IMG/VR virus record: IMGVR_UViG_3300025138_000066
Coordinates: 1-49,667 of that record
From: a virus
Strand: one strand, 5' to 3'
Length of the DNA: 49,667 bases
Shown here: in pieces, positions 1-49,667 of the stretch
Layout: each line of letters starts with the position of its first letter
How positions within the stretch are numbered: the stretch's first letter is position 1
Notes under the pieces: generated by a model
Told to the model about the DNA's origin: nothing
What the model saw: only the letters and a program-made list of their open reading frames with translations
The model's database searches: none
Position numbers and translations under genes: made by a program

Positions 1-203
1 ATAAAATAAACAAGGTGCGCTAGATGTCTTAGTAGGAGTCTTTACGTACTGCCGCATCTTATGTGCGTTGACTTACATACCACCATACCTTGTTAGTCTG
101 CTTAACATCACTGACTTTACAGTGCCCAACATAATTCTATTAGAGGTTGGTTTTTAAAATATATTCAGTATTGCTTTGATTACATACAGGTCATTACAGA
201 ACA

Positions 204-239
204 GTATAATACTGAGTAAATAAATACTCAGTACTATAC
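204..239. repeat. Long imperfect inverted repeat downstream of the 135-residue gene
   Basis: An outer 5-bp stem (204-208 with 235-239) and an inner 9-bp stem (210-218 with 225-233, TACTGAGTA/TACTCAGTA) are separated by one A/C mismatch around a 6-nt loop. It starts about 20 nt past the stop of the leftward gene at 260-667. It has no U-tract on either side, so it is not a classical terminator. It could be an RNA-stability hairpin or a protein-binding palindrome. The rest of 1-259 shows no convincing gene. Confidence 0.5.
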
Positions 240-259
240 ATTCTAACCTATGTTCTTTC

Positions 260-667
260 CTAAACATACTTATACTTTTCATTAGGATTCATAGCAAGAT
301 AACATATACCTAATACTACAAATAAAGCTGCATATACACTTGACATCATAGTCAGTGCATTTGCATCAGCACCACTTGTAGCATGTAATGCTTCATACAG
401 TCCTATTATAGTTGCTAATAAAGATGCTAAACAAAGACTTGCTACTAATTTAGCTATAAATGTCTTTTTCTTTTTGTATAAATCTTTCTTTACTATCTTT
501 TCTTTGATAGTAGTTCTTGTTTGTAATTCTATTACAAAGCATAAGATTAACAGTTGATACTGTCTAGTTCTTATTGAGGACTTACCCCAAGCACTATAGC
601 CTATTGCAAGGCCGATTACTTTTTCTAATTTTAAATCTAAGTTGATTCTTTTGTCTAATAATTGCAT
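260..667 (-). CDS. Small membrane protein, unknown function (135 aa)
   Basis: Not recognised. The N-terminal ~65 residues are mixed and basic, ending in a Lys-rich stretch (KKDLYKKKK). Two hydrophobic segments follow, at roughly residues 70-92 and 107-126, with a short polar C-terminus ending NEKYKYV. This suggests a two-span inner-membrane protein with a cytoplasmic basic N-terminal domain. A weaker hydrophobic stretch (LLILCFVIEL) near residue 40 could add a third span. It lies in the leftward-transcribed block, as early crAss-like genes usually do, which fits a host-takeover or superinfection role, but that is inference. The ATG at 665-667 is the only strong start. Confidence 0.65.
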   Translation of the reverse strand: MQLLDKRINLDLKLEKVIGLAIGYSAWGKSSIRTRQYQLLILCFVIELQTRTTIKEKIVKKDLYKKKKTFIAKLVASLCLASLLATIIGLYEALHATSGADANALTMMSSVYAALFVVLGICYLAMNPNEKYKYV

Positions 668-700
668 GATTTTATGGTATTAGTTTATAATTAAGTTAGT

Positions 701-771
701 GGCAGTAATAGGAGTCGAACCTATATAATCCAGGGCCATCATAAGAGCTATCATTCCTATGTGGTACTGCC
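701..771 (-). tRNA. tRNA-like element, anticodon not assignable
   Basis: Read leftward, the element has a perfect 7-bp acceptor stem (GGCAGTA/TACTGCC), an A discriminator, and a perfect 5-bp T-stem (ATAGG/CCTAT) closing a canonical TTCGACT loop. The 38 nt between positions 8 and 47 do not fold into a normal D arm plus 5-bp anticodon stem. The best alternative I find is one 7-bp stem (CATAGGA/TCTTATG, one G-U pair) with an 8-nt loop. It may be a degenerate tRNA, a tRNA mimic, or a tRNA whose anticodon arm I cannot resolve by eye. No CCA is encoded. Confidence 0.4.
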
Positions 772-777
772 ATGTTT

Positions 778-799
778 AAAAGGAGGGGCATTCCCCTCC
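778..799 (-). terminator. Leftward rho-independent terminator
   Basis: Leftward GGAGGGG-AATG-CCCCTCC forms a 7-bp GC-rich stem with a 4-nt loop, followed by TTTT (781-778). It sits 9 nt past the stop of the 39-residue micro-ORF and just before the tRNA-like element. Confidence 0.75.
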
Positions 800-808
800 C
801 TTATAGTT

Positions 809-928
809 TTATATTAATGCTAAGTAGTTTGCTGTGCCTATTGTTGTTACACAATATATAATGGCTGATACTAATGTTGTTGTTATTAAAGACAAGAACG
901 TTAGTTTAATTTTATCTGATAGTAACAT
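809..928 (-). CDS. Single-span membrane micro-protein (39 aa)
   Basis: ATG at 928-926 to TAA at 811-809. The product starts MLLSDKIKLTF and continues as one hydrophobic, Thr/Ile/Val-rich segment through residue ~30, so it should be a single transmembrane peptide with a short positively charged N-terminus. The reading frame is followed after 9 nt by a strong leftward terminator and preceded upstream by another, so it looks like an independently transcribed unit. No family is recognised. Such peptides in phage early regions are often host-membrane effectors or antiholin-like, which is inference only. A chance ORF cannot be excluded at this length. Confidence 0.5.
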   Translation of the reverse strand: MLLSDKIKLTFLSLITTTLVSAIIYCVTTIGTANYLALI

Positions 929-945
929 ATGTATGATTTTGTAAG

Positions 946-987
946 TAAATAAAAAATTAAGCCATAACAATTAAATGCTATGGCTTA
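946..987 (-). terminator. Leftward terminator hairpin
   Basis: A perfect 9-bp stem (TAAGCCATA/TATGGCTTA; 979-987 with 958-966) with a 12-nt loop. Read leftward it is followed by ATTTTTTATTT. It lies 9 nt past the stop of a 22-residue micro-ORF. The stem is AT-rich, so it is weaker than its two neighbours. Confidence 0.55.
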
Positions 988-995
988 TCAATGCT

Positions 996-1064
996 TTAAG
1001 CATTAGGATTAACTAACCATAATGGGTTAGTAATCACTCCTGAAATAACAGTGTATTCTTTCAT
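996..1064 (-). CDS. Candidate micro-ORF (22 aa)
   Basis: ATG at 1064-1062 to TAA at 998-996. The product begins MKEYTVISG and ends VNPNA. It is boxed in by leftward terminators: one ends the upstream 102-residue gene (1138-1159) and one follows this stop after 9 nt (946-987), which argues for a real transcript. Two hairpins fall inside it: ACTAACC/GGTTAGT at 1012-1031 and AATGCT/AGCATT at 990-1004. The transcript may therefore be a structured non-coding RNA rather than an mRNA. No family is recognised. Confidence 0.3.
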   Translation of the reverse strand: MKEYTVISGVITNPLWLVNPNA

Positions 1065-1137
1065 GACAAAGGATTTAAAAGGTTAAACAATCGGGTTAGT
1101 TATAGTATAAAATCTTATTCAAAGGAAAAAGAGACTG

Positions 1138-1159
1138 AAAAAGGGGAGCAACTCTCCCC
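1138..1159 (-). terminator. Leftward rho-independent terminator of the 102-residue gene
   Basis: Read leftward, GGGGAG-AGTTG-CTCCCC (1159-1154 with 1148-1143) is followed by TTTTT (1142-1138). It lies 6 nt past the stop of the gene at 1166-1474. Confidence 0.75.
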
Positions 1160-1165
1160 CGTTTC

Positions 1166-1474
1166 TTACTCGCATACAACCTCGTTGTACGTCTCAACGC
1201 CATCACCCTCAACGATGTCAACGGAGTTGGCATCGAGCCACTCTTGGACAGCAGCTTTAGCTGCTTCCTCTCCGAGCTCAGTGTAGCTCGCTGTTATAAA
1301 CTTACGCGCAAAGATTGTGCGCTCATCATCAAAGAGTCCCTCTTTGGCTTTCTTAAACATTGCTTGTACATAGTCATCTGTTACTACGAATTTTACGAAT
1401 TCTATTTTCATGTTATGATTTTTTTGTACGGGGGCAACGTTGCCCACGCATTCTTTAGAGGGAGTCGTTGACAT
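1166..1474 (-). CDS. GC-rich acidic small protein, unknown function (102 aa)
   Basis: Not recognised. The protein is acidic and probably alpha/beta, with a core KIEFVKFVVTDDYVQAMFKKA and a predicted helix around EEAAKAAVQEWLD. It could start at ATG 1474 (102 aa) or at an internal ATG near 1411 that gives the cleaner start MKIEFVKF (81 aa). Base composition is strikingly different from the surroundings: 33 of the 60 bases at 1181-1240 are G or C, against roughly a third elsewhere. It uses C- and G-ending codons, as the major capsid gene partly does. That suggests either high expression or recent acquisition. It is the first gene of the leftward block and has its own strong terminator, so a high-level early product is plausible. 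Confidence 0.7.
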   Translation of the reverse strand: MSTTPSKECVGNVAPVQKNHNMKIEFVKFVVTDDYVQAMFKKAKEGLFDDERTIFARKFITASYTELGEEAAKAAVQEWLDANSVDIVEGDGVETYNEVVCE

Positions 1475-1632
1475 TGTTACTTACCACTTAATCGAAATCT
1501 TATGCACGCATATAAAAAATATATGGGGGGTATATTACCAATTAAAAAAAAGACACTAAATAAGAATAAGTGTAAAAAATAAAATTATAAGCTAATAGAT
1601 AGACTACTACTGACACACAGCCAAAACATGCT

Positions 1633-1682
1633 GGTACTAAAAATAGTACCTAAAAGGCAGTATAGGTACTAAAAATAGTACT
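1633..1682. promoter_or_regulatory. Pair of palindromic operator-like sites
   Basis: GGTACTAAAAATAGTACC occurs at 1633-1650, and the same sequence with only its last base changed at 1665-1682. Each has a 6-7-bp inverted repeat around an AAAA centre. The copies are 32 bp apart, about three helical turns, so dimers bound to both would face the same side of the DNA. They lie in the divergent intergenic region, 43-92 bp upstream of the RepL-like gene, and are likely sites for a phage repressor or initiator. They could also be iterons of a replication origin. Confidence 0.55.
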
Positions 1683-1712
1683 TATGCATTAGTTATTGTA
1701 ATATAATTATAA

Positions 1713-1720
1713 TATCTTTA
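1713..1720 (+). promoter_or_regulatory. Putative -7 box (TATCTTTA) before the RepL-like gene
   Basis: The box sits 4 nt before the ATG and fits TAnnTTTR, close to the Bacteroidota -7 consensus TAnnTTTG. The same octamer occurs before the genes at 18884 and 23187. No clear TTTG is seen ~19 bp upstream. If used, the transcript would be almost leaderless. Confidence 0.35.
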
Positions 1721-1724
1721 CGGT

Positions 1725-2240
1725 ATGGGAAACAGGATAATTAAGAAGCGCAGTACCAAGAAGCAACAGTTTGATGTGGGCAAGTATGTAAACTCTGAAA
1801 CAGGAGAAATGCTAGCATCTGAGTTAGGCAAAGATAAGATGTCTGTGAATATAACAGAAGAAGGTGGGTGTGTTATTATTACTTCTGACGATTATATAGT
1901 TCTTGATTCTAAAACAGTTAAGTATCTGTCAACTGAATTGTCTAGAACTGAAATAAATTCTATGATTATGATGGCGACTGATCTGAAAACGCCCCTTAAC
2001 ATCGTATACAATGGACCACAACCTCACACTAATCAATCACTACAGAAGTTTTTAGGCTATAGTTCTAAGGCAATGTTTTTAAAACTACTTAGTAAGCTTA
2101 TGAAGGTAGGAGTTATCTACCAACTTAAAGGTAGAATAAGAGATGAGGTTAGAGTAATTTATATGTTAAACCCATTTATCGCACGTAAACGTAAAACCAT
2201 AGACAAAGAAGTATTTAATGTATTTCATCCTTTTGTATAA
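1725..2240 (+). CDS. repL: RepL-like winged-helix replication initiator / regulator
   Basis: A 171-residue basic-N-terminal protein (MGNRIIKKRSTKKQQFDVG). Its C-terminal half matches the winged-helix layout of the plasmid RepL family: a helix around LQKFLGYSSK, a recognition helix AMFLKLLSKLMKVGVIY, then a beta-wing and the RepL-type ending VRVIYMLNPFIARK. Genes of this type lie at the early/late border of many crAss-like phages and are annotated as RepL. Role inferred: binds an origin or operator to start replication or switch transcription. The paired palindromes at 1633-1682 lie just upstream and are good candidate targets. Replication function is by family analogy only; a pure transcription regulator is the main alternative. 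Confidence 0.7.
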   Translation: MGNRIIKKRSTKKQQFDVGKYVNSETGEMLASELGKDKMSVNITEEGGCVIITSDDYIVLDSKTVKYLSTELSRTEINSMIMMATDLKTPLNIVYNGPQPHTNQSLQKFLGYSSKAMFLKLLSKLMKVGVIYQLKGRIRDEVRVIYMLNPFIARKRKTIDKEVFNVFHPFV

Positions 2241-2262
2241 ATATTATAATAATTAAATAATT

Positions 2263-2293
2263 CTTGTTAGTTGTTATAATATTATTATATTTG
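2263..2293 (+). promoter_or_regulatory. Putative Bacteroidota-type promoter before the 90-residue gene
   Basis: TATATTTG at 2286-2293 is a perfect match to the -7 consensus TAnnTTTG. CTTG at 2263-2266 lies 19 bp upstream, the usual spacing to a TTTG -33 element. The ATG at 2301 is only 7 nt beyond the box, so the transcript would be leaderless or nearly so. Confidence 0.55.
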
Positions 2294-2300
2294 CTGCAAG

Positions 2301-2573
2301 ATGATATGTGTTTCACTAGATACTAATGATAGCATTCTTTTAAAATCAAAAGATAAAAGCTTTCATGCGTTGTTTTATATTATAAGACAAATACCTGATA
2401 CCACAAACGTGTGGTATAGTGATAGAGTAAATAAAAAAATGGTATGTGATGAGTTATCTGTATCTGGTCCTGCACTGGAAAAGATGTTGAGCTCACTGCG
2501 CGAGCGAGAGCTGCTTGTTAAAGTATCACGAGGTAAATACAAATTATCAGAATTATTATTAGAGGATTACTGA
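2301..2573 (+). CDS. Small winged-helix DNA-binding protein (90 aa)
   Basis: The second half reads as a winged helix-turn-helix: KKMVCDELSVSGPALEKML (helix-turn-helix), then SSLRERELLVKVSRGKYKLS (end of recognition helix and beta-wing). The first 40 residues have predicted beta and helix (LDTNDSILLKSKD, HALFYIIRQI). It is probably a dimeric transcription regulator or a replication accessory protein. It has its own predicted promoter, and its stop overlaps the next start (TGATGG), so translation of the pair may be coupled. No precise family is recognised; assignment rests on the HTH pattern and the position next to RepL. Confidence 0.6.
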   Translation: MICVSLDTNDSILLKSKDKSFHALFYIIRQIPDTTNVWYSDRVNKKMVCDELSVSGPALEKMLSSLRERELLVKVSRGKYKLSELLLEDY

Positions 2574-2767
2574 TGGAGATTGGAGAATTGGAATCAGATG
2601 ATCTTGGAGAGATTATTACAAAGTCTAGGGTCTTAGAAAAAAGATTTAAAAAATATTGCCGACAGCACAGTAAAATTTTTAAAGCTACTATATTCTTAGG
2701 CCCTGACAAAATTATTTTAAAATGTTATTTAACAGATGAAGACAGCAGAAAAATTAGCGATAGCTAA
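2573..2767 (+). CDS. Small hypothetical protein (64 aa)
   Basis: Not recognised. It has an acidic N-terminus (MEIGELESDDLGEI), a basic middle (RVLEKRFKKYCRQHSK) and a short beta stretch (ATIFLGPDKIILKCYL). It starts inside the stop of the preceding gene and runs 32 nt into the next gene in another frame, so it belongs to a densely overlapping operon. A single cysteine pair at a distance does not suggest zinc binding. It could be a small regulator or adaptor; nothing in the sequence decides. Confidence 0.55.
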   Translation: MEIGELESDDLGEIITKSRVLEKRFKKYCRQHSKIFKATIFLGPDKIILKCYLTDEDSRKISDS

Positions 2768-3137
2768 AGAATTATTAGCCACAGCTTTTGTGGTAGCCTC
2801 AGAAAAATCAACAGCAGAAGGACTTACTTTTAAATATAAATCTTATCCTGAAGAAGTTCAGGAAGATAAGTTTATACTTAAAGCTTGGCATGTAGATATT
2901 ATAGTAGGTGAATTAGGACACGGAGAAAAAACTATACAACAGTTTAGACTTCCTAGACCTAATAACATTGATGCTAAGAATATGGAATACCATGCTATTG
3001 TAGAAGTACTTGCTACACTTACACAAGGAGCATTAGTTACTTGGTATGAGATAGGAAAAATTTTAGCAAATGATAAAGAAATGCAAAAAGAAGTAATAGA
3101 TGAAGCAACGAAAAGTAATATCCCTACCGACAAATAG
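2736..3137 (+). CDS. Conserved-looking hypothetical protein (133 aa)
   Basis: Not recognised. It is alpha/beta: an N-terminal helix (EKLAIAKELLATAFVVASEK), a beta-rich centre (KFILKAWHVDIIVGELGHG, TIQQFRLPRP) and a C-terminal helix pair (AIVEVLATLTQGALVTWYEIGKILA). The strong alternation of hydrophobic residues and the absence of membrane segments suggest a soluble folded protein. It overlaps its upstream and downstream neighbours by 32 and 38 nt, in different frames. It lies between RepL and the packaging genes, where crAss-like phages carry small DNA-binding and recombination-linked proteins, but no such motif is visible. Confidence 0.6.
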   Translation: MKTAEKLAIAKELLATAFVVASEKSTAEGLTFKYKSYPEEVQEDKFILKAWHVDIIVGELGHGEKTIQQFRLPRPNNIDAKNMEYHAIVEVLATLTQGALVTWYEIGKILANDKEMQKEVIDEATKSNIPTDK

Positions 3138-3618
3138 TACTAAAATTTATCGACAGGTATTAGCCTTTATGAATTTTATGCTAAACTTAACTCCACAAGA
3201 ACGAGATGTTCTTGCAGAGCTTGTTAGTTTAAATAATGAATATGAAGCTTTGCCAGAAGACAAACGCGCTAAGTTTATTCTATCAACTGATGTTAGAAAA
3301 GAAATAAGAGAAGGGTTAGATATTCCTGAAAAACAATTTAATGTTATTATATCTAAGCTTCGTAAAAAAACTATGTTTGGTAAACCATTAATAAATGAAA
3401 ACAATGTGCTTCATTCTGAACTGCAGTTTAAACCTGACAATGATGGTTTTAGAATAGAAGTTAATTTAGTAATGACTACTGCAATTAAAAAAGAAGAGGT
3501 TATAGAAAAAGTAAAAGAAGAAAAAATTCCACCAAAAGAATACAAACATGATGCTACTAAAGCTCCTGTTATTGAAGAAAAAGAATTTGATTTTACTATC
3601 GACATGCCTGATGAATAA
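3100..3618 (+). CDS. HTH-containing protein with charged tail (172 aa)
   Basis: Residues ~30-100 resemble a helix-turn-helix module: LTPQERDVLAELVSL, then STDVRKEIREGLDIPEKQFNV and the basic helix IISKLRKKTMFGK. The C-terminal ~50 residues are a Lys/Glu-rich linker ending in an acidic tip (EKEFDFTIDMPDE). Such acidic tails often bind a partner or mimic DNA. Start at 3100 gives a 38-nt overlap with the previous gene. An internal ATG at 3169 (MNFMLNLTPQERD) is the alternative. It is likely a DNA-binding protein; its targets are unknown. Confidence 0.6.
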   Translation: MKQRKVISLPTNSTKIYRQVLAFMNFMLNLTPQERDVLAELVSLNNEYEALPEDKRAKFILSTDVRKEIREGLDIPEKQFNVIISKLRKKTMFGKPLINENNVLHSELQFKPDNDGFRIEVNLVMTTAIKKEEVIEKVKEEKIPPKEYKHDATKAPVIEEKEFDFTIDMPDE

Positions 3619-3871
3619 ACAAAAAGAAATATTAAAAAAAATTGCAGCTTCACACGGCATAAGTATTGCTCAGGCAGAAGAAATATGGAAACTACTAGGG
3701 AATAAAATATCAGATGTTATAAGCAGTGATCATAAAACAGATGAAATATTTGACGAAAATAAATTTCCTATCATACATATAGATAGTTTTGGAAAGTTTG
3801 TGCCTAATAAAAGAAAAATAAATCATGCGAATTTTTGCATCAAAAAGAAAAAAAATGAACTTAACACTTGA
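3611..3871 (+). CDS. HU/IHF-like small DNA-binding protein (86 aa)
   Basis: The start chosen is ATG 3611, which overlaps the preceding stop; a longer reading from 3548 only adds a Leu/Lys run that shadows the upstream gene. The layout is like HU/IHF: two N-terminal helices (ILKKIAASHGISIAQAEEIWKLLGNKI), then a strand and the turn HIDSFGKFVPNKRK, which resembles the HU segment with GFG and a basic arm. The long DNA-binding beta-arm is not obvious, so this may be a minimal version. It would bend or coat DNA during replication or packaging. Confidence in the fold is moderate, in the function low. Confidence 0.5.
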   Translation: MNKQKEILKKIAASHGISIAQAEEIWKLLGNKISDVISSDHKTDEIFDENKFPIIHIDSFGKFVPNKRKINHANFCIKKKKNELNT

Positions 3872-4040
3872 AGTACATATAAATGATTCTAAAGATAAAT
3901 ACCTAACTACTTTTTATAAGATAGATGCATTGTCTAAAAATCCTAAAGGCGGGTCAATTATATTTTTAGCAGGAGTACAATATAAATGTTCGTTGCCTTA
4001 TGAAAGTCTTTGGGATAAACTTAAAAAACTTCAAAAATGA
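3855..4040 (+). CDS. Small hypothetical beta-rich protein (61 aa)
   Basis: Not recognised. ATG 3855 is preferred over 3825 because the extra ten residues are a basic shadow of the upstream gene. The product begins MNLTLEVHIND and has short strands (YLTTFYKIDAL, GSIIFLAGVQYKC) and a C-terminal helix (YESLWDKLKKLQK). It overlaps both neighbours by a few bases (17 nt upstream, 4 nt downstream), typical of coupled translation. No catalytic or metal motif is visible. Confidence 0.5.
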   Translation: MNLTLEVHINDSKDKYLTTFYKIDALSKNPKGGSIIFLAGVQYKCSLPYESLWDKLKKLQK

Positions 4041-4573
4041 AAGCTTTATATGAAAACAATTTTTGGGACATACATCCTGAATTAAAAATCATAGAAGAGT
4101 TTAATAAAGTCTACACCGCAGACAAATCTAAACAAAAGTCTAATAGCTCACGTACAATGTGGGCTATTGACTTTGCATATAATCCTGAGTCTAGATTTTT
4201 TAATCTTCCTAATAAATTAGATATAATCTCTAAAGACTTTTTAAAGGATCCTAAATTTAAATGGGAAAGCTTAGATGAAATAATTGACATATATAAAAAC
4301 ATAGTATTATCAGATGCAGAAAGAGCGCTAGTTAGTTGGAACGAGATTATGGGAATGAGAGATAAGTCTTTAAAAAAACTATACAAAGAAGCTTTAAACG
4401 TACAACACATAGGAGAAGTAGATACAAAAATTTTAAAAGAAATAGATACTATGTTAGCTAATACAGCTAAGTTATTTGATGATTATAAAAAAATTAAAAA
4501 AGATTACGAAGAAGATAAGATCAAGAAAAAAGGAAAAAGTATTGTATCTTTAACTGAATCAGGAGAAATATAA
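4037..4573 (+). CDS. Conserved-looking helical protein upstream of terminase (178 aa)
   Basis: Not assigned to a family. The N-terminus is aromatic (YENNFWDIHPELKIIEEFNKVY), followed by a segment with WAIDFAYNPESRFFNLP and then long helices. The C-terminal third (TKILKEIDTMLANTAKLFDDYKK) is predicted coiled coil and ends Lys/Glu-rich. It starts inside the previous stop (ATGA) and ends directly before the Cys-rich protein that precedes TerL. That position, plus coiled-coil oligomerisation, makes it a candidate small terminase subunit, but no helix-turn-helix typical of TerS is seen, so this is only an inference. Confidence 0.6.
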   Translation: MKALYENNFWDIHPELKIIEEFNKVYTADKSKQKSNSSRTMWAIDFAYNPESRFFNLPNKLDIISKDFLKDPKFKWESLDEIIDIYKNIVLSDAERALVSWNEIMGMRDKSLKKLYKEALNVQHIGEVDTKILKEIDTMLANTAKLFDDYKKIKKDYEEDKIKKKGKSIVSLTESGEI

Positions 4574-4825
4574 ATGGATAACATTTGGGAAAATAGAGGA
4601 AAAATTTTATCTGGTATAAAAAACTTATTACTTAGAGATAAGTATATAGAAGAAATAGCAGCTGATAGGCAGAAGACTTGTGATGCATGTAATCATAAAT
4701 CTACAGAATGCAGCGCTTTAATAACAGAGTGTTGTAAAGTATGTGGTTGTTCTTTAAAGTTTAAAACCAGATCTCTGGAGTCTTCTTGTCCTAAAGATAA
4801 ATGGCCTAGTATAGATGATAAATAA
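4574..4825 (+). CDS. Cys-rich zinc-binding-like protein (83 aa)
   Basis: After a ~35-residue helical N-terminus there are eight cysteines: C36 and C39 (CDAC), C46, C53-C54, C57 and C59 (CKVCGC), and C72 (CPKDKW). The pattern CxxC...CxxCGC-(12)-CP-x-x-KW is a zinc-ribbon-like unit found in many tailed phages near terminase genes. It probably binds one or two zinc ions and contacts DNA or protein in packaging. Its last 11 nt overlap the start of terL, so it is almost certainly co-translated with it. The exact function is not known to me. Confidence 0.7.
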   Translation: MDNIWENRGKILSGIKNLLLRDKYIEEIAADRQKTCDACNHKSTECSALITECCKVCGCSLKFKTRSLESSCPKDKWPSIDDK

Positions 4826-6986
4826 TAAAAATTATAAATTAGATGAGATACCAAAGTTTCATCCTGTATTAGAACATTATGAACGTCTTTCATTTTGGAA
4901 AGCAGAAAAACGTAAATGCATAGAAGGATATTGGCAACAAGGAAAATGGATGCCTGGTCCATTATATTATTATGTAAACTTCCATAACATACAATTTGAA
5001 GATGAGTATTCTGTATCACAAGCATTTGGTTTACCGTTTCTACGTGATATAGATTGGGAACTATTTTTAATTTATGAAGAGTGCAGAGGCTTTTCAGGCT
5101 TTACAAAAGACACGCAATATACATGTGATAGAAAGTATGGACCCGAAAAAGAATTAGCTTTAAAACTTAAACGTATTACTAAAGAAGAGATAAAAAGATT
5201 AAAATATATTCCTGCAAGAGAATACTTACGAAAAAACCACAGTAAAAGTTTAGGTAAGCCCTTATATAAAAACTCAGCAAAACATTTTATTAGCATACAA
5301 TCTAGGGGTGGAGGTAAATCATATGCTACATCAGGCATAGCTGAACATAATTTTTTATTCGACGGAGCTACAGATTATGATGATTACTTATCTAGAAAAA
5401 AGAGTAAAAACTTTTTAGCATCAGATACTATTATAGGGGCAATTGATACTAAGTACTCAATACCTCTTATGAAAAAAGTTACTACAGCTTATGAGCTCCT
5501 ACCTGGAAGCTTTCAATTAGGAGATGAGTTTTATCCGTCGCCTTTATCGATATCTTATACAGGTTCTTTTATGGCTAACAGAGAAGCAACTACACGTACA
5601 GGATCCGTAATGCGACATCGTACATTTAAAGATAATCCGCTAGCAGCCAATGGTACACGTCCTAACTTAGTAGCATTAGATGAGGTTGGTTTCATGTATA
5701 ACATAAAAGAATCTTGGGGAGCAATTGAAGCAACACAAGCTTCTAAAGCAAAAAAGAATCTTGTTATATGGGCGCTTGGAACAGGAGGGCTTGTGTCTGG
5801 TCGAGCAGCATTGTATGCAGAAAGTATATTTAGAAATCCCGATGATTATAATTGTGTTACTTTTGAAGATCATTTTGAAAACAGAGGCACTATAGGATAT
5901 TTTGTTCCTTATTCTCTCACACTAAATGAATTCAAGAAAGGACCTAATCTTATAACAGATGAGAGTTTATCTAGAGTATATATAGAAGATAAAAGAGAAA
6001 CTGCTAAAAAATCTCCTGACCCCACAGTATATCAGACAGAAATAATTAACGGTCCTATGTTGCCGTCAGAAGCTTTCTTAGTTTTAGAAGGAGCATTCTT
6101 TCCTACACTACAATTAAAAGAACAGCTAGCAGAAGTAGAAGGAGGTAAATATTCAAAATACACAGACGCTAGTTTTAAAGGTATTCTTAGTTTTGATAAA
6201 GATAATAAAGTAGAATTTAGTACTATACAAGATCTTAAACCTATAAGAAAGTTTCCGCTAAATAAAAATGACGGCAAACGTGGTTGTGTAGAATTATGGG
6301 TTAAGCCTCAAACTAATCCTGAAGGCGTAGTGCCTAGAAATGTTTACATAGCTGGAATAGATGTTGTAGATAAAGATAAATCTACTACTGACTCATTGCC
6401 TTCTATATTTATAATGAATAGGTTAACTAGGCAATTAGTAGCAGAATATACAGGAAGAAGTAATGAAGCAAAAGATTTTTACGAAATATGCAGAATGCTT
6501 TTGTTATATTACAATGCTGTAGGTATGTATGAAAAAAACCTTATAGGGTTATTTAATTATTTTGACCGACATAAATGTACATATTTACTTGCAGACACGC
6601 CTTATCAACTTAGATCTTCTGATACATATAAGCAATCAGGAAATACTTCTAAAGGTATTAACGCTTCAAGTGCTGTAAACTCAGAAGGGCGTAATATGGT
6701 TAAATCCTGGTTACAAGAAACTATATCTATTAAATCAGAAGTTAAAGTATATGAAACGTTATACTCATCTGCATTAGTAACAGAACTTGTAATGTGGAAT
6801 CCTCAAGGAAACTTTGATAGAGTATCTGCGTTAATAATGTTAATGTGGTTAGATTCAACTATGTATAAAGAGACTAATAAACGTGTAGAAGAAGTTAAAG
6901 GGTTCTTAGACAACGATTACTTCTCTAATATGGGCGTACTAAAAAAGAAAGTTGTAGGCACTATAGATTCAAATTATTATTCATAG
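4815..6986 (+). CDS. terL: Terminase large subunit (packaging ATPase-nuclease)
   Basis: A 723-residue motor that pumps DNA into the prohead and cuts it. The N-terminal ATPase has the Walker A motif SRGGGKS (about residues 163-169) and Walker B LVALDE (about 285-290, D289 and catalytic E290). A C-terminal RuvC/RNase-H-like nuclease begins near IAGIDVVD (acidic D516), with further acidic residues downstream (YEKN; LLADTP). The ~130-residue N-terminal extension rich in Trp and Tyr (GYWQQGKWMPGPLYYYVNFHN) is typical of crAss-like TerL. It is followed 29 nt later by the portal gene. Confidence 0.93.
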   Translation: MINNKNYKLDEIPKFHPVLEHYERLSFWKAEKRKCIEGYWQQGKWMPGPLYYYVNFHNIQFEDEYSVSQAFGLPFLRDIDWELFLIYEECRGFSGFTKDTQYTCDRKYGPEKELALKLKRITKEEIKRLKYIPAREYLRKNHSKSLGKPLYKNSAKHFISIQSRGGGKSYATSGIAEHNFLFDGATDYDDYLSRKKSKNFLASDTIIGAIDTKYSIPLMKKVTTAYELLPGSFQLGDEFYPSPLSISYTGSFMANREATTRTGSVMRHRTFKDNPLAANGTRPNLVALDEVGFMYNIKESWGAIEATQASKAKKNLVIWALGTGGLVSGRAALYAESIFRNPDDYNCVTFEDHFENRGTIGYFVPYSLTLNEFKKGPNLITDESLSRVYIEDKRETAKKSPDPTVYQTEIINGPMLPSEAFLVLEGAFFPTLQLKEQLAEVEGGKYSKYTDASFKGILSFDKDNKVEFSTIQDLKPIRKFPLNKNDGKRGCVELWVKPQTNPEGVVPRNVYIAGIDVVDKDKSTTDSLPSIFIMNRLTRQLVAEYTGRSNEAKDFYEICRMLLLYYNAVGMYEKNLIGLFNYFDRHKCTYLLADTPYQLRSSDTYKQSGNTSKGINASSAVNSEGRNMVKSWLQETISIKSEVKVYETLYSSALVTELVMWNPQGNFDRVSALIMLMWLDSTMYKETNKRVEEVKGFLDNDYFSNMGVLKKKVVGTIDSNYYS

Positions 6987-6991
6987 ATTTG
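6984..6991 (+). promoter_or_regulatory. Putative -7 box (TAGATTTG) before the portal gene
   Basis: An exact TAnnTTTG match that overlaps the terL stop codon and lies 24 nt before the portal ATG. No clear -33 TTTG was found, so the call rests on the box and its position. Confidence 0.35.
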
Positions 6992-7015
6992 TGTAAATAA
7001 AAAATTATTGTTATT

Positions 7016-9472
7016 ATGAGCAAAACATCTAGTTTAGAAGATCAAGGATTTATTAATTTTCCAAGACAAAAATTATCTGATGCTCAGAAAACAGATGCTT
7101 GGTATAAAAGAAATATAGATTACGCAGAAAATTTATTAACATCAGATGTTAATTTAAGAAACAGTTTTAAGAATAAAAGGATTAACTACAATCTAAGAGC
7201 TAATGTAATATCTCCTAGAGACTTTGAAAAATTTATTAACCCTGATAATTTAGACTTAGATTCTTTACCAGCTAGCTTCCAGCATATAGGAATTGAAAAT
7301 ACAAAGATTAATTTATTACTAGGAGAATATTCTAAACGTAAAAAAGAATTTAAAGCTTATATTTCATCAGGAGATCAAGACGGCATATCTAGAAAAGAAG
7401 AGCAGTTGATGGACCAGATTACACAAGAGATGGTTGGAATTATTCAAACAGAATCTATAAGTCCTGAAGAAATACAAAAAAGATTACAAGATCTTGAAAA
7501 ATATCAAAACTATGGTTTTCAAGATATGAGTGAAATAGTTGCTAATAAGATTCTTAAAAAAGAATATAAAGAAGGTAACTTTGATTTTACATTTCTTAGA
7601 ACATTTGAAGATTTGCTTACAGCAGGTGAAGAAATAATGTATTGCGGAGTATTAGGAGGAGAACCTGTTATGCGACGAGTTAATCCTATGAATGTATATA
7701 CTCTTGGAGGAAGTTCTATGTTTATAGAAGATGCAGACATTATTGTAGAATATGGTTATAAATCTGTAGGAGGAGTTATAGATGATTATTGGGATACTCT
7801 TAAACCTAGAGATATAGATTTCTTAGAAAAAGGAACTGTAGATACAAGTATGGACGGTGGAGGCGGGATAGGCCTTAATAGAGATATTTCTATATTTGAT
7901 TTTTACGGAGAAGCTGGAGCATTAGATATATTTCATCCTAATGAAGCAGGTGTTAGAACATTTGCAGGAGCATTTGATTCTTATGGTAACGTAAGAGTTA
8001 TGAAAGTATGTTGGAGATCTAGACGTAAAATTGGAGAACTTACATATTTTGATGATGAAGGTGTAGAACAAAAAGATTGGGTTCCTGAAGATTACAGGCC
8101 AAATAAAGAATTAGGAGAAAAAGTAAAATGGATATGGGTAAATGAATGGATGGAAGGTACTAAGATTGCCGACCATATTTACACTACTATGCGTCCTGTA
8201 CCATTTGCTAGCAAATCATTAGTTAATAAATCCAAAGGGACCCCTCCATATATTGGCTCCGTTAATTCAACTAACGATTATAAAGTCCAATCTCTTATGG
8301 ACATAATGAAGCCTCTTGCATATTCCTATGATATCGCTTACTACAAAAGAGAGCTTGAAATAGCTACGTATAAGGGGTCCTTTACTGCTATTAACTCTGC
8401 ACTTGTTCCATCAGGATGGGATCCTAAAGAATGGATGCGATATGTAACAGTAAATAAATTTGCTTGGTTAGATCCAACTAATGAAATACTTAAAGGACCT
8501 GCGCAAGGTAAATCAGCAGGACAATTTAATCAGCTGACTGCGCAACAAGTAAATATAGGAGATCCTAATGCAATAGGCATGTATACTAATTTACTTGTAG
8601 ATATAGAAAACACATTAGGTAAATTAGCTGGTGTATCTGGAGCACGAGAAGGCCAAATACAAAATAGAGAAGCAGTAGGTAATGTAGAAAGAGAAGTAGC
8701 ACAGACATCTCACATTACAGAAAAATGGTTTGCTATAGATCAAAACTTCAGAAAAAGAGCATTAACTAAATTTTTAGAATGTTGTAAATATGCATATAAA
8801 GCAAATCCTCAAAAAGGTCAATTTTTACTTGACGATATGAGTCAACAATTTATTACTCATTTTGACGAGTTTGCTTCAACAGAATACGATTTACATTTAT
8901 CTAATTCTACAAGTGATACGCAATTGTACAACGATATTAAAGCGCTTTCACAAGCAGCTATACAAAACGGCCAAGCAACTATTTCAGATTTAGTAGCTAT
9001 ATCACAATCTGATTCTGTACAAGACATTGCTAAAAAACTTGAAAATTCTGCAAAAAGAATTAAAGAAGAAAACGAACAAATGCAACAACAGCAAATGGAG
9101 CAACAGCAGCAAATGCAACAAGCTCAAATGGAACAAGCTCAACAACAACAAGAAATTGATCTTAAAAAACATGATGATAAAATAGCTGTAGATAGAGAAA
9201 AAATTCAAGCTAGTTTAGAAATAGCAGCTATGAAAGAAATGAATAATAACTATCGTACTGAGTCAGGCTTATTAGATTCAGATAGTAATGGAATTGCTGA
9301 TGAATTAGATCTTAGAAGAACAGAAATAGAAGAGAAAAGAAACGATCAAAAATCAGAATTAGAACAAGCTAAATTAGATGAACAAATACGATCTAATCAA
9401 GCTAAAGAAAACATTGCTGTAGAAAAAATGGGTCTTGAAAAAGAAAGAACTAGGGTAATGAAAAACAAATAA
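7016..9472 (+). CDS. Portal protein
   Basis: An 818-residue dodecameric-portal candidate, directly after terL as in most tailed phages and all well-studied crAss-like phages. The N-terminal ~300 residues contain the wing-type core (IENTKINLLLGEYSKRKKEF; YCGVLGGEPVMRRVNPMNV). The middle has the segment GAREGQIQNREAVGNVEREVAQ, probably the stem/clip helix region. The C-terminal ~170 residues are unusual: a Gln/Met-rich coiled coil (near residues 680-720), then a charged helix containing DSDSNGIADELD, which looks like a calcium-binding loop. That extension could form a barrel or contact cargo inside the head. The start follows a 29-nt A-rich leader. Confidence 0.88.
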   Translation: MSKTSSLEDQGFINFPRQKLSDAQKTDAWYKRNIDYAENLLTSDVNLRNSFKNKRINYNLRANVISPRDFEKFINPDNLDLDSLPASFQHIGIENTKINLLLGEYSKRKKEFKAYISSGDQDGISRKEEQLMDQITQEMVGIIQTESISPEEIQKRLQDLEKYQNYGFQDMSEIVANKILKKEYKEGNFDFTFLRTFEDLLTAGEEIMYCGVLGGEPVMRRVNPMNVYTLGGSSMFIEDADIIVEYGYKSVGGVIDDYWDTLKPRDIDFLEKGTVDTSMDGGGGIGLNRDISIFDFYGEAGALDIFHPNEAGVRTFAGAFDSYGNVRVMKVCWRSRRKIGELTYFDDEGVEQKDWVPEDYRPNKELGEKVKWIWVNEWMEGTKIADHIYTTMRPVPFASKSLVNKSKGTPPYIGSVNSTNDYKVQSLMDIMKPLAYSYDIAYYKRELEIATYKGSFTAINSALVPSGWDPKEWMRYVTVNKFAWLDPTNEILKGPAQGKSAGQFNQLTAQQVNIGDPNAIGMYTNLLVDIENTLGKLAGVSGAREGQIQNREAVGNVEREVAQTSHITEKWFAIDQNFRKRALTKFLECCKYAYKANPQKGQFLLDDMSQQFITHFDEFASTEYDLHLSNSTSDTQLYNDIKALSQAAIQNGQATISDLVAISQSDSVQDIAKKLENSAKRIKEENEQMQQQQMEQQQQMQQAQMEQAQQQQEIDLKKHDDKIAVDREKIQASLEIAAMKEMNNNYRTESGLLDSDSNGIADELDLRRTEIEEKRNDQKSELEQAKLDEQIRSNQAKENIAVEKMGLEKERTRVMKNK

Positions 9473-9564
9473 AGCTATAGGATTATAGCACATACTTATA
9501 AATAGATTTAAGTTTATTTATAAAAATAATTTTAATATTGTAACCAAATAAAGACAGCAAACAA

Positions 9565-10737
9565 ATGAGTGAAGAAAAAGAAGATTTATTTGAGGGACTT
9601 CAAATAATGTCTCCAGAAGAATTAAACGCAGTCGTGGAGTCTGACGAAAATTCTGAAGAAGAAGGAGAAGAAAAGAACAAAGTTAAAGATACTCCTGAAG
9701 GAGTTTTTACTCCTGTATCTTCTGAAGAAGGAGAAGGTTCTTATGAAAATACTAAGAACCAATCTAAAGAAGAAGGTAAAACCGCTACCTCAAACGAGAG
9801 GAGTGAAGAAATTTATAAAGGGCTAATTAAAGAATTAGTAGAGTCTAATATTATTACTGCTGCAGAAGCTGATAAGTTAGACGAACTAGAAGGTTCATTA
9901 GATACTATTAAAGAACTAATGAATAAAACGGTTCAAACTAATTTTAAAGCTGCAGAAGAACAGTGGAAAGAAAATATGCCTGCTGCTAAAAAGAGATTTT
10001 TAGAAATTGAAGATGCTTTTGATGAAACCGATCAAGCTATTATGATGGCACAACGGTTAGAATTTTTTGATCAAGTAGATGAGGAAAAAATTAAATCAGA
10101 TACAAAACTTCAACAAGAAATTTATTATGATTTATTAAAATCAAAAAATTTCACAGATGATCAAGCAGTAGAAGCAATACAAGACGCTATGGCTGTTAAA
10201 AATTTAGAAAGTAAAGCTTTAAAAGCAATTCCTGAATTAAAAAACCAAGCTCATGCAGTAGTTACACAAGCAAAAGAATATAAAGCAGCTAAAACTAAAC
10301 AACAAGTTGATGAACAAAATAAAGCTTTTGAATCATTAATTACTAATATAGATGCAAGACAATCTTTTGTAGATGGCATAAGTCTTAATAAAATAAGTAA
10401 AGAAAAGGTTAAGCAAAATATTTTAAATCCTGTTTATACTGATAAAAAAACAGGCAGAGAATACAATAGTTTGATGTATAAACAAACTAGAAATCCTGGA
10501 GAGTTTGAGATGTTGATTAATTATTACGACACTTTAGGATTGTTTAATTTAGATAAAGAAGGAAAATTTAAACCAGATATTTCTAAATTAAAACAAGTTG
10601 CTAAAACAAAAGCAATTAATGATCTTGATAAGATTATTGCAAAAGAAGATAGAAACGTAGGTAGAAATACTTCTGTAGAAACTTCTGAAAAGACTGGAAA
10701 CATATTAGATATGTTAGAGCGGTCAATGAAAAAGTAA
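9565..10737 (+). CDS. Acidic scaffold-like / head assembly protein
   Basis: A 390-residue protein between portal and major capsid genes, the usual place of a scaffold. The first ~90 residues are disordered and strongly acidic (SEEKEDLFEG, NSEEEGEEKNKV). The rest is almost all helical, including a long coiled coil around residues 130-260. It ends in a basic short helix (DMLERSMKK), as in many scaffolds whose C-terminus binds the capsid protein. No protease motif is visible, so it is not a fused prohead protease. It could also be a retained internal protein. The leader contains the 12-mer AAAGACAGCAAA shared with the gene at 12389. Confidence 0.6.
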   Translation: MSEEKEDLFEGLQIMSPEELNAVVESDENSEEEGEEKNKVKDTPEGVFTPVSSEEGEGSYENTKNQSKEEGKTATSNERSEEIYKGLIKELVESNIITAAEADKLDELEGSLDTIKELMNKTVQTNFKAAEEQWKENMPAAKKRFLEIEDAFDETDQAIMMAQRLEFFDQVDEEKIKSDTKLQQEIYYDLLKSKNFTDDQAVEAIQDAMAVKNLESKALKAIPELKNQAHAVVTQAKEYKAAKTKQQVDEQNKAFESLITNIDARQSFVDGISLNKISKEKVKQNILNPVYTDKKTGREYNSLMYKQTRNPGEFEMLINYYDTLGLFNLDKEGKFKPDISKLKQVAKTKAINDLDKIIAKEDRNVGRNTSVETSEKTGNILDMLERSMKK

Positions 10738-10752
10738 AAAAAGTTAAATAAA

Positions 10753-10760
10753 TATATTCG
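10753..10760 (+). promoter_or_regulatory. Putative -7 box (TATATTCG) before the major capsid gene
   Basis: One mismatch to TAnnTTTG, 25 nt before the MCP ATG, in an A-rich leader. A separate promoter would fit the strong terminator that follows the gene. Confidence 0.35.
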
Positions 10761-10785
10761 TTAAACAAATAATACAAATCAAAAA

Positions 10786-12297
10786 ATGGCACAATTACTT
10801 CCATTACAAAAGTATGAAGCGAAGGATTACAATGGTTTAGTCACTGACAACCATTTCCACGCTTTGTACCAACAAAAGCCTCAATTGATTAGTAACGTAA
10901 TTCGTGAGATTTACAAAACTAATCTACAAGGTAAACTTCGTGAATTCGTAGATCGTTTCCCAGTAAAAGAAGTGGAACAAGAAAACGGATTTTACAATTG
11001 GATGTTGCAGGGGCAACACGACAAAAATCTTCCACTAGTTGATGCAGAAACTATCGATGGATCTTCTATTTCTGCAGGGACGTTCCCAGCAAACGTAGGT
11101 TCTAACGGTGAGCGTTTCTACTTAATCTTTGACGAAGCTCTATTTGAAGAAACTAACGTTCTTCGTGGAGAAGTTGATGATTATCATCTATTAGTTAAAA
11201 AAGCGATGGACGCAGGTTCACGTTTCAAGTTTGAAGTTGAATTAGTAACAGATAGCTCTACTAAATCTATTCCTTCTGAGGAATTAGCAATTGGTACACG
11301 TTGGTCTAAGTTTTACTCACTTTCTCCTTCAACTCTTTCTTACCAAGGTTCTAAGCCTTACTTCACATCTCCTTGGAGAATGGAAAATCGTCCATCTACA
11401 TTACGTATGGAATATGAAGTAGCTGGTAACACAATCAACAAAGGTAAAAACGAACCACTTGAGTTCGGATTTAACTACAAAGGACAAACAGAATCAATCT
11501 GGATTAACTATCAAGATATGGTTGCTCATCACCAATGTGAAGAGATGTTTGCTCGTATGTTGATGTATGGTAAGAAAAACTGGACATCTGATCACAAGTA
11601 CCTAAACAAAGATGACAAGACTAAATATGCAGTTGAGTCAGGTGCAGGTTTCTTTGATCAAATCGCTCCTTCTAACGTACATTACTACAACACTTACGAT
11701 CTTGATTGGCATCTAGAGTTGCTTCTTGATATGGGAGTTGGTAAAATCGAAAGAGGTAAAAGAACTATTCATTTACTTACAGGTGAATTTGGTGCAATTG
11801 AAATCTCTAAGCAGATTCAAGAAAAGAGAGGCCAATTAAACGTAACTGTTATTCAGGATCGTTTTATTGATTCAAACTCTAAGCCAGGTAACATTGGTGG
11901 TAATAACACTAAAGCTACACAGAAACCACAATACAACATTTATGAGTGGTACAACGGAGTTACTATTATGGTTGAAATCCTTGATTTCTTCGATGATGAT
12001 GTATACTTCCCACAACGTCACCCAGATGGAAAAGGTATCGTAGAATCTCACAGAATTCTTGCTCTTGACTATGGTGATACTGCAGGTATCTACCGAGTTA
12101 AGCCAAAAGGAGTTCCAGATTACAATTGGGCATATATCCCAGGTATGAGAGATCCTTTCTCAGCAGGTGGTAAAGGTAGTCCTAAAATGGTTGCTTCACG
12201 AGTAGACGGTTATGAAGTTCACTTCCAGAAATGGGGAGGAATGATGATCGAAGATCCTACAAAAGTAGTTGACCTAAGATTACTAGTAGAACGGTAA
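10786..12297 (+). CDS. Major capsid protein
   Basis: A 503-residue protein with the start MAQLLPLQKYEAKDYNGLV and an HK97-type layout: N-arm, a long E-loop-like region and a helix (IRYEIYKTNLQGK-like) typical of crAss-like MCPs. Identification rests on position after portal and scaffold, length, and codon use. Arg is often CGT, Phe TTC, Asn AAC and Tyr TAC, whereas neighbouring genes prefer AGA, TTT, AAT and TAT. Such optimisation marks the most abundant virion protein. A strong terminator follows 21 nt after the stop. The capsid shell should be T=9-like in this group, by analogy only. Confidence 0.88.
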   Translation: MAQLLPLQKYEAKDYNGLVTDNHFHALYQQKPQLISNVIREIYKTNLQGKLREFVDRFPVKEVEQENGFYNWMLQGQHDKNLPLVDAETIDGSSISAGTFPANVGSNGERFYLIFDEALFEETNVLRGEVDDYHLLVKKAMDAGSRFKFEVELVTDSSTKSIPSEELAIGTRWSKFYSLSPSTLSYQGSKPYFTSPWRMENRPSTLRMEYEVAGNTINKGKNEPLEFGFNYKGQTESIWINYQDMVAHHQCEEMFARMLMYGKKNWTSDHKYLNKDDKTKYAVESGAGFFDQIAPSNVHYYNTYDLDWHLELLLDMGVGKIERGKRTIHLLTGEFGAIEISKQIQEKRGQLNVTVIQDRFIDSNSKPGNIGGNNTKATQKPQYNIYEWYNGVTIMVEILDFFDDDVYFPQRHPDGKGIVESHRILALDYGDTAGIYRVKPKGVPDYNWAYIPGMRDPFSAGGKGSPKMVASRVDGYEVHFQKWGGMMIEDPTKVVDLRLLVER

Positions 12298-12318
12298 AAG
12301 TTTCTAGTTGACATAATA

Positions 12319-12352
12319 AGTCCCCCAGAGTTGATAGCCTTGGGGGGCTTTT
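12319..12352 (+). terminator. Rho-independent terminator after the major capsid gene
   Basis: AGTCCCCCA (12319-12327) pairs with TGGGGGGCT (12341-12349), nine pairs including one G-U, followed by a T-run (TTTT). It should limit read-through from the capsid gene. Confidence 0.8.
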
Positions 12353-12388
12353 ATAAAGAGAATTTAAAGACAGCAAATAAAAAATAAA

Positions 12389-13330
12389 ATGGCAAAAACA
12401 GCAGAAAAAGAAAAAGTGGTATATGGTACTTTTCTGCAAGACAGAGTGGTTTCAATTAAACCAGTAGAGTCTTCAGGAAAATGGAGTAACTTATTAGTAA
12501 AAGGACAAGACAAACAAAGAGATCCTTTTTTATATAATAAAGTAAAACGTAGTTACCAAGTGCCCTTAAATAGCCAAACAAGGGGTGGCGGAGTTAAAGT
12601 AATTCTTGACGATCAACACAGAGTGAAGATTGAAAAGTATAAAGAAAGTTATCCAAACGGGATGACACAAAAAGAGTTCTTTGAAACAGAGTTAGGGGCA
12701 AATTTAAATACTACCCTAAAAACAGATGACAACTTCTGGAGATCAGATAGAAGGGGTAGAGTTATTCTTACAAAAGAAGGAGCTACTCTTACTTTAAGCA
12801 GATCTTTAGATATGTTAAAGTATTTAATTTTACTTTCTAATAAGATGTTGGTATCACCATCTTATGATGAAAGAATTTTAAAAGCAACATATGAATTTAT
12901 GGTTGTAGATGAAGATAAAGTAACTGTTAAGAAACTAGCAGAAGCAACTGTTAAAGCAGATGCCTTTGTTAAGTTTGCTGAAATTACAAACAGCAAGGCT
13001 TCTATTACAGGATTTATTAAATCATTAGGCCGTACAATTCCAGCAACTGCCTCATTAGATTGGCTAAAAAGTGAAGTATTAAATGTGGTTGAAAAAGACC
13101 CTAAATACTTTTTAGAAATAGTTAATCATCCGCAGTATAAAGATCGTATCTTTGTACAAGAAGCGACTGAAGCAGGAGCTATAATTAGAAAAGGAAATAA
13201 GCGATATACTCTAGATAACGGATCAGAGTTAGGAGACTTAACAGACACAATAATGTTTTTAAGTAATCCTGATAATCAAGAAGTTAAAATGAGAATAAAA
13301 GCTAAAGTAGATTTAAAAAAACGTAAATAA
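12389..13330 (+). CDS. Conserved structural-region protein (313 aa)
   Basis: No family named with confidence. The N-terminal half is beta-rich (GTFLQDRVVSIKPVES; RGGGVKVILDDQHRVKIEKY) and the C-terminal half helical (EATVKADAFVKFAEI; SLDWLKSEVLNVVEKD). It ends in a basic tail (KVDLKKRK). The position immediately after the MCP matches a conserved gene of the crAss-like head module. Its stop overlaps the start of the next gene (TAATG), so the two are translationally coupled. It is likely a head completion or neck component, or a protein needed for assembly. Confidence 0.55.
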   Translation: MAKTAEKEKVVYGTFLQDRVVSIKPVESSGKWSNLLVKGQDKQRDPFLYNKVKRSYQVPLNSQTRGGGVKVILDDQHRVKIEKYKESYPNGMTQKEFFETELGANLNTTLKTDDNFWRSDRRGRVILTKEGATLTLSRSLDMLKYLILLSNKMLVSPSYDERILKATYEFMVVDEDKVTVKKLAEATVKADAFVKFAEITNSKASITGFIKSLGRTIPATASLDWLKSEVLNVVEKDPKYFLEIVNHPQYKDRIFVQEATEAGAIIRKGNKRYTLDNGSELGDLTDTIMFLSNPDNQEVKMRIKAKVDLKKRK

Positions 13331-14094
13331 TGACTGCAAATCAAATGGCCGATATGTTAGAGGAGAAGTTAGACAGAGCTGATAGCTTTGGTTCTCCTGG
13401 ATACGAAGATTTCGATCTTACATCCGTATTAACAGAAGCGCAACATTTGTATGTCAAAAAGTTTTTTGATGAAATGAATAATCGAAAGCAGAAAGGCTTC
13501 GAGGAAACAGAGATAAGGAACCAAGGGTTATCAGCATTAGTTAAGGATGGTGATAACCTTACGGTTTCAGCTGATCAAATAGGTACAATTGTAAATAATA
13601 ACGTAACAGGAAAGTTTTACGATTTACCCAATGATCATATGTATACTATTTACGAAGAGTGTACAATTGATAAAAAAGAATGTGATACTGGGTCATTTAT
13701 AATTGCTTGGGTAGATGTAGTAGCCCACAACGAAATGCAAAGGTATAACTGGAGTAAATATAAAAAACCGTTTTATAGAATAGACGGAAACTCTAGAGTT
13801 TGGCGTTCAGAATTTAGCAGAAAAACCTCAGCGTTTAATCCTGCAGATACTGAAACAAGAAAACGCCATGAGTTATTTACTGATGGAACTTTTAATGTAA
13901 CTAACTACCATATTAGATACGTTAAAAATCCAAAAGAAATAAAGGTAGAAAGAGCTAATTCTGCCAATCAAAGAAATTGCGAGCTTGATACTAGTACTCA
14001 TGTAGTGATAGTAGGCATAGCAACAGATTTGATGCTACAACGTGTAAAAGAACAGAAGGTTCAAACAATTGAGAACTTTCGAGACTTAGAATAA
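13330..14094 (+). CDS. Head-tail connector / neck protein (254 aa)
   Basis: The N-terminal helical part (MADMLEEKLDRADSFG; VLTEAQHLYVKKFFDEMNNR) followed by a beta-rich domain (GKFYDLPNDHMYTIYEECTI; THVVIVGIATDLMLQRV) is the usual layout of crAss-like neck or ring proteins. These build the tail around the portal together with the genes at 25036 and 26565. The similarly organised 243- and 274-residue proteins share the pattern of aromatic strands and a C-terminal helix. Which ring layer it forms cannot be told from sequence. It starts inside the previous stop codon. Confidence 0.6.
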   Translation: MTANQMADMLEEKLDRADSFGSPGYEDFDLTSVLTEAQHLYVKKFFDEMNNRKQKGFEETEIRNQGLSALVKDGDNLTVSADQIGTIVNNNVTGKFYDLPNDHMYTIYEECTIDKKECDTGSFIIAWVDVVAHNEMQRYNWSKYKKPFYRIDGNSRVWRSEFSRKTSAFNPADTETRKRHELFTDGTFNVTNYHIRYVKNPKEIKVERANSANQRNCELDTSTHVVIVGIATDLMLQRVKEQKVQTIENFRDLE

Positions 14095-14128
14095 ATAAAT
14101 AAAGTATAAATTTTTTAAACAATTAAAA

Positions 14129-15388
14129 ATGTTAAGAACCGCAGACAACGTGTTTAGTGTCGTATTAGACAAAAACGCAACAACTACCGCAGCAGTTAAT
14201 ACTGCAGTAGCCGTAGGAGCAGTAGTAACCAAAGACAATCTTCCTTTAGGAGCAGTTGTTCTTGTAGACGCAGGAATGCGCAGAATGAACGGAGCAGCAT
14301 ATGGAGCAGCAGATCGTTTTCGTTTTGTACAAGGACGAGGAGCAACTAAATCATTAATGATTTCTCCAATGCTTACTAAAGCTTCTACTAAAATTTCAAG
14401 TAGTAATTACAGACTACCTGTAGAACAAGTAAGTGTTGTAGGATACAACGGAACAACAGGAGCTCTTCCTATAGCTAACTCAACAGACTTCTTTATTAAA
14501 ATTCGTAAGAATGATAATGATGCAGCTAACCGTTCACAACCAATGAGTCTTTTTGCAGGACCAGTTAAAACTGATGCTACAGCTACTCAAGCTGAATTAG
14601 CTTTTGCACTTCGTTTAAACGGAGTAAAAAACTTTTCTGATGAGCCAGCAAATAATTATCTTACTTTTGATGTTATTTGCGATAATGCAGGTGTTGCTAC
14701 TCCAGCAGGTGTAGGTACAGTTACTGCTACAGTAGGATCAAGAGTTATAACTACATCAGGTACAACTCCAGCAACTACTTTTCCAGTAGGTTCTGCTATT
14801 AGATTAGGTACAGGTCTTACTGACCCAATTTATAAAGTAACTGCTGTAAATAATGCTGCTAAAACAGTTACTGTAGACACTCCAATTGTAACATCTGCTA
14901 CTCTTACAGTAGGTAATGCAGAATCAATAAATGTTGCAGGTGTAGCTGCTGCTGCTTGCGGAATTAGAATGACAGGTGTTCAAGCTAATTTTAATGTAAA
15001 CTCTTTCCGTGATTATTATGTAAATCGTTTCTCAGTAGCATTCTCTGATGCTTCAACGTTAGTTACTACAACAGGAGCTCGAACAGGTTCTGGTGTATGG
15101 CAACAAGTTGCTATGGATGAGTACATGAGTTACGGATTTGAAGGTGAAAACAGCATGTTAGGTGTTCCACCACGAATGAGAGATCAAGAAGTAGCAGTTG
15201 ATGGAAAATACGGATGTATAGAAGTATCTTGGACAGAAAGTATCCAAGGATTGGTTTCTTTGCAAGGAGGTAAAGGATCAGTATTATTCTATATCAATCT
15301 TCAAGCAGGAGGTGCATTAGGCGCAGCTTCTTCAGGAGTTGATGTAGCAACTATCTTAGGGGTAGCTGCAGCAGACGTACAACAATAG
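14129..15388 (+). CDS. Abundant virion protein, likely auxiliary capsid or decoration protein (419 aa)
   Basis: A Gly/Ala/Thr-rich beta protein without signal peptide or membrane span. Residues ~190-260 form an Ig-like insert (GVGTVTATVGSRVITTSG to TVDTPIVTSATLTVG) that interrupts an otherwise continuous domain; the flanks (NNYLTFDVICDNAG and ACGIRMTGVQANFN) read as one strand pair. It is the only structural gene besides the MCP with a strong dedicated terminator, which argues for high copy number. By position it may correspond to the auxiliary capsid protein of crAss001-type virions, though a tail or head-fibre anchor is possible. Confidence 0.55.
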   Translation: MLRTADNVFSVVLDKNATTTAAVNTAVAVGAVVTKDNLPLGAVVLVDAGMRRMNGAAYGAADRFRFVQGRGATKSLMISPMLTKASTKISSSNYRLPVEQVSVVGYNGTTGALPIANSTDFFIKIRKNDNDAANRSQPMSLFAGPVKTDATATQAELAFALRLNGVKNFSDEPANNYLTFDVICDNAGVATPAGVGTVTATVGSRVITTSGTTPATTFPVGSAIRLGTGLTDPIYKVTAVNNAAKTVTVDTPIVTSATLTVGNAESINVAGVAAAACGIRMTGVQANFNVNSFRDYYVNRFSVAFSDASTLVTTTGARTGSGVWQQVAMDEYMSYGFEGENSMLGVPPRMRDQEVAVDGKYGCIEVSWTESIQGLVSLQGGKGSVLFYINLQAGGALGAASSGVDVATILGVAAADVQQ

Positions 15389-15404
15389 TAAATTCTCCAC
15401 CCAC

Positions 15405-15453
15405 AGTAGTCCCGCCATAAATTTTGCTGTCTATGGCGGGCTACTATATTTTT
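15405..15453 (+). terminator. Rho-independent terminator after the 419-residue gene
   Basis: AGTAG plus CCCGCCATA (15405-15419, one bulged T) pairs with TATGGCGGG plus CTACT (15432-15445). This 14-bp stem with a 12-nt loop is followed by ATATTTTTT. It is the strongest rightward hairpin I found in the window. Confidence 0.85.
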
Positions 15454-15474
15454 TAACTTGATTTTAAAAGTGTT

Positions 15475-16293
15475 ATGGCTCTCAATCCTAAAATTTCAGT
15501 ATCATTAACTAATAAATGTAACAAGATTACAATTGTCGAAGAAACTGGACCCTTTGTAATTACATCTAATGAGGGAGGATGGGGAACTCCTAACATAAGC
15601 ACTAGCGATATAAGATTAGCGAATGTTCAATTTTTTAATTCAAGTCAGACTCCTGCAATAGCAGCATCTGGAACAGGTACTATATCAGGTACAACATTTA
15701 CAGATGTTACTCATATATCAGGAACTTTTGCCATAGGCCAAACTCTTACGGGCGTAGGCATAGCCGCAGGCACAAAAATTACAGCATTACTTACAGGAAC
15801 AGGCGCTAATAATGGCGGAACATATACTGTCAGTATAGCACAAACTACCGCTTCTACAACTATTAGCGGTAATCTTATAACACAAAATTATATATTAAAA
15901 GACGGCAGTACAGATGTATACGCAACTGTAGCTGGTGCTCCAACTCCTGGAAGATTTACAGCATTACTAGAAAATGCTTGGGCAGGAACAGACGGAGTTT
16001 TTCAAATAGTATATACAATAACAACAGCATCTGCTACTTACACTAATGATAAGCAATATCAATTATTCTTATGTAATCTTTGTAATTGTAAAGATGGTTT
16101 AGTTGCTAGATTAATAGACGCATGTGATACTAAAACTGTACAACGATTAAAAACAGAGGTAGATCAGATGGAAATTTATATTCACGGAATCCAAACAGCA
16201 TTTGCTTGTGGAGATTTTGATACTGCAGAAGCTATTCTTACTGCAGCTAAAACATATTGTGATACTCTAACAGAGTGTTCAAGTAATTGCTAA
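15475..16293 (+). CDS. Virion surface protein with mobile beta module and Cys-rich helical tail (272 aa)
   Basis: Three parts are visible. Residues ~1-60 are a beta domain. Residues ~63-135 are a Thr/Gly-rich module (TISGTTFTDVTHISG, AIGQTLTGVGIAAGTKI, YTVSIAQTTASTTI) of a kind that recurs as an insert in many aquatic and gut phage proteins. The last ~80 residues are a helical hairpin with at least eight cysteines (CNLCNCKDG; ACDTKTVQRL; AFACGDFDTAEAIL; CDTLTECSSNC). The tail probably docks to the virion while the beta parts face out, as in a head fibre or decoration. Cysteine richness in a cytoplasmically assembled phage protein is odd and could mean metal binding. Confidence 0.55.
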   Translation: MALNPKISVSLTNKCNKITIVEETGPFVITSNEGGWGTPNISTSDIRLANVQFFNSSQTPAIAASGTGTISGTTFTDVTHISGTFAIGQTLTGVGIAAGTKITALLTGTGANNGGTYTVSIAQTTASTTISGNLITQNYILKDGSTDVYATVAGAPTPGRFTALLENAWAGTDGVFQIVYTITTASATYTNDKQYQLFLCNLCNCKDGLVARLIDACDTKTVQRLKTEVDQMEIYIHGIQTAFACGDFDTAEAILTAAKTYCDTLTECSSNC

Positions 16294-16311
16294 TATTAAA
16301 AACTAATAAAA

Positions 16312-18255
16312 ATGGGTTGTAAAAGTTGTAGTGATGTAACATTATTAAGCGGAAATGACGGAAACGGTATTCAAACTGTAGTAGATAATGGGAACGGTAC
16401 GTTTACTTTTTTCTTTACAGATGGAAGTACATTTACAACTCCTGATTTTGACGGTACAGCTGGAGCCGCTGGAGCTGCAGCAACTCTTGCAGTTGGAACA
16501 GTAACTACAGGAGCACCTGGTACAGCACCTACTGTAACAAATACAGGTTCTTCTTCAGCAGCAGTTTTTGCATTTCAATTTCCTATTGGAATAGGTCATG
16601 ATAATACTTTATTTGTAGATCTTGGATTTGGAGCAACTGCAGGTGTGCGTGAAAGAATAGATAAACCTTGGAATACAATTGGTGCAGCAATAACAGCTGC
16701 TACATCAGGAGACACTGTACATATTAGAGCAGGGTCTTATACAGAAGACATAACTTTAAAAAACGGAGTTGATATTTATTGCGAAGAAGGTGTAGTTATA
16801 AATGGTAAAATAACTGATGCAGCAGCAACTGTTGTTTGTAATTTAACAGGAAATGCAATTTTAATAGATTCAAATGCTGGTAATCAATGTATAGAAATAA
16901 CAGGAGCTAATTCTGACGTAGAAATTCATTTACGCAGAATTACTAATACAGGTACAGGTATATATCAAAAACCTGTTTCTGCAAGCAATAGACTATTAGT
17001 TGAAACAGATGTTCTTTCAGGAAGCATTCAAAATTATTTTGTATCTGCAAGAGGAGCATCTTATTGTACAGTTATAGTAAATCAACATGCAGAAAGCGCA
17101 GCTTCTACTACTAATGCATTTGCTGGAGTAGATGTTAGGCAATCATTTTCAGGAGAAATGAATTTTAAATGTCCAAAAATGACTATTGGAACAGGCTCAA
17201 ATGCTGAATCAGGAAGAGCTTTGTCCATAGAAGGAGATACTACTAGCACTGCTAAAGTATATTTTGAAGTAGATAGTATAGTTAATAATCATGAACTTGC
17301 AACTTCATCTAAATCGTATGGAACATTAAATGCAAATGGAAACGGTAAATACATAGTAAAAGTTAAAGATTGTTATTCAAAAAGTAGAGAAGGACTTGTA
17401 GTAGGTGGATCCGATGTAACAGGAACTCCAACTTCTGCTACAGGAGTTGTTATTTTTGAAGGAATGATATTTTCTAGAGATAACGCAGCTTTTAGAATGT
17501 TTGGAGTAAATAACGTAGCTACTACTACAAGAGCTGTTATTAGAAATTCATCTTTAATGAGAGGAGTAAATCCAAATGCAACTGATACTATTACAGGAAG
17601 AGATAGGCTTTCTGTAATAATTTTTGGAGATGCAGGATTTGGAACTACTTCTTTATTTGCTTCAAATTATATGAATGCAGAATTTATAGATACACAAATA
17701 GTTAAAAACGCAGATCAAACTATTACAGCTTATAATGAAAATAGTAACGATAATGCTGCAGTATGTATACAAGGAGGAAATAATAAAATATATTTTAAAG
17801 GATGTGATATTGTAAATGGAATAGAAAACCAAACTCCTGTATCTTCTGATTGTATAGCATCATTTAGTGCTAGTAATACTAGATTAGTAACTAACAACAC
17901 AGTAGCTGCTTTAGATGTTTATTTTAAAGATACTCATAGTAATAGAAATAAAAAAGCTCAAGTATCAGGAACAAACTCAACAACTGGAGTTACTTTGACT
18001 GATAGTTCTAAAAATTTTGCTACATTAAAAGTACAAATAGGAGATTTAGTTAGAAACAATTCTACTGGAGCAACTACTACAGTAACTGTAGTAGGTAGTA
18101 CTACTGTTACTTTAGCAGCAGCAGGTATTTTTCCAGGTACAGGCGTATCTTACACTATTTACGGAGTTGGAGCAATTAACGAAACAAATTCTGATGCTAC
18201 AGGTTTTGTAACAGAATTTTCTGCTAGAACACTTAATTACTTACATAAAGCATAA
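16312..18255 (+). CDS. Beta-helix fibre or spike protein (647 aa)
   Basis: Likely a host-recognition or surface-polysaccharide-binding protein. Order: a short Cys-containing start (MGCKSCSDV); a turn rich in NGNGTFTFFFTDGS; a collagen-like Gly/Ala spacer (GTAGAAGAAA) with a small beta collar ending FAFQFPIG; a right-handed parallel beta-helix from about residue 105 (GVRERIDKPWNTIGAAI, then SGDTVHIRAGSYTEDITLK) to about 540; and a C-terminal beta module (residues ~545-620, TGVTLTDSSKNFATLKVQIGDLV). No catalytic lyase residues can be assigned by eye. It could be a head fibre, tail spike or glycan depolymerase. The stop overlaps the next start. Confidence 0.65.
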   Translation: MGCKSCSDVTLLSGNDGNGIQTVVDNGNGTFTFFFTDGSTFTTPDFDGTAGAAGAAATLAVGTVTTGAPGTAPTVTNTGSSSAAVFAFQFPIGIGHDNTLFVDLGFGATAGVRERIDKPWNTIGAAITAATSGDTVHIRAGSYTEDITLKNGVDIYCEEGVVINGKITDAAATVVCNLTGNAILIDSNAGNQCIEITGANSDVEIHLRRITNTGTGIYQKPVSASNRLLVETDVLSGSIQNYFVSARGASYCTVIVNQHAESAASTTNAFAGVDVRQSFSGEMNFKCPKMTIGTGSNAESGRALSIEGDTTSTAKVYFEVDSIVNNHELATSSKSYGTLNANGNGKYIVKVKDCYSKSREGLVVGGSDVTGTPTSATGVVIFEGMIFSRDNAAFRMFGVNNVATTTRAVIRNSSLMRGVNPNATDTITGRDRLSVIIFGDAGFGTTSLFASNYMNAEFIDTQIVKNADQTITAYNENSNDNAAVCIQGGNNKIYFKGCDIVNGIENQTPVSSDCIASFSASNTRLVTNNTVAALDVYFKDTHSNRNKKAQVSGTNSTTGVTLTDSSKNFATLKVQIGDLVRNNSTGATTTVTVVGSTTVTLAAAGIFPGTGVSYTIYGVGAINETNSDATGFVTEFSARTLNYLHKA

Positions 18256-18851
18256 TGGCAACAATAACAACAGCTTGGACTCTTAATGCAGGTATTACAG
18301 AATTATGGAATAGCTATATTTTTGTAATTACTGATACTGCTGTATTAGCAAATTTACAAAAAAGCCAAGGTGTTACATCAATAACTTTTACTAACGCTGC
18401 TGCTACACCAGGAGTAGGTGGTAATAAAATATTATCGTTAGTATATCGAAGCGCAAGTAATAAAGTTAGATTTAGTGATGCGCCAAGTTTTACACTAGTA
18501 GGTGTTTTAATTATTGATGCTGCAGGTACATTAGTTAAACCTTTTAACGCAAGTAATAATAGTGGAAACATTGTTTTTAATGATCCTACTTTAACTGTAG
18601 ATGAAATTAATAAGCAATGTTTTGATAAAGTAGTTTGGAATAAGCAATGTGAATATTCTAAAGATGTACTAGCATATTTAAATAGGACTTTATTTGGATA
18701 TATAAGTTCTAGTTCTAAAATAGAAGCTTTAAAAAATAAAAAAAGAACATTAGAAATCTTACACGCTTACGACACAAGAGATATAGCTAATAATACTACG
18801 ATTTATAATACATTAACTTATACACAAATTAAAAAACTATTAGAATCTTAA
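18255..18851 (+). CDS. Virion surface protein with helical C-terminal hairpin (198 aa)
   Basis: An N-terminal beta domain of ~115 residues (ITTAWTLNAGITELWNSYI to NIVFNDPTLT) is followed by ~80 residues of helical hairpin (CFDKVVWNKQCEYSKDVLAYL, SKIEALKNKKRTLEILHAY) with two cysteines at its start. The same plan (beta head plus Cys-bearing helical tail) occurs in the 272-residue protein at 15475, suggesting a shared way to attach to the particle. It is joined to the fibre gene by a TAATG overlap. Function beyond a minor surface protein is not known. Confidence 0.5.
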   Translation: MATITTAWTLNAGITELWNSYIFVITDTAVLANLQKSQGVTSITFTNAAATPGVGGNKILSLVYRSASNKVRFSDAPSFTLVGVLIIDAAGTLVKPFNASNNSGNIVFNDPTLTVDEINKQCFDKVVWNKQCEYSKDVLAYLNRTLFGYISSSSKIEALKNKKRTLEILHAYDTRDIANNTTIYNTLTYTQIKKLLES

Positions 18852-18863
18852 ATTTAAAATAAT

Positions 18864-18871
18864 TATCTTTA
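18864..18871 (+). promoter_or_regulatory. Putative -7 box (TATCTTTA) before the 183-residue gene
   Basis: The identical octamer occurs at 1713-1720 and 23161-23168. It lies 12 nt before the ATG at 18884 in an A-rich leader. No upstream -33 element is obvious. Confidence 0.35.
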
Positions 18872-18883
18872 AAATAAAAAAAA

Positions 18884-19435
18884 ATGAATATTAATAGAGA
18901 GTTTAGCGCAAATGCAAACAGACCTTCAGCAAGAGAAGTAGAATTATTTTTTGATATAGAAGAGAACTCTCTTGCTTATATTGATCATAATAGAATTAAA
19001 AGATTAGTTCCTGGAGAAGGACGAAACGCACCTTCTAGTACTATTTTATGTAGATTAGATCTTTCAACAATTAACGGTGTTAATCCAGATATGTTAATTA
19101 TAGAAAATCCTTTACCACAAGATTTTAAATTTAAAATATCAGCTGGTGATAATCCTGGTGAATATAAAATTAAAAATGCAAATAATGTATCAGGATTTTC
19201 AGATCCTGAAAAAACTAGAATAATTGTAGATCCAGTAGTACAAGAAGTAAGAGGTATTGCGACTATGTATCCTACTACAGTTTGGACGTATTTTGATAGC
19301 GAATTTGAAGTTACTAGTTTACATATTAAAGTAGGAAATAGATTAGACGTTCCTAGACCAGCTAATTTTATAACTTGGTTAGAAATTACTGTATATAATA
19401 TTGAAGGAAGAAAACTTCAAAAAGCACAGCGTTAA
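18884..19435 (+). CDS. Hypothetical virion protein (183 aa)
   Basis: Not recognised. It is a beta-rich, soluble protein with an opening that reads like a virion N-arm (MNINREFSANANRPSAREVELFFD). Repeated short strands follow (TILCRLDLSTING; DMLIIENPLPQDFKFKISAG; RIIVDPVVQEVRGIATMYP) and a final strand-helix (FITWLEITVYNIEGRKLQ). There is no membrane segment, cysteine cluster or enzyme motif. It lies in the block of surface and fibre-linked genes, so a fibre adaptor or minor tail component is plausible. It may start a new transcript from the -7-like box upstream. Confidence 0.5.
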   Translation: MNINREFSANANRPSAREVELFFDIEENSLAYIDHNRIKRLVPGEGRNAPSSTILCRLDLSTINGVNPDMLIIENPLPQDFKFKISAGDNPGEYKIKNANNVSGFSDPEKTRIIVDPVVQEVRGIATMYPTTVWTYFDSEFEVTSLHIKVGNRLDVPRPANFITWLEITVYNIEGRKLQKAQR

Positions 19436-19454
19436 TAAAATTAAAAAAAATAAA

Positions 19455-19715
19455 ATGGCACGATTAAAAGTACAAACAGAATCAATAACTTACCGACCTA
19501 CTATTACTAGGCCAACAAATACAGGTACAATTGAATCTGGAGCATTCTCTGTTTCTTTTGCGAATGTACATGCATCAGCAGATGCTTCAATAAATGGAAC
19601 AACTTTAAAAGCAGGAGAAACAATTAATTTTAATGCAGGAGATAAAGATACTTTAGGTAGATTTGATTACGTAGCAACAGGATCAGAATTATTGATTATT
19701 AGTTTAAGAAAATAA
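19455..19715 (+). CDS. Small beta-structured virion protein (86 aa)
   Basis: Start set at ATG 19455 (MARLKVQTES) because the longer reading from 19401 adds a Lys/Asn run that overlaps the previous gene. The product is a compact beta domain (GTIESGAFSVSFANVHAS; SINGTTLKAGETINFNAGD; RFDYVATGSELLIISLRK). The phrase GTTLKAGETINF followed by a terminal strand resembles small adaptor or decoration proteins in other phages. No enzymatic residue is seen. It is probably a structural accessory of the fibre region. Confidence 0.5.
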   Translation: MARLKVQTESITYRPTITRPTNTGTIESGAFSVSFANVHASADASINGTTLKAGETINFNAGDKDTLGRFDYVATGSELLIISLRK

Positions 19716-19725
19716 TTCTTACAGT

Positions 19726-20103
19726 ATGTCTACAAAAATAACAAGGAATTTACCTAATAGTGCTTTTAGTGCGGCTTTATTGTCTGCAACTGTTTCATCT
19801 ATGGCAAGCGCTGGGGCAACATTAACTGTAGATGCAGACACGACTGGAACAATAGTTATAACGGCCCAAGATGCGGGCCTTACAATTGCTTTGCCTACAG
19901 GGTCGCCTGTAGAGGGACAAAAGTTAATTATTAGAATAAAAGATGACGGTACGGCTAGGTCTATTGCTTATAATGCTATATTTAGAGCAGTGGGAATAAC
20001 TTTACCAACTACAACAGTTGTCAATAAAGTATTATATTTAGGATATATGTTTAATTCTGCAGAAACAAAATGGGATGTAGTATCAGTAGTACAAGAAGCG
20101 TAA
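19726..20103 (+). CDS. Small fibre-type beta domain protein (125 aa)
   Basis: The protein consists almost entirely of one beta domain of a type common at the ends of phage fibres. Residues ~30-125 run ATLTVDADTTGTIVITAQDAG, then ALPTGSPVEGQKLIIRIKDDG, RSIAYNAIFRAVG, LYLGYMFNSAETKWDVVSVVQ. In larger fibres this module sits next to receptor-binding parts; here it is a stand-alone gene, perhaps co-assembling with a fibre trimer. It starts 10 nt after the previous gene. Receptor binding is by analogy only. Confidence 0.55.
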   Translation: MSTKITRNLPNSAFSAALLSATVSSMASAGATLTVDADTTGTIVITAQDAGLTIALPTGSPVEGQKLIIRIKDDGTARSIAYNAIFRAVGITLPTTTVVNKVLYLGYMFNSAETKWDVVSVVQEA

Positions 20104-20104
20104 T

Positions 20105-20383
20105 ATGATAATTATTTCAAAAATAGAATTAGAAGGTACAGATAACTTAAAGTATACTGATGTGGGATATACAGAAGATCCTGCTGTAGCTATTCAGATT
20201 AATGAAGATTATGACGCTACTCTTGGTAAATTCTTAGGAGAAAATAGAACTAAACTAGCAATAGGAGAAGCTAGTGTAAGCACGTTCTTTTCTACAACCG
20301 ATTCAGTAAATGAAGCTAGAACAGAAGTAGACACAGTAGAAGGTTTAGGTATTTCATTAATAACTAATGTAAATGAGTTATAA
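20105..20383 (+). CDS. Small hypothetical protein (92 aa)
   Basis: Not recognised. It is acidic and soluble, with a beta start (MIIISKIELEGTDNLKYTDVGY) and a central helix (NRTKLAIGEASVSTFF). Its stop overlaps the start of the next gene (TAATG), and it sits one base after the previous stop, so it is part of a tightly packed fibre operon. Length and position would suit a fibre adaptor or chaperone, but no motif supports that. Confidence 0.45.
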   Translation: MIIISKIELEGTDNLKYTDVGYTEDPAVAIQINEDYDATLGKFLGENRTKLAIGEASVSTFFSTTDSVNEARTEVDTVEGLGISLITNVNEL

Positions 20384-21054
20384 TGGCAGCACCTACAAAA
20401 GGAAACACTAGCAATGCTAACCCAACACCTGGGTCTAACTCTCATTCTATTACTCATAATCAGAATGCTGGTACTAATAAACTATTAGTTGTATTTGTCA
20501 CTATGTCTAACGCTAGTAGTAGAACTTACACAGGTGCAACTTATGGTGGTGTAGCAATGACTCAGCTTTATCAAATTAATAGAGGAGGTCTTAGTCAAAG
20601 AATGGTATGTTATCATTTAGAAAGTCCCGCTGATGGGAATAATACATTGAAAATTACCTTTAATGGAAATCAATGGAATCCTATTAGCATACATGCTAGA
20701 AGTTTTACAGAGTCTGGAGGCGTAGGTTCATCATTAAGAACAGGTGGACAAGCTACACCGCACAGTGGATCTATTATTGTAGAAAAAGATTCTTTAATTA
20801 TGCTAACATCATGCTCTGTTAACCAAATTCTAACTCAGCAAATACCAACGGGAACTAATAGAACTTTTACTACACACAATACTAACAGACAGGTAGCTAC
20901 AGGTGCAATATCTGCAAATGCTGGACATCTTGCTGGGGGAGTTTCTTTAAGAGCTACTTCTACTTTTGGAAACTTAACATTAGATAGAACAGAAATAAAA
21001 GGCTTGTCATCATCTTCTGCAAGTCAAGGTAACTTTTTCACAATGTTTATGTAA
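20383..21054 (+). CDS. Beta-sandwich virion surface protein (223 aa)
   Basis: The sequence reads as alternating strands and turns with Ser/Thr/Asn/Gly-rich loops: NKLLVVFVTMSNASSRTYTG, ATYGGVAMTQLYQINRGG, MVCYHLESPADGNNTLKITF, PISIHARSFTESGG, SIIVEKDSLIMLTSCSVN. This strand order is seen in many phage tail or capsid-decoration proteins with a jelly-roll or Ig-like fold. It starts in the previous stop codon and is followed after one base by the BspA-like gene, with which it is likely co-assembled. No enzyme motif is visible. Confidence 0.5.
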   Translation: MAAPTKGNTSNANPTPGSNSHSITHNQNAGTNKLLVVFVTMSNASSRTYTGATYGGVAMTQLYQINRGGLSQRMVCYHLESPADGNNTLKITFNGNQWNPISIHARSFTESGGVGSSLRTGGQATPHSGSIIVEKDSLIMLTSCSVNQILTQQIPTGTNRTFTTHNTNRQVATGAISANAGHLAGGVSLRATSTFGNLTLDRTEIKGLSSSSASQGNFFTMFM

Positions 21055-21055
21055 T

Positions 21056-22813
21056 ATGGGAACAGATATTAATTTTATAAAACACTTAGGACATTCTGGA
21101 GGAGGGGCTAGTATACAACTTCCTTCTGATTCATTTGAAGGTTTTATAATGGAGCTTAATGTTACAGGAGCCAGTACTTTTCAGTTAAGAGGAAGAAATG
21201 TTGGTACTTATAATGCACAAGTTGATTGGGGAGATGGTACTGTAGAAACAGTAACTGCTTATAACGGAGGAACTCATGCTTACGCTTCTACAGGAACGTA
21301 TCAAATAAAGATAAGCGGTGATTTCCCTGGATTTGAGTATGGAAATACTACAGGAACTTATAAAGATTATATAACCAAAATAGTTCAGTGGGGTAATATA
21401 GAATGGAAATCCTTTTATAGAGCTTTTGCAAGTTTATCTTATTTAACATCGTTGCCTACAGACTATCCTGATATAACAGGTTTAATAGATAAAAGACCTT
21501 ATCAAATGTTTTTTAATAACATAAGACTTGTTGCTTGTGATTTATCTAATTGGCAAAATACAGGAAACTTTGTAGGAAGTGCTTTTCAAACGTTTTACGG
21601 TCTTAATTCTTGTACTAATATTAATTTAACAGGTTGGGATACAAGCGGTTTTACAGGTGTTCAAGATTTTATGGCAAACTGTGGTAGAGGTGCAGGAGGT
21701 TGCACAGTAACAGCACCTAATTTAGACTGGAGCGGGACTAATACTCTTTATAGAATGTTTTATAGAAGTTGTCTTAAAGCGGATACAGATATAAGCAATT
21801 GGACTTTAAGAGCAGCGGGAGTCAATTTAAATAGATTTTTCTATGAATCAGGTGGATTTAGTACACCAACATTTTCCTCAGTAAGTGAGATAGATATGTC
21901 TACTTGGAATAATACATCAGGTATTACTAGTATGCAATATTTTATGTTTAATGCAAATGCTATAAAAAATATTAATGTAACAAATTGGGATACATCTAAT
22001 GTTACTAATACGTTTAGAGCATTTTATGGTTGTGTGCAGCTTGAAGAAATAATAGGATTAAGTACAATAGATATTTCAAGCGTTTCTAGCGGAGACTTAA
22101 TGTTTTACAACACAAGAAAATTAAAATTTAACAATCATAATTTTGGAACAAGTTGGAATAATTGGGCAGCAGCTACATTTAATTTTTCCCAATTCTTTTA
22201 TAGAAATGGATATAGTCTTTCTGATGCAAATGCAGGACCTACTCCTACAGTAGCAAATTGGTCTATGCCTAATGCAACAGGAAATATATATAACTTATTT
22301 AGAGAAGCAAAATATACTGCAGGAAGTACTATAACTTTAAATTGGAATTATCCTAATTGTACAACGCTTCAACAATCTTTCTATATTTTAAAAGGTGTTA
22401 GTACATTAAATATTAATATGACAACTACCAATGTGTTAGTCAACTTTTTAAATTGTGCCAGGGGTGCTGCAAGTATGTCATCAATAACATTTGGCTCTAA
22501 CATGGATTTTAGCGGAGTTACTAATTTCCAAACCGCTTTTTATTCAATGGCAGGTACTTGTGATTTAGTATTTGATTCAGCTGTTGATTTCAGCTCTGTT
22601 ACTAATTTAGTAAGTATAGTAGGTGGTGGATCAAGAAAAATGACTACATCTAGTTATGATGCTTTTTTAGTAAGACTTGAAGCAACCAATAGCAATACAG
22701 TTGGATTAAGTGCAGGCCAATCTAATTATACAGGAAGCGGTGCTGGTGGAACTGCAAGAGCAGCATTAATAGCAGACCACGGTTGGACAATAACAGATGG
22801 AGGACCCGTATAA
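21056..22813 (+). CDS. BspA-like leucine-rich-repeat adhesin with PKD-like domain (585 aa)
   Basis: Residues ~55-90 form a PKD-like fold (VDWGDGTVETVTAY, THAYASTGTYQIKISGD). From ~95 to ~545 follow irregular repeats with the signature W-x-T/N-S/T-x-x-x-F-x-x-x-F/M-Y-x-C (WDTSNVTNTFRAFYGC; WDTSGFTGVQDFMANC), matching the BspA/DUF285 type of surface repeat. These are known from bacterial surface proteins that bind host or matrix molecules. There is no signal peptide, so it is built into the virion rather than secreted. It is the most likely receptor-binding protein of this block. The stop overlaps the next start. Confidence 0.75.
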   Translation: MGTDINFIKHLGHSGGGASIQLPSDSFEGFIMELNVTGASTFQLRGRNVGTYNAQVDWGDGTVETVTAYNGGTHAYASTGTYQIKISGDFPGFEYGNTTGTYKDYITKIVQWGNIEWKSFYRAFASLSYLTSLPTDYPDITGLIDKRPYQMFFNNIRLVACDLSNWQNTGNFVGSAFQTFYGLNSCTNINLTGWDTSGFTGVQDFMANCGRGAGGCTVTAPNLDWSGTNTLYRMFYRSCLKADTDISNWTLRAAGVNLNRFFYESGGFSTPTFSSVSEIDMSTWNNTSGITSMQYFMFNANAIKNINVTNWDTSNVTNTFRAFYGCVQLEEIIGLSTIDISSVSSGDLMFYNTRKLKFNNHNFGTSWNNWAAATFNFSQFFYRNGYSLSDANAGPTPTVANWSMPNATGNIYNLFREAKYTAGSTITLNWNYPNCTTLQQSFYILKGVSTLNINMTTTNVLVNFLNCARGAASMSSITFGSNMDFSGVTNFQTAFYSMAGTCDLVFDSAVDFSSVTNLVSIVGGGSRKMTTSSYDAFLVRLEATNSNTVGLSAGQSNYTGSGAGGTARAALIADHGWTITDGGPV

Positions 22814-23118
22814 TGAGTAATTTAAAAAGCATACAACACATAACCAAAGACAATCCTAATAGATGGTTTATAGTAACCAACTCAGATTTAGAAACAGGAT
22901 TTGTAATATTTGGTAATGTTGGGCCTATTAATGAAACAGAACTTAATACAGGTCAACCAAATATATATACTTTTTTAACAGAAGATGAGTTAGAAGCGTA
23001 TGTAGATAATATAGCAGGCGCACGATATTATCAAACCTCTGTAGAAGATAGCTCTCCTAAGTTTCAATTACCGTCTGAAAAATATGAACCTATAATTCCT
23101 GATCTAGATGTCGACTAA
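22813..23118 (+). CDS. Small protein following the adhesin (101 aa)
   Basis: ATG 22813 overlaps the adhesin stop (TAATG); the upstream ATG at 22783 is rejected because it lies inside the adhesin in another frame. The product (IQHITKDNPNRWFIVTNSDLE, FVIFGNVGPINETELNTG, FLTEDELEAYVDNIAG) is a short alpha/beta domain. Small genes at this spot behind adhesins often encode fibre assembly chaperones; no such family signature is recognised here. A 68-nt non-coding gap and a -7-like box follow. Confidence 0.5.
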   Translation: MSNLKSIQHITKDNPNRWFIVTNSDLETGFVIFGNVGPINETELNTGQPNIYTFLTEDELEAYVDNIAGARYYQTSVEDSSPKFQLPSEKYEPIIPDLDVD

Positions 23119-23160
23119 AGAATAGATAAGTATAAACACTTAAAATAAAAAAATAATTAA

Positions 23161-23168
23161 TATCTTTA
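23161..23168 (+). promoter_or_regulatory. Putative -7 box (TATCTTTA) before the lysis cassette
   Basis: Third copy of the octamer also found at 1713 and 18864, 18 nt before the first lysis gene. The copies at 1713 and 23161 share the longer context TAATATCTTTAC. It could give the lysis genes their own timing. Confidence 0.4.
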
Positions 23169-23186
23169 CAAAATAAGTTAAATAAA

Positions 23187-23504
23187 ATGACAAGTTTTCA
23201 AATAGGTTTTGACGCATTAATATCATTATTGTCAGCAGTAACGGGGGCTTTAACTGTATGGTATTCTTTGAAAGGCAAAGTAGAAATACAACAAGTTATT
23301 TTACAGAATCTTATTGCAGATATGGAAGAAATAAAAAACCATAAAAAAGAGGGACATACTCAGCTGCATAAACGTATAGATGACCTTAAAGGTCAGGTTG
23401 AACGAAATCGAGAAAAGAACGACGAATCTTTAGGAGAGCTAAAGAAAGAAATGGGGGCGATGGAAATAAGAATTATTCAAGCAATCCATGCGGTTAAAAA
23501 ATAG
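23187..23504 (+). CDS. Membrane-anchored coiled-coil protein, lysis-region (105 aa)
   Basis: An N-terminal hydrophobic segment (about residues 4-26, FDALISLLSAVTGALTVWYS) is followed by a charged helix of ~75 residues with heptad character (LIADMEEIKNHKKEGHTQLHKRI, LKGQVERNREKNDESLG, LKKEMGAMEIRIIQ). This is a type of holin-associated or antiholin-like protein; an XhlA-type protein has the reverse order (coiled coil first), so it is not a direct match. Its last 17 nt overlap the next gene. A role in lysis is inferred from position. Confidence 0.55.
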   Translation: MTSFQIGFDALISLLSAVTGALTVWYSLKGKVEIQQVILQNLIADMEEIKNHKKEGHTQLHKRIDDLKGQVERNREKNDESLGELKKEMGAMEIRIIQAIHAVKK

Positions 23505-23940
23505 TTGGTTATTAATAGTCCTATTAATAATAATCTCTTGCACTCCGCAAAGAAGGTTCACAAGGCTTATTGATAAATACCCACATCTTCTTACTACAGA
23601 TACTTTAATTATACATGATACAGTTAAAGTAACTGTTCCTAAAATAGTACATGATACTGTAGTTAGTGAGCATTTTTTTCACGAAATTACAAGAGACACA
23701 GTAGTCTTCCAAAAAGAAAGACTTACGATTAAAATATTTCACGATACTATAAGAAATAATGTATATATTAATGGTAAATGCGATACAGTAACTGTTGAAA
23801 AAATTATTGAAAGAAAGATCCCAATTAAATATTATGAAAAAACTCCGCTTTGGAAAAAAGTAATTAATTGGTTAATTGTAGCAGCAATAGCTTATGGGTT
23901 ATTTAGACTGTTTTTATTTTTAAAAAAAAAGTTATTATGA
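23488..23940 (+). CDS. Unimolecular-spanin-like outer-membrane lipoprotein (150 aa)
   Basis: The N-terminus is a lipoprotein signal with a lipobox, I-I-S-C, and the modified cysteine would be C18. The ectodomain (about 20-120) is beta-rich with HDT/RDTV repeats (LIIHDTVKVTV, KIVHDTVVSEHF, ITRDTVVFQKE, IFHDTIRNN). A C-terminal membrane segment follows (residues ~122-145, VINWLIVAAIAYGLFRLFLFL), ending in KKK. A lipid anchor in the outer membrane plus a C-terminal span in the inner membrane is the defining plan of unimolecular spanins, which fuse the two membranes in the last step of lysis. Neighbours (holin candidate, amidase) support this. Confidence 0.75.
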   Translation: MRLKNSWLLIVLLIIISCTPQRRFTRLIDKYPHLLTTDTLIIHDTVKVTVPKIVHDTVVSEHFFHEITRDTVVFQKERLTIKIFHDTIRNNVYINGKCDTVTVEKIIERKIPIKYYEKTPLWKKVINWLIVAAIAYGLFRLFLFLKKKLL

Positions 23941-24122
23941 AAAATAGATTATTCTCAAATTACGTAACTACTATATTAGGATGTTTAATTTTAGTATTTT
24001 GTGGTGTTATGATTTATACAGAAAAAGAAACAACAGAAGGTATGGCTGGATGGCTTGCTGTAGGCCTAATGTTTTTAAGATCAAAAGATAGTTTAATTGC
24101 TTTACCTGCTAAAGAAAAATAA
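23937..24122 (+). CDS. Small holin candidate (61 aa)
   Basis: ATG overlaps the spanin stop (ATGA). One clear membrane span lies at residues ~10-28 (TTILGCLILVFCGVMIYT), followed by an acidic turn (EKETTEG) and a second weaker hydrophobic stretch (MAGWLAVGLMFLR) and a charged tail. Size and two-span design fit small phage holins. It precedes the amidase, the classical holin-endolysin order. A one-span protein with another role remains possible. Confidence 0.6.
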   Translation: MKNRLFSNYVTTILGCLILVFCGVMIYTEKETTEGMAGWLAVGLMFLRSKDSLIALPAKEK

Positions 24123-24123
24123 A

Positions 24124-24204
24124 TTGGAAGTATTTGGATACCTTGTAATGATATTCTTAGCGTATCCAATAGCTGCATTAATAATAAAGTCATGGAAAAA
24201 ATAA
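24124..24204 (+). CDS. Candidate TTG-start membrane micro-ORF (26 aa)
   Basis: From TTG 24124 to TAA 24204 the frame reads LEVFGYLVMIFLAYPIAALIIKSWKK: a single hydrophobic helix with a basic end (the TTG would be read as Met). It fills the otherwise empty gap between holin candidate and amidase, begins one base after the previous stop and overlaps the amidase start by 13 nt. An internal ATG would leave 18 residues. It could be a lysis regulator or translational coupler. Evidence is composition and fit only. Confidence 0.4.
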   Translation: MEVFGYLVMIFLAYPIAALIIKSWKK

Positions 24205-24881
24205 TTACATGCCCACACTGTAATACGGATTTTGATATGTCTATCACACCTCGTACTGAGGGGTCTAAATATTTATGGATCCTCGATAACGGTCACGGAG
24301 GTATGATAAGTGGAGTATATCAAACACCAGGTAAAAGATCTCCAGTATGGCCAGATGGTACACAGCTTTTTGAGGGAGAATTTAACAGAGCTATTGTGGA
24401 CAGACTAGTTAAAAAATGTGAAGCTAATAATATTGACTATATTAATCTAGTAGCTACTCCTAAAGATGTAAGTTTATCCGAAAGAGTTACTACTGCTAAT
24501 AGATTAGCTAAGTCCTCTGAGAAGCCTTGTATATATGTAAGCATACACGCAAATGGATATACTGATGAGTCAGCAAATGGGTGGTGTGTATATACTTCTG
24601 TAGGAGAAACTAAATCTGATTATATAGCAACAGTGTTATATGAAAAAGCTGACGCTGAGTTTCCTGAAAGAAAAATGAGACCAGACACTTATAGAGATGG
24701 AGATGTAGATCAAGAATCTAATTTTTATGTTATTGCTAATACTACTATGCCTGCTATATTATCAGAAAATTTCTTTATGACTAATTCTAAAGAATGTCAC
24801 GAAATACTTATGAGTGAATCAGGTAGAGACAGAGTTGCTAAGATACATTTTGAAATGATTCAACAATTAGAAAATGGCTAG
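24192..24881 (+). CDS. N-acetylmuramoyl-L-alanine amidase (endolysin)
   Basis: A zinc amidase of the Amidase_3 type that cuts between MurNAc and L-Ala of peptidoglycan. Expected residues are visible in order: H35 (LDNGHGG), a glutamate at 61 or 63 (LFEGEFNR), H119 (VSIHANG) as zinc ligands and catalytic E192 (LSENFFM). A short N-terminal region holds one CPHC pair (C7, C10), a half zinc knuckle not needed for catalysis. No signal peptide, so it needs a holin for access to the wall. It overlaps the following micro-gene by 8 nt. Confidence 0.9.
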   Translation: MEKIITCPHCNTDFDMSITPRTEGSKYLWILDNGHGGMISGVYQTPGKRSPVWPDGTQLFEGEFNRAIVDRLVKKCEANNIDYINLVATPKDVSLSERVTTANRLAKSSEKPCIYVSIHANGYTDESANGWCVYTSVGETKSDYIATVLYEKADAEFPERKMRPDTYRDGDVDQESNFYVIANTTMPAILSENFFMTNSKECHEILMSESGRDRVAKIHFEMIQQLENG

Positions 24882-25005
24882 ATTAATAGAAAACGAAAAG
24901 AAACAGTCTAAGATTAAAAGGCCGCTTATTCACGCTAAAGCAAAGACTTCTAATCTAAAAACATCTAAGAACTATAAAAAGAAATATAGAGGTCAAGGCC
25001 GATAA
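24874..25005 (+). CDS. Tiny highly basic protein (43 aa)
   Basis: ATG 24874 overlaps the amidase stop (ATGGCTAG) and the frame closes with TAA at 25003-25005. The product begins MARLIENEKKQSKIKRP and ends NYKKKYRGQGR, with about 16 Lys/Arg in 43 residues and no hydrophobic core. Such a peptide would bind nucleic acid or acidic surfaces and may be packaged with DNA, but no family is recognised. The tight overlap and intact frame support a real gene. Confidence 0.6.
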   Translation: MARLIENEKKQSKIKRPLIHAKAKTSNLKTSKNYKKKYRGQGR

Positions 25006-25022
25006 AAGTCGAAAATAAATCA

Positions 25023-25030
25023 TATATTTG
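25023..25030 (+). promoter_or_regulatory. Putative -7 box (TATATTTG) before the neck gene
   Basis: Exact TAnnTTTG match, 5 nt before the ATG at 25036, so the transcript would be leaderless. Same octamer as at 2286-2293. No -33 TTTG is evident. Confidence 0.4.
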
Positions 25031-25035
25031 TTACT

Positions 25036-25767
25036 ATGCTAACTTTAGAAGATCTTCAGGCACAAATAGATGAATCGTTATCAATTAACTCTATAGAGTC
25101 CTCATATTCATTTGATTTTTACACAGATTTAATTAATCAACAAAGATCATTATGGCTAAGAAACGAATATAATAAAAATCGTCGAATAGATCCATATGTG
25201 CTACAAAATCTTAATTGTTTAGAATTAGAATTAGTTAATCCTATAGATTGCTGCATTACTGTACCAGATGCATGTAAAATTCTTAGAACTAAAAAGAAAA
25301 TTCCTAATACAATAGAGTTATACTTTAAAAAAGGTATAGCAGCTGTAGGTCCTGCAGATATAACTAAACCTAGATTTGTAGTAATAGATTATTCTAGAGT
25401 TCCTTTTGTAGGTCACGGACGAACTACGCAAAGAGCTATTTATACATTTTTGTATGACGAGTATATGTATGTAATTAGCAGAGACGCTGCTATTAAAAAC
25501 ATTAAATACATAACTCTTAGAGGAATATTTGAAGATCCTACTAGTTTACTTAATTATGTAGACTGTGTAGACGGTACTACATGTTGGAGTACTAGTAAAC
25601 CATATCCTATTAATCAATGGATGTGGACATATATTAAACCAATTATTTTACAAGAATTAATGCAAAAAGGTGCAAATGCATTCGACGATATGAACGACGC
25701 ACAAGATGCTAGATCACAAGGTATGAGAGCAGCACCTCAACAGCAACAACAGCAACCTCAACAATAA
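25036..25767 (+). CDS. Neck / ring protein of the tail (243 aa)
   Basis: It has an N-terminal helix pair (TLEDLQAQIDESLSINSIE; FYTDLINQQRSLWLRNEYNKN), a beta-rich centre (PFVGHGRTTQRAIYTFLYDE, IKYITLRGIFEDPTSL) and a C-terminal helix (YIKPIILQELMQKGANAFDDMNDA), ending in a Gln/Pro tail. This is the plan of crAss-like head-tail ring proteins, and the following genes (IHF-like, small acidic, ring, muzzle) reproduce the crAss001 order. It probably forms a 12-fold layer below the portal. The exact ring number cannot be read from sequence. Start overlaps nothing upstream. Confidence 0.65.
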   Translation: MLTLEDLQAQIDESLSINSIESSYSFDFYTDLINQQRSLWLRNEYNKNRRIDPYVLQNLNCLELELVNPIDCCITVPDACKILRTKKKIPNTIELYFKKGIAAVGPADITKPRFVVIDYSRVPFVGHGRTTQRAIYTFLYDEYMYVISRDAAIKNIKYITLRGIFEDPTSLLNYVDCVDGTTCWSTSKPYPINQWMWTYIKPIILQELMQKGANAFDDMNDAQDARSQGMRAAPQQQQQQPQQ

Positions 25768-26288
25768 TGATAAGAGGAGCAGGTAAAATAAATGGAGATG
25801 TAAAAAAGAATGATTTTTATAAGCATTACAAAGAAAACGCTAAAGAAGAAATAATTAGCAAACCTTTATATAATGCTTTTATAAAAGAATTACTTACTGC
25901 TTTTAGTAAAGCTATTGTGCAAACAGGTTTAGAACTAAAAATAAATAAAGTAGGTAAATTAAGAATAAGAAGTAAAAAGTTAAACTTCTTTGATAAAAAC
26001 GGTAAAAGATCTAAAAGCCTAAAAGTAGATTGGAAAACTACTTGGGACTTTTGGAAAGCTAAACATCCTGATTTATCTAAAGAAGAAATAATTAATTTAA
26101 AAAATAAACAAGTTATATATCATCAAAATGATCATAGTAGCGGTGAGTTTTATGAACATTATTGGGATAAGTTAACTAATGTTTTAAAATATAAAAGTTT
26201 TTACGTCTTTAAACCGTCTAGGCAATATTCAAGATTAATTGCTCAAGTAGTTAAAGACCCAAACAGAAAAGTGTTTTATTATGGATGA
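25767..26288 (+). CDS. IHF/HU-related protein of the tail module (173 aa)
   Basis: Two N-terminal helices (KPLYNAFIKELLTAFSKAIVQTG) are followed by a strand and the basic turn KINKVGKLRIRSKKL; together they resemble the HU/IHF half-fold that crAss-like phages carry in this slot. The rest is unusual for HU: KVDWKTTWDFWKAKHPDLSKEE and a long basic C-terminal part (YYVFK-like strands, YSRLIAQVVKDPNR). It may bind DNA near the portal or act as an assembly factor rather than a chromatin protein. ATG overlaps the previous stop (TAATG). Confidence 0.55.
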   Translation: MIRGAGKINGDVKKNDFYKHYKENAKEEIISKPLYNAFIKELLTAFSKAIVQTGLELKINKVGKLRIRSKKLNFFDKNGKRSKSLKVDWKTTWDFWKAKHPDLSKEEIINLKNKQVIYHQNDHSSGEFYEHYWDKLTNVLKYKSFYVFKPSRQYSRLIAQVVKDPNRKVFYYG

Positions 26289-26565
26289 AGTAACAATGTC
26301 AATGGATGATTCAACAGGATCATCTACAGAAGTAGAAACAACAGTAAGAATTAATCGTAAAGAATTTGAAGACGGTGGATATGAAGAAGTTCGTGTAGAA
26401 GAAGTCGACGGAGGTTTTATTAAAACTGTATGTACTCGTAAAAAAGTAGATGGAGAATGGACTTATAAAGATGATAAATCTGTAACAACAGAAGACCCTC
26501 TTAAAGATAATTCTTCAGAAGGAATTGCAGATAGATTAGAAAAGGTACTTAAAAATATAGGATAA
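26281..26565 (+). CDS. Small acidic tail-module protein (94 aa)
   Basis: Not recognised. Very acidic, Ser/Thr-rich start (MDEVTMSMDDSTGSSTEVET), two beta hairpins (VRINRKEFEDGGYEEVRVEEVDG; FIKTVCTRKKVDGEWTYKDD) and a terminal helix (EGIADRLEKVLKNIG). It overlaps both neighbours by one to eight bases between the IHF-like and ring genes. A gene of this size occupies the same place in crAss001-type phages. Charge complementarity to the basic IHF-like protein just upstream suggests a partner or chaperone, which is inference. Confidence 0.5.
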   Translation: MDEVTMSMDDSTGSSTEVETTVRINRKEFEDGGYEEVRVEEVDGGFIKTVCTRKKVDGEWTYKDDKSVTTEDPLKDNSSEGIADRLEKVLKNIG

Positions 26566-27389
26566 TGTTTGCTGGTAAGACTGTTTCGTATAAAGGCATC
26601 TTAGATAAAGTAATTAGAGACTTTGGATTTAATTATGATATTCACGAAGAAGAAGGTCTTGAATGGTTAGCTGAATTTATGGCTCATACTAATGTGCCTA
26701 TGACTTTAGCTAATAACATTGCATATATTAAAATATGTGATGGTCGAGGAGAATTACCATTTGATCTTCATAAGATTGGGCAAGTATCTTTTTTAACAGG
26801 AGTAAAAAGCTGTGAAGACGCAGAGTGCGGTAATGGCCGTATGTTTCCTATGCGATGGGCAACAGATTATTTTCACAAAAGATATCATATAGATAGAAGA
26901 GATTATACATCTAGTTCTGCTCAAACATATACTGTTGAAGGTAATTTTATATTTACTTCTTTTGATAGTGGTTTTGTAGCAATGAGTTATAATGCTATTC
27001 CTACAGATAAAGATGGATATCCTACTGTGCCTGCAGAACAACAATGGTTAGAAGCAGCTTCGCATTATATAGCATTAAAAATAGCTAAAAAATTATGGAT
27101 GCAAGGCCATCTTCGTCCAGATGTTTATCAAGTTATAGAACGAGATAGAGATTGGTATTTTGCACAAGCAGTTAATCACGCTAAACAATGGAACGGAGTT
27201 GATGAAGCAGAAAGTATGCAAAATGCTACTCTTAGAACTATACCAGATACACAGGCGCACGCGAGCTTCTTTGCTAACATGCAATTGCCTGAACAACGTA
27301 ATTTTAGGCCAAAATCAGGAGCACACAGTAATACTAGTATATCTATAGTAAGCGCAAATACACAAGGAGCTAACCCTGCAACATCTTAA
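26565..27389 (+). CDS. Ring protein joining neck and muzzle (274 aa)
   Basis: Helical start (ILDKVIRDFGFNYDIHEEEGLEWLAEFM), beta domain (LPFDLHKIGQVSFLTGVKSCE, AQTYTVEGNFIFTSFDSGFVAMSY), then helices (WLEAASHYIALKIAKKLWMQG; FAQAVNHAKQWNGVDEAES) and a disordered Ser/Asn/Gln tail. This resembles the tubular or ring proteins that follow the IHF-like gene in crAss-like phages and precede the muzzle. It probably forms the last ring before the tail tip. Starts in the previous stop codon (TAATG). Confidence 0.65.
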   Translation: MFAGKTVSYKGILDKVIRDFGFNYDIHEEEGLEWLAEFMAHTNVPMTLANNIAYIKICDGRGELPFDLHKIGQVSFLTGVKSCEDAECGNGRMFPMRWATDYFHKRYHIDRRDYTSSSAQTYTVEGNFIFTSFDSGFVAMSYNAIPTDKDGYPTVPAEQQWLEAASHYIALKIAKKLWMQGHLRPDVYQVIERDRDWYFAQAVNHAKQWNGVDEAESMQNATLRTIPDTQAHASFFANMQLPEQRNFRPKSGAHSNTSISIVSANTQGANPATS

Positions 27390-27398
27390 AACTAATTC

Positions 27399-30300
27399 AT
27401 GGAAGGACATGTTAATACATATGGCGGATTAAACAAAGATGCAGCTTATGATAGTATTAAGCCAAACATGTATATTGACGCATTAGATATTAGAATATCT
27501 ACTGATAAAGGAGAATCACAAGGAGCTTTTACTAACATAAAAGGAAACGAATTATCTTTTACTATTCCTACATCAGGAACTTTTGATAATAATCCTCCTG
27601 CTACTCCTATTAACTGGACAGCTTTAAATCCTGAAATTATTGGATATGGAACAATTAGAAATACTATTGTTTTATTTGTAGCAGATGATTCAGGAAGCAA
27701 AGGTTGGATTTATAAAGTTAACTATGACGCAGCTAGTCGTGTAGCTACTGCTCCCGAATTAGTTTATTTTAGTGAATTTTTAAATTTTAAAAAACAATGG
27801 CCTATAGAAGCTTTAGGTCGTTATGAAAATGCATCTATTCAAAAAGTTTATTGGACTGATTACAATAATTTATTTAGAACAATAAATATTGCAGATCCTT
27901 TAATAAATACTTTTAATGTAAGTAATATTGATATATATCCAGACGTAAAATATACTCAGCCAATTGTAGATAATGTAAGTGGAGGAGGAGAACTTCAAAC
28001 AGGAATGTATCAAATAGCTTACCGTCTTATTACTTCTGACGGAAAAGAAACTTTAATATCTCCTCCAAGTAATATGATTCACATAGTTGCTAGCTCTGAA
28101 TTTGCTGGTGTTTCACAATATGTAGGAGATAAAGAAACAGTTAATACTTTTAAGAGCATTACTATTTCTATAGACACAAGTAATTATTTAGAATTATTTG
28201 AACAAATAGAAATTTTTAGTTTATATTATGCAAGTCCTACAGCAACTCCAATTGCTTCTTCAATAGAAATTGTAAATATTATTGATAATAATACAACAAT
28301 AATTTATCAAGGAACAGAAGATTCTATATTTGACATAGAACTATTTACTTTTGCTAGCAAAAATTTTGCATTTAAAACGTTTAAAACTGTTGCTCAAAAA
28401 GATAATTATTTAGTAGGTGCTAATATAAAATCATCTACTATTAATTTAAATGATTTATTAGAAACTGGAGAAACTTTTGAATCAAAAACTGCAAGATATA
28501 ATAATACAAGCTCTTCTATTACAGGTACTAGTTTAGAAAAAGCTTTTAATGCAGAATTTAATAAAGATAAACATTGGGATTTAAATTGGCAAACAGCTGC
28601 TAAACAATATAAATATCAATCTAACGGAACTACTTTAGGAGGACAAAGTTCTGGAACTACTCCAAATATAAAATATAGTTTTCATTTAGAACCAATGACT
28701 GTTGATGTAGATGTACAGTCTGATTTTCATAATGTGGGAGGAAATATACATTATGGATTAGATAATCATGATTTAAATGACGGATATGGAGTAAGGCCTA
28801 ATCCAGCCTCGACTATTCCTAATACAGCTTCTCCTATAGTTTCTAGTTTATTACGAGGATATAAAAGAGGAGAAACTTATAGGTTTGGTATTGTTTTTTA
28901 TACATTAAAAGGAGAAGCAACTTATGTAGAGTATATAGGAGATATTAAGTTTCCTGATATATCAGAAGCTGATGGAGCAAATAATACTTCAAACTCTCCT
29001 CATTGGCCTTTAAGTACTGTGTATGATGGCACAACAGGTACTATAGGTAAAATAGGGCAACCTATTACAGTAGGATTAAACTTAGGAATAAAATTTGATA
29101 TAGATTTTAGTTCTTGTTCTAATTTATTAAAAAAGATTAATGGGTTTCAAATAGTTAGAGTAGATAGAGAAAATAGTGACAAAAGAAGATTGTGTCAAGG
29201 AATTATGAGTCCTTATGGAAATGTAAAAGTTCCTTCTACTGGTAGTGATCCTGCTCCTGAAAATTATGATTTTAGAAAAAACAACAGCATAAATGAAGTG
29301 CTGCATCAATTTAATACACCTCGTACTTGGAAATATAGTTTTGGGGCTGTTAGCTCATTTCCAAATAGTGGCGTAGATTCTTATGTATCAACTAGTGTAG
29401 ATATTGGAAATGATACTATGAAATATTTTATAGATGACCAAGATAATAGTGCAGTAGGTTCACCACATACTAATTACTCAACACTTTTTAATTTTAATTC
29501 TGCTGGTGAAACTGGAGCATTAACTAATACTATAATTAAATCTCAATATTTAGCTTTTTATTCTCCAGAAATATCTTATAATTTTAATAATATTCCTGAC
29601 TTAGCTATTAATGCTGCTAACAATGCTTCTTTATTAGTAACAGGATGTTATACTGCAGTAAGTAGTCCTGTTCCTGGATCAACACAAAATTCAGGAGATT
29701 ACAGAGAAGAATTTTTTAAAACTGGAGGACCGCAAGCATCAGCCATATCAGGCAATAACAGTACTTTTATTTGGGATGCTACTTATAAATTTAGAAGAGT
29801 AGGTCCTGTAAGTTTTAATAGTATTGAAAATATTAGAAAAATTAAAAGCTCTACTTACTTTGATATGCGAGATAGTACTAATGTGACTATTGATACTAAG
29901 ATAGAACAATTTCCTGACGATAACCAAAGAATAGCTTTATCAGGAACAAATCTTAAACCTAAAATGTCAGGAAGAGATATTATAGATGCTTCAAAGAGTG
30001 ATTCAGGGCAACCTAATGATTTAGTATTAAATGGTAATGGAGCTACTTATTTAAGAAATTATTTTGCATATATAGGAGCAAAAGTAAACAGTAATCAAAA
30101 TGGTGACAATGCTTTAAATAAACCTTCTGATGGTACAGGGTCTGGTCCTAATAATAGATCAGGAGCAGTAGCTAGAGCAGGAACTAATATTTCAGTATTA
30201 GTAGATACTTTTGCTGTAGACCCTTTAGATTCTACTGTTACATATAATAGTCCAGGAACAGATAAACCTTTGAGAGATTATTTTTTATTTGAAGGAAATA

Positions 30301-32036
30301 CTAATCATCTAGTAATTACTAACAATCCGCACATATCACCACAACCTGTTCCAGATGGTTCAGGAGGAACTAGTAATATAAGTAAAGGAAACGCTATTCC
30401 TATAGTAGATCTTGTTGTTCCTAAGAATGAGGTTTATGGAGGATTTACTATTAATGCTTTAGAAGCAAATAGTTTTATTCCTGCTTCTCCTGTAATTAAA
30501 ACAACTTTTGGAACAGACACTTATAGTCCTAAAGTATATGGAGGAGATATTTTCTTATCAATGTTTCACTTGCAAAAAGCAATGGTAGAATTTACAAAAG
30601 AGTTATATGAAGATAATGATGATTTTGTAAACTTATTTACAAGAACTGACTTAATGGTTACAGAAAGTGCTATTAATTTAAGTTTAAATAATAGTGCAAA
30701 TGTTACAAGAGGTATTAAGTTTACATTTAGCGGAAGTGAATACGAAGAGTGGAGACAAGAAGATAATAACTCTTCTAGTGATTTTGGAACAAAAGATCCT
30801 GGTTTAAGTTATTATAAAACTTATAGTTATAATCCTCTTTATTCTCAAATAAGTAAAGAAGTAAAATTCTTTGTACAACCAAGTAATGTAACAGATCTTT
30901 CATTAACTAATGATATAAGAGCTTTTATATCTAGTGTTAAAGTAAATGGAGAAGCTATAGATTCTTGGACACAATTTGCAATTAATGATTTTCATGATGT
31001 AGACGATCACGGTCCTATAAATAAAATTATAAATTTTAAAAATAACGTTTACTTTTTTCAAGATCAAGCAACAGGTGTTTATGCTATTAACAGAGAAGCT
31101 ATTACAACAACCGATGACGGAGTTCCTACAGAGTTAGGGTCTGCTAAAGGATGGGGTAAACATCAATACAATTCTGAAGAAGTAGGTTCTATACATCAAT
31201 GGGCAGTAGCTGCTACTAATACTGCTATTTATTTCTTTGATGCTATCCATAGAAAAATATATCAATTAGGTCAAGGTAAAACAGGTTTACAAACTAGTCC
31301 TTTATCAGAATTAAAAGGAATGCATTCTTATTTACAAGAATTAGGTAAAGATATTTTTACTAAAAAATCTTCTATTGCCACATTAGCTGCTCCTGGAGGA
31401 GACAATCCTATTTTATTATTAGGAGCTCATATAGGAGTAGATGAAATAAACAATGAAGTAATTTTTACTTTTTTATCTAAAAATGAAGGAGAAAAAGGAG
31501 ATTTTAAAAGTCTTGTATTTGATGAACTAGCAGGTCAATTTTCTACAGAATTAAGTGTTAAACCTCCTATATGGATTAATAATGGGGATACTTTATTAAG
31601 TCCTGACGTAGATAACGTTAATAAAATATATGCACATAATATAGGACTGTGGGGAAGCTTTTACGATACAGTGCAACCTTGTAATATAACATTAGTTATT
31701 AATCCTAAAGCAGATATAAATAAAGTTCTTAGATTTTTAGAATTTAATAGTATCGTTAGAGACGACAATAAAATAATAGACAGAACTAAAACTATTACAG
31801 GATTTAAAATTGCTACAGAGACACAAGATTCTGGAGTAATTCCTTACAGTGCAGGAAGAATAAAAAGACGTTTTGATAAATGGAGAATTAAACTTCCTAG
31901 AGATAATAATTCTACTAGTAAAAAGGGTCGTTTTAGATCTACGCATTTTTTATTAACTTTATATTTCGACAATACTTATAATAAAGAATTAATCATGAAT
32001 AGATTAGTTTCTTATTATAATCCACAAATATTTTAA
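27399..32036 (+). CDS. Tail stabilisation / muzzle protein (1,545 aa)
   Basis: The beginning (HVNTYGGLNKDAAYDSIKPN, then YIDALDIRISTDKGESQG) is the hallmark start of the crAss-like stabilisation protein, called muzzle in the crAss001 virion. The body is beta-rich with propeller-like blades: FSEFLNFKKQWPIEALGRYE; NNVYFFQDQATGVYAINREA; WAVAATNTAIYFFDAIHRKIY; LLGAHIGVDEINNEVIFTF. The C-terminal ~70 residues are basic beta. It should form the distal tail barrel that closes the channel and carries receptor-binding parts. No tape-measure or sheath gene is present, which agrees with a podovirus. Confidence 0.8.
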   Translation: MEGHVNTYGGLNKDAAYDSIKPNMYIDALDIRISTDKGESQGAFTNIKGNELSFTIPTSGTFDNNPPATPINWTALNPEIIGYGTIRNTIVLFVADDSGSKGWIYKVNYDAASRVATAPELVYFSEFLNFKKQWPIEALGRYENASIQKVYWTDYNNLFRTINIADPLINTFNVSNIDIYPDVKYTQPIVDNVSGGGELQTGMYQIAYRLITSDGKETLISPPSNMIHIVASSEFAGVSQYVGDKETVNTFKSITISIDTSNYLELFEQIEIFSLYYASPTATPIASSIEIVNIIDNNTTIIYQGTEDSIFDIELFTFASKNFAFKTFKTVAQKDNYLVGANIKSSTINLNDLLETGETFESKTARYNNTSSSITGTSLEKAFNAEFNKDKHWDLNWQTAAKQYKYQSNGTTLGGQSSGTTPNIKYSFHLEPMTVDVDVQSDFHNVGGNIHYGLDNHDLNDGYGVRPNPASTIPNTASPIVSSLLRGYKRGETYRFGIVFYTLKGEATYVEYIGDIKFPDISEADGANNTSNSPHWPLSTVYDGTTGTIGKIGQPITVGLNLGIKFDIDFSSCSNLLKKINGFQIVRVDRENSDKRRLCQGIMSPYGNVKVPSTGSDPAPENYDFRKNNSINEVLHQFNTPRTWKYSFGAVSSFPNSGVDSYVSTSVDIGNDTMKYFIDDQDNSAVGSPHTNYSTLFNFNSAGETGALTNTIIKSQYLAFYSPEISYNFNNIPDLAINAANNASLLVTGCYTAVSSPVPGSTQNSGDYREEFFKTGGPQASAISGNNSTFIWDATYKFRRVGPVSFNSIENIRKIKSSTYFDMRDSTNVTIDTKIEQFPDDNQRIALSGTNLKPKMSGRDIIDASKSDSGQPNDLVLNGNGATYLRNYFAYIGAKVNSNQNGDNALNKPSDGTGSGPNNRSGAVARAGTNISVLVDTFAVDPLDSTVTYNSPGTDKPLRDYFLFEGNTNHLVITNNPHISPQPVPDGSGGTSNISKGNAIPIVDLVVPKNEVYGGFTINALEANSFIPASPVIKTTFGTDTYSPKVYGGDIFLSMFHLQKAMVEFTKELYEDNDDFVNLFTRTDLMVTESAINLSLNNSANVTRGIKFTFSGSEYEEWRQEDNNSSSDFGTKDPGLSYYKTYSYNPLYSQISKEVKFFVQPSNVTDLSLTNDIRAFISSVKVNGEAIDSWTQFAINDFHDVDDHGPINKIINFKNNVYFFQDQATGVYAINREAITTTDDGVPTELGSAKGWGKHQYNSEEVGSIHQWAVAATNTAIYFFDAIHRKIYQLGQGKTGLQTSPLSELKGMHSYLQELGKDIFTKKSSIATLAAPGGDNPILLLGAHIGVDEINNEVIFTFLSKNEGEKGDFKSLVFDELAGQFSTELSVKPPIWINNGDTLLSPDVDNVNKIYAHNIGLWGSFYDTVQPCNITLVINPKADINKVLRFLEFNSIVRDDNKIIDRTKTITGFKIATETQDSGVIPYSAGRIKRRFDKWRIKLPRDNNSTSKKGRFRSTHFLLTLYFDNTYNKELIMNRLVSYYNPQIF

Positions 32037-34763
32037 ATGCCAGGAACTCCGCCTAAATATGATTTACCTGTTAGTTCTTTTAAAAATTATAAAAGGCCTA
32101 AAGCAAAAGATAGTATCTTAAAAAGACAAGCTGGAGAAGAATACAATGTAAATCCTAGTGCAAGAGTTTATCCTTATAATTATACTCCTAAATTTAGTAA
32201 GTACGGTTTTTTAGAAAAACAAAAAGATGAAAATCAATTATTAGGAGTAGCAGGTTTTGGTTTTCCTAGAAAAGGAATTAATTTAGATTTTGTAGGAATT
32301 AAACCATTAGACAGTAACCCTTATTTTAAAGGAGTAGTAGGTGGAGGAGTTTCAAAACAAATAGGAGATTTAAATATAGGAGCCTCTGTTGATACCGCTA
32401 TTACAGGTTATCCTGATAGATCAGGAAATTTTATAAAAGATAAAACAAAGCTTAATCCTAAATTAAAACTAAAATATAATTTTAAAAATGGAGGCTCAAT
32501 GGCTCCTATTATTCCTACTTATTATAAATCTAAAGGAACACCTATTTATAGAGATACTACTGCTTTGCCTTTTAAAGAAGGAGGTTTTGTCAATTCTTTA
32601 AAAAAACAAATTAAAAATTCTAGAAAATTTGTAAACGGAGGTGAAACAGAAGATATAGGTAAAGGTATGGCTTATGAGTTTTGGAAAAATAAAACTCAGC
32701 CTGTAGATAAATTTGGAAGATCTAATGTTAATTATCAAGGACCTACTACATTTAGAAGTTTAAGTAATCAAGTTAATGCTCCTATACCAACTAAAGCCGA
32801 TAAGCTTACTAGTCAATATGGATACGATTATAAAAAAACATATGATGAATCTGGAACACCTCATTATTATACAAAAAAAGAGGGAACAGATTCTTGGATA
32901 GATTTAGAAACTGAAGGAAATAAAAATAGTTTAGCAGCTGTAAAAGCTTTAGCTTGGGGCGATGATACAAGTTATATAGGAACTGAAGCACATAGAAACC
33001 AAATAAGAGACCAGTTAATTAAAAATGAAGATGCTAGAATAAAAGGGTTATCTTCTGAAGAATATACTGATGAATTGTCTTCAATGTATTTTCCTAAAAA
33101 AGAACAAGCTGCTACAAAAAGTTTTAATGAACAAGATTATAAAGATATAGAATCTAATTTTGGATCAGATGTAGCAAACCTAATGCAATCTGGTGTAGTA
33201 GGTTCTGCTAATTCACAGCAATCTGAAATGCCTCCTAAAAAACTTGTGTTTGGACAACCTGGGTTTAGAGAACAACAAACAGCTTTAAATCAAGGATACC
33301 AAACTAAAGCTGGGGCTGCATATTCAAATAAATTAAATCAAGAATATGTTAAAAATATTAGTAATGAATTAATAGATAAAATTATTAATTCTAAAATGAG
33401 TAATATCGAAAAAAGAGAGTTAATTCAAAATCCAGAAAAACTACAAAATTTAGTAATTAATTATGAAGGTTGGAAAACTTCACCACAAGGCGGAGCAAAT
33501 GATGCATATAGTAGAAGAGGTGCTGTAAAATCAGATGATTTTATTATTAATAGTGATGGAACTGCTGATTATCGAGCAGGAGCTAATCCAGTTGTTATTG
33601 ATGGTGGAGTAAATATGTTAGATAAAGAATGGATTACAGGAGTTGCAGGAGGAAAAGCTTTTTCTGAACTATTAGGAGGTACAGCAGGAATGATTGCTTC
33701 AAAATTTAAAAGTAATCCAATTGTACAAGCAACAGGAAAAACATTAACACAACCTTTGTTAACAAATACAGCTCCACAATTTTCTAAATATATGTTAAGT
33801 CCTTTAAAAATAGCTGACGTTGCGGGAGGTGTTTATGGAGTAAATCAATTTACAGATTCTGATTCTATGACAAGACAATCTATTAGAGATTACCAACAAG
33901 GAAAAGGTTCATTTGAAGATGCGGCATTTAATACAAGTATGAGTTTATTATCAGCACTTCCTGTAGGAGCAGAAATATTTAGATCAGGTTATGGAAATTT
34001 AGTAGGAGGTCTTAATGCAATAAGAAAAGTTCCGCAAGTTAGAGATTTTTTACCAGGAATGGGGCAAGTTTTAAAAAGAGAAGCAAAATTTAAAGATTTA
34101 TTTAACACACAAAAATATACTAGATTTACTAAACCAGGTCAGGTAGAATCTAAAACAGGTAATTATTGGTATAATAGAGTAGATGGAACAGATTTAGGGA
34201 AATATCAAAAAGGTGCTGATCAAGCTACTGATTTAGTTTTAACTGATGCTCGTGCTAGTGAATTTAATGCAGCAAAAATACAAGATCGAATTAATAAAGG
34301 AAAAAGATTTGGGTCTTTAGAAGAAAAAGCAGCTAAAAGAAGTATAGCTCCTATTGATGATCCAAAAATGGTAGCTTATAGAAAAACAATAACAGATCCA
34401 GAAAAAAGAAAAATGTTTGATACGGCATTACAAAATCCAGATAAATATTGGAAACTTCCTGGATATACAGACGATATAGGAGAATTAATAGCAAAAGCTC
34501 CTGCTAATGCAGATGAACTTAATCTTTCTAAAGAATTATTTAAAGATATAAAAGCATACGATGCAACAAATTGGAAAACTGGTTATAATTTACTTGAAGA
34601 TTTTAGTGGTTCATATGGAGGTGCAAAATCAAAAGCATTAAGACAAAGTAAAAAAGTTATTGATTATCTTGGAAAATATTCTAGTAAATTAGGTAAAATA
34701 GGTAAAACAGAACAAGGAGGATTAGATCTTGTAGAAGCAAATTTTGTAGGATATGATGACTAA
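32037..34763 (+). CDS. Giant virion cargo protein with Gly-Gly motifs (908 aa)
   Basis: Residues ~40-160 are beta-rich with Gly repeats (LLGVAGFGFPRKGINLDFVGI, GVVGGGVSKQIGDLNIGASV), reminiscent of an outer-membrane barrel strand pattern. Three Gly-Gly motifs follow (FKNGGSM, FKEGGFV, FVNGGET, residues ~150-205). A Gly/Ala-rich hydrophobic segment at ~530-600 (GVAGGKAFSELLGGTAGMIA) could insert in a membrane. The C-terminus is helical and basic. It begins directly after the muzzle stop. Likely ejected with the DNA to help cross the envelope. No known family recognised. Confidence 0.55.
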   Translation: MPGTPPKYDLPVSSFKNYKRPKAKDSILKRQAGEEYNVNPSARVYPYNYTPKFSKYGFLEKQKDENQLLGVAGFGFPRKGINLDFVGIKPLDSNPYFKGVVGGGVSKQIGDLNIGASVDTAITGYPDRSGNFIKDKTKLNPKLKLKYNFKNGGSMAPIIPTYYKSKGTPIYRDTTALPFKEGGFVNSLKKQIKNSRKFVNGGETEDIGKGMAYEFWKNKTQPVDKFGRSNVNYQGPTTFRSLSNQVNAPIPTKADKLTSQYGYDYKKTYDESGTPHYYTKKEGTDSWIDLETEGNKNSLAAVKALAWGDDTSYIGTEAHRNQIRDQLIKNEDARIKGLSSEEYTDELSSMYFPKKEQAATKSFNEQDYKDIESNFGSDVANLMQSGVVGSANSQQSEMPPKKLVFGQPGFREQQTALNQGYQTKAGAAYSNKLNQEYVKNISNELIDKIINSKMSNIEKRELIQNPEKLQNLVINYEGWKTSPQGGANDAYSRRGAVKSDDFIINSDGTADYRAGANPVVIDGGVNMLDKEWITGVAGGKAFSELLGGTAGMIASKFKSNPIVQATGKTLTQPLLTNTAPQFSKYMLSPLKIADVAGGVYGVNQFTDSDSMTRQSIRDYQQGKGSFEDAAFNTSMSLLSALPVGAEIFRSGYGNLVGGLNAIRKVPQVRDFLPGMGQVLKREAKFKDLFNTQKYTRFTKPGQVESKTGNYWYNRVDGTDLGKYQKGADQATDLVLTDARASEFNAAKIQDRINKGKRFGSLEEKAAKRSIAPIDDPKMVAYRKTITDPEKRKMFDTALQNPDKYWKLPGYTDDIGELIAKAPANADELNLSKELFKDIKAYDATNWKTGYNLLEDFSGSYGGAKSKALRQSKKVIDYLGKYSSKLGKIGKTEQGGLDLVEANFVGYDD

Positions 34764-34800
34764 GGTTTTAAATTAAAAGCTGAGTAATAAAAAAATAGTT

Positions 34801-37800
34801 ATGAAAGATATATTAAGCATATTTGATAATCAGGTAGTAGATGAGCAAATAACTAATGTTACTCCTGATCCTCCTAAAAAAACTAAAAAAGAACTTACAG
34901 AAGGACTTGTTTTAAAATATATGGAAGAGTACGGCATAACTAATCCTTATATACAAAGTGCAATGATGGGAATTATTCTCAATGAAGGAGGCTTTACGGG
35001 AAAACCAGAAAATTTATATTATACTACTGCTGGCAGACTTGCAGAAGTGTGGTCAACATTTTCAAATTATACAGACAGTAAAGGAAGAAAAGCAAGAGCT
35101 CCTGAAGGTCAAGGTAAAAAATATGCAAATGAATTAGCTAAAGGTGGAAAATATTTAAAAAATCCTAAAGCATTAGCCAATTTTATTTATGCAACACAAA
35201 AAGGTAACAGGCCAAATACTGACGATGGGTATGTTTATAGAGGAAGAGGGTTAAATCAATTAACAGGAAGAGGATCCTATAAATCATTAGGAAAAGATTT
35301 AGGAGTAGATTTAGTAACTAATCCTGAGTTACTAGATACTGATCCTGATTTACAAGCAAAAGCAGCTGTTCATTTTTTACATAAAAGATTAACAAAAGAA
35401 TTGCCTTATTTAACTGAAAAATATTCTAGATACAAAAAAAGATTTGGTAATTATGTAGATATTAATAATATAGATAATCTTAAAGATGCTAGTTTCATAT
35501 TAACAAGTGCTAATGCAGGTTTTGGTTCTTATCCTAAACAAAAAGCATTTAATGATAGATTAGCTGCTGCTAAAAAATATGAAACAAAAGTTATACAACG
35601 TAAAGAAGGTTTGCAAGATGAGTTTGTAATAAATTCTGACGAATTAACAACTACTGAGGACCCAATAGTTAAAGAACCTATAGTTGAAGAACCTGCAGTT
35701 ACTAGTACTAATAAAGTAACTCCTAATTTTAGAGAAGAAGTAGATACTCCTAAAATTGAAGAAAATATTACACCTTTACCTGTAAACATACCTACTTCAG
35801 TAAATACTATTCCTTCTGATTTAGATTTTTCAGAACCTCAATTTATAAATTCTAATGTTCAAAATTTTTCTGCAGAAGAATTAAAAAGACAAGAAGCATT
35901 TAATACAGCGTTATCTCAATCCGTTATGACAAACAGAGCTCTTCCTAAATTTGGACAAGGGTCTATGTTTGGTCAAGGACAATTGTTTGGAGCTGATAAG
36001 AAAAAATATGGAGGATCTATACGTCCTAGATACTATAATAATGGAGGACCTCTTGATGGAGAACCTGTAAAAAATTATGAAATACCTACAGGTAATCCTG
36101 TAAAAAGTAAAAGTTTTTTAGGAGCTTTAGGAGATATAGCAAGATTTAGTGCTGCTAAAAGTTTAGCAAAAACAGAAGTTCCTGAAAAAGGAGAAGGTAT
36201 GAGTAATTACGATTATTTTAATAGCCTTGATAAAAAACAAAAAGCTTCTATACCGTATAAAGAACAATTAGCTAATAGAGCTGTACAAACTGAAGATGTT
36301 ATTACCTCACAAATTAGAGAAAACATAGCAAAAATAGGCAGTGAAATAGGCGCAAATTATGGACCTGAAAATAGTATAGAAAGCCAGTATGATTATTTAG
36401 GAGTACCTTTTATGTATAATCAAGATTCTTGGTTTCATACTTTAAAAGATAATATATATACTAGTCCTTATACTTGCCAAGGAATAGCTTGTGCAATTGG
36501 TAGAAAAGCAGGAGCTGTAAATGCTAAAAGCTATAAAACTGCAAGTGCTAGAGGTACAGAAGGAGCTCCTTGGGCAATAGAAACAGGAGGCCAAACTGTA
36601 GATCATGCTGATGTTTTAGCAGGTAAAGGTTTATATCCTGTAGATGATATACAAGCTGGAGATATGGTTAGGCATGGTTATAAAGAAGGTAGAACAAGTC
36701 ATAATACAACTGCTTTAGGCCCGTCAGTTTCTGCTAGAGATCAGTATAATCCAGAAGTTGTAAAATTTCCTGCAACTTATGGCAGCCATTGGACAAGCGG
36801 AGTAATGAAAAGTGACGATTATTATATGGATCCAAAAACGGATCAAGCTTTTAGATATTTAAGAAATTTACCTGCATATCAAGAAAAATTAGCTAGTGCT
36901 CAAAATGTAAATGCAGATTATCAAAACTATTTAGATTCAAAAGCAATTGCAAATTTACCTATAAAAGAAGCAGAATTAATAAGAAACGAAAATCCTATTG
37001 AAGTTCCTTATATTACTGAAAGAAAATATCCTGATACATTAAAAGGAAGAAGACAACAAAGACAAAATGATAAATTTATTGCACAATTTCCTGATAATTA
37101 TAATTTTAAATTTTACAAAACTGGAGGAAATTTAGGAGGTTCTCCTTGTCCTTCAGGTCAAATTTATGATGAAACTTCTAAGTCATGTGTTTCATACGAA
37201 ACTTGGGAAAAAAATAATTCAGGCTTTAACATGGAAGATGTTAAAAAAGAAAATGAAGATTATTTTAATGCAAATGAATGGTTTAAAAATTATCATAATT
37301 CTCCTAAGTATTATGAAATGACAAGAAGTTCTTTTCCTGAAGGAGGTGTAGGAGATATGCAAGCAGGTAGTTTAAGAAAACGTAGGGAGCAAAATTTAAA
37401 GAGTATTCCTCCTTTAAAAATACTTCCTCAAGAAGAAGAGGGTCTTGGTGGATTATCTATGACTGATAATGGGCAAATAGAACTTTTTCCTGAAGGTTTT
37501 AAAACTGGGACAACAACTCATGAATTAAGCCATTCTACTGATAGGCCTGTATATTTTTATCCAGGTACTGAAATAGGCAGACAAAGAATTATGCCTGAAT
37601 CAGATAGTAAATATATAGATAAAAGAAAAGCAGATGTATTAGGAGACAGTAGAGAATATTTTAATTATAAAGAATATTATGATAATATGATTAAAAATGA
37701 TCCAGAAAAGTTTAAAAAAGCTGAAGAAAAATTTTTAGATTTTTCAAATTATGTAGCAGAAGATACCGAAACTAGAGCTAGATTAAATACAATAAGACGA

Positions 37801-38031
37801 ATGGCTCAAGAACAAGGATTATATGATCCTTTTGCTGAAGGAGTTTCTTCTGATTTATATTATCAAAAATTAAAAAAACTTAAACTTAAAACTAAAGATC
37901 GTTATAAACAAGGATATAATCCTATGAAGCAGCTTCAAAATACTTTTAGCGATGAAGAAATTATATGGATGTTAAATAATATATCTGAAAATAAAACTAA
38001 TAATAGCAATGACACAGAAGGAATGGCGTAA
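34801..38031 (+). CDS. Multi-enzyme virion protein: GH19 lysozyme, NlpC/P60-like, HExxH peptidase (1,076 aa)
   Basis: Domain 1 (~25-260): GH19-type muramidase/chitinase fold, with E62 in NEGGFTG, ENLYYTT, and the signature YRGRGLNQLTGRGSY (146-160). A Pro/Thr linker and two Gly-Gly motifs (KYGGSI; NNGGPL, near 400-420) follow. Domain 2 (~500-690): an NlpC/P60- or CHAP-like pattern with C559 (YTCQGIACAIG), GDMVRHGY (620-627) and H634 (SHNTTALG). Another Gly-Gly pair lies near residue 775. Domain 3 (~840-1000): a zinc metallopeptidase motif HELSH (907-911) with E987 or E990 (EDTETRARLN) as possible third ligand. It probably opens the wall at entry. Confidence 0.8.
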   Translation: MKDILSIFDNQVVDEQITNVTPDPPKKTKKELTEGLVLKYMEEYGITNPYIQSAMMGIILNEGGFTGKPENLYYTTAGRLAEVWSTFSNYTDSKGRKARAPEGQGKKYANELAKGGKYLKNPKALANFIYATQKGNRPNTDDGYVYRGRGLNQLTGRGSYKSLGKDLGVDLVTNPELLDTDPDLQAKAAVHFLHKRLTKELPYLTEKYSRYKKRFGNYVDINNIDNLKDASFILTSANAGFGSYPKQKAFNDRLAAAKKYETKVIQRKEGLQDEFVINSDELTTTEDPIVKEPIVEEPAVTSTNKVTPNFREEVDTPKIEENITPLPVNIPTSVNTIPSDLDFSEPQFINSNVQNFSAEELKRQEAFNTALSQSVMTNRALPKFGQGSMFGQGQLFGADKKKYGGSIRPRYYNNGGPLDGEPVKNYEIPTGNPVKSKSFLGALGDIARFSAAKSLAKTEVPEKGEGMSNYDYFNSLDKKQKASIPYKEQLANRAVQTEDVITSQIRENIAKIGSEIGANYGPENSIESQYDYLGVPFMYNQDSWFHTLKDNIYTSPYTCQGIACAIGRKAGAVNAKSYKTASARGTEGAPWAIETGGQTVDHADVLAGKGLYPVDDIQAGDMVRHGYKEGRTSHNTTALGPSVSARDQYNPEVVKFPATYGSHWTSGVMKSDDYYMDPKTDQAFRYLRNLPAYQEKLASAQNVNADYQNYLDSKAIANLPIKEAELIRNENPIEVPYITERKYPDTLKGRRQQRQNDKFIAQFPDNYNFKFYKTGGNLGGSPCPSGQIYDETSKSCVSYETWEKNNSGFNMEDVKKENEDYFNANEWFKNYHNSPKYYEMTRSSFPEGGVGDMQAGSLRKRREQNLKSIPPLKILPQEEEGLGGLSMTDNGQIELFPEGFKTGTTTHELSHSTDRPVYFYPGTEIGRQRIMPESDSKYIDKRKADVLGDSREYFNYKEYYDNMIKNDPEKFKKAEEKFLDFSNYVAEDTETRARLNTIRRMAQEQGLYDPFAEGVSSDLYYQKLKKLKLKTKDRYKQGYNPMKQLQNTFSDEEIIWMLNNISENKTNNSNDTEGMA

Positions 38032-38070
38032 ATAAAATTAAAAACCGTATCTTCATAAAAATTTTACCAA

Positions 38071-41000
38071 ATGAAAAAAGGAATTAATAATCCAGGATTT
38101 AGAGCACTGCCCTCAAGTGTTCAAAATAATATTTTATCTAACATGAGATATGGCGGAAAAAAGTACGCAGCTGGAGGAGCTATGCCTATGGAACAGTTGA
38201 CTGAGTTTGATGAAGGAGGTCGTCATGAAGAAAATAGTTTAGGAGGTATTCCACAAGGAATGAATCCTGAAGGGCAAATGAATTTAGTAGAAGAGGGAGA
38301 AACTAAGTTCGATGCTGAAAATTATATTTATTCTGATTCATTAAAAGTAGATAAAGAATTAGCAGAAGCTTTTAACCTTAATCCTAAGATGGTAGGTAAA
38401 ACTTTTGCAGATGCAAGTAAAATGGCAGGACGTAAAAAATCTAAGCGTGAGGGAGATGCTATAGAAATGGCTGCTAATGAAAAAGATTTAATGAATCTTA
38501 TGGAAGCACAAGAGGCTTTCAAACAAGCACGAATAGAAGAGAAACTACAAGAAATTGCCGAGTTAGATCCTAACGCTCTTCCTGCTTTAATGGGACAAGG
38601 ACAACCACAAGGTGATCCAGCAATGGGAGGCCAAATGCAAGAAGCTCCTATGGATGAGCAAGCTATGATGGAACAGCAAATGATGGCTGAACAACAAGCA
38701 GGCGGAGGACAACCATCTCCTGAAGAAATGGCTATGATGGAGCAACAGCAAAATCAAATGATGGGTCAGCAAGAAGGTATGATGAGAGCAGGAGGTACGA
38801 TGGATTTTGAACCTCATATGATGTACAAAGATAGTAACGGGATCCAAGCAAATACTTACGAAAAACATCTATCATTAAAAAATGAAGGCTACGGTCATAG
38901 TATGGGTTATGGTGGTTATACAAAAAAACGTTCATATGCACCAGGTGGTTTTATGGGAATGAATATGGCTAATGCAGGTATGATGGCTCCAGGTCCTTGT
39001 GGAACTCCTGGAAATCCTCCTTGTCCAGGAAAGGAAACAGAAATTAGTACAGTTAATGTAGACAGAAATACAGCTACCAGTGGTACAGGGGGATTAGGAT
39101 CTATAAAATTTGATTCTAATTTAGGTTTTGGAGAAGCAGATTCTGACATACAAGCTTTAGAACAAGATCTTAGACAAAGTATGTTAAGCAATCAAGGAGC
39201 TTATGTCAGTACTCCTCCTCCTGCAGAGCTTGGAAAATTAACAAGAAGACAAGAAAGAACAGGAGAATTTGTAAAGGGAACGTTTGTTCCTGGTAATACT
39301 ATAGCAGAAAATATTGCAGAAAGACGAGAAAATAGAAAAGATTTTAGACAAAAACCAAATACAGCAGGTCGTAGATATACAAAAGTAAATAGACTTCTTA
39401 ATCCATTTAGAGCATCAGATAATAGAATAGAAAATACTGGTAATCAATATTTTGCTCTAAAACATCCTAGAGCAACAGAAGATGCAGAAGGAAATAGTCT
39501 TAGAGGTTTAAGTAATCTTTTCTTAGGAGTAAAAGATAACAGTAAATTTGTAGGCAGATTTGGTGAAGGAAAAATAAAAAGCGGAGGTGGTACTAGATTT
39601 AGAAGAAATGAATTTGGAGGCAATTTAATGCAACCTGAACAACCTATGCAAATGCGTAGAGGAGGAAAAATGTGTTACGGATGTGGAGGTGCTATGCACA
39701 ATTACGGAGGACGTATGGATGGAATACAGCCTAATCAAGCTAAATATGGTAAATGGTTAGATTTTACTTCTAATGTTTTAGGAGCAGGTGCTAGCGCTAT
39801 AGGAAATATTCCTCTTATAGGACAAGCTATTGGAGCGGGATTAGGAACTCTATCAGGAGTAACAGGGTCTTTAGCGGAAAATGCTCGTACTTCTGAAGAT
39901 GGAAAAGTTAATTGGCAAGGAATAGATTATGGAGATATGGCTTTGCAAGCTGGTATGGGAGCTGGTGCAGGTGCTTTAGGTGCTGCAGGTTCTGTATTAA
40001 CTGCTGCAGGAGGAAAAGGAGTAGATGCTCTTACTACTAGTAAATACGAGAAAAAAGAAGCTATGTTCCAAGATATTTTAACTAATCCAGAAAAATATTC
40101 TGAAGAACAATATGAACAAGCTCTTGGTAGACAACAAGAGATGGGAAAAAATAGTGGACTTTTTAATGCAATTAATGCTGGTGTAGGAATAGCAGGATCA
40201 ATAGCTGGAGGAAAAATAGATAAAGCAGGAGAAGCTGCTGTAAAAGGAGCAGAAGTAGCTACTGATGTAGCTAAAACTGCAGATACTGTAATTAGTGCTA
40301 GTGATAATATTTTACCAGAGGCATTTGATCAAGCTAGTGCTGCTGTTAATGCTGCTAAAACTGCAGACGTTGCTAGCAATTTTATGACTAAAGCAAATAA
40401 TGTTGCTGATAATAAATTTATGCAACAAGGAGTTTCTATGGGAATGGATGCTTTAGATAAAGTTGATCAAACTAATACGCAAGAAACTGTAGCAGATGAA
40501 TTAGCAGTTGAACAAAAAAGAGCTGCAATGATGACTAATGATCCTGATTCTATGTATTATGATCCAATAAATCAACCTGTTAATATGGCTACAGCAGGAA
40601 CAGGAATGATGGCTAATGGTGGTTATATGGGAACTCGTTCTTATGGAACAGGAGGTAGGCCAGGTCTTTGGGCTAACATACAAGCTAAGAAAAAAAGAAT
40701 GGGAAGTAATTATCGTCCTGCTCAACCTGGAGATCCAAATAGGCCAACAGCTGAAGCAATAAAAGCTTCTCAAAATGCTATGGGCGGAAGTTTAGATTAT
40801 TCTGCTAATACTTATGATAATGGAGGTAAACTTACTTTAATGAAGCAAGTAGCGCAGCCTGATGGAACTATGGTTAACAGAAGTGTTACTTATAATTCTT
40901 TACAAGAACTTTTAGCAGATTCAGAAATAGTACAAAAATATGGAGGGAAGGAAAATGTAAAAGAATTATTTTCTGAAAGATTTAAAGACTCTAAAATTCC

Positions 41001-41976
41001 TTTTCAAAAAACTATGTTAGATGCTCCGCAAACTATGGCAAATGTAGATAATATGCCCAGTGCTAATCTTACTCCAGCAAATGCAGCACAGATAGATGAG
41101 AATTTAAAAATGATAGAAGATCAGGAAAGAATGGCTTATATGCAAAATCAATTGCAAGTAAGTCCCGATAAACTAGCAGAATTAGAAGCGGCTAAAAATT
41201 TAGAAAGAACTGTAGATTCTGAAAATACTGTATTTCAAGAAGATTTGAATAAAAATAATATGCCAGATTATTTAGAACAAGCAGAAAATTTCTCAATTGA
41301 AGAAGACAAAGAAGTAGAAAAGAAAAATAAAGTTAAAACAAAAGAAGAGCCAGTTATAGAAGAAGATCCTAATAAAATTGTAAAAACTGACGATATAGAA
41401 AATACTAAATTTGATTTTAATTATAAAGAAAGCTTCCCTCAATTTGCTGCTAAATATGCCGCTCCTTTATATAATATAGGGTCAGGATTGCTTAGTAAAC
41501 AAAAAGATTACATGCCAGAGTTTGTTCCTTTAGAAACTCCTAAATTTGATCCTACTCAAGCAATAAATAATGTTAAAAGACAAGTATCAGGATTAAGAAA
41601 AAGTTTAAATAAAGTAGGAGCTAATCCTTCTAATCTTTTAGCACTAGCTCAATCAGGTTCTAGATTAGAAAATGAAACATTGATGACCTATGATAAACTT
41701 CAAAAAGAGTTAGATTTTAGAGGTAATCAATATAATACTACTCAAAAGCAATCTTTAAAGAAATATAAAAAACAATTAGAAATGTCTTTTGATGAAGCTA
41801 AAAGGAAATCTATCCAAGAAGGTATTAAGCAAATGGGTAAAATACAAGAAACAGAATCTGCTAATTATTTAGCTGCTCAATATAATTCAATGGCTGCTCC
41901 TAACTTAGGAACATTTGAATACACTCCTTTTTTAGAAGGCTTGTTAAATAAAATGAATAAGAAAAAAAATAAATAA
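38071..41976 (+). CDS. Giant cargo protein with GIPxG-type head domain and many Gly-Gly motifs (1,301 aa)
   Basis: Residues ~25-110 hold a compact domain with HEENSLGGIPQG, NLVEEGETKF and YIYSDSL, a motif set I have seen in other Bacteroidota-phage cargo proteins. A Gln/Met-rich stretch (~175-240) follows. At least ten aromatic- or basic-flanked Gly-Gly sites are spread over the chain. Two glycine-zipper hydrophobic segments (~580-600 IGQAIGAGLGTLSG; ~620-650 GMGAGAGALGAAGSV) suggest membrane insertion. DLNKNNMPDYLE near residue 1060 looks like a calcium loop. The C-terminal ~150 residues are coiled coil. Probably an ejected pore or channel protein. Confidence 0.6.
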   Translation: MKKGINNPGFRALPSSVQNNILSNMRYGGKKYAAGGAMPMEQLTEFDEGGRHEENSLGGIPQGMNPEGQMNLVEEGETKFDAENYIYSDSLKVDKELAEAFNLNPKMVGKTFADASKMAGRKKSKREGDAIEMAANEKDLMNLMEAQEAFKQARIEEKLQEIAELDPNALPALMGQGQPQGDPAMGGQMQEAPMDEQAMMEQQMMAEQQAGGGQPSPEEMAMMEQQQNQMMGQQEGMMRAGGTMDFEPHMMYKDSNGIQANTYEKHLSLKNEGYGHSMGYGGYTKKRSYAPGGFMGMNMANAGMMAPGPCGTPGNPPCPGKETEISTVNVDRNTATSGTGGLGSIKFDSNLGFGEADSDIQALEQDLRQSMLSNQGAYVSTPPPAELGKLTRRQERTGEFVKGTFVPGNTIAENIAERRENRKDFRQKPNTAGRRYTKVNRLLNPFRASDNRIENTGNQYFALKHPRATEDAEGNSLRGLSNLFLGVKDNSKFVGRFGEGKIKSGGGTRFRRNEFGGNLMQPEQPMQMRRGGKMCYGCGGAMHNYGGRMDGIQPNQAKYGKWLDFTSNVLGAGASAIGNIPLIGQAIGAGLGTLSGVTGSLAENARTSEDGKVNWQGIDYGDMALQAGMGAGAGALGAAGSVLTAAGGKGVDALTTSKYEKKEAMFQDILTNPEKYSEEQYEQALGRQQEMGKNSGLFNAINAGVGIAGSIAGGKIDKAGEAAVKGAEVATDVAKTADTVISASDNILPEAFDQASAAVNAAKTADVASNFMTKANNVADNKFMQQGVSMGMDALDKVDQTNTQETVADELAVEQKRAAMMTNDPDSMYYDPINQPVNMATAGTGMMANGGYMGTRSYGTGGRPGLWANIQAKKKRMGSNYRPAQPGDPNRPTAEAIKASQNAMGGSLDYSANTYDNGGKLTLMKQVAQPDGTMVNRSVTYNSLQELLADSEIVQKYGGKENVKELFSERFKDSKIPFQKTMLDAPQTMANVDNMPSANLTPANAAQIDENLKMIEDQERMAYMQNQLQVSPDKLAELEAAKNLERTVDSENTVFQEDLNKNNMPDYLEQAENFSIEEDKEVEKKNKVKTKEEPVIEEDPNKIVKTDDIENTKFDFNYKESFPQFAAKYAAPLYNIGSGLLSKQKDYMPEFVPLETPKFDPTQAINNVKRQVSGLRKSLNKVGANPSNLLALAQSGSRLENETLMTYDKLQKELDFRGNQYNTTQKQSLKKYKKQLEMSFDEAKRKSIQEGIKQMGKIQETESANYLAAQYNSMAAPNLGTFEYTPFLEGLLNKMNKKKNK

Positions 41977-41978
41977 TA

Positions 41979-44900
41979 ATGGCACTTACTCCGTTATCTA
42001 CTCCACTTAATACAGAATACAAGCCTCTTGGATTAGAGGCTTTTGCTGTTCCATTGTCTCAGTTGCAAAAAAAGTTTGATCTTACTCAAGACCAATTAAA
42101 CAAGACTGAATATTCTTTAAATCATTTAAATGCAGATAAAGAACGCACTGGCGAATTAATGGGCAACCTTAATCAAAATACTAGAGATTTATCAGAAGCA
42201 CTTGTACGTACAGGAAATTTTAGAGAAGTAGGAAATAGATTAGGAAAGTTAAATAGTTATTATAATAAAAACCCAGAATTAGCTGCTATTAAAAGTAATC
42301 ATGCTGGTTATCAAAAAGCTTGGGCAGAAATGGACGAGTTGAGAAAAAAAGAAAAGATTACTCCTGAACAATTAACTAATTGGGAAAATTGGGCAAAAGG
42401 TAATTTTGGAGGAACTAATTTTGATAAAGAAACTGGAGCATATAATTCAGGAAACTTTAAAGTTACAGGTGCTGATGTTAGACAAGATATGTTAGACGAA
42501 GCTAAAGAGTTAGCTAAGATGACTCAAGAAAGTAAAGATGCTTATATAACAAGAATGATAAATTTAGGAGTTGATGGAGAAGAAGCCCAAAGACTTGCAA
42601 AAATTTCTTTAGAAGAAAGGAACAAAGATAAAGTTGCTTTTGAAATATCAAATGTTTTAAAGAAAATTCCTAAGTATGCTAATTATTTATCTAACGAAGC
42701 AGAAATTAATTTTTATAATCAAAATGAAGATAGAAAAAAACAAGCTCTTTATAACCAAGAAGATCCTTTGTCTTTTTCAAAAGAAATATTAGGAAAAGTT
42801 TTACCTAGTTTAGATGCTCGTAAAAAAACTTTAGAAGCAGTTTTATCTAAAGAAGATCTTCCTGAAGCACAAAAAGAATATTTAGAAGGAGATTTAGCAG
42901 ACTTAAACGAAACTATAGAAGATATTAAATTAGGAATTGCAGGTACAGATGCACAATTAACTGAAGATTTAGCAGAAACTTTTTACAAAGCAGATGCAGT
43001 AGGTTATATAGATGATTTATCTAGTTCTACTGCAGACTTAGTAGATTTTGTTCACAGAGATATTTCTGCAATAGGAGGTGGAGGTGGAGTATCTTCGGCT
43101 AATAAAGAAAAAATAAAAGAAGTAGGAGATATAGTAATTAGTATAGATGAAGTTAGTTCTACAAAAGGTACTAAAGTACAAGAAGGAATTAACAGTACTT
43201 ATTTAGAAGAAGCTAATCAAGAAGTGTTTGGAAAAGATAAGCCTAATACTTTAAACGAATTGTTTAGAGAAAACGAAGATGTAAAAGCAAATAGTCTTGC
43301 TTCTGAAACTATTACGAGAGTAAGAAATCAGTGGACAAAACAAGAATGGGATAGAAAAGATCCAGACACTTATAAATATAAAGATGCTGACGGCAATTAT
43401 ATTCTTCCTGATATTTATAAAAATGGGGCTGATGTAGCTGCATTAGATTTCTTTGATAAAAAATACGATGAAAAATTAGAAGAGTTAGATGGCGAACTTA
43501 TAGAGTTAAATACCCAATTAAATGATTTAGATGTAAACTCTGCTGAATACAGGGAGGCTACTAGCAAAATAGTAAATATTAATAATGATAGAAATCAAAA
43601 TATTTTAGCAAAAACTAAGCAAATAAAAGATTTAGATTATAATATTAATGAACTATTTATTTCTTTACAAAGCGCAGGTCTTGGAACAGACGATTTTAGT
43701 TTTGATAAACTACAAAGTTCTTTAGAAAAAATGTCTAAGTTAAAAGGCTTTAATCAGTTTTCTGGATTTACTGAAGAACTTAAAAAGAGATATGACGGTA
43801 AAAGTGAAAGAGCAAAACAAAAGTTCATGAAAGAGCTTAAACAAGTTGCAGATTTATGGTCAGGAAATACTGAATCTAGTTCAGGCTTTTTAAATAATTT
43901 GCAGACTATAAGTGAAGATAATATACAAATGAGTGTAGAACTTTCTCCAGGAGGAAATGCAGAAGAAATAGGAGTTAAGTTTACAAATGAAATGTTTGAA
44001 TCTACAGATCCATCTTCTTTAATTCTTAGATCTATTTTTGATCAATTTAAACTTTCTAAAACTTTAGGCTCAGAAGGATACATACAAATACCAAAAGTGA
44101 ATTACACCGAAGGTCTTAATTCTTATACTGATGGTGCTATGGAAGAGATAAAAGATCTTGTAGTAAATAATCCAGATGATTTCTCTAGAGTAAATTATGA
44201 TCCAAATACTAGAGAATCTAATATAGTTAAAAGAGATGCTGCAGGAGAAATCTATGATATTTCAGTATACGGAGAAAATCCAACAATAGTTGGGAGAGAT
44301 TCTAAAGGGGGATTAATTTTAAAGTACGATAAAAAGCCTCAATATAGAGAAGCTAATGGAGGAGTTAAACAATATTTTAAAGACATTGCGTCAGGTAAAA
44401 ATACTAGTGATAGAGTATTAGATGAAGATGATTATTCAGAAAGATTTGATGCTGATGATCAAGCATTATTTAATAAAAATAATCCTGATGAATTATATAT
44501 TACTACTAGGGATGTAAGGATAGACCCAATACTAAATGCAGAAAATAATTATATTGATCTTGTAGTAGCAGGATTAAATAATTCAAATACTTCTGAAGGT
44601 ATTGAAATTATAGAACAACAAAGAAATAACTTTGCTCCTTTACATTTAATAAATAATAAAGACAGAGCTATTAAATATTCTCAAATGGCTAAAACATTAA
44701 CAGAAAAAGCTCAGAAAGGAATTAAAGGTGAAGAATTTCAAGGACCTGCTCATCGTCAAGATAATGGAGACGGTTCATTTACAGATTACGGAATAGTTTA
44801 TAAAACAACTACTGACAATAAAATAATTGCCCAAGTAACTAAAACAACTAAAGTTCCTTCTAATGAAAAAGGAGTTCCTGATAAAATCTTAGAACAAGTA

Positions 44901-45110
44901 CAATTGCCTTCTACTAATATTACTTTAGGCAATAATCTACCTCTTACATTACTAAAAATGGATATGACTTTTGGAACAGGTGATGAAGCAGATACAATAA
45001 ATGTAAGAAGAAATGGTTATGATATTCCTTTTATTATAGCGTTTGAACAAGGATTTATTTTTGAAGATCCTAATGTAAATGTTCAAGCTATGGATAATAT
45101 AGCTAAATAA
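41979..45110 (+). CDS. Giant helical cargo protein (1,043 aa)
   Basis: Mostly long charged helices with coiled-coil character (AVPLSQLQKKFDLTQDQLNK; ERTGELMGNLNQNTRDLSEAL; EEAQRLAKISLEERNKDK; LKKRYDGKSERAKQKFMKEL). Beta-rich parts occur only in the last third (KFDIA-like and LPLTLLKMDMTFGTG strands). No transmembrane span, cysteine cluster or enzyme motif. Starts 2 nt after the previous stop. Large helical proteins at this place in crAss-like phages are internal cargo. Length and composition fit an ejectosome component similar in role to T7 inner-core proteins, which is inference. Confidence 0.55.
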   Translation: MALTPLSTPLNTEYKPLGLEAFAVPLSQLQKKFDLTQDQLNKTEYSLNHLNADKERTGELMGNLNQNTRDLSEALVRTGNFREVGNRLGKLNSYYNKNPELAAIKSNHAGYQKAWAEMDELRKKEKITPEQLTNWENWAKGNFGGTNFDKETGAYNSGNFKVTGADVRQDMLDEAKELAKMTQESKDAYITRMINLGVDGEEAQRLAKISLEERNKDKVAFEISNVLKKIPKYANYLSNEAEINFYNQNEDRKKQALYNQEDPLSFSKEILGKVLPSLDARKKTLEAVLSKEDLPEAQKEYLEGDLADLNETIEDIKLGIAGTDAQLTEDLAETFYKADAVGYIDDLSSSTADLVDFVHRDISAIGGGGGVSSANKEKIKEVGDIVISIDEVSSTKGTKVQEGINSTYLEEANQEVFGKDKPNTLNELFRENEDVKANSLASETITRVRNQWTKQEWDRKDPDTYKYKDADGNYILPDIYKNGADVAALDFFDKKYDEKLEELDGELIELNTQLNDLDVNSAEYREATSKIVNINNDRNQNILAKTKQIKDLDYNINELFISLQSAGLGTDDFSFDKLQSSLEKMSKLKGFNQFSGFTEELKKRYDGKSERAKQKFMKELKQVADLWSGNTESSSGFLNNLQTISEDNIQMSVELSPGGNAEEIGVKFTNEMFESTDPSSLILRSIFDQFKLSKTLGSEGYIQIPKVNYTEGLNSYTDGAMEEIKDLVVNNPDDFSRVNYDPNTRESNIVKRDAAGEIYDISVYGENPTIVGRDSKGGLILKYDKKPQYREANGGVKQYFKDIASGKNTSDRVLDEDDYSERFDADDQALFNKNNPDELYITTRDVRIDPILNAENNYIDLVVAGLNNSNTSEGIEIIEQQRNNFAPLHLINNKDRAIKYSQMAKTLTEKAQKGIKGEEFQGPAHRQDNGDGSFTDYGIVYKTTTDNKIIAQVTKTTKVPSNEKGVPDKILEQVQLPSTNITLGNNLPLTLLKMDMTFGTGDEADTINVRRNGYDIPFIIAFEQGFIFEDPNVNVQAMDNIAK

Positions 45111-45115
45111 TAATT

Positions 45116-48100
45116 ATGGCTGACGAGAAAGAATTAAATTTAAAAGGAATAGATACAGCTAATCCTGAAGGGACTCCTGACACAAAAGGAGAGCCTGATA
45201 GTAATCCTATAATTGAATCTTCTAAAGATGATATAAAATCTTCAGATGCTTTTCTTTTACCAGAAACACAAAGAGATCAAACTTTGGCAGGATTAAATGC
45301 TGCATCTCTTTCTTCTCAAAAAAGTCCTGCTATTAGAGGCACAGACTTTACTTTTAATAAAGAGATAAGTGATGCTATAGATGGAGCATATGTTCCTTTT
45401 GATTTAGCAAAAGCAATTCCTGACCCTAATGAACGTGCTGAATATATTAGACAACATGGTTCTAATATGGTAGATCTTTTAGACCCAGATGTTCAAGGAA
45501 TAACTTTTGCAGATGAATTAAAAGATCTTTATAATTTTAGAAAACAAAATTATGATGTTCAATTAAAAAAGTTTGTAGATAAATTAGATGCTGATCAAGG
45601 ATTTTTTGATGCAGCAGGAAATACTTTACAAAAATTTTTAGGAAAAACTACTGTAGCAGTTACAAGTTTAATTCCTTTAGTATATGGATTAGCAAAAGGT
45701 CTTGTTACTTGGAATGCTGAAAATATATTTAACAACACTTTGTTCGATCAATGGGACAAAATGGATCAATGGACAGATAAACATTATGTAGTATACGGAG
45801 GGTATGATTATACTCAGCCTGGAGAAGATGGAAAGCAAAAAAACTTTTTTGCAAGGATGGCAGATAATCCTATGAAATCTATAAACAATGATGTTATTCC
45901 TGCTGCTTCATTTATAGCAGGAGCTATACTTACAGAAACAGTAGCAGGACTATTAGCAGCTCCTACTGGTGGAGCATCATTAATAGCTAATACTGCAAGA
46001 TTAGCTGCTTATGGAACAAGAACTTTTTCTAAAGGAATTAGGGTAGCAAGAGGATTAGATACAGTTGCTGATATGTATAATATGGCAAAAATTATACCTT
46101 TAACTGCTAAGTTTCAGAAAGGAATAGGTACAGCAACTACTATGGTTCGTACAGCAGGATATGAATCTAGTTTAATAGCTAGAGATACTTATCAAAGTAC
46201 TAAAGACAAATCAATTCGTAATTATATTAATTCAGATATAGGAGTTAAGAAAGGATTAAAGCAGAAGTATGAAAATATTATTCGAGATAATATGGATGAG
46301 TTTGGTAATTTAAGTATTACTGAAACTCAAGTACTTGCTGAATTAGAAAAAGATATTCCAAAAAAAGACAGAATTAAAATACAAAACAATGCTGAAAATG
46401 CTGGAGAGTTGGCTTGGTTTTCTAATGTTCCTTTAGTAGGATTTTCTAACATGTTACAGTTTCCTAGAATATTTAATTCTAGTTATAGGTTAGGCCAAGG
46501 GCTATTAAGAAAAGCTGGCCAAAAAATAAATCCTTTAACAGGAACTAAAATGGTTGGAGGCAAAATGGTAGCAAGAGGAGCTGAAAGAGGTTTTGCTGCT
46601 AAAGCCTATGGTAGAGTAATATTACCTACTGCTGCTAGAGGATTAGGAGAAAGTTTTGAAGAATTTAGTCAAGGAGTTTTTGAAGAAGGATATTCTAATT
46701 ATTATTCTTCTCAATTTACAGATCCTTCAAGAGAAACGTTAAATGAGTTTTTACCTACTATGGCTCATTCTGCAAAAGAATATTTTAAATCTGTAGAGGG
46801 ACAAGATAGTATTGCTATAGGAGGACTTATGGGTATGTTAGGTTTACCTGGTGTTAGAATGCGTAGTGCTCAAGAAAGAGCTGCAGGAAAGCGGAGAATG
46901 GGATGGACATGGTATGGTGGTTTTTATGAAGGATGGCAAGATACTGGTGCTAAAATGGAAAAAGCACAAAATCAAGCCGACATTTATAATGCTGTAAGTA
47001 CTAATGTAGCTTTGCAAAAGAGTCTTGAAAATATGCTTAAAGGAGTAGGCATACAAGCAGAAATGGATAAAGCTCTAGAAAAAGGAGATATTTTTAATTA
47101 TAAAAATAAAGAGCATGAAGCTTTTTATAATTTTGTTTCTACTAGAATAGAAACAGGAATTGCAGATACTATTTTCCAAGATTTAGATGCATTAGAAGAA
47201 ATGGGTCTAGAAGAATTTAATAAAACTTATGCACACAAAGATCAAGAGTTTCAATATACAGGAGAACAAAAAAAGAAAATAATTGAAACTGCTAGAAACA
47301 ATGCTGAAGGTATAATTAAAGCTACAGAAAAAACTGAAGACTTATTAAATTATGAAAGACGTTTTGTAGACAAAGTATTTAATAAAAAGTTTTTAGGATC
47401 AGTGTCTTATGGTACTCCTGTTAGAAGTGCTGTAGGTGCGGATAAAAGTTTATTGAGCGGAAAAGGAAACGTTGATAGTAAATTAGAAGCTTTTGTACAA
47501 AAAGAATTTGAAGATGCTTCTGAGCAAGAACAATATATTTTAAAAGAAAGATTAAAAATGCAATTGAGAAATCAATTAACATTCTTAACATCTTCTGCAG
47601 AAAATATAGAAAAAAGAGAAAAAGAATTAACAGAACAGTTAAGAGACTTAGTAGGAGAAAGTGGATTATCTGCTTTTATAAATGATAAGAATTTTGTAAG
47701 ATTTGTTGTAGGCCAAGAAACTACTAGTATAACTTTAGAAGACGGTACTGAAGTTAAATCTACTGATCCTAAATTTGCAAATACAAAAGACAAAGTTCAA
47801 TTTGCAGTATCTCAAATACTTGCAGACATTAAAGAAAAAAATCCTAATCAATATAATTTTGCCAGAACACAAATTAAAGATATTGTTACTGATCTTTTTA
47901 AGCTAAAAGATAAGAAAGCTAAAGCAGCTGCTTTTTATAATATGCTTATGACTAAAGAGGGGGCGCAAGAGTTTACTCTTTATTTAGAAAGTGAAAAAGA
48001 ACTTATGGTGCAAGAAGCTATGGAAACTGCTATAGCTTTGCAAGAAGAGCAAATCAATAAAGCAAAAAGCTCTACAACTAGTAGTAATGTAAGTAATACA

Positions 48101-49504
48101 GCTAACGATCTTAATAATCAAAAAAGATCAGTAGCTAGTGAAGAATTAAGACAAAAAATTAGTGATAAGCAAACTAAAGAATTAGAAAGTGTAATACAAG
48201 CTTTAGACGAGTTAGCTACATCTACAGAAGGTACTATAGCCTACAGTAATTTAGACAGTGATGTAGTAGTCAAACTTTTAGAAAAATTTCCAAATGCTTT
48301 TCAATTAATTAAAGATCGTTTAAATGGAGCAATACCTGGTTTACAAGATATAGATAGTATACCAAGTTTAAAACATCTAGAAACAGATACTTTCTTTGAT
48401 GGTGCTAGTATAGAACAAATAGTATCAGAAACTTTGTTTGATATTATTGCAGATTACCAAGGCAAAACTCCTGGACCTGATCCAAATCTTAATAACGCAG
48501 CTCCAGAACAGATTAATATAAATAATGCTTTTGCTCCTAATAACCAAGCAAGCGAAGTAAATCAAACAGATTTATTAGATATATTTAGTAATGAAAATAC
48601 ATATTATAAAGGTGTAGCTACGGATAGTTTTATAATATCTGTTACTAATGATAAAAAATTTAAAGGTAAAGGAAAAGCTATAAGAAAAGACGGTAAGTTT
48701 GAAGATATGAAAACTGACCAGCCTTTAGATAAGTCTGCAGTTAATGATCCAAATACTTTAACATTAGAACAAATAAGAGAACAAAAACCTAAAGTAAAGT
48801 TAAGATATTCTCAAAATGAATTTGGAACTGCTGATGTTGACCCAGGTTATAGAAGTATTGACATTATATATGTTGATTCTAAAACAGGTGCTGAAACTTT
48901 TTATGGAAGAATTCCTGCTTCTTTAGAAGTAATAACAGATCCTGAAACAGGAGAACAATCTTACAAAAGAAGAGAAGGCATATCTCCAAAATTAGCTAAT
49001 CTTAGAGCAGCAATAGCAAAAGGTAGCGTAAATCCTGATACAGGTTTTATAGAAATAGCTACTACTGAAACAGATTTTAAAGGATACGAAGCTACTGTTG
49101 CTCCTAAAACAGAAACTAAAGAAACTACTACACCAGATATAGAAGCTAAGAAAGCTGAAATAGAAGAAAGAAGAGAAAAATCTTTTAAAGCGGCTTTAAA
49201 AAGTCCAGGATTTTGGATATATATAAATTCAAAAGGAAGAAAAATTGAAAAGCTTGCTGGATCAAATACAACTGTAGAAGAAGAAATTAACGCTGCATAT
49301 GACGCAGAACTAGATGCTTTAAAATCTCAGCCAACACAAACTAGTGAGGTTGAAACAGAAGTAGAACAGAGTGCTAGAAGAAAAGCTATTGACAATTACT
49401 TTGAAAATATTTTAGGCCAAATAGAAATAACTGCATTAGAACCAAATTTAAAAGAAATGGATGGGGAAATAGAAAGAACTATTGGCGAAAAGAAATGTAA
49501 TTAA
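45116..49504 (+). CDS. Giant cargo protein with membrane-active segments (1,462 aa)
   Basis: Acidic disordered start, then hydrophobic helices at ~178-197 (TTVAVTSLIPLVYGLAKGL) and ~264-290 (AASFIAGAILTETVAGLLAAP) and a short Gly-rich hydrophobic stretch near 570 (GGLMGMLGLPG). The rest is helical and charged (LKMQLRNQLTFLTSSAENIEKREKEL), with a late beta domain (PGYRSIDIIYVDSKTGAETFYGRIP) and a charged tail. Starts 5 nt after the previous stop. The helices resemble those of channel-forming ejection proteins. No catalytic motif recognised. Likely delivered into the envelope at infection. Confidence 0.55.
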   Translation: MADEKELNLKGIDTANPEGTPDTKGEPDSNPIIESSKDDIKSSDAFLLPETQRDQTLAGLNAASLSSQKSPAIRGTDFTFNKEISDAIDGAYVPFDLAKAIPDPNERAEYIRQHGSNMVDLLDPDVQGITFADELKDLYNFRKQNYDVQLKKFVDKLDADQGFFDAAGNTLQKFLGKTTVAVTSLIPLVYGLAKGLVTWNAENIFNNTLFDQWDKMDQWTDKHYVVYGGYDYTQPGEDGKQKNFFARMADNPMKSINNDVIPAASFIAGAILTETVAGLLAAPTGGASLIANTARLAAYGTRTFSKGIRVARGLDTVADMYNMAKIIPLTAKFQKGIGTATTMVRTAGYESSLIARDTYQSTKDKSIRNYINSDIGVKKGLKQKYENIIRDNMDEFGNLSITETQVLAELEKDIPKKDRIKIQNNAENAGELAWFSNVPLVGFSNMLQFPRIFNSSYRLGQGLLRKAGQKINPLTGTKMVGGKMVARGAERGFAAKAYGRVILPTAARGLGESFEEFSQGVFEEGYSNYYSSQFTDPSRETLNEFLPTMAHSAKEYFKSVEGQDSIAIGGLMGMLGLPGVRMRSAQERAAGKRRMGWTWYGGFYEGWQDTGAKMEKAQNQADIYNAVSTNVALQKSLENMLKGVGIQAEMDKALEKGDIFNYKNKEHEAFYNFVSTRIETGIADTIFQDLDALEEMGLEEFNKTYAHKDQEFQYTGEQKKKIIETARNNAEGIIKATEKTEDLLNYERRFVDKVFNKKFLGSVSYGTPVRSAVGADKSLLSGKGNVDSKLEAFVQKEFEDASEQEQYILKERLKMQLRNQLTFLTSSAENIEKREKELTEQLRDLVGESGLSAFINDKNFVRFVVGQETTSITLEDGTEVKSTDPKFANTKDKVQFAVSQILADIKEKNPNQYNFARTQIKDIVTDLFKLKDKKAKAAAFYNMLMTKEGAQEFTLYLESEKELMVQEAMETAIALQEEQINKAKSSTTSSNVSNTANDLNNQKRSVASEELRQKISDKQTKELESVIQALDELATSTEGTIAYSNLDSDVVVKLLEKFPNAFQLIKDRLNGAIPGLQDIDSIPSLKHLETDTFFDGASIEQIVSETLFDIIADYQGKTPGPDPNLNNAAPEQININNAFAPNNQASEVNQTDLLDIFSNENTYYKGVATDSFIISVTNDKKFKGKGKAIRKDGKFEDMKTDQPLDKSAVNDPNTLTLEQIREQKPKVKLRYSQNEFGTADVDPGYRSIDIIYVDSKTGAETFYGRIPASLEVITDPETGEQSYKRREGISPKLANLRAAIAKGSVNPDTGFIEIATTETDFKGYEATVAPKTETKETTTPDIEAKKAEIEERREKSFKAALKSPGFWIYINSKGRKIEKLAGSNTTVEEEINAAYDAELDALKSQPTQTSEVETEVEQSARRKAIDNYFENILGQIEITALEPNLKEMDGEIERTIGEKKCN

Positions 49505-49511
49505 AAATCCG

Positions 49512-49519
49512 TAAATTTG
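49512..49519 (+). promoter_or_regulatory. Putative -7 box (TAAATTTG) before the last gene
   Basis: Exact TAnnTTTG match, 14 nt before the ATG at 49534 in an A-rich leader. No -33 element at the right distance. Confidence 0.35.
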
Positions 49520-49533
49520 ATAAAATCTAAATA

Positions 49534-49667
49534 ATGGCTTGTAGATATTGGTATGACGGTGAATTCAGATCAGAAGAAGAATTTAAATCTATTTTAGAAA
49601 ATGGACTAATAGATCAATTAATACGTGATGGAGTAGTTGAGTTTAAACAAGACTTTCCTTTAGACGA
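49534..49667 (+). CDS. Start of the next large virion gene (cut by window end)
   Basis: Only 44 codons are present: MACRYWYDGEFRSEEEFKS, then ILENGLIDQLIRDG. The frame is open to the last base. A start with two to three aromatic residues after a cysteine, then SEEEFK and a short helix, resembles the opening of very large cargo proteins in other crAss-like phages, some of which carry the virion RNA polymerase. Position after the other cargo genes supports this, but 44 residues cannot prove it. Confidence 0.55.
   Translation, partial: MACRYWYDGEFRSEEEFKSILENGLIDQLIRDGVVEFKQDFPLD

What the first reader, a model, noticed from the sequence alone, without database searches (positions are those of the whole stretch)
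34801..38031. One virion protein with three wall- or protein-cutting modules
A GH19-type lysozyme (E62, YRGRGLNQLTGR), an NlpC/P60- or CHAP-like region (C559, GDMV, H634) and a HELSH metallopeptidase motif (907-911) lie in one 1,076-residue chain. Glycan and peptide cutting in one cargo protein would make an entry tool that opens peptidoglycan in two ways. The peptidase may process the protein itself or its neighbours.
Basis: partly seen in the sequence, partly recalled or inferred. Interest (0 to 1): 0.85.

Follow-up and report, generated by a model that had tools for sequence, protein, structure and literature searches.

The report
Modular wall-cutting crassvirus entry protein
A phage related to crAssphage appears to carry in its particle a large protein that joins a cell-wall-cutting enzyme to a zinc-protease-type domain; relatives keep the protease-type domain but swap the wall cutter, so this looks like an interchangeable entry tool rather than the triple cutter first proposed.

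Summary
The window is a fragment of a Crassvirales phage. The 1,076-aa ORF at 34801-38031 is real and sits between the muzzle gene and cargo gene C1. Of the three proposed modules, two hold. (1) Residues ~37-260 are an endolysin-type GH19 muramidase with the catalytic Glu pair E62/E70. (2) Residues ~853-1068 are a zincin-like metallopeptidase domain. In 13 divergent relatives only six columns are invariant, four of them H907, E908, H911 and E990. The AlphaFold model (pLDDT 71) has the zincin core, and solved zincins head the weak fold matches. (3) The NlpC/P60 or CHAP reading of C559/GDMV/H634 is not supported: no profile matches, a home-made NlpC profile scores it like shuffled sequence, and this middle region is replaced in the nearest relative. 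The new point is that the zincin domain recurs just downstream of the muzzle gene, fused to different wall cutters: GH19, GH24 plus Amidase_2, lambda-type lysozyme, and tail lysozyme. Homologues in cultured Cellulophaga phages phi14:2 and phi4:1 are annotated as MS-detected virion proteins. Swapped modules begin and end at GG tags (14 of 19 edges, 2.7 expected). Best reading: an ejected 'polyvalent' protein that opens peptidoglycan, with the zincin probably processing it or its neighbours.

The parts
34801..38031 (+). 1,076-aa ejection/cargo-type protein (P0001)
   Evidence: ORF; identical protein in L002
34909..35580 (+). GH19 endolysin-type muramidase domain, residues ~37-260 (E62 at 34984-34986, E70 at 35008-35010)
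   Evidence: Pfam PF00182 1e-6, PHROG 5e-24, PDB 8p8e 1e-15 and 4ok7 1.3e-15
36007..36051 (+). GG-tag linker YGGSIRPRYYNNGGP, left border of the swapped middle region
   Evidence: Alignment with L003
36052..37122 (+). Middle region, residues 418-774, function unknown; contains C559 (36475-36477), GDMV (36658-36669), H634 (36700-36702); replaced in relative L003
   Evidence: No family match; NlpC profile no better than shuffles; 20% identity block
37114..37131 (+). GG-tag YKTGGN (residues 772-777), right border of the swapped region
37357..38004 (+). Zincin-like metallopeptidase domain, residues 853-1068
   Evidence: 13-member family A9; AlphaFold pLDDT 71.3, pTM 0.73; Foldseek
37519..37533 (+). 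HELSH (H907, E908, H911), predicted zinc site
   Evidence: Invariant in 13 relatives
37768..37770 (+). E990, predicted third zinc ligand, on the second active-site helix
   Evidence: Invariant; lies in helix 136-152 of the model
27399..32036 (+). Muzzle gene (crAss_MUZ)
   Evidence: PF25731 1.2e-145
32037..34763 (+). 908-aa protein with GG tags between muzzle and P0001, probable co-cargo
   Evidence: Position; 898-aa counterpart in L003; GG tags
38071..41976 (+). Cargo protein C1 homologue (crAss_CARG1)
   Evidence: PF25725 1.1e-26
24192..24881 (+). Separate Amidase_3 endolysin, which argues that P0001 is not the lysis enzyme
   Evidence: PF01520 5.5e-22; PHROG 6.6e-28

Best explanation
P0001 is a crassvirus ejection-type cargo protein of the 'polyvalent' sort. 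It is packaged in the particle, leaves through the muzzle ahead of or with the DNA, and its N-terminal GH19 domain cuts glycan strands to open a local hole in the host wall. Its C-terminal zincin-like domain most likely acts on proteins: it would cut the long cargo chains (itself or neighbours) into working modules during assembly or after ejection, perhaps at the GG-tagged joints between modules. Shown here: the gene, the GH19 domain with catalytic residues, the zincin signature and fold, the muzzle/C1 context, and the recurring fusion with other wall cutters. Inferred: packaging of this particular protein, enzyme activity, order of events, and the protease's substrate.
For: GH19; E62/E70, Q153, T155, N238 and R253 fit the active site listed for PaGH19Lys (E51, E60, Q127, T129, N188, R197; PMC12329726). 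Context: muzzle, ORF, P0001, C1; separate amidase endolysin. Zincin: invariant H907/E908/H911/E990; model with N-helix, three strands, HExxH helix and Glu helix, pLDDT 71.3, as described for polyvalent zincins; PDB top list almost all zincins; viral top hits are phi14:2 and phi4:1 structural proteins, E 8e-5 and 3e-4. The same domain just after a muzzle in L009, L012, L013, L015, L016, L017, L028 and phi4:1. Fused wall cutters: tail lysozyme PF18013 5e-32 in phi4:1 gp041, GH24 and Amidase_2 in L016, lambda lysozyme 1.6e-20 in L028. phi14:2 g070 and phi4:1 gp041 are annotated from MS/MS of virions. Module edges at GG tags, 14 of 19 against 2.7 expected.
Against: No virion data for this phage. 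Foldseek against PDB gives no match with E<=0.001. phi14:2 g070 has the zincin units but no wall cutter, so the two activities are not always coupled. crAss001 has no wall-cutter gene between muzzle and C1. Processing at GG tags is only a correlation with module borders. Bayfield et al. expect cargo to leave partly unfolded, so it would have to refold in the periplasm to act.
Confidence: 0.72

Rival explanations
1. The protein is an ejected wall opener, but the zincin acts on host proteins in periplasm or cytoplasm (counter-defence or remodelling) rather than on phage cargo.
For: Iyer et al. discuss post-injection action of such domains; a gut crassvirus has a homologous domain at the N-terminus of its gp47-like cargo.
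Against: The recurring fusion with wall cutters and the GG-bordered modules fit processing better; no host target is known.
Confidence: 0.3
2. The zincin domain has lost or never had peptidase activity and serves as a packaging or portal-binding module.
For: N4 vRNAP is packaged unprocessed although its zincin-containing region is needed for encapsidation (reported in PMC5512222).
Against: The only near-universal residues are the catalytic HExxH and E, which is not expected of a pure scaffold.
Confidence: 0.15
3. One reading: three cutters, with the middle region an NlpC/P60- or CHAP-like peptidase, so peptidoglycan is opened in two ways.
For: C559, D-I-Q-A-G-D-M-V and SHNTT are spaced roughly as in NlpC/P60 enzymes (sequence inspection); the different L003 middle also has QPGDI and a later NH.
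Against: No Pfam, PHROGs, NCBIfam or PDB match; NlpC profile score -2.0, reached by about 24% of the scored shuffles; in the weak BLAST alignment C559 faces Lys in L003; AlphaFold of the region failed.
Confidence: 0.15
4. P0001 is the lysis endolysin or a chance fusion, not a virion protein.
For: phi14:2 carries GH19 as a separate predicted endolysin.
Against: The window has its own Amidase_3 endolysin; MS-annotated homologues sit at the same place; the protein is conserved in L002 and L003.
Confidence: 0.06

Closest known systems
Polyvalent proteins with zincin-like MPTase and lysozyme domains (Iyer et al. 2017, PMC5512222)
   Same: Disparate enzymes in one injected chain; zincin as hub domain; lysozyme fusions in phage-type members; self-processing proposed.
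   Different: This zincin family has no Pfam match at E<=1 in P0001; crassvirus locus after the muzzle; GH19, lambda-lysozyme and Amidase_2 partners; GG-tagged module borders.
Cellulophaga phage phi4:1 gp041 and phi17:2 homologue
   Same: Wall lysozyme plus zincin domains, directly after a muzzle-like gene; phi4:1 gp041 annotated from virion MS/MS.
   Different: PF18013 tail lysozyme instead of GH19; two zincin units; no counterpart of the middle region.
crAss001 cargo proteins C1 (gp45) and C2 (gp46) (Bayfield et al. 2023, PMC10172136)
   Same: Same position downstream of the muzzle; cargo expected to exit via portal and tail.
   Different: P0001 has no CARG1 domain; crAss001 has no extra gene between muzzle and C1.
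Virion-associated peptidoglycan hydrolases with two catalytic domains (HydH5 of phiIPLA88; abstract of PMC3150257 seen, CHAP+LYZ2 layout from own knowledge)
   Same: More than one wall-active domain in a virion protein.
   Different: HydH5 has no zincin and is not a crassvirus cargo; two wall cutters are shown here only for relative L016, not for P0001.

Membership tests
GH19 (endolysin type) | Profile match above curated cut-off | tested here: met
   PF00182 29.2 bits vs 25.5; PHROG endolysin 4.8e-24; PDB endolysins ~1e-15
GH19 (endolysin type) | Catalytic Glu pair and cleft residues | tested here: met
   E62, E70 (8 apart rather than 9), Q153, T155, N238, R253; the His before the first Glu is N61
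GH19 (endolysin type) | Muramidase activity | not testable with these tools
   Needs a lysis or zymogram assay
NlpC/P60 or CHAP | Profile similarity | tested here: not met
   No library match; NlpC profile no better than shuffles (the profile had only four sequences)
NlpC/P60 or CHAP | Conserved Cys-His dyad | tested here: inconclusive
   C559 faces Lys in L003 in a weak alignment (E 0.047); homology of the two middles is uncertain; no other relatives found
NlpC/P60 or CHAP | Papain-like fold | tested here: inconclusive
   AlphaFold pLDDT 34.6 overall, about 20-25 in this region
Zincin-like metallopeptidase | HExxH plus downstream Glu | tested here: met
   Invariant in 13 sequences
Zincin-like metallopeptidase | N-helix, three-stranded sheet, HExxH helix, Glu helix | tested here: met
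   Elements H2-15, E20-22, E32-34, E41-43, H52-62 (HExxH 55-59), H136-152 (E138) in the model
Zincin-like metallopeptidase | Significant fold match to a solved zincin | tested here: inconclusive
   Top PDB hits nearly all zincins, but best E 0.55
Zincin-like metallopeptidase | Zinc-dependent proteolysis | not testable with these tools
   Needs an assay
Phage-type polyvalent protein | Disparate enzymatic domains in one chain | tested here: met
   GH19 + zincin; relatives with other combinations
Phage-type polyvalent protein | Packaged and injected with DNA | tested here: inconclusive
   Only by homologues annotated from MS/MS; injection not tested
Phage-type polyvalent protein | Zincin belongs to one of the 12 published clades | not tested
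   Published alignments not at hand; no Pfam match for the domain
Crassvirus cargo protein C1 | CARG1 domain | tested here: not met
   Absent from P0001, present in the next gene

The most novel reading that the evidence does not exclude
Crassviruses and relatives carry self-processing ejection polyproteins: interchangeable effector modules (wall cutters and others) joined by [YF]xxGG tags, with a resident zincin family that cuts at or near those tags to release modules during or after ejection.
Probability: 0.22. Interest if true: 0.82.

Novelty: new variant of a known kind. Interest (0 to 1): 0.6.

Why it matters
How crassviruses, dominant gut phages, get protein and DNA through the host envelope is open, and the papers searched here do not name a wall-opening or protease component among their cargo. 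This gives a named gene position, a new zincin-type domain family with predicted zinc ligands, and cultured phages (phi14:2, phi4:1) in which it can be tested directly. The swapping of wall cutters around a constant zincin, at GG tags, suggests a general plug-in design for phage entry proteins.

Tried and rejected
AlphaFold on residues 440-1076 with 7 sequences failed (pLDDT 34.6) and is not used. NlpC/P60 test with a profile of E. coli MepS, MepH, NlpC and lambda K: no signal. Searches for relatives of the middle region in IMG/VR, GTDB genomes, plasmids and phage records found only the 100% copy. tblastn of the HELSH part against phage records found nothing; the link to phi14:2 appeared only with a profile. 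The genome scan with the zincin alignment found nothing. E987 was first considered as third ligand; it is Tyr in L017, so E990 is preferred. A double-glycine-leader reading of 'ELTDDEIxxYxxGG' was considered: the spacing is off by one and it was not pursued. The idea that P0001 is the lysis enzyme was rejected because of the separate amidase and the synteny.

Full report
What the window is. The 49,667-base window is an IMG/VR virus record from a Crassvirales phage: terminase, portal and major capsid genes, Ring_1, a muzzle protein at 27399-32036 (PF25731, 1.2e-145) and cargo protein C1 at 38071-41976 (PF25725, 1.1e-26). Portal searches return crAss001, Bacteroides, Flavobacterium and Cellulophaga phages. 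The finding's ORF, P0001, lies between muzzle and C1, preceded by a 908-aa ORF. In crAss001 the muzzle (gp44) is followed directly by C1 (gp45), so two genes are extra here.

Observation. ORF and motifs are as described. The protein is identical in a second contig and is conserved in L003: about 62% identity over residues 1-439 and 84% over 761-1076.

GH19 module. Residues ~37-260 match GH19 endolysins. Compared with the solved endolysin PaGH19Lys, whose active site includes H50, E51, E60, Q127, T129, N188 and R197 (PMC12329726), P0001 has N61, E62, E70, Q153, T155, N238 and R253. The two Glu are 8 rather than 9 apart and the His is replaced by Asn, also in L003. Muramidase activity is therefore likely but not tested. 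The window has its own Amidase_3 endolysin at 24192-24881, so P0001 need not serve lysis.

Zincin module. No Pfam or NCBIfam model matches. The family was built step by step: L009, L010, L013, L016 and L017, then phi14:2 g070 by profile, phi4:1 and phi17:2, L027 and L028. In the 13-sequence alignment only H907, E908, H911, E990, R999 and N1059 are invariant. hhalign links the sub-groups with probabilities of 94-97%. AlphaFold on this alignment gave pLDDT 71.3, pTM 0.73, and the order N-helix, three strands, HExxH helix, later helix with E990, which is the core described for zincins of polyvalent proteins (PMC5512222). Foldseek against PDB: no match below 0.001, but most of the top 20 are zincins (selecase, anthrax lethal factor, Wss1, SPRTN, IrrE). 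Against viral models the top four (E 8e-5 to 9e-4) are phi14:2 and phi4:1 structural proteins and two gut crassvirus proteins.

Middle region. Residues 418-774 contain C559, GDMV and H634. By eye they resemble NlpC/P60 spacing, but no library matches, a four-sequence NlpC profile scores them like shuffles, and AlphaFold failed. In L003 this region is replaced (20% identity over the block); a weak alignment puts Lys opposite C559. The third cutter is therefore not supported, nor excluded.

Comparative finding. The zincin-bearing gene lies directly after a muzzle gene in L009, L012, L013, L015, L016, L017, L028 and phi4:1 (home-made muzzle HMM; the hits in L028 and phi4:1 are weak, 4e-8 and 1e-6), and after the annotated structural protein g071 in phi14:2, itself a muzzle match. 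Its partners differ: GH19 (window, L003); GH24 and Amidase_2 with a second HExxH in a 2,190-aa ORF (L016); lambda-type lysozyme (L028, 1.6e-20); PF18013 tail lysozyme (phi4:1 gp041, 5e-32); half a CARG1 domain and no wall cutter in phi14:2 g070. I rely on those annotations and did not see the spectra.

Module borders. Pairwise comparisons show modules replaced between GG tags: GGP...YxTGG in P0001/L003, YQEGG...YQxGG in L013/L016 and L009/L013, VAQxGG in L009/L013. Of 19 edges of divergent blocks, 14 lie within 6 residues of a GG against 2.7 expected. The edges were chosen and some are shared between related pairs, so the probability is only indicative. The form [YF]xxGG is enriched in C1 (6 vs 0.9; 9 vs 1.0 in L003) and L016 (6 vs 0.95), and only nominally in P0001 (3 vs 0.6, p 0.03, many proteins tested).

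Mechanism. Most likely P0001 is packaged and ejected, GH19 opens the wall, and the zincin processes cargo. Domains, motif conservation, synteny and fusions are shown; packaging of P0001, activities, timing and substrate are inferred. Iyer et al. proposed such processing for other polyvalent proteins and note that P1 DdrB is processed while N4 vRNAP is packaged uncut, so both outcomes have precedent.

Known or new. The principle (lysozyme plus zincin in an injected polypeptide) is known from polyvalent proteins. What appears new is the family without a Pfam model, its fixed place after the crassvirus muzzle, the range of wall cutters, and the GG-tagged borders. The crassvirus structural paper does not mention peptidase, protease or lysozyme, and targeted literature searches found no prior description. 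Subscription papers and preprints were not searched, so priority is not certain.

Noticed in passing
L020 30984-34142 (phi14:2 g070/g069): Two zincin units follow the first half of the CARG1 (C1) domain in g070, and the rest of the domain seems to start in g069 (KGKSFADASK), as if zincins were inserted into the C1 gene.
   Followed up: partly
L024 8413-9315 (cr114_1 gp053): A stand-alone member of the zincin family (THEQAH, with TAG read as Gln) lies between portal and major capsid genes of a gut crassvirus; it could be a maturation protease.
   Followed up: partly
L018 16120-23145 (crAss001 gp47) and L025 9449-16873 (Dulem virus 41): A different HExxH motif (YHEAFH) near the C-terminus of the RNAP-associated gp47; the Dulem protein also has the present zincin type at its N-terminus.
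   Followed up: no
L016 8228-14797: A 2,190-aa ORF with GH24, two HExxH motifs and Amidase_2 directly after the muzzle gene.
   Followed up: partly
L017 8612-15331: A 2,240-aa counterpart with the zincin domain and a second HELGH motif but no recognisable wall cutter; its C-terminal part matches no family.
   Followed up: partly
window 38071-41976: C1 homologue is rich in [YF]xxGG tags (6 vs 0.9 expected), and several divergent blocks against L003 end at GG tags.
   Followed up: yes
window 37147-37188: CPSGQIYDETSKSC, a short Cys-pair motif before the zincin domain, kept in L003, L009, L013, L016 and L017 (as CPPGYIYD...CVP); only weakly like CBM_14.
   Followed up: no
window 21056-22813: 585-aa protein with DUF285 (BspA-like) repeats among the structural genes, possibly a fibre or receptor-binding protein.
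   Followed up: no
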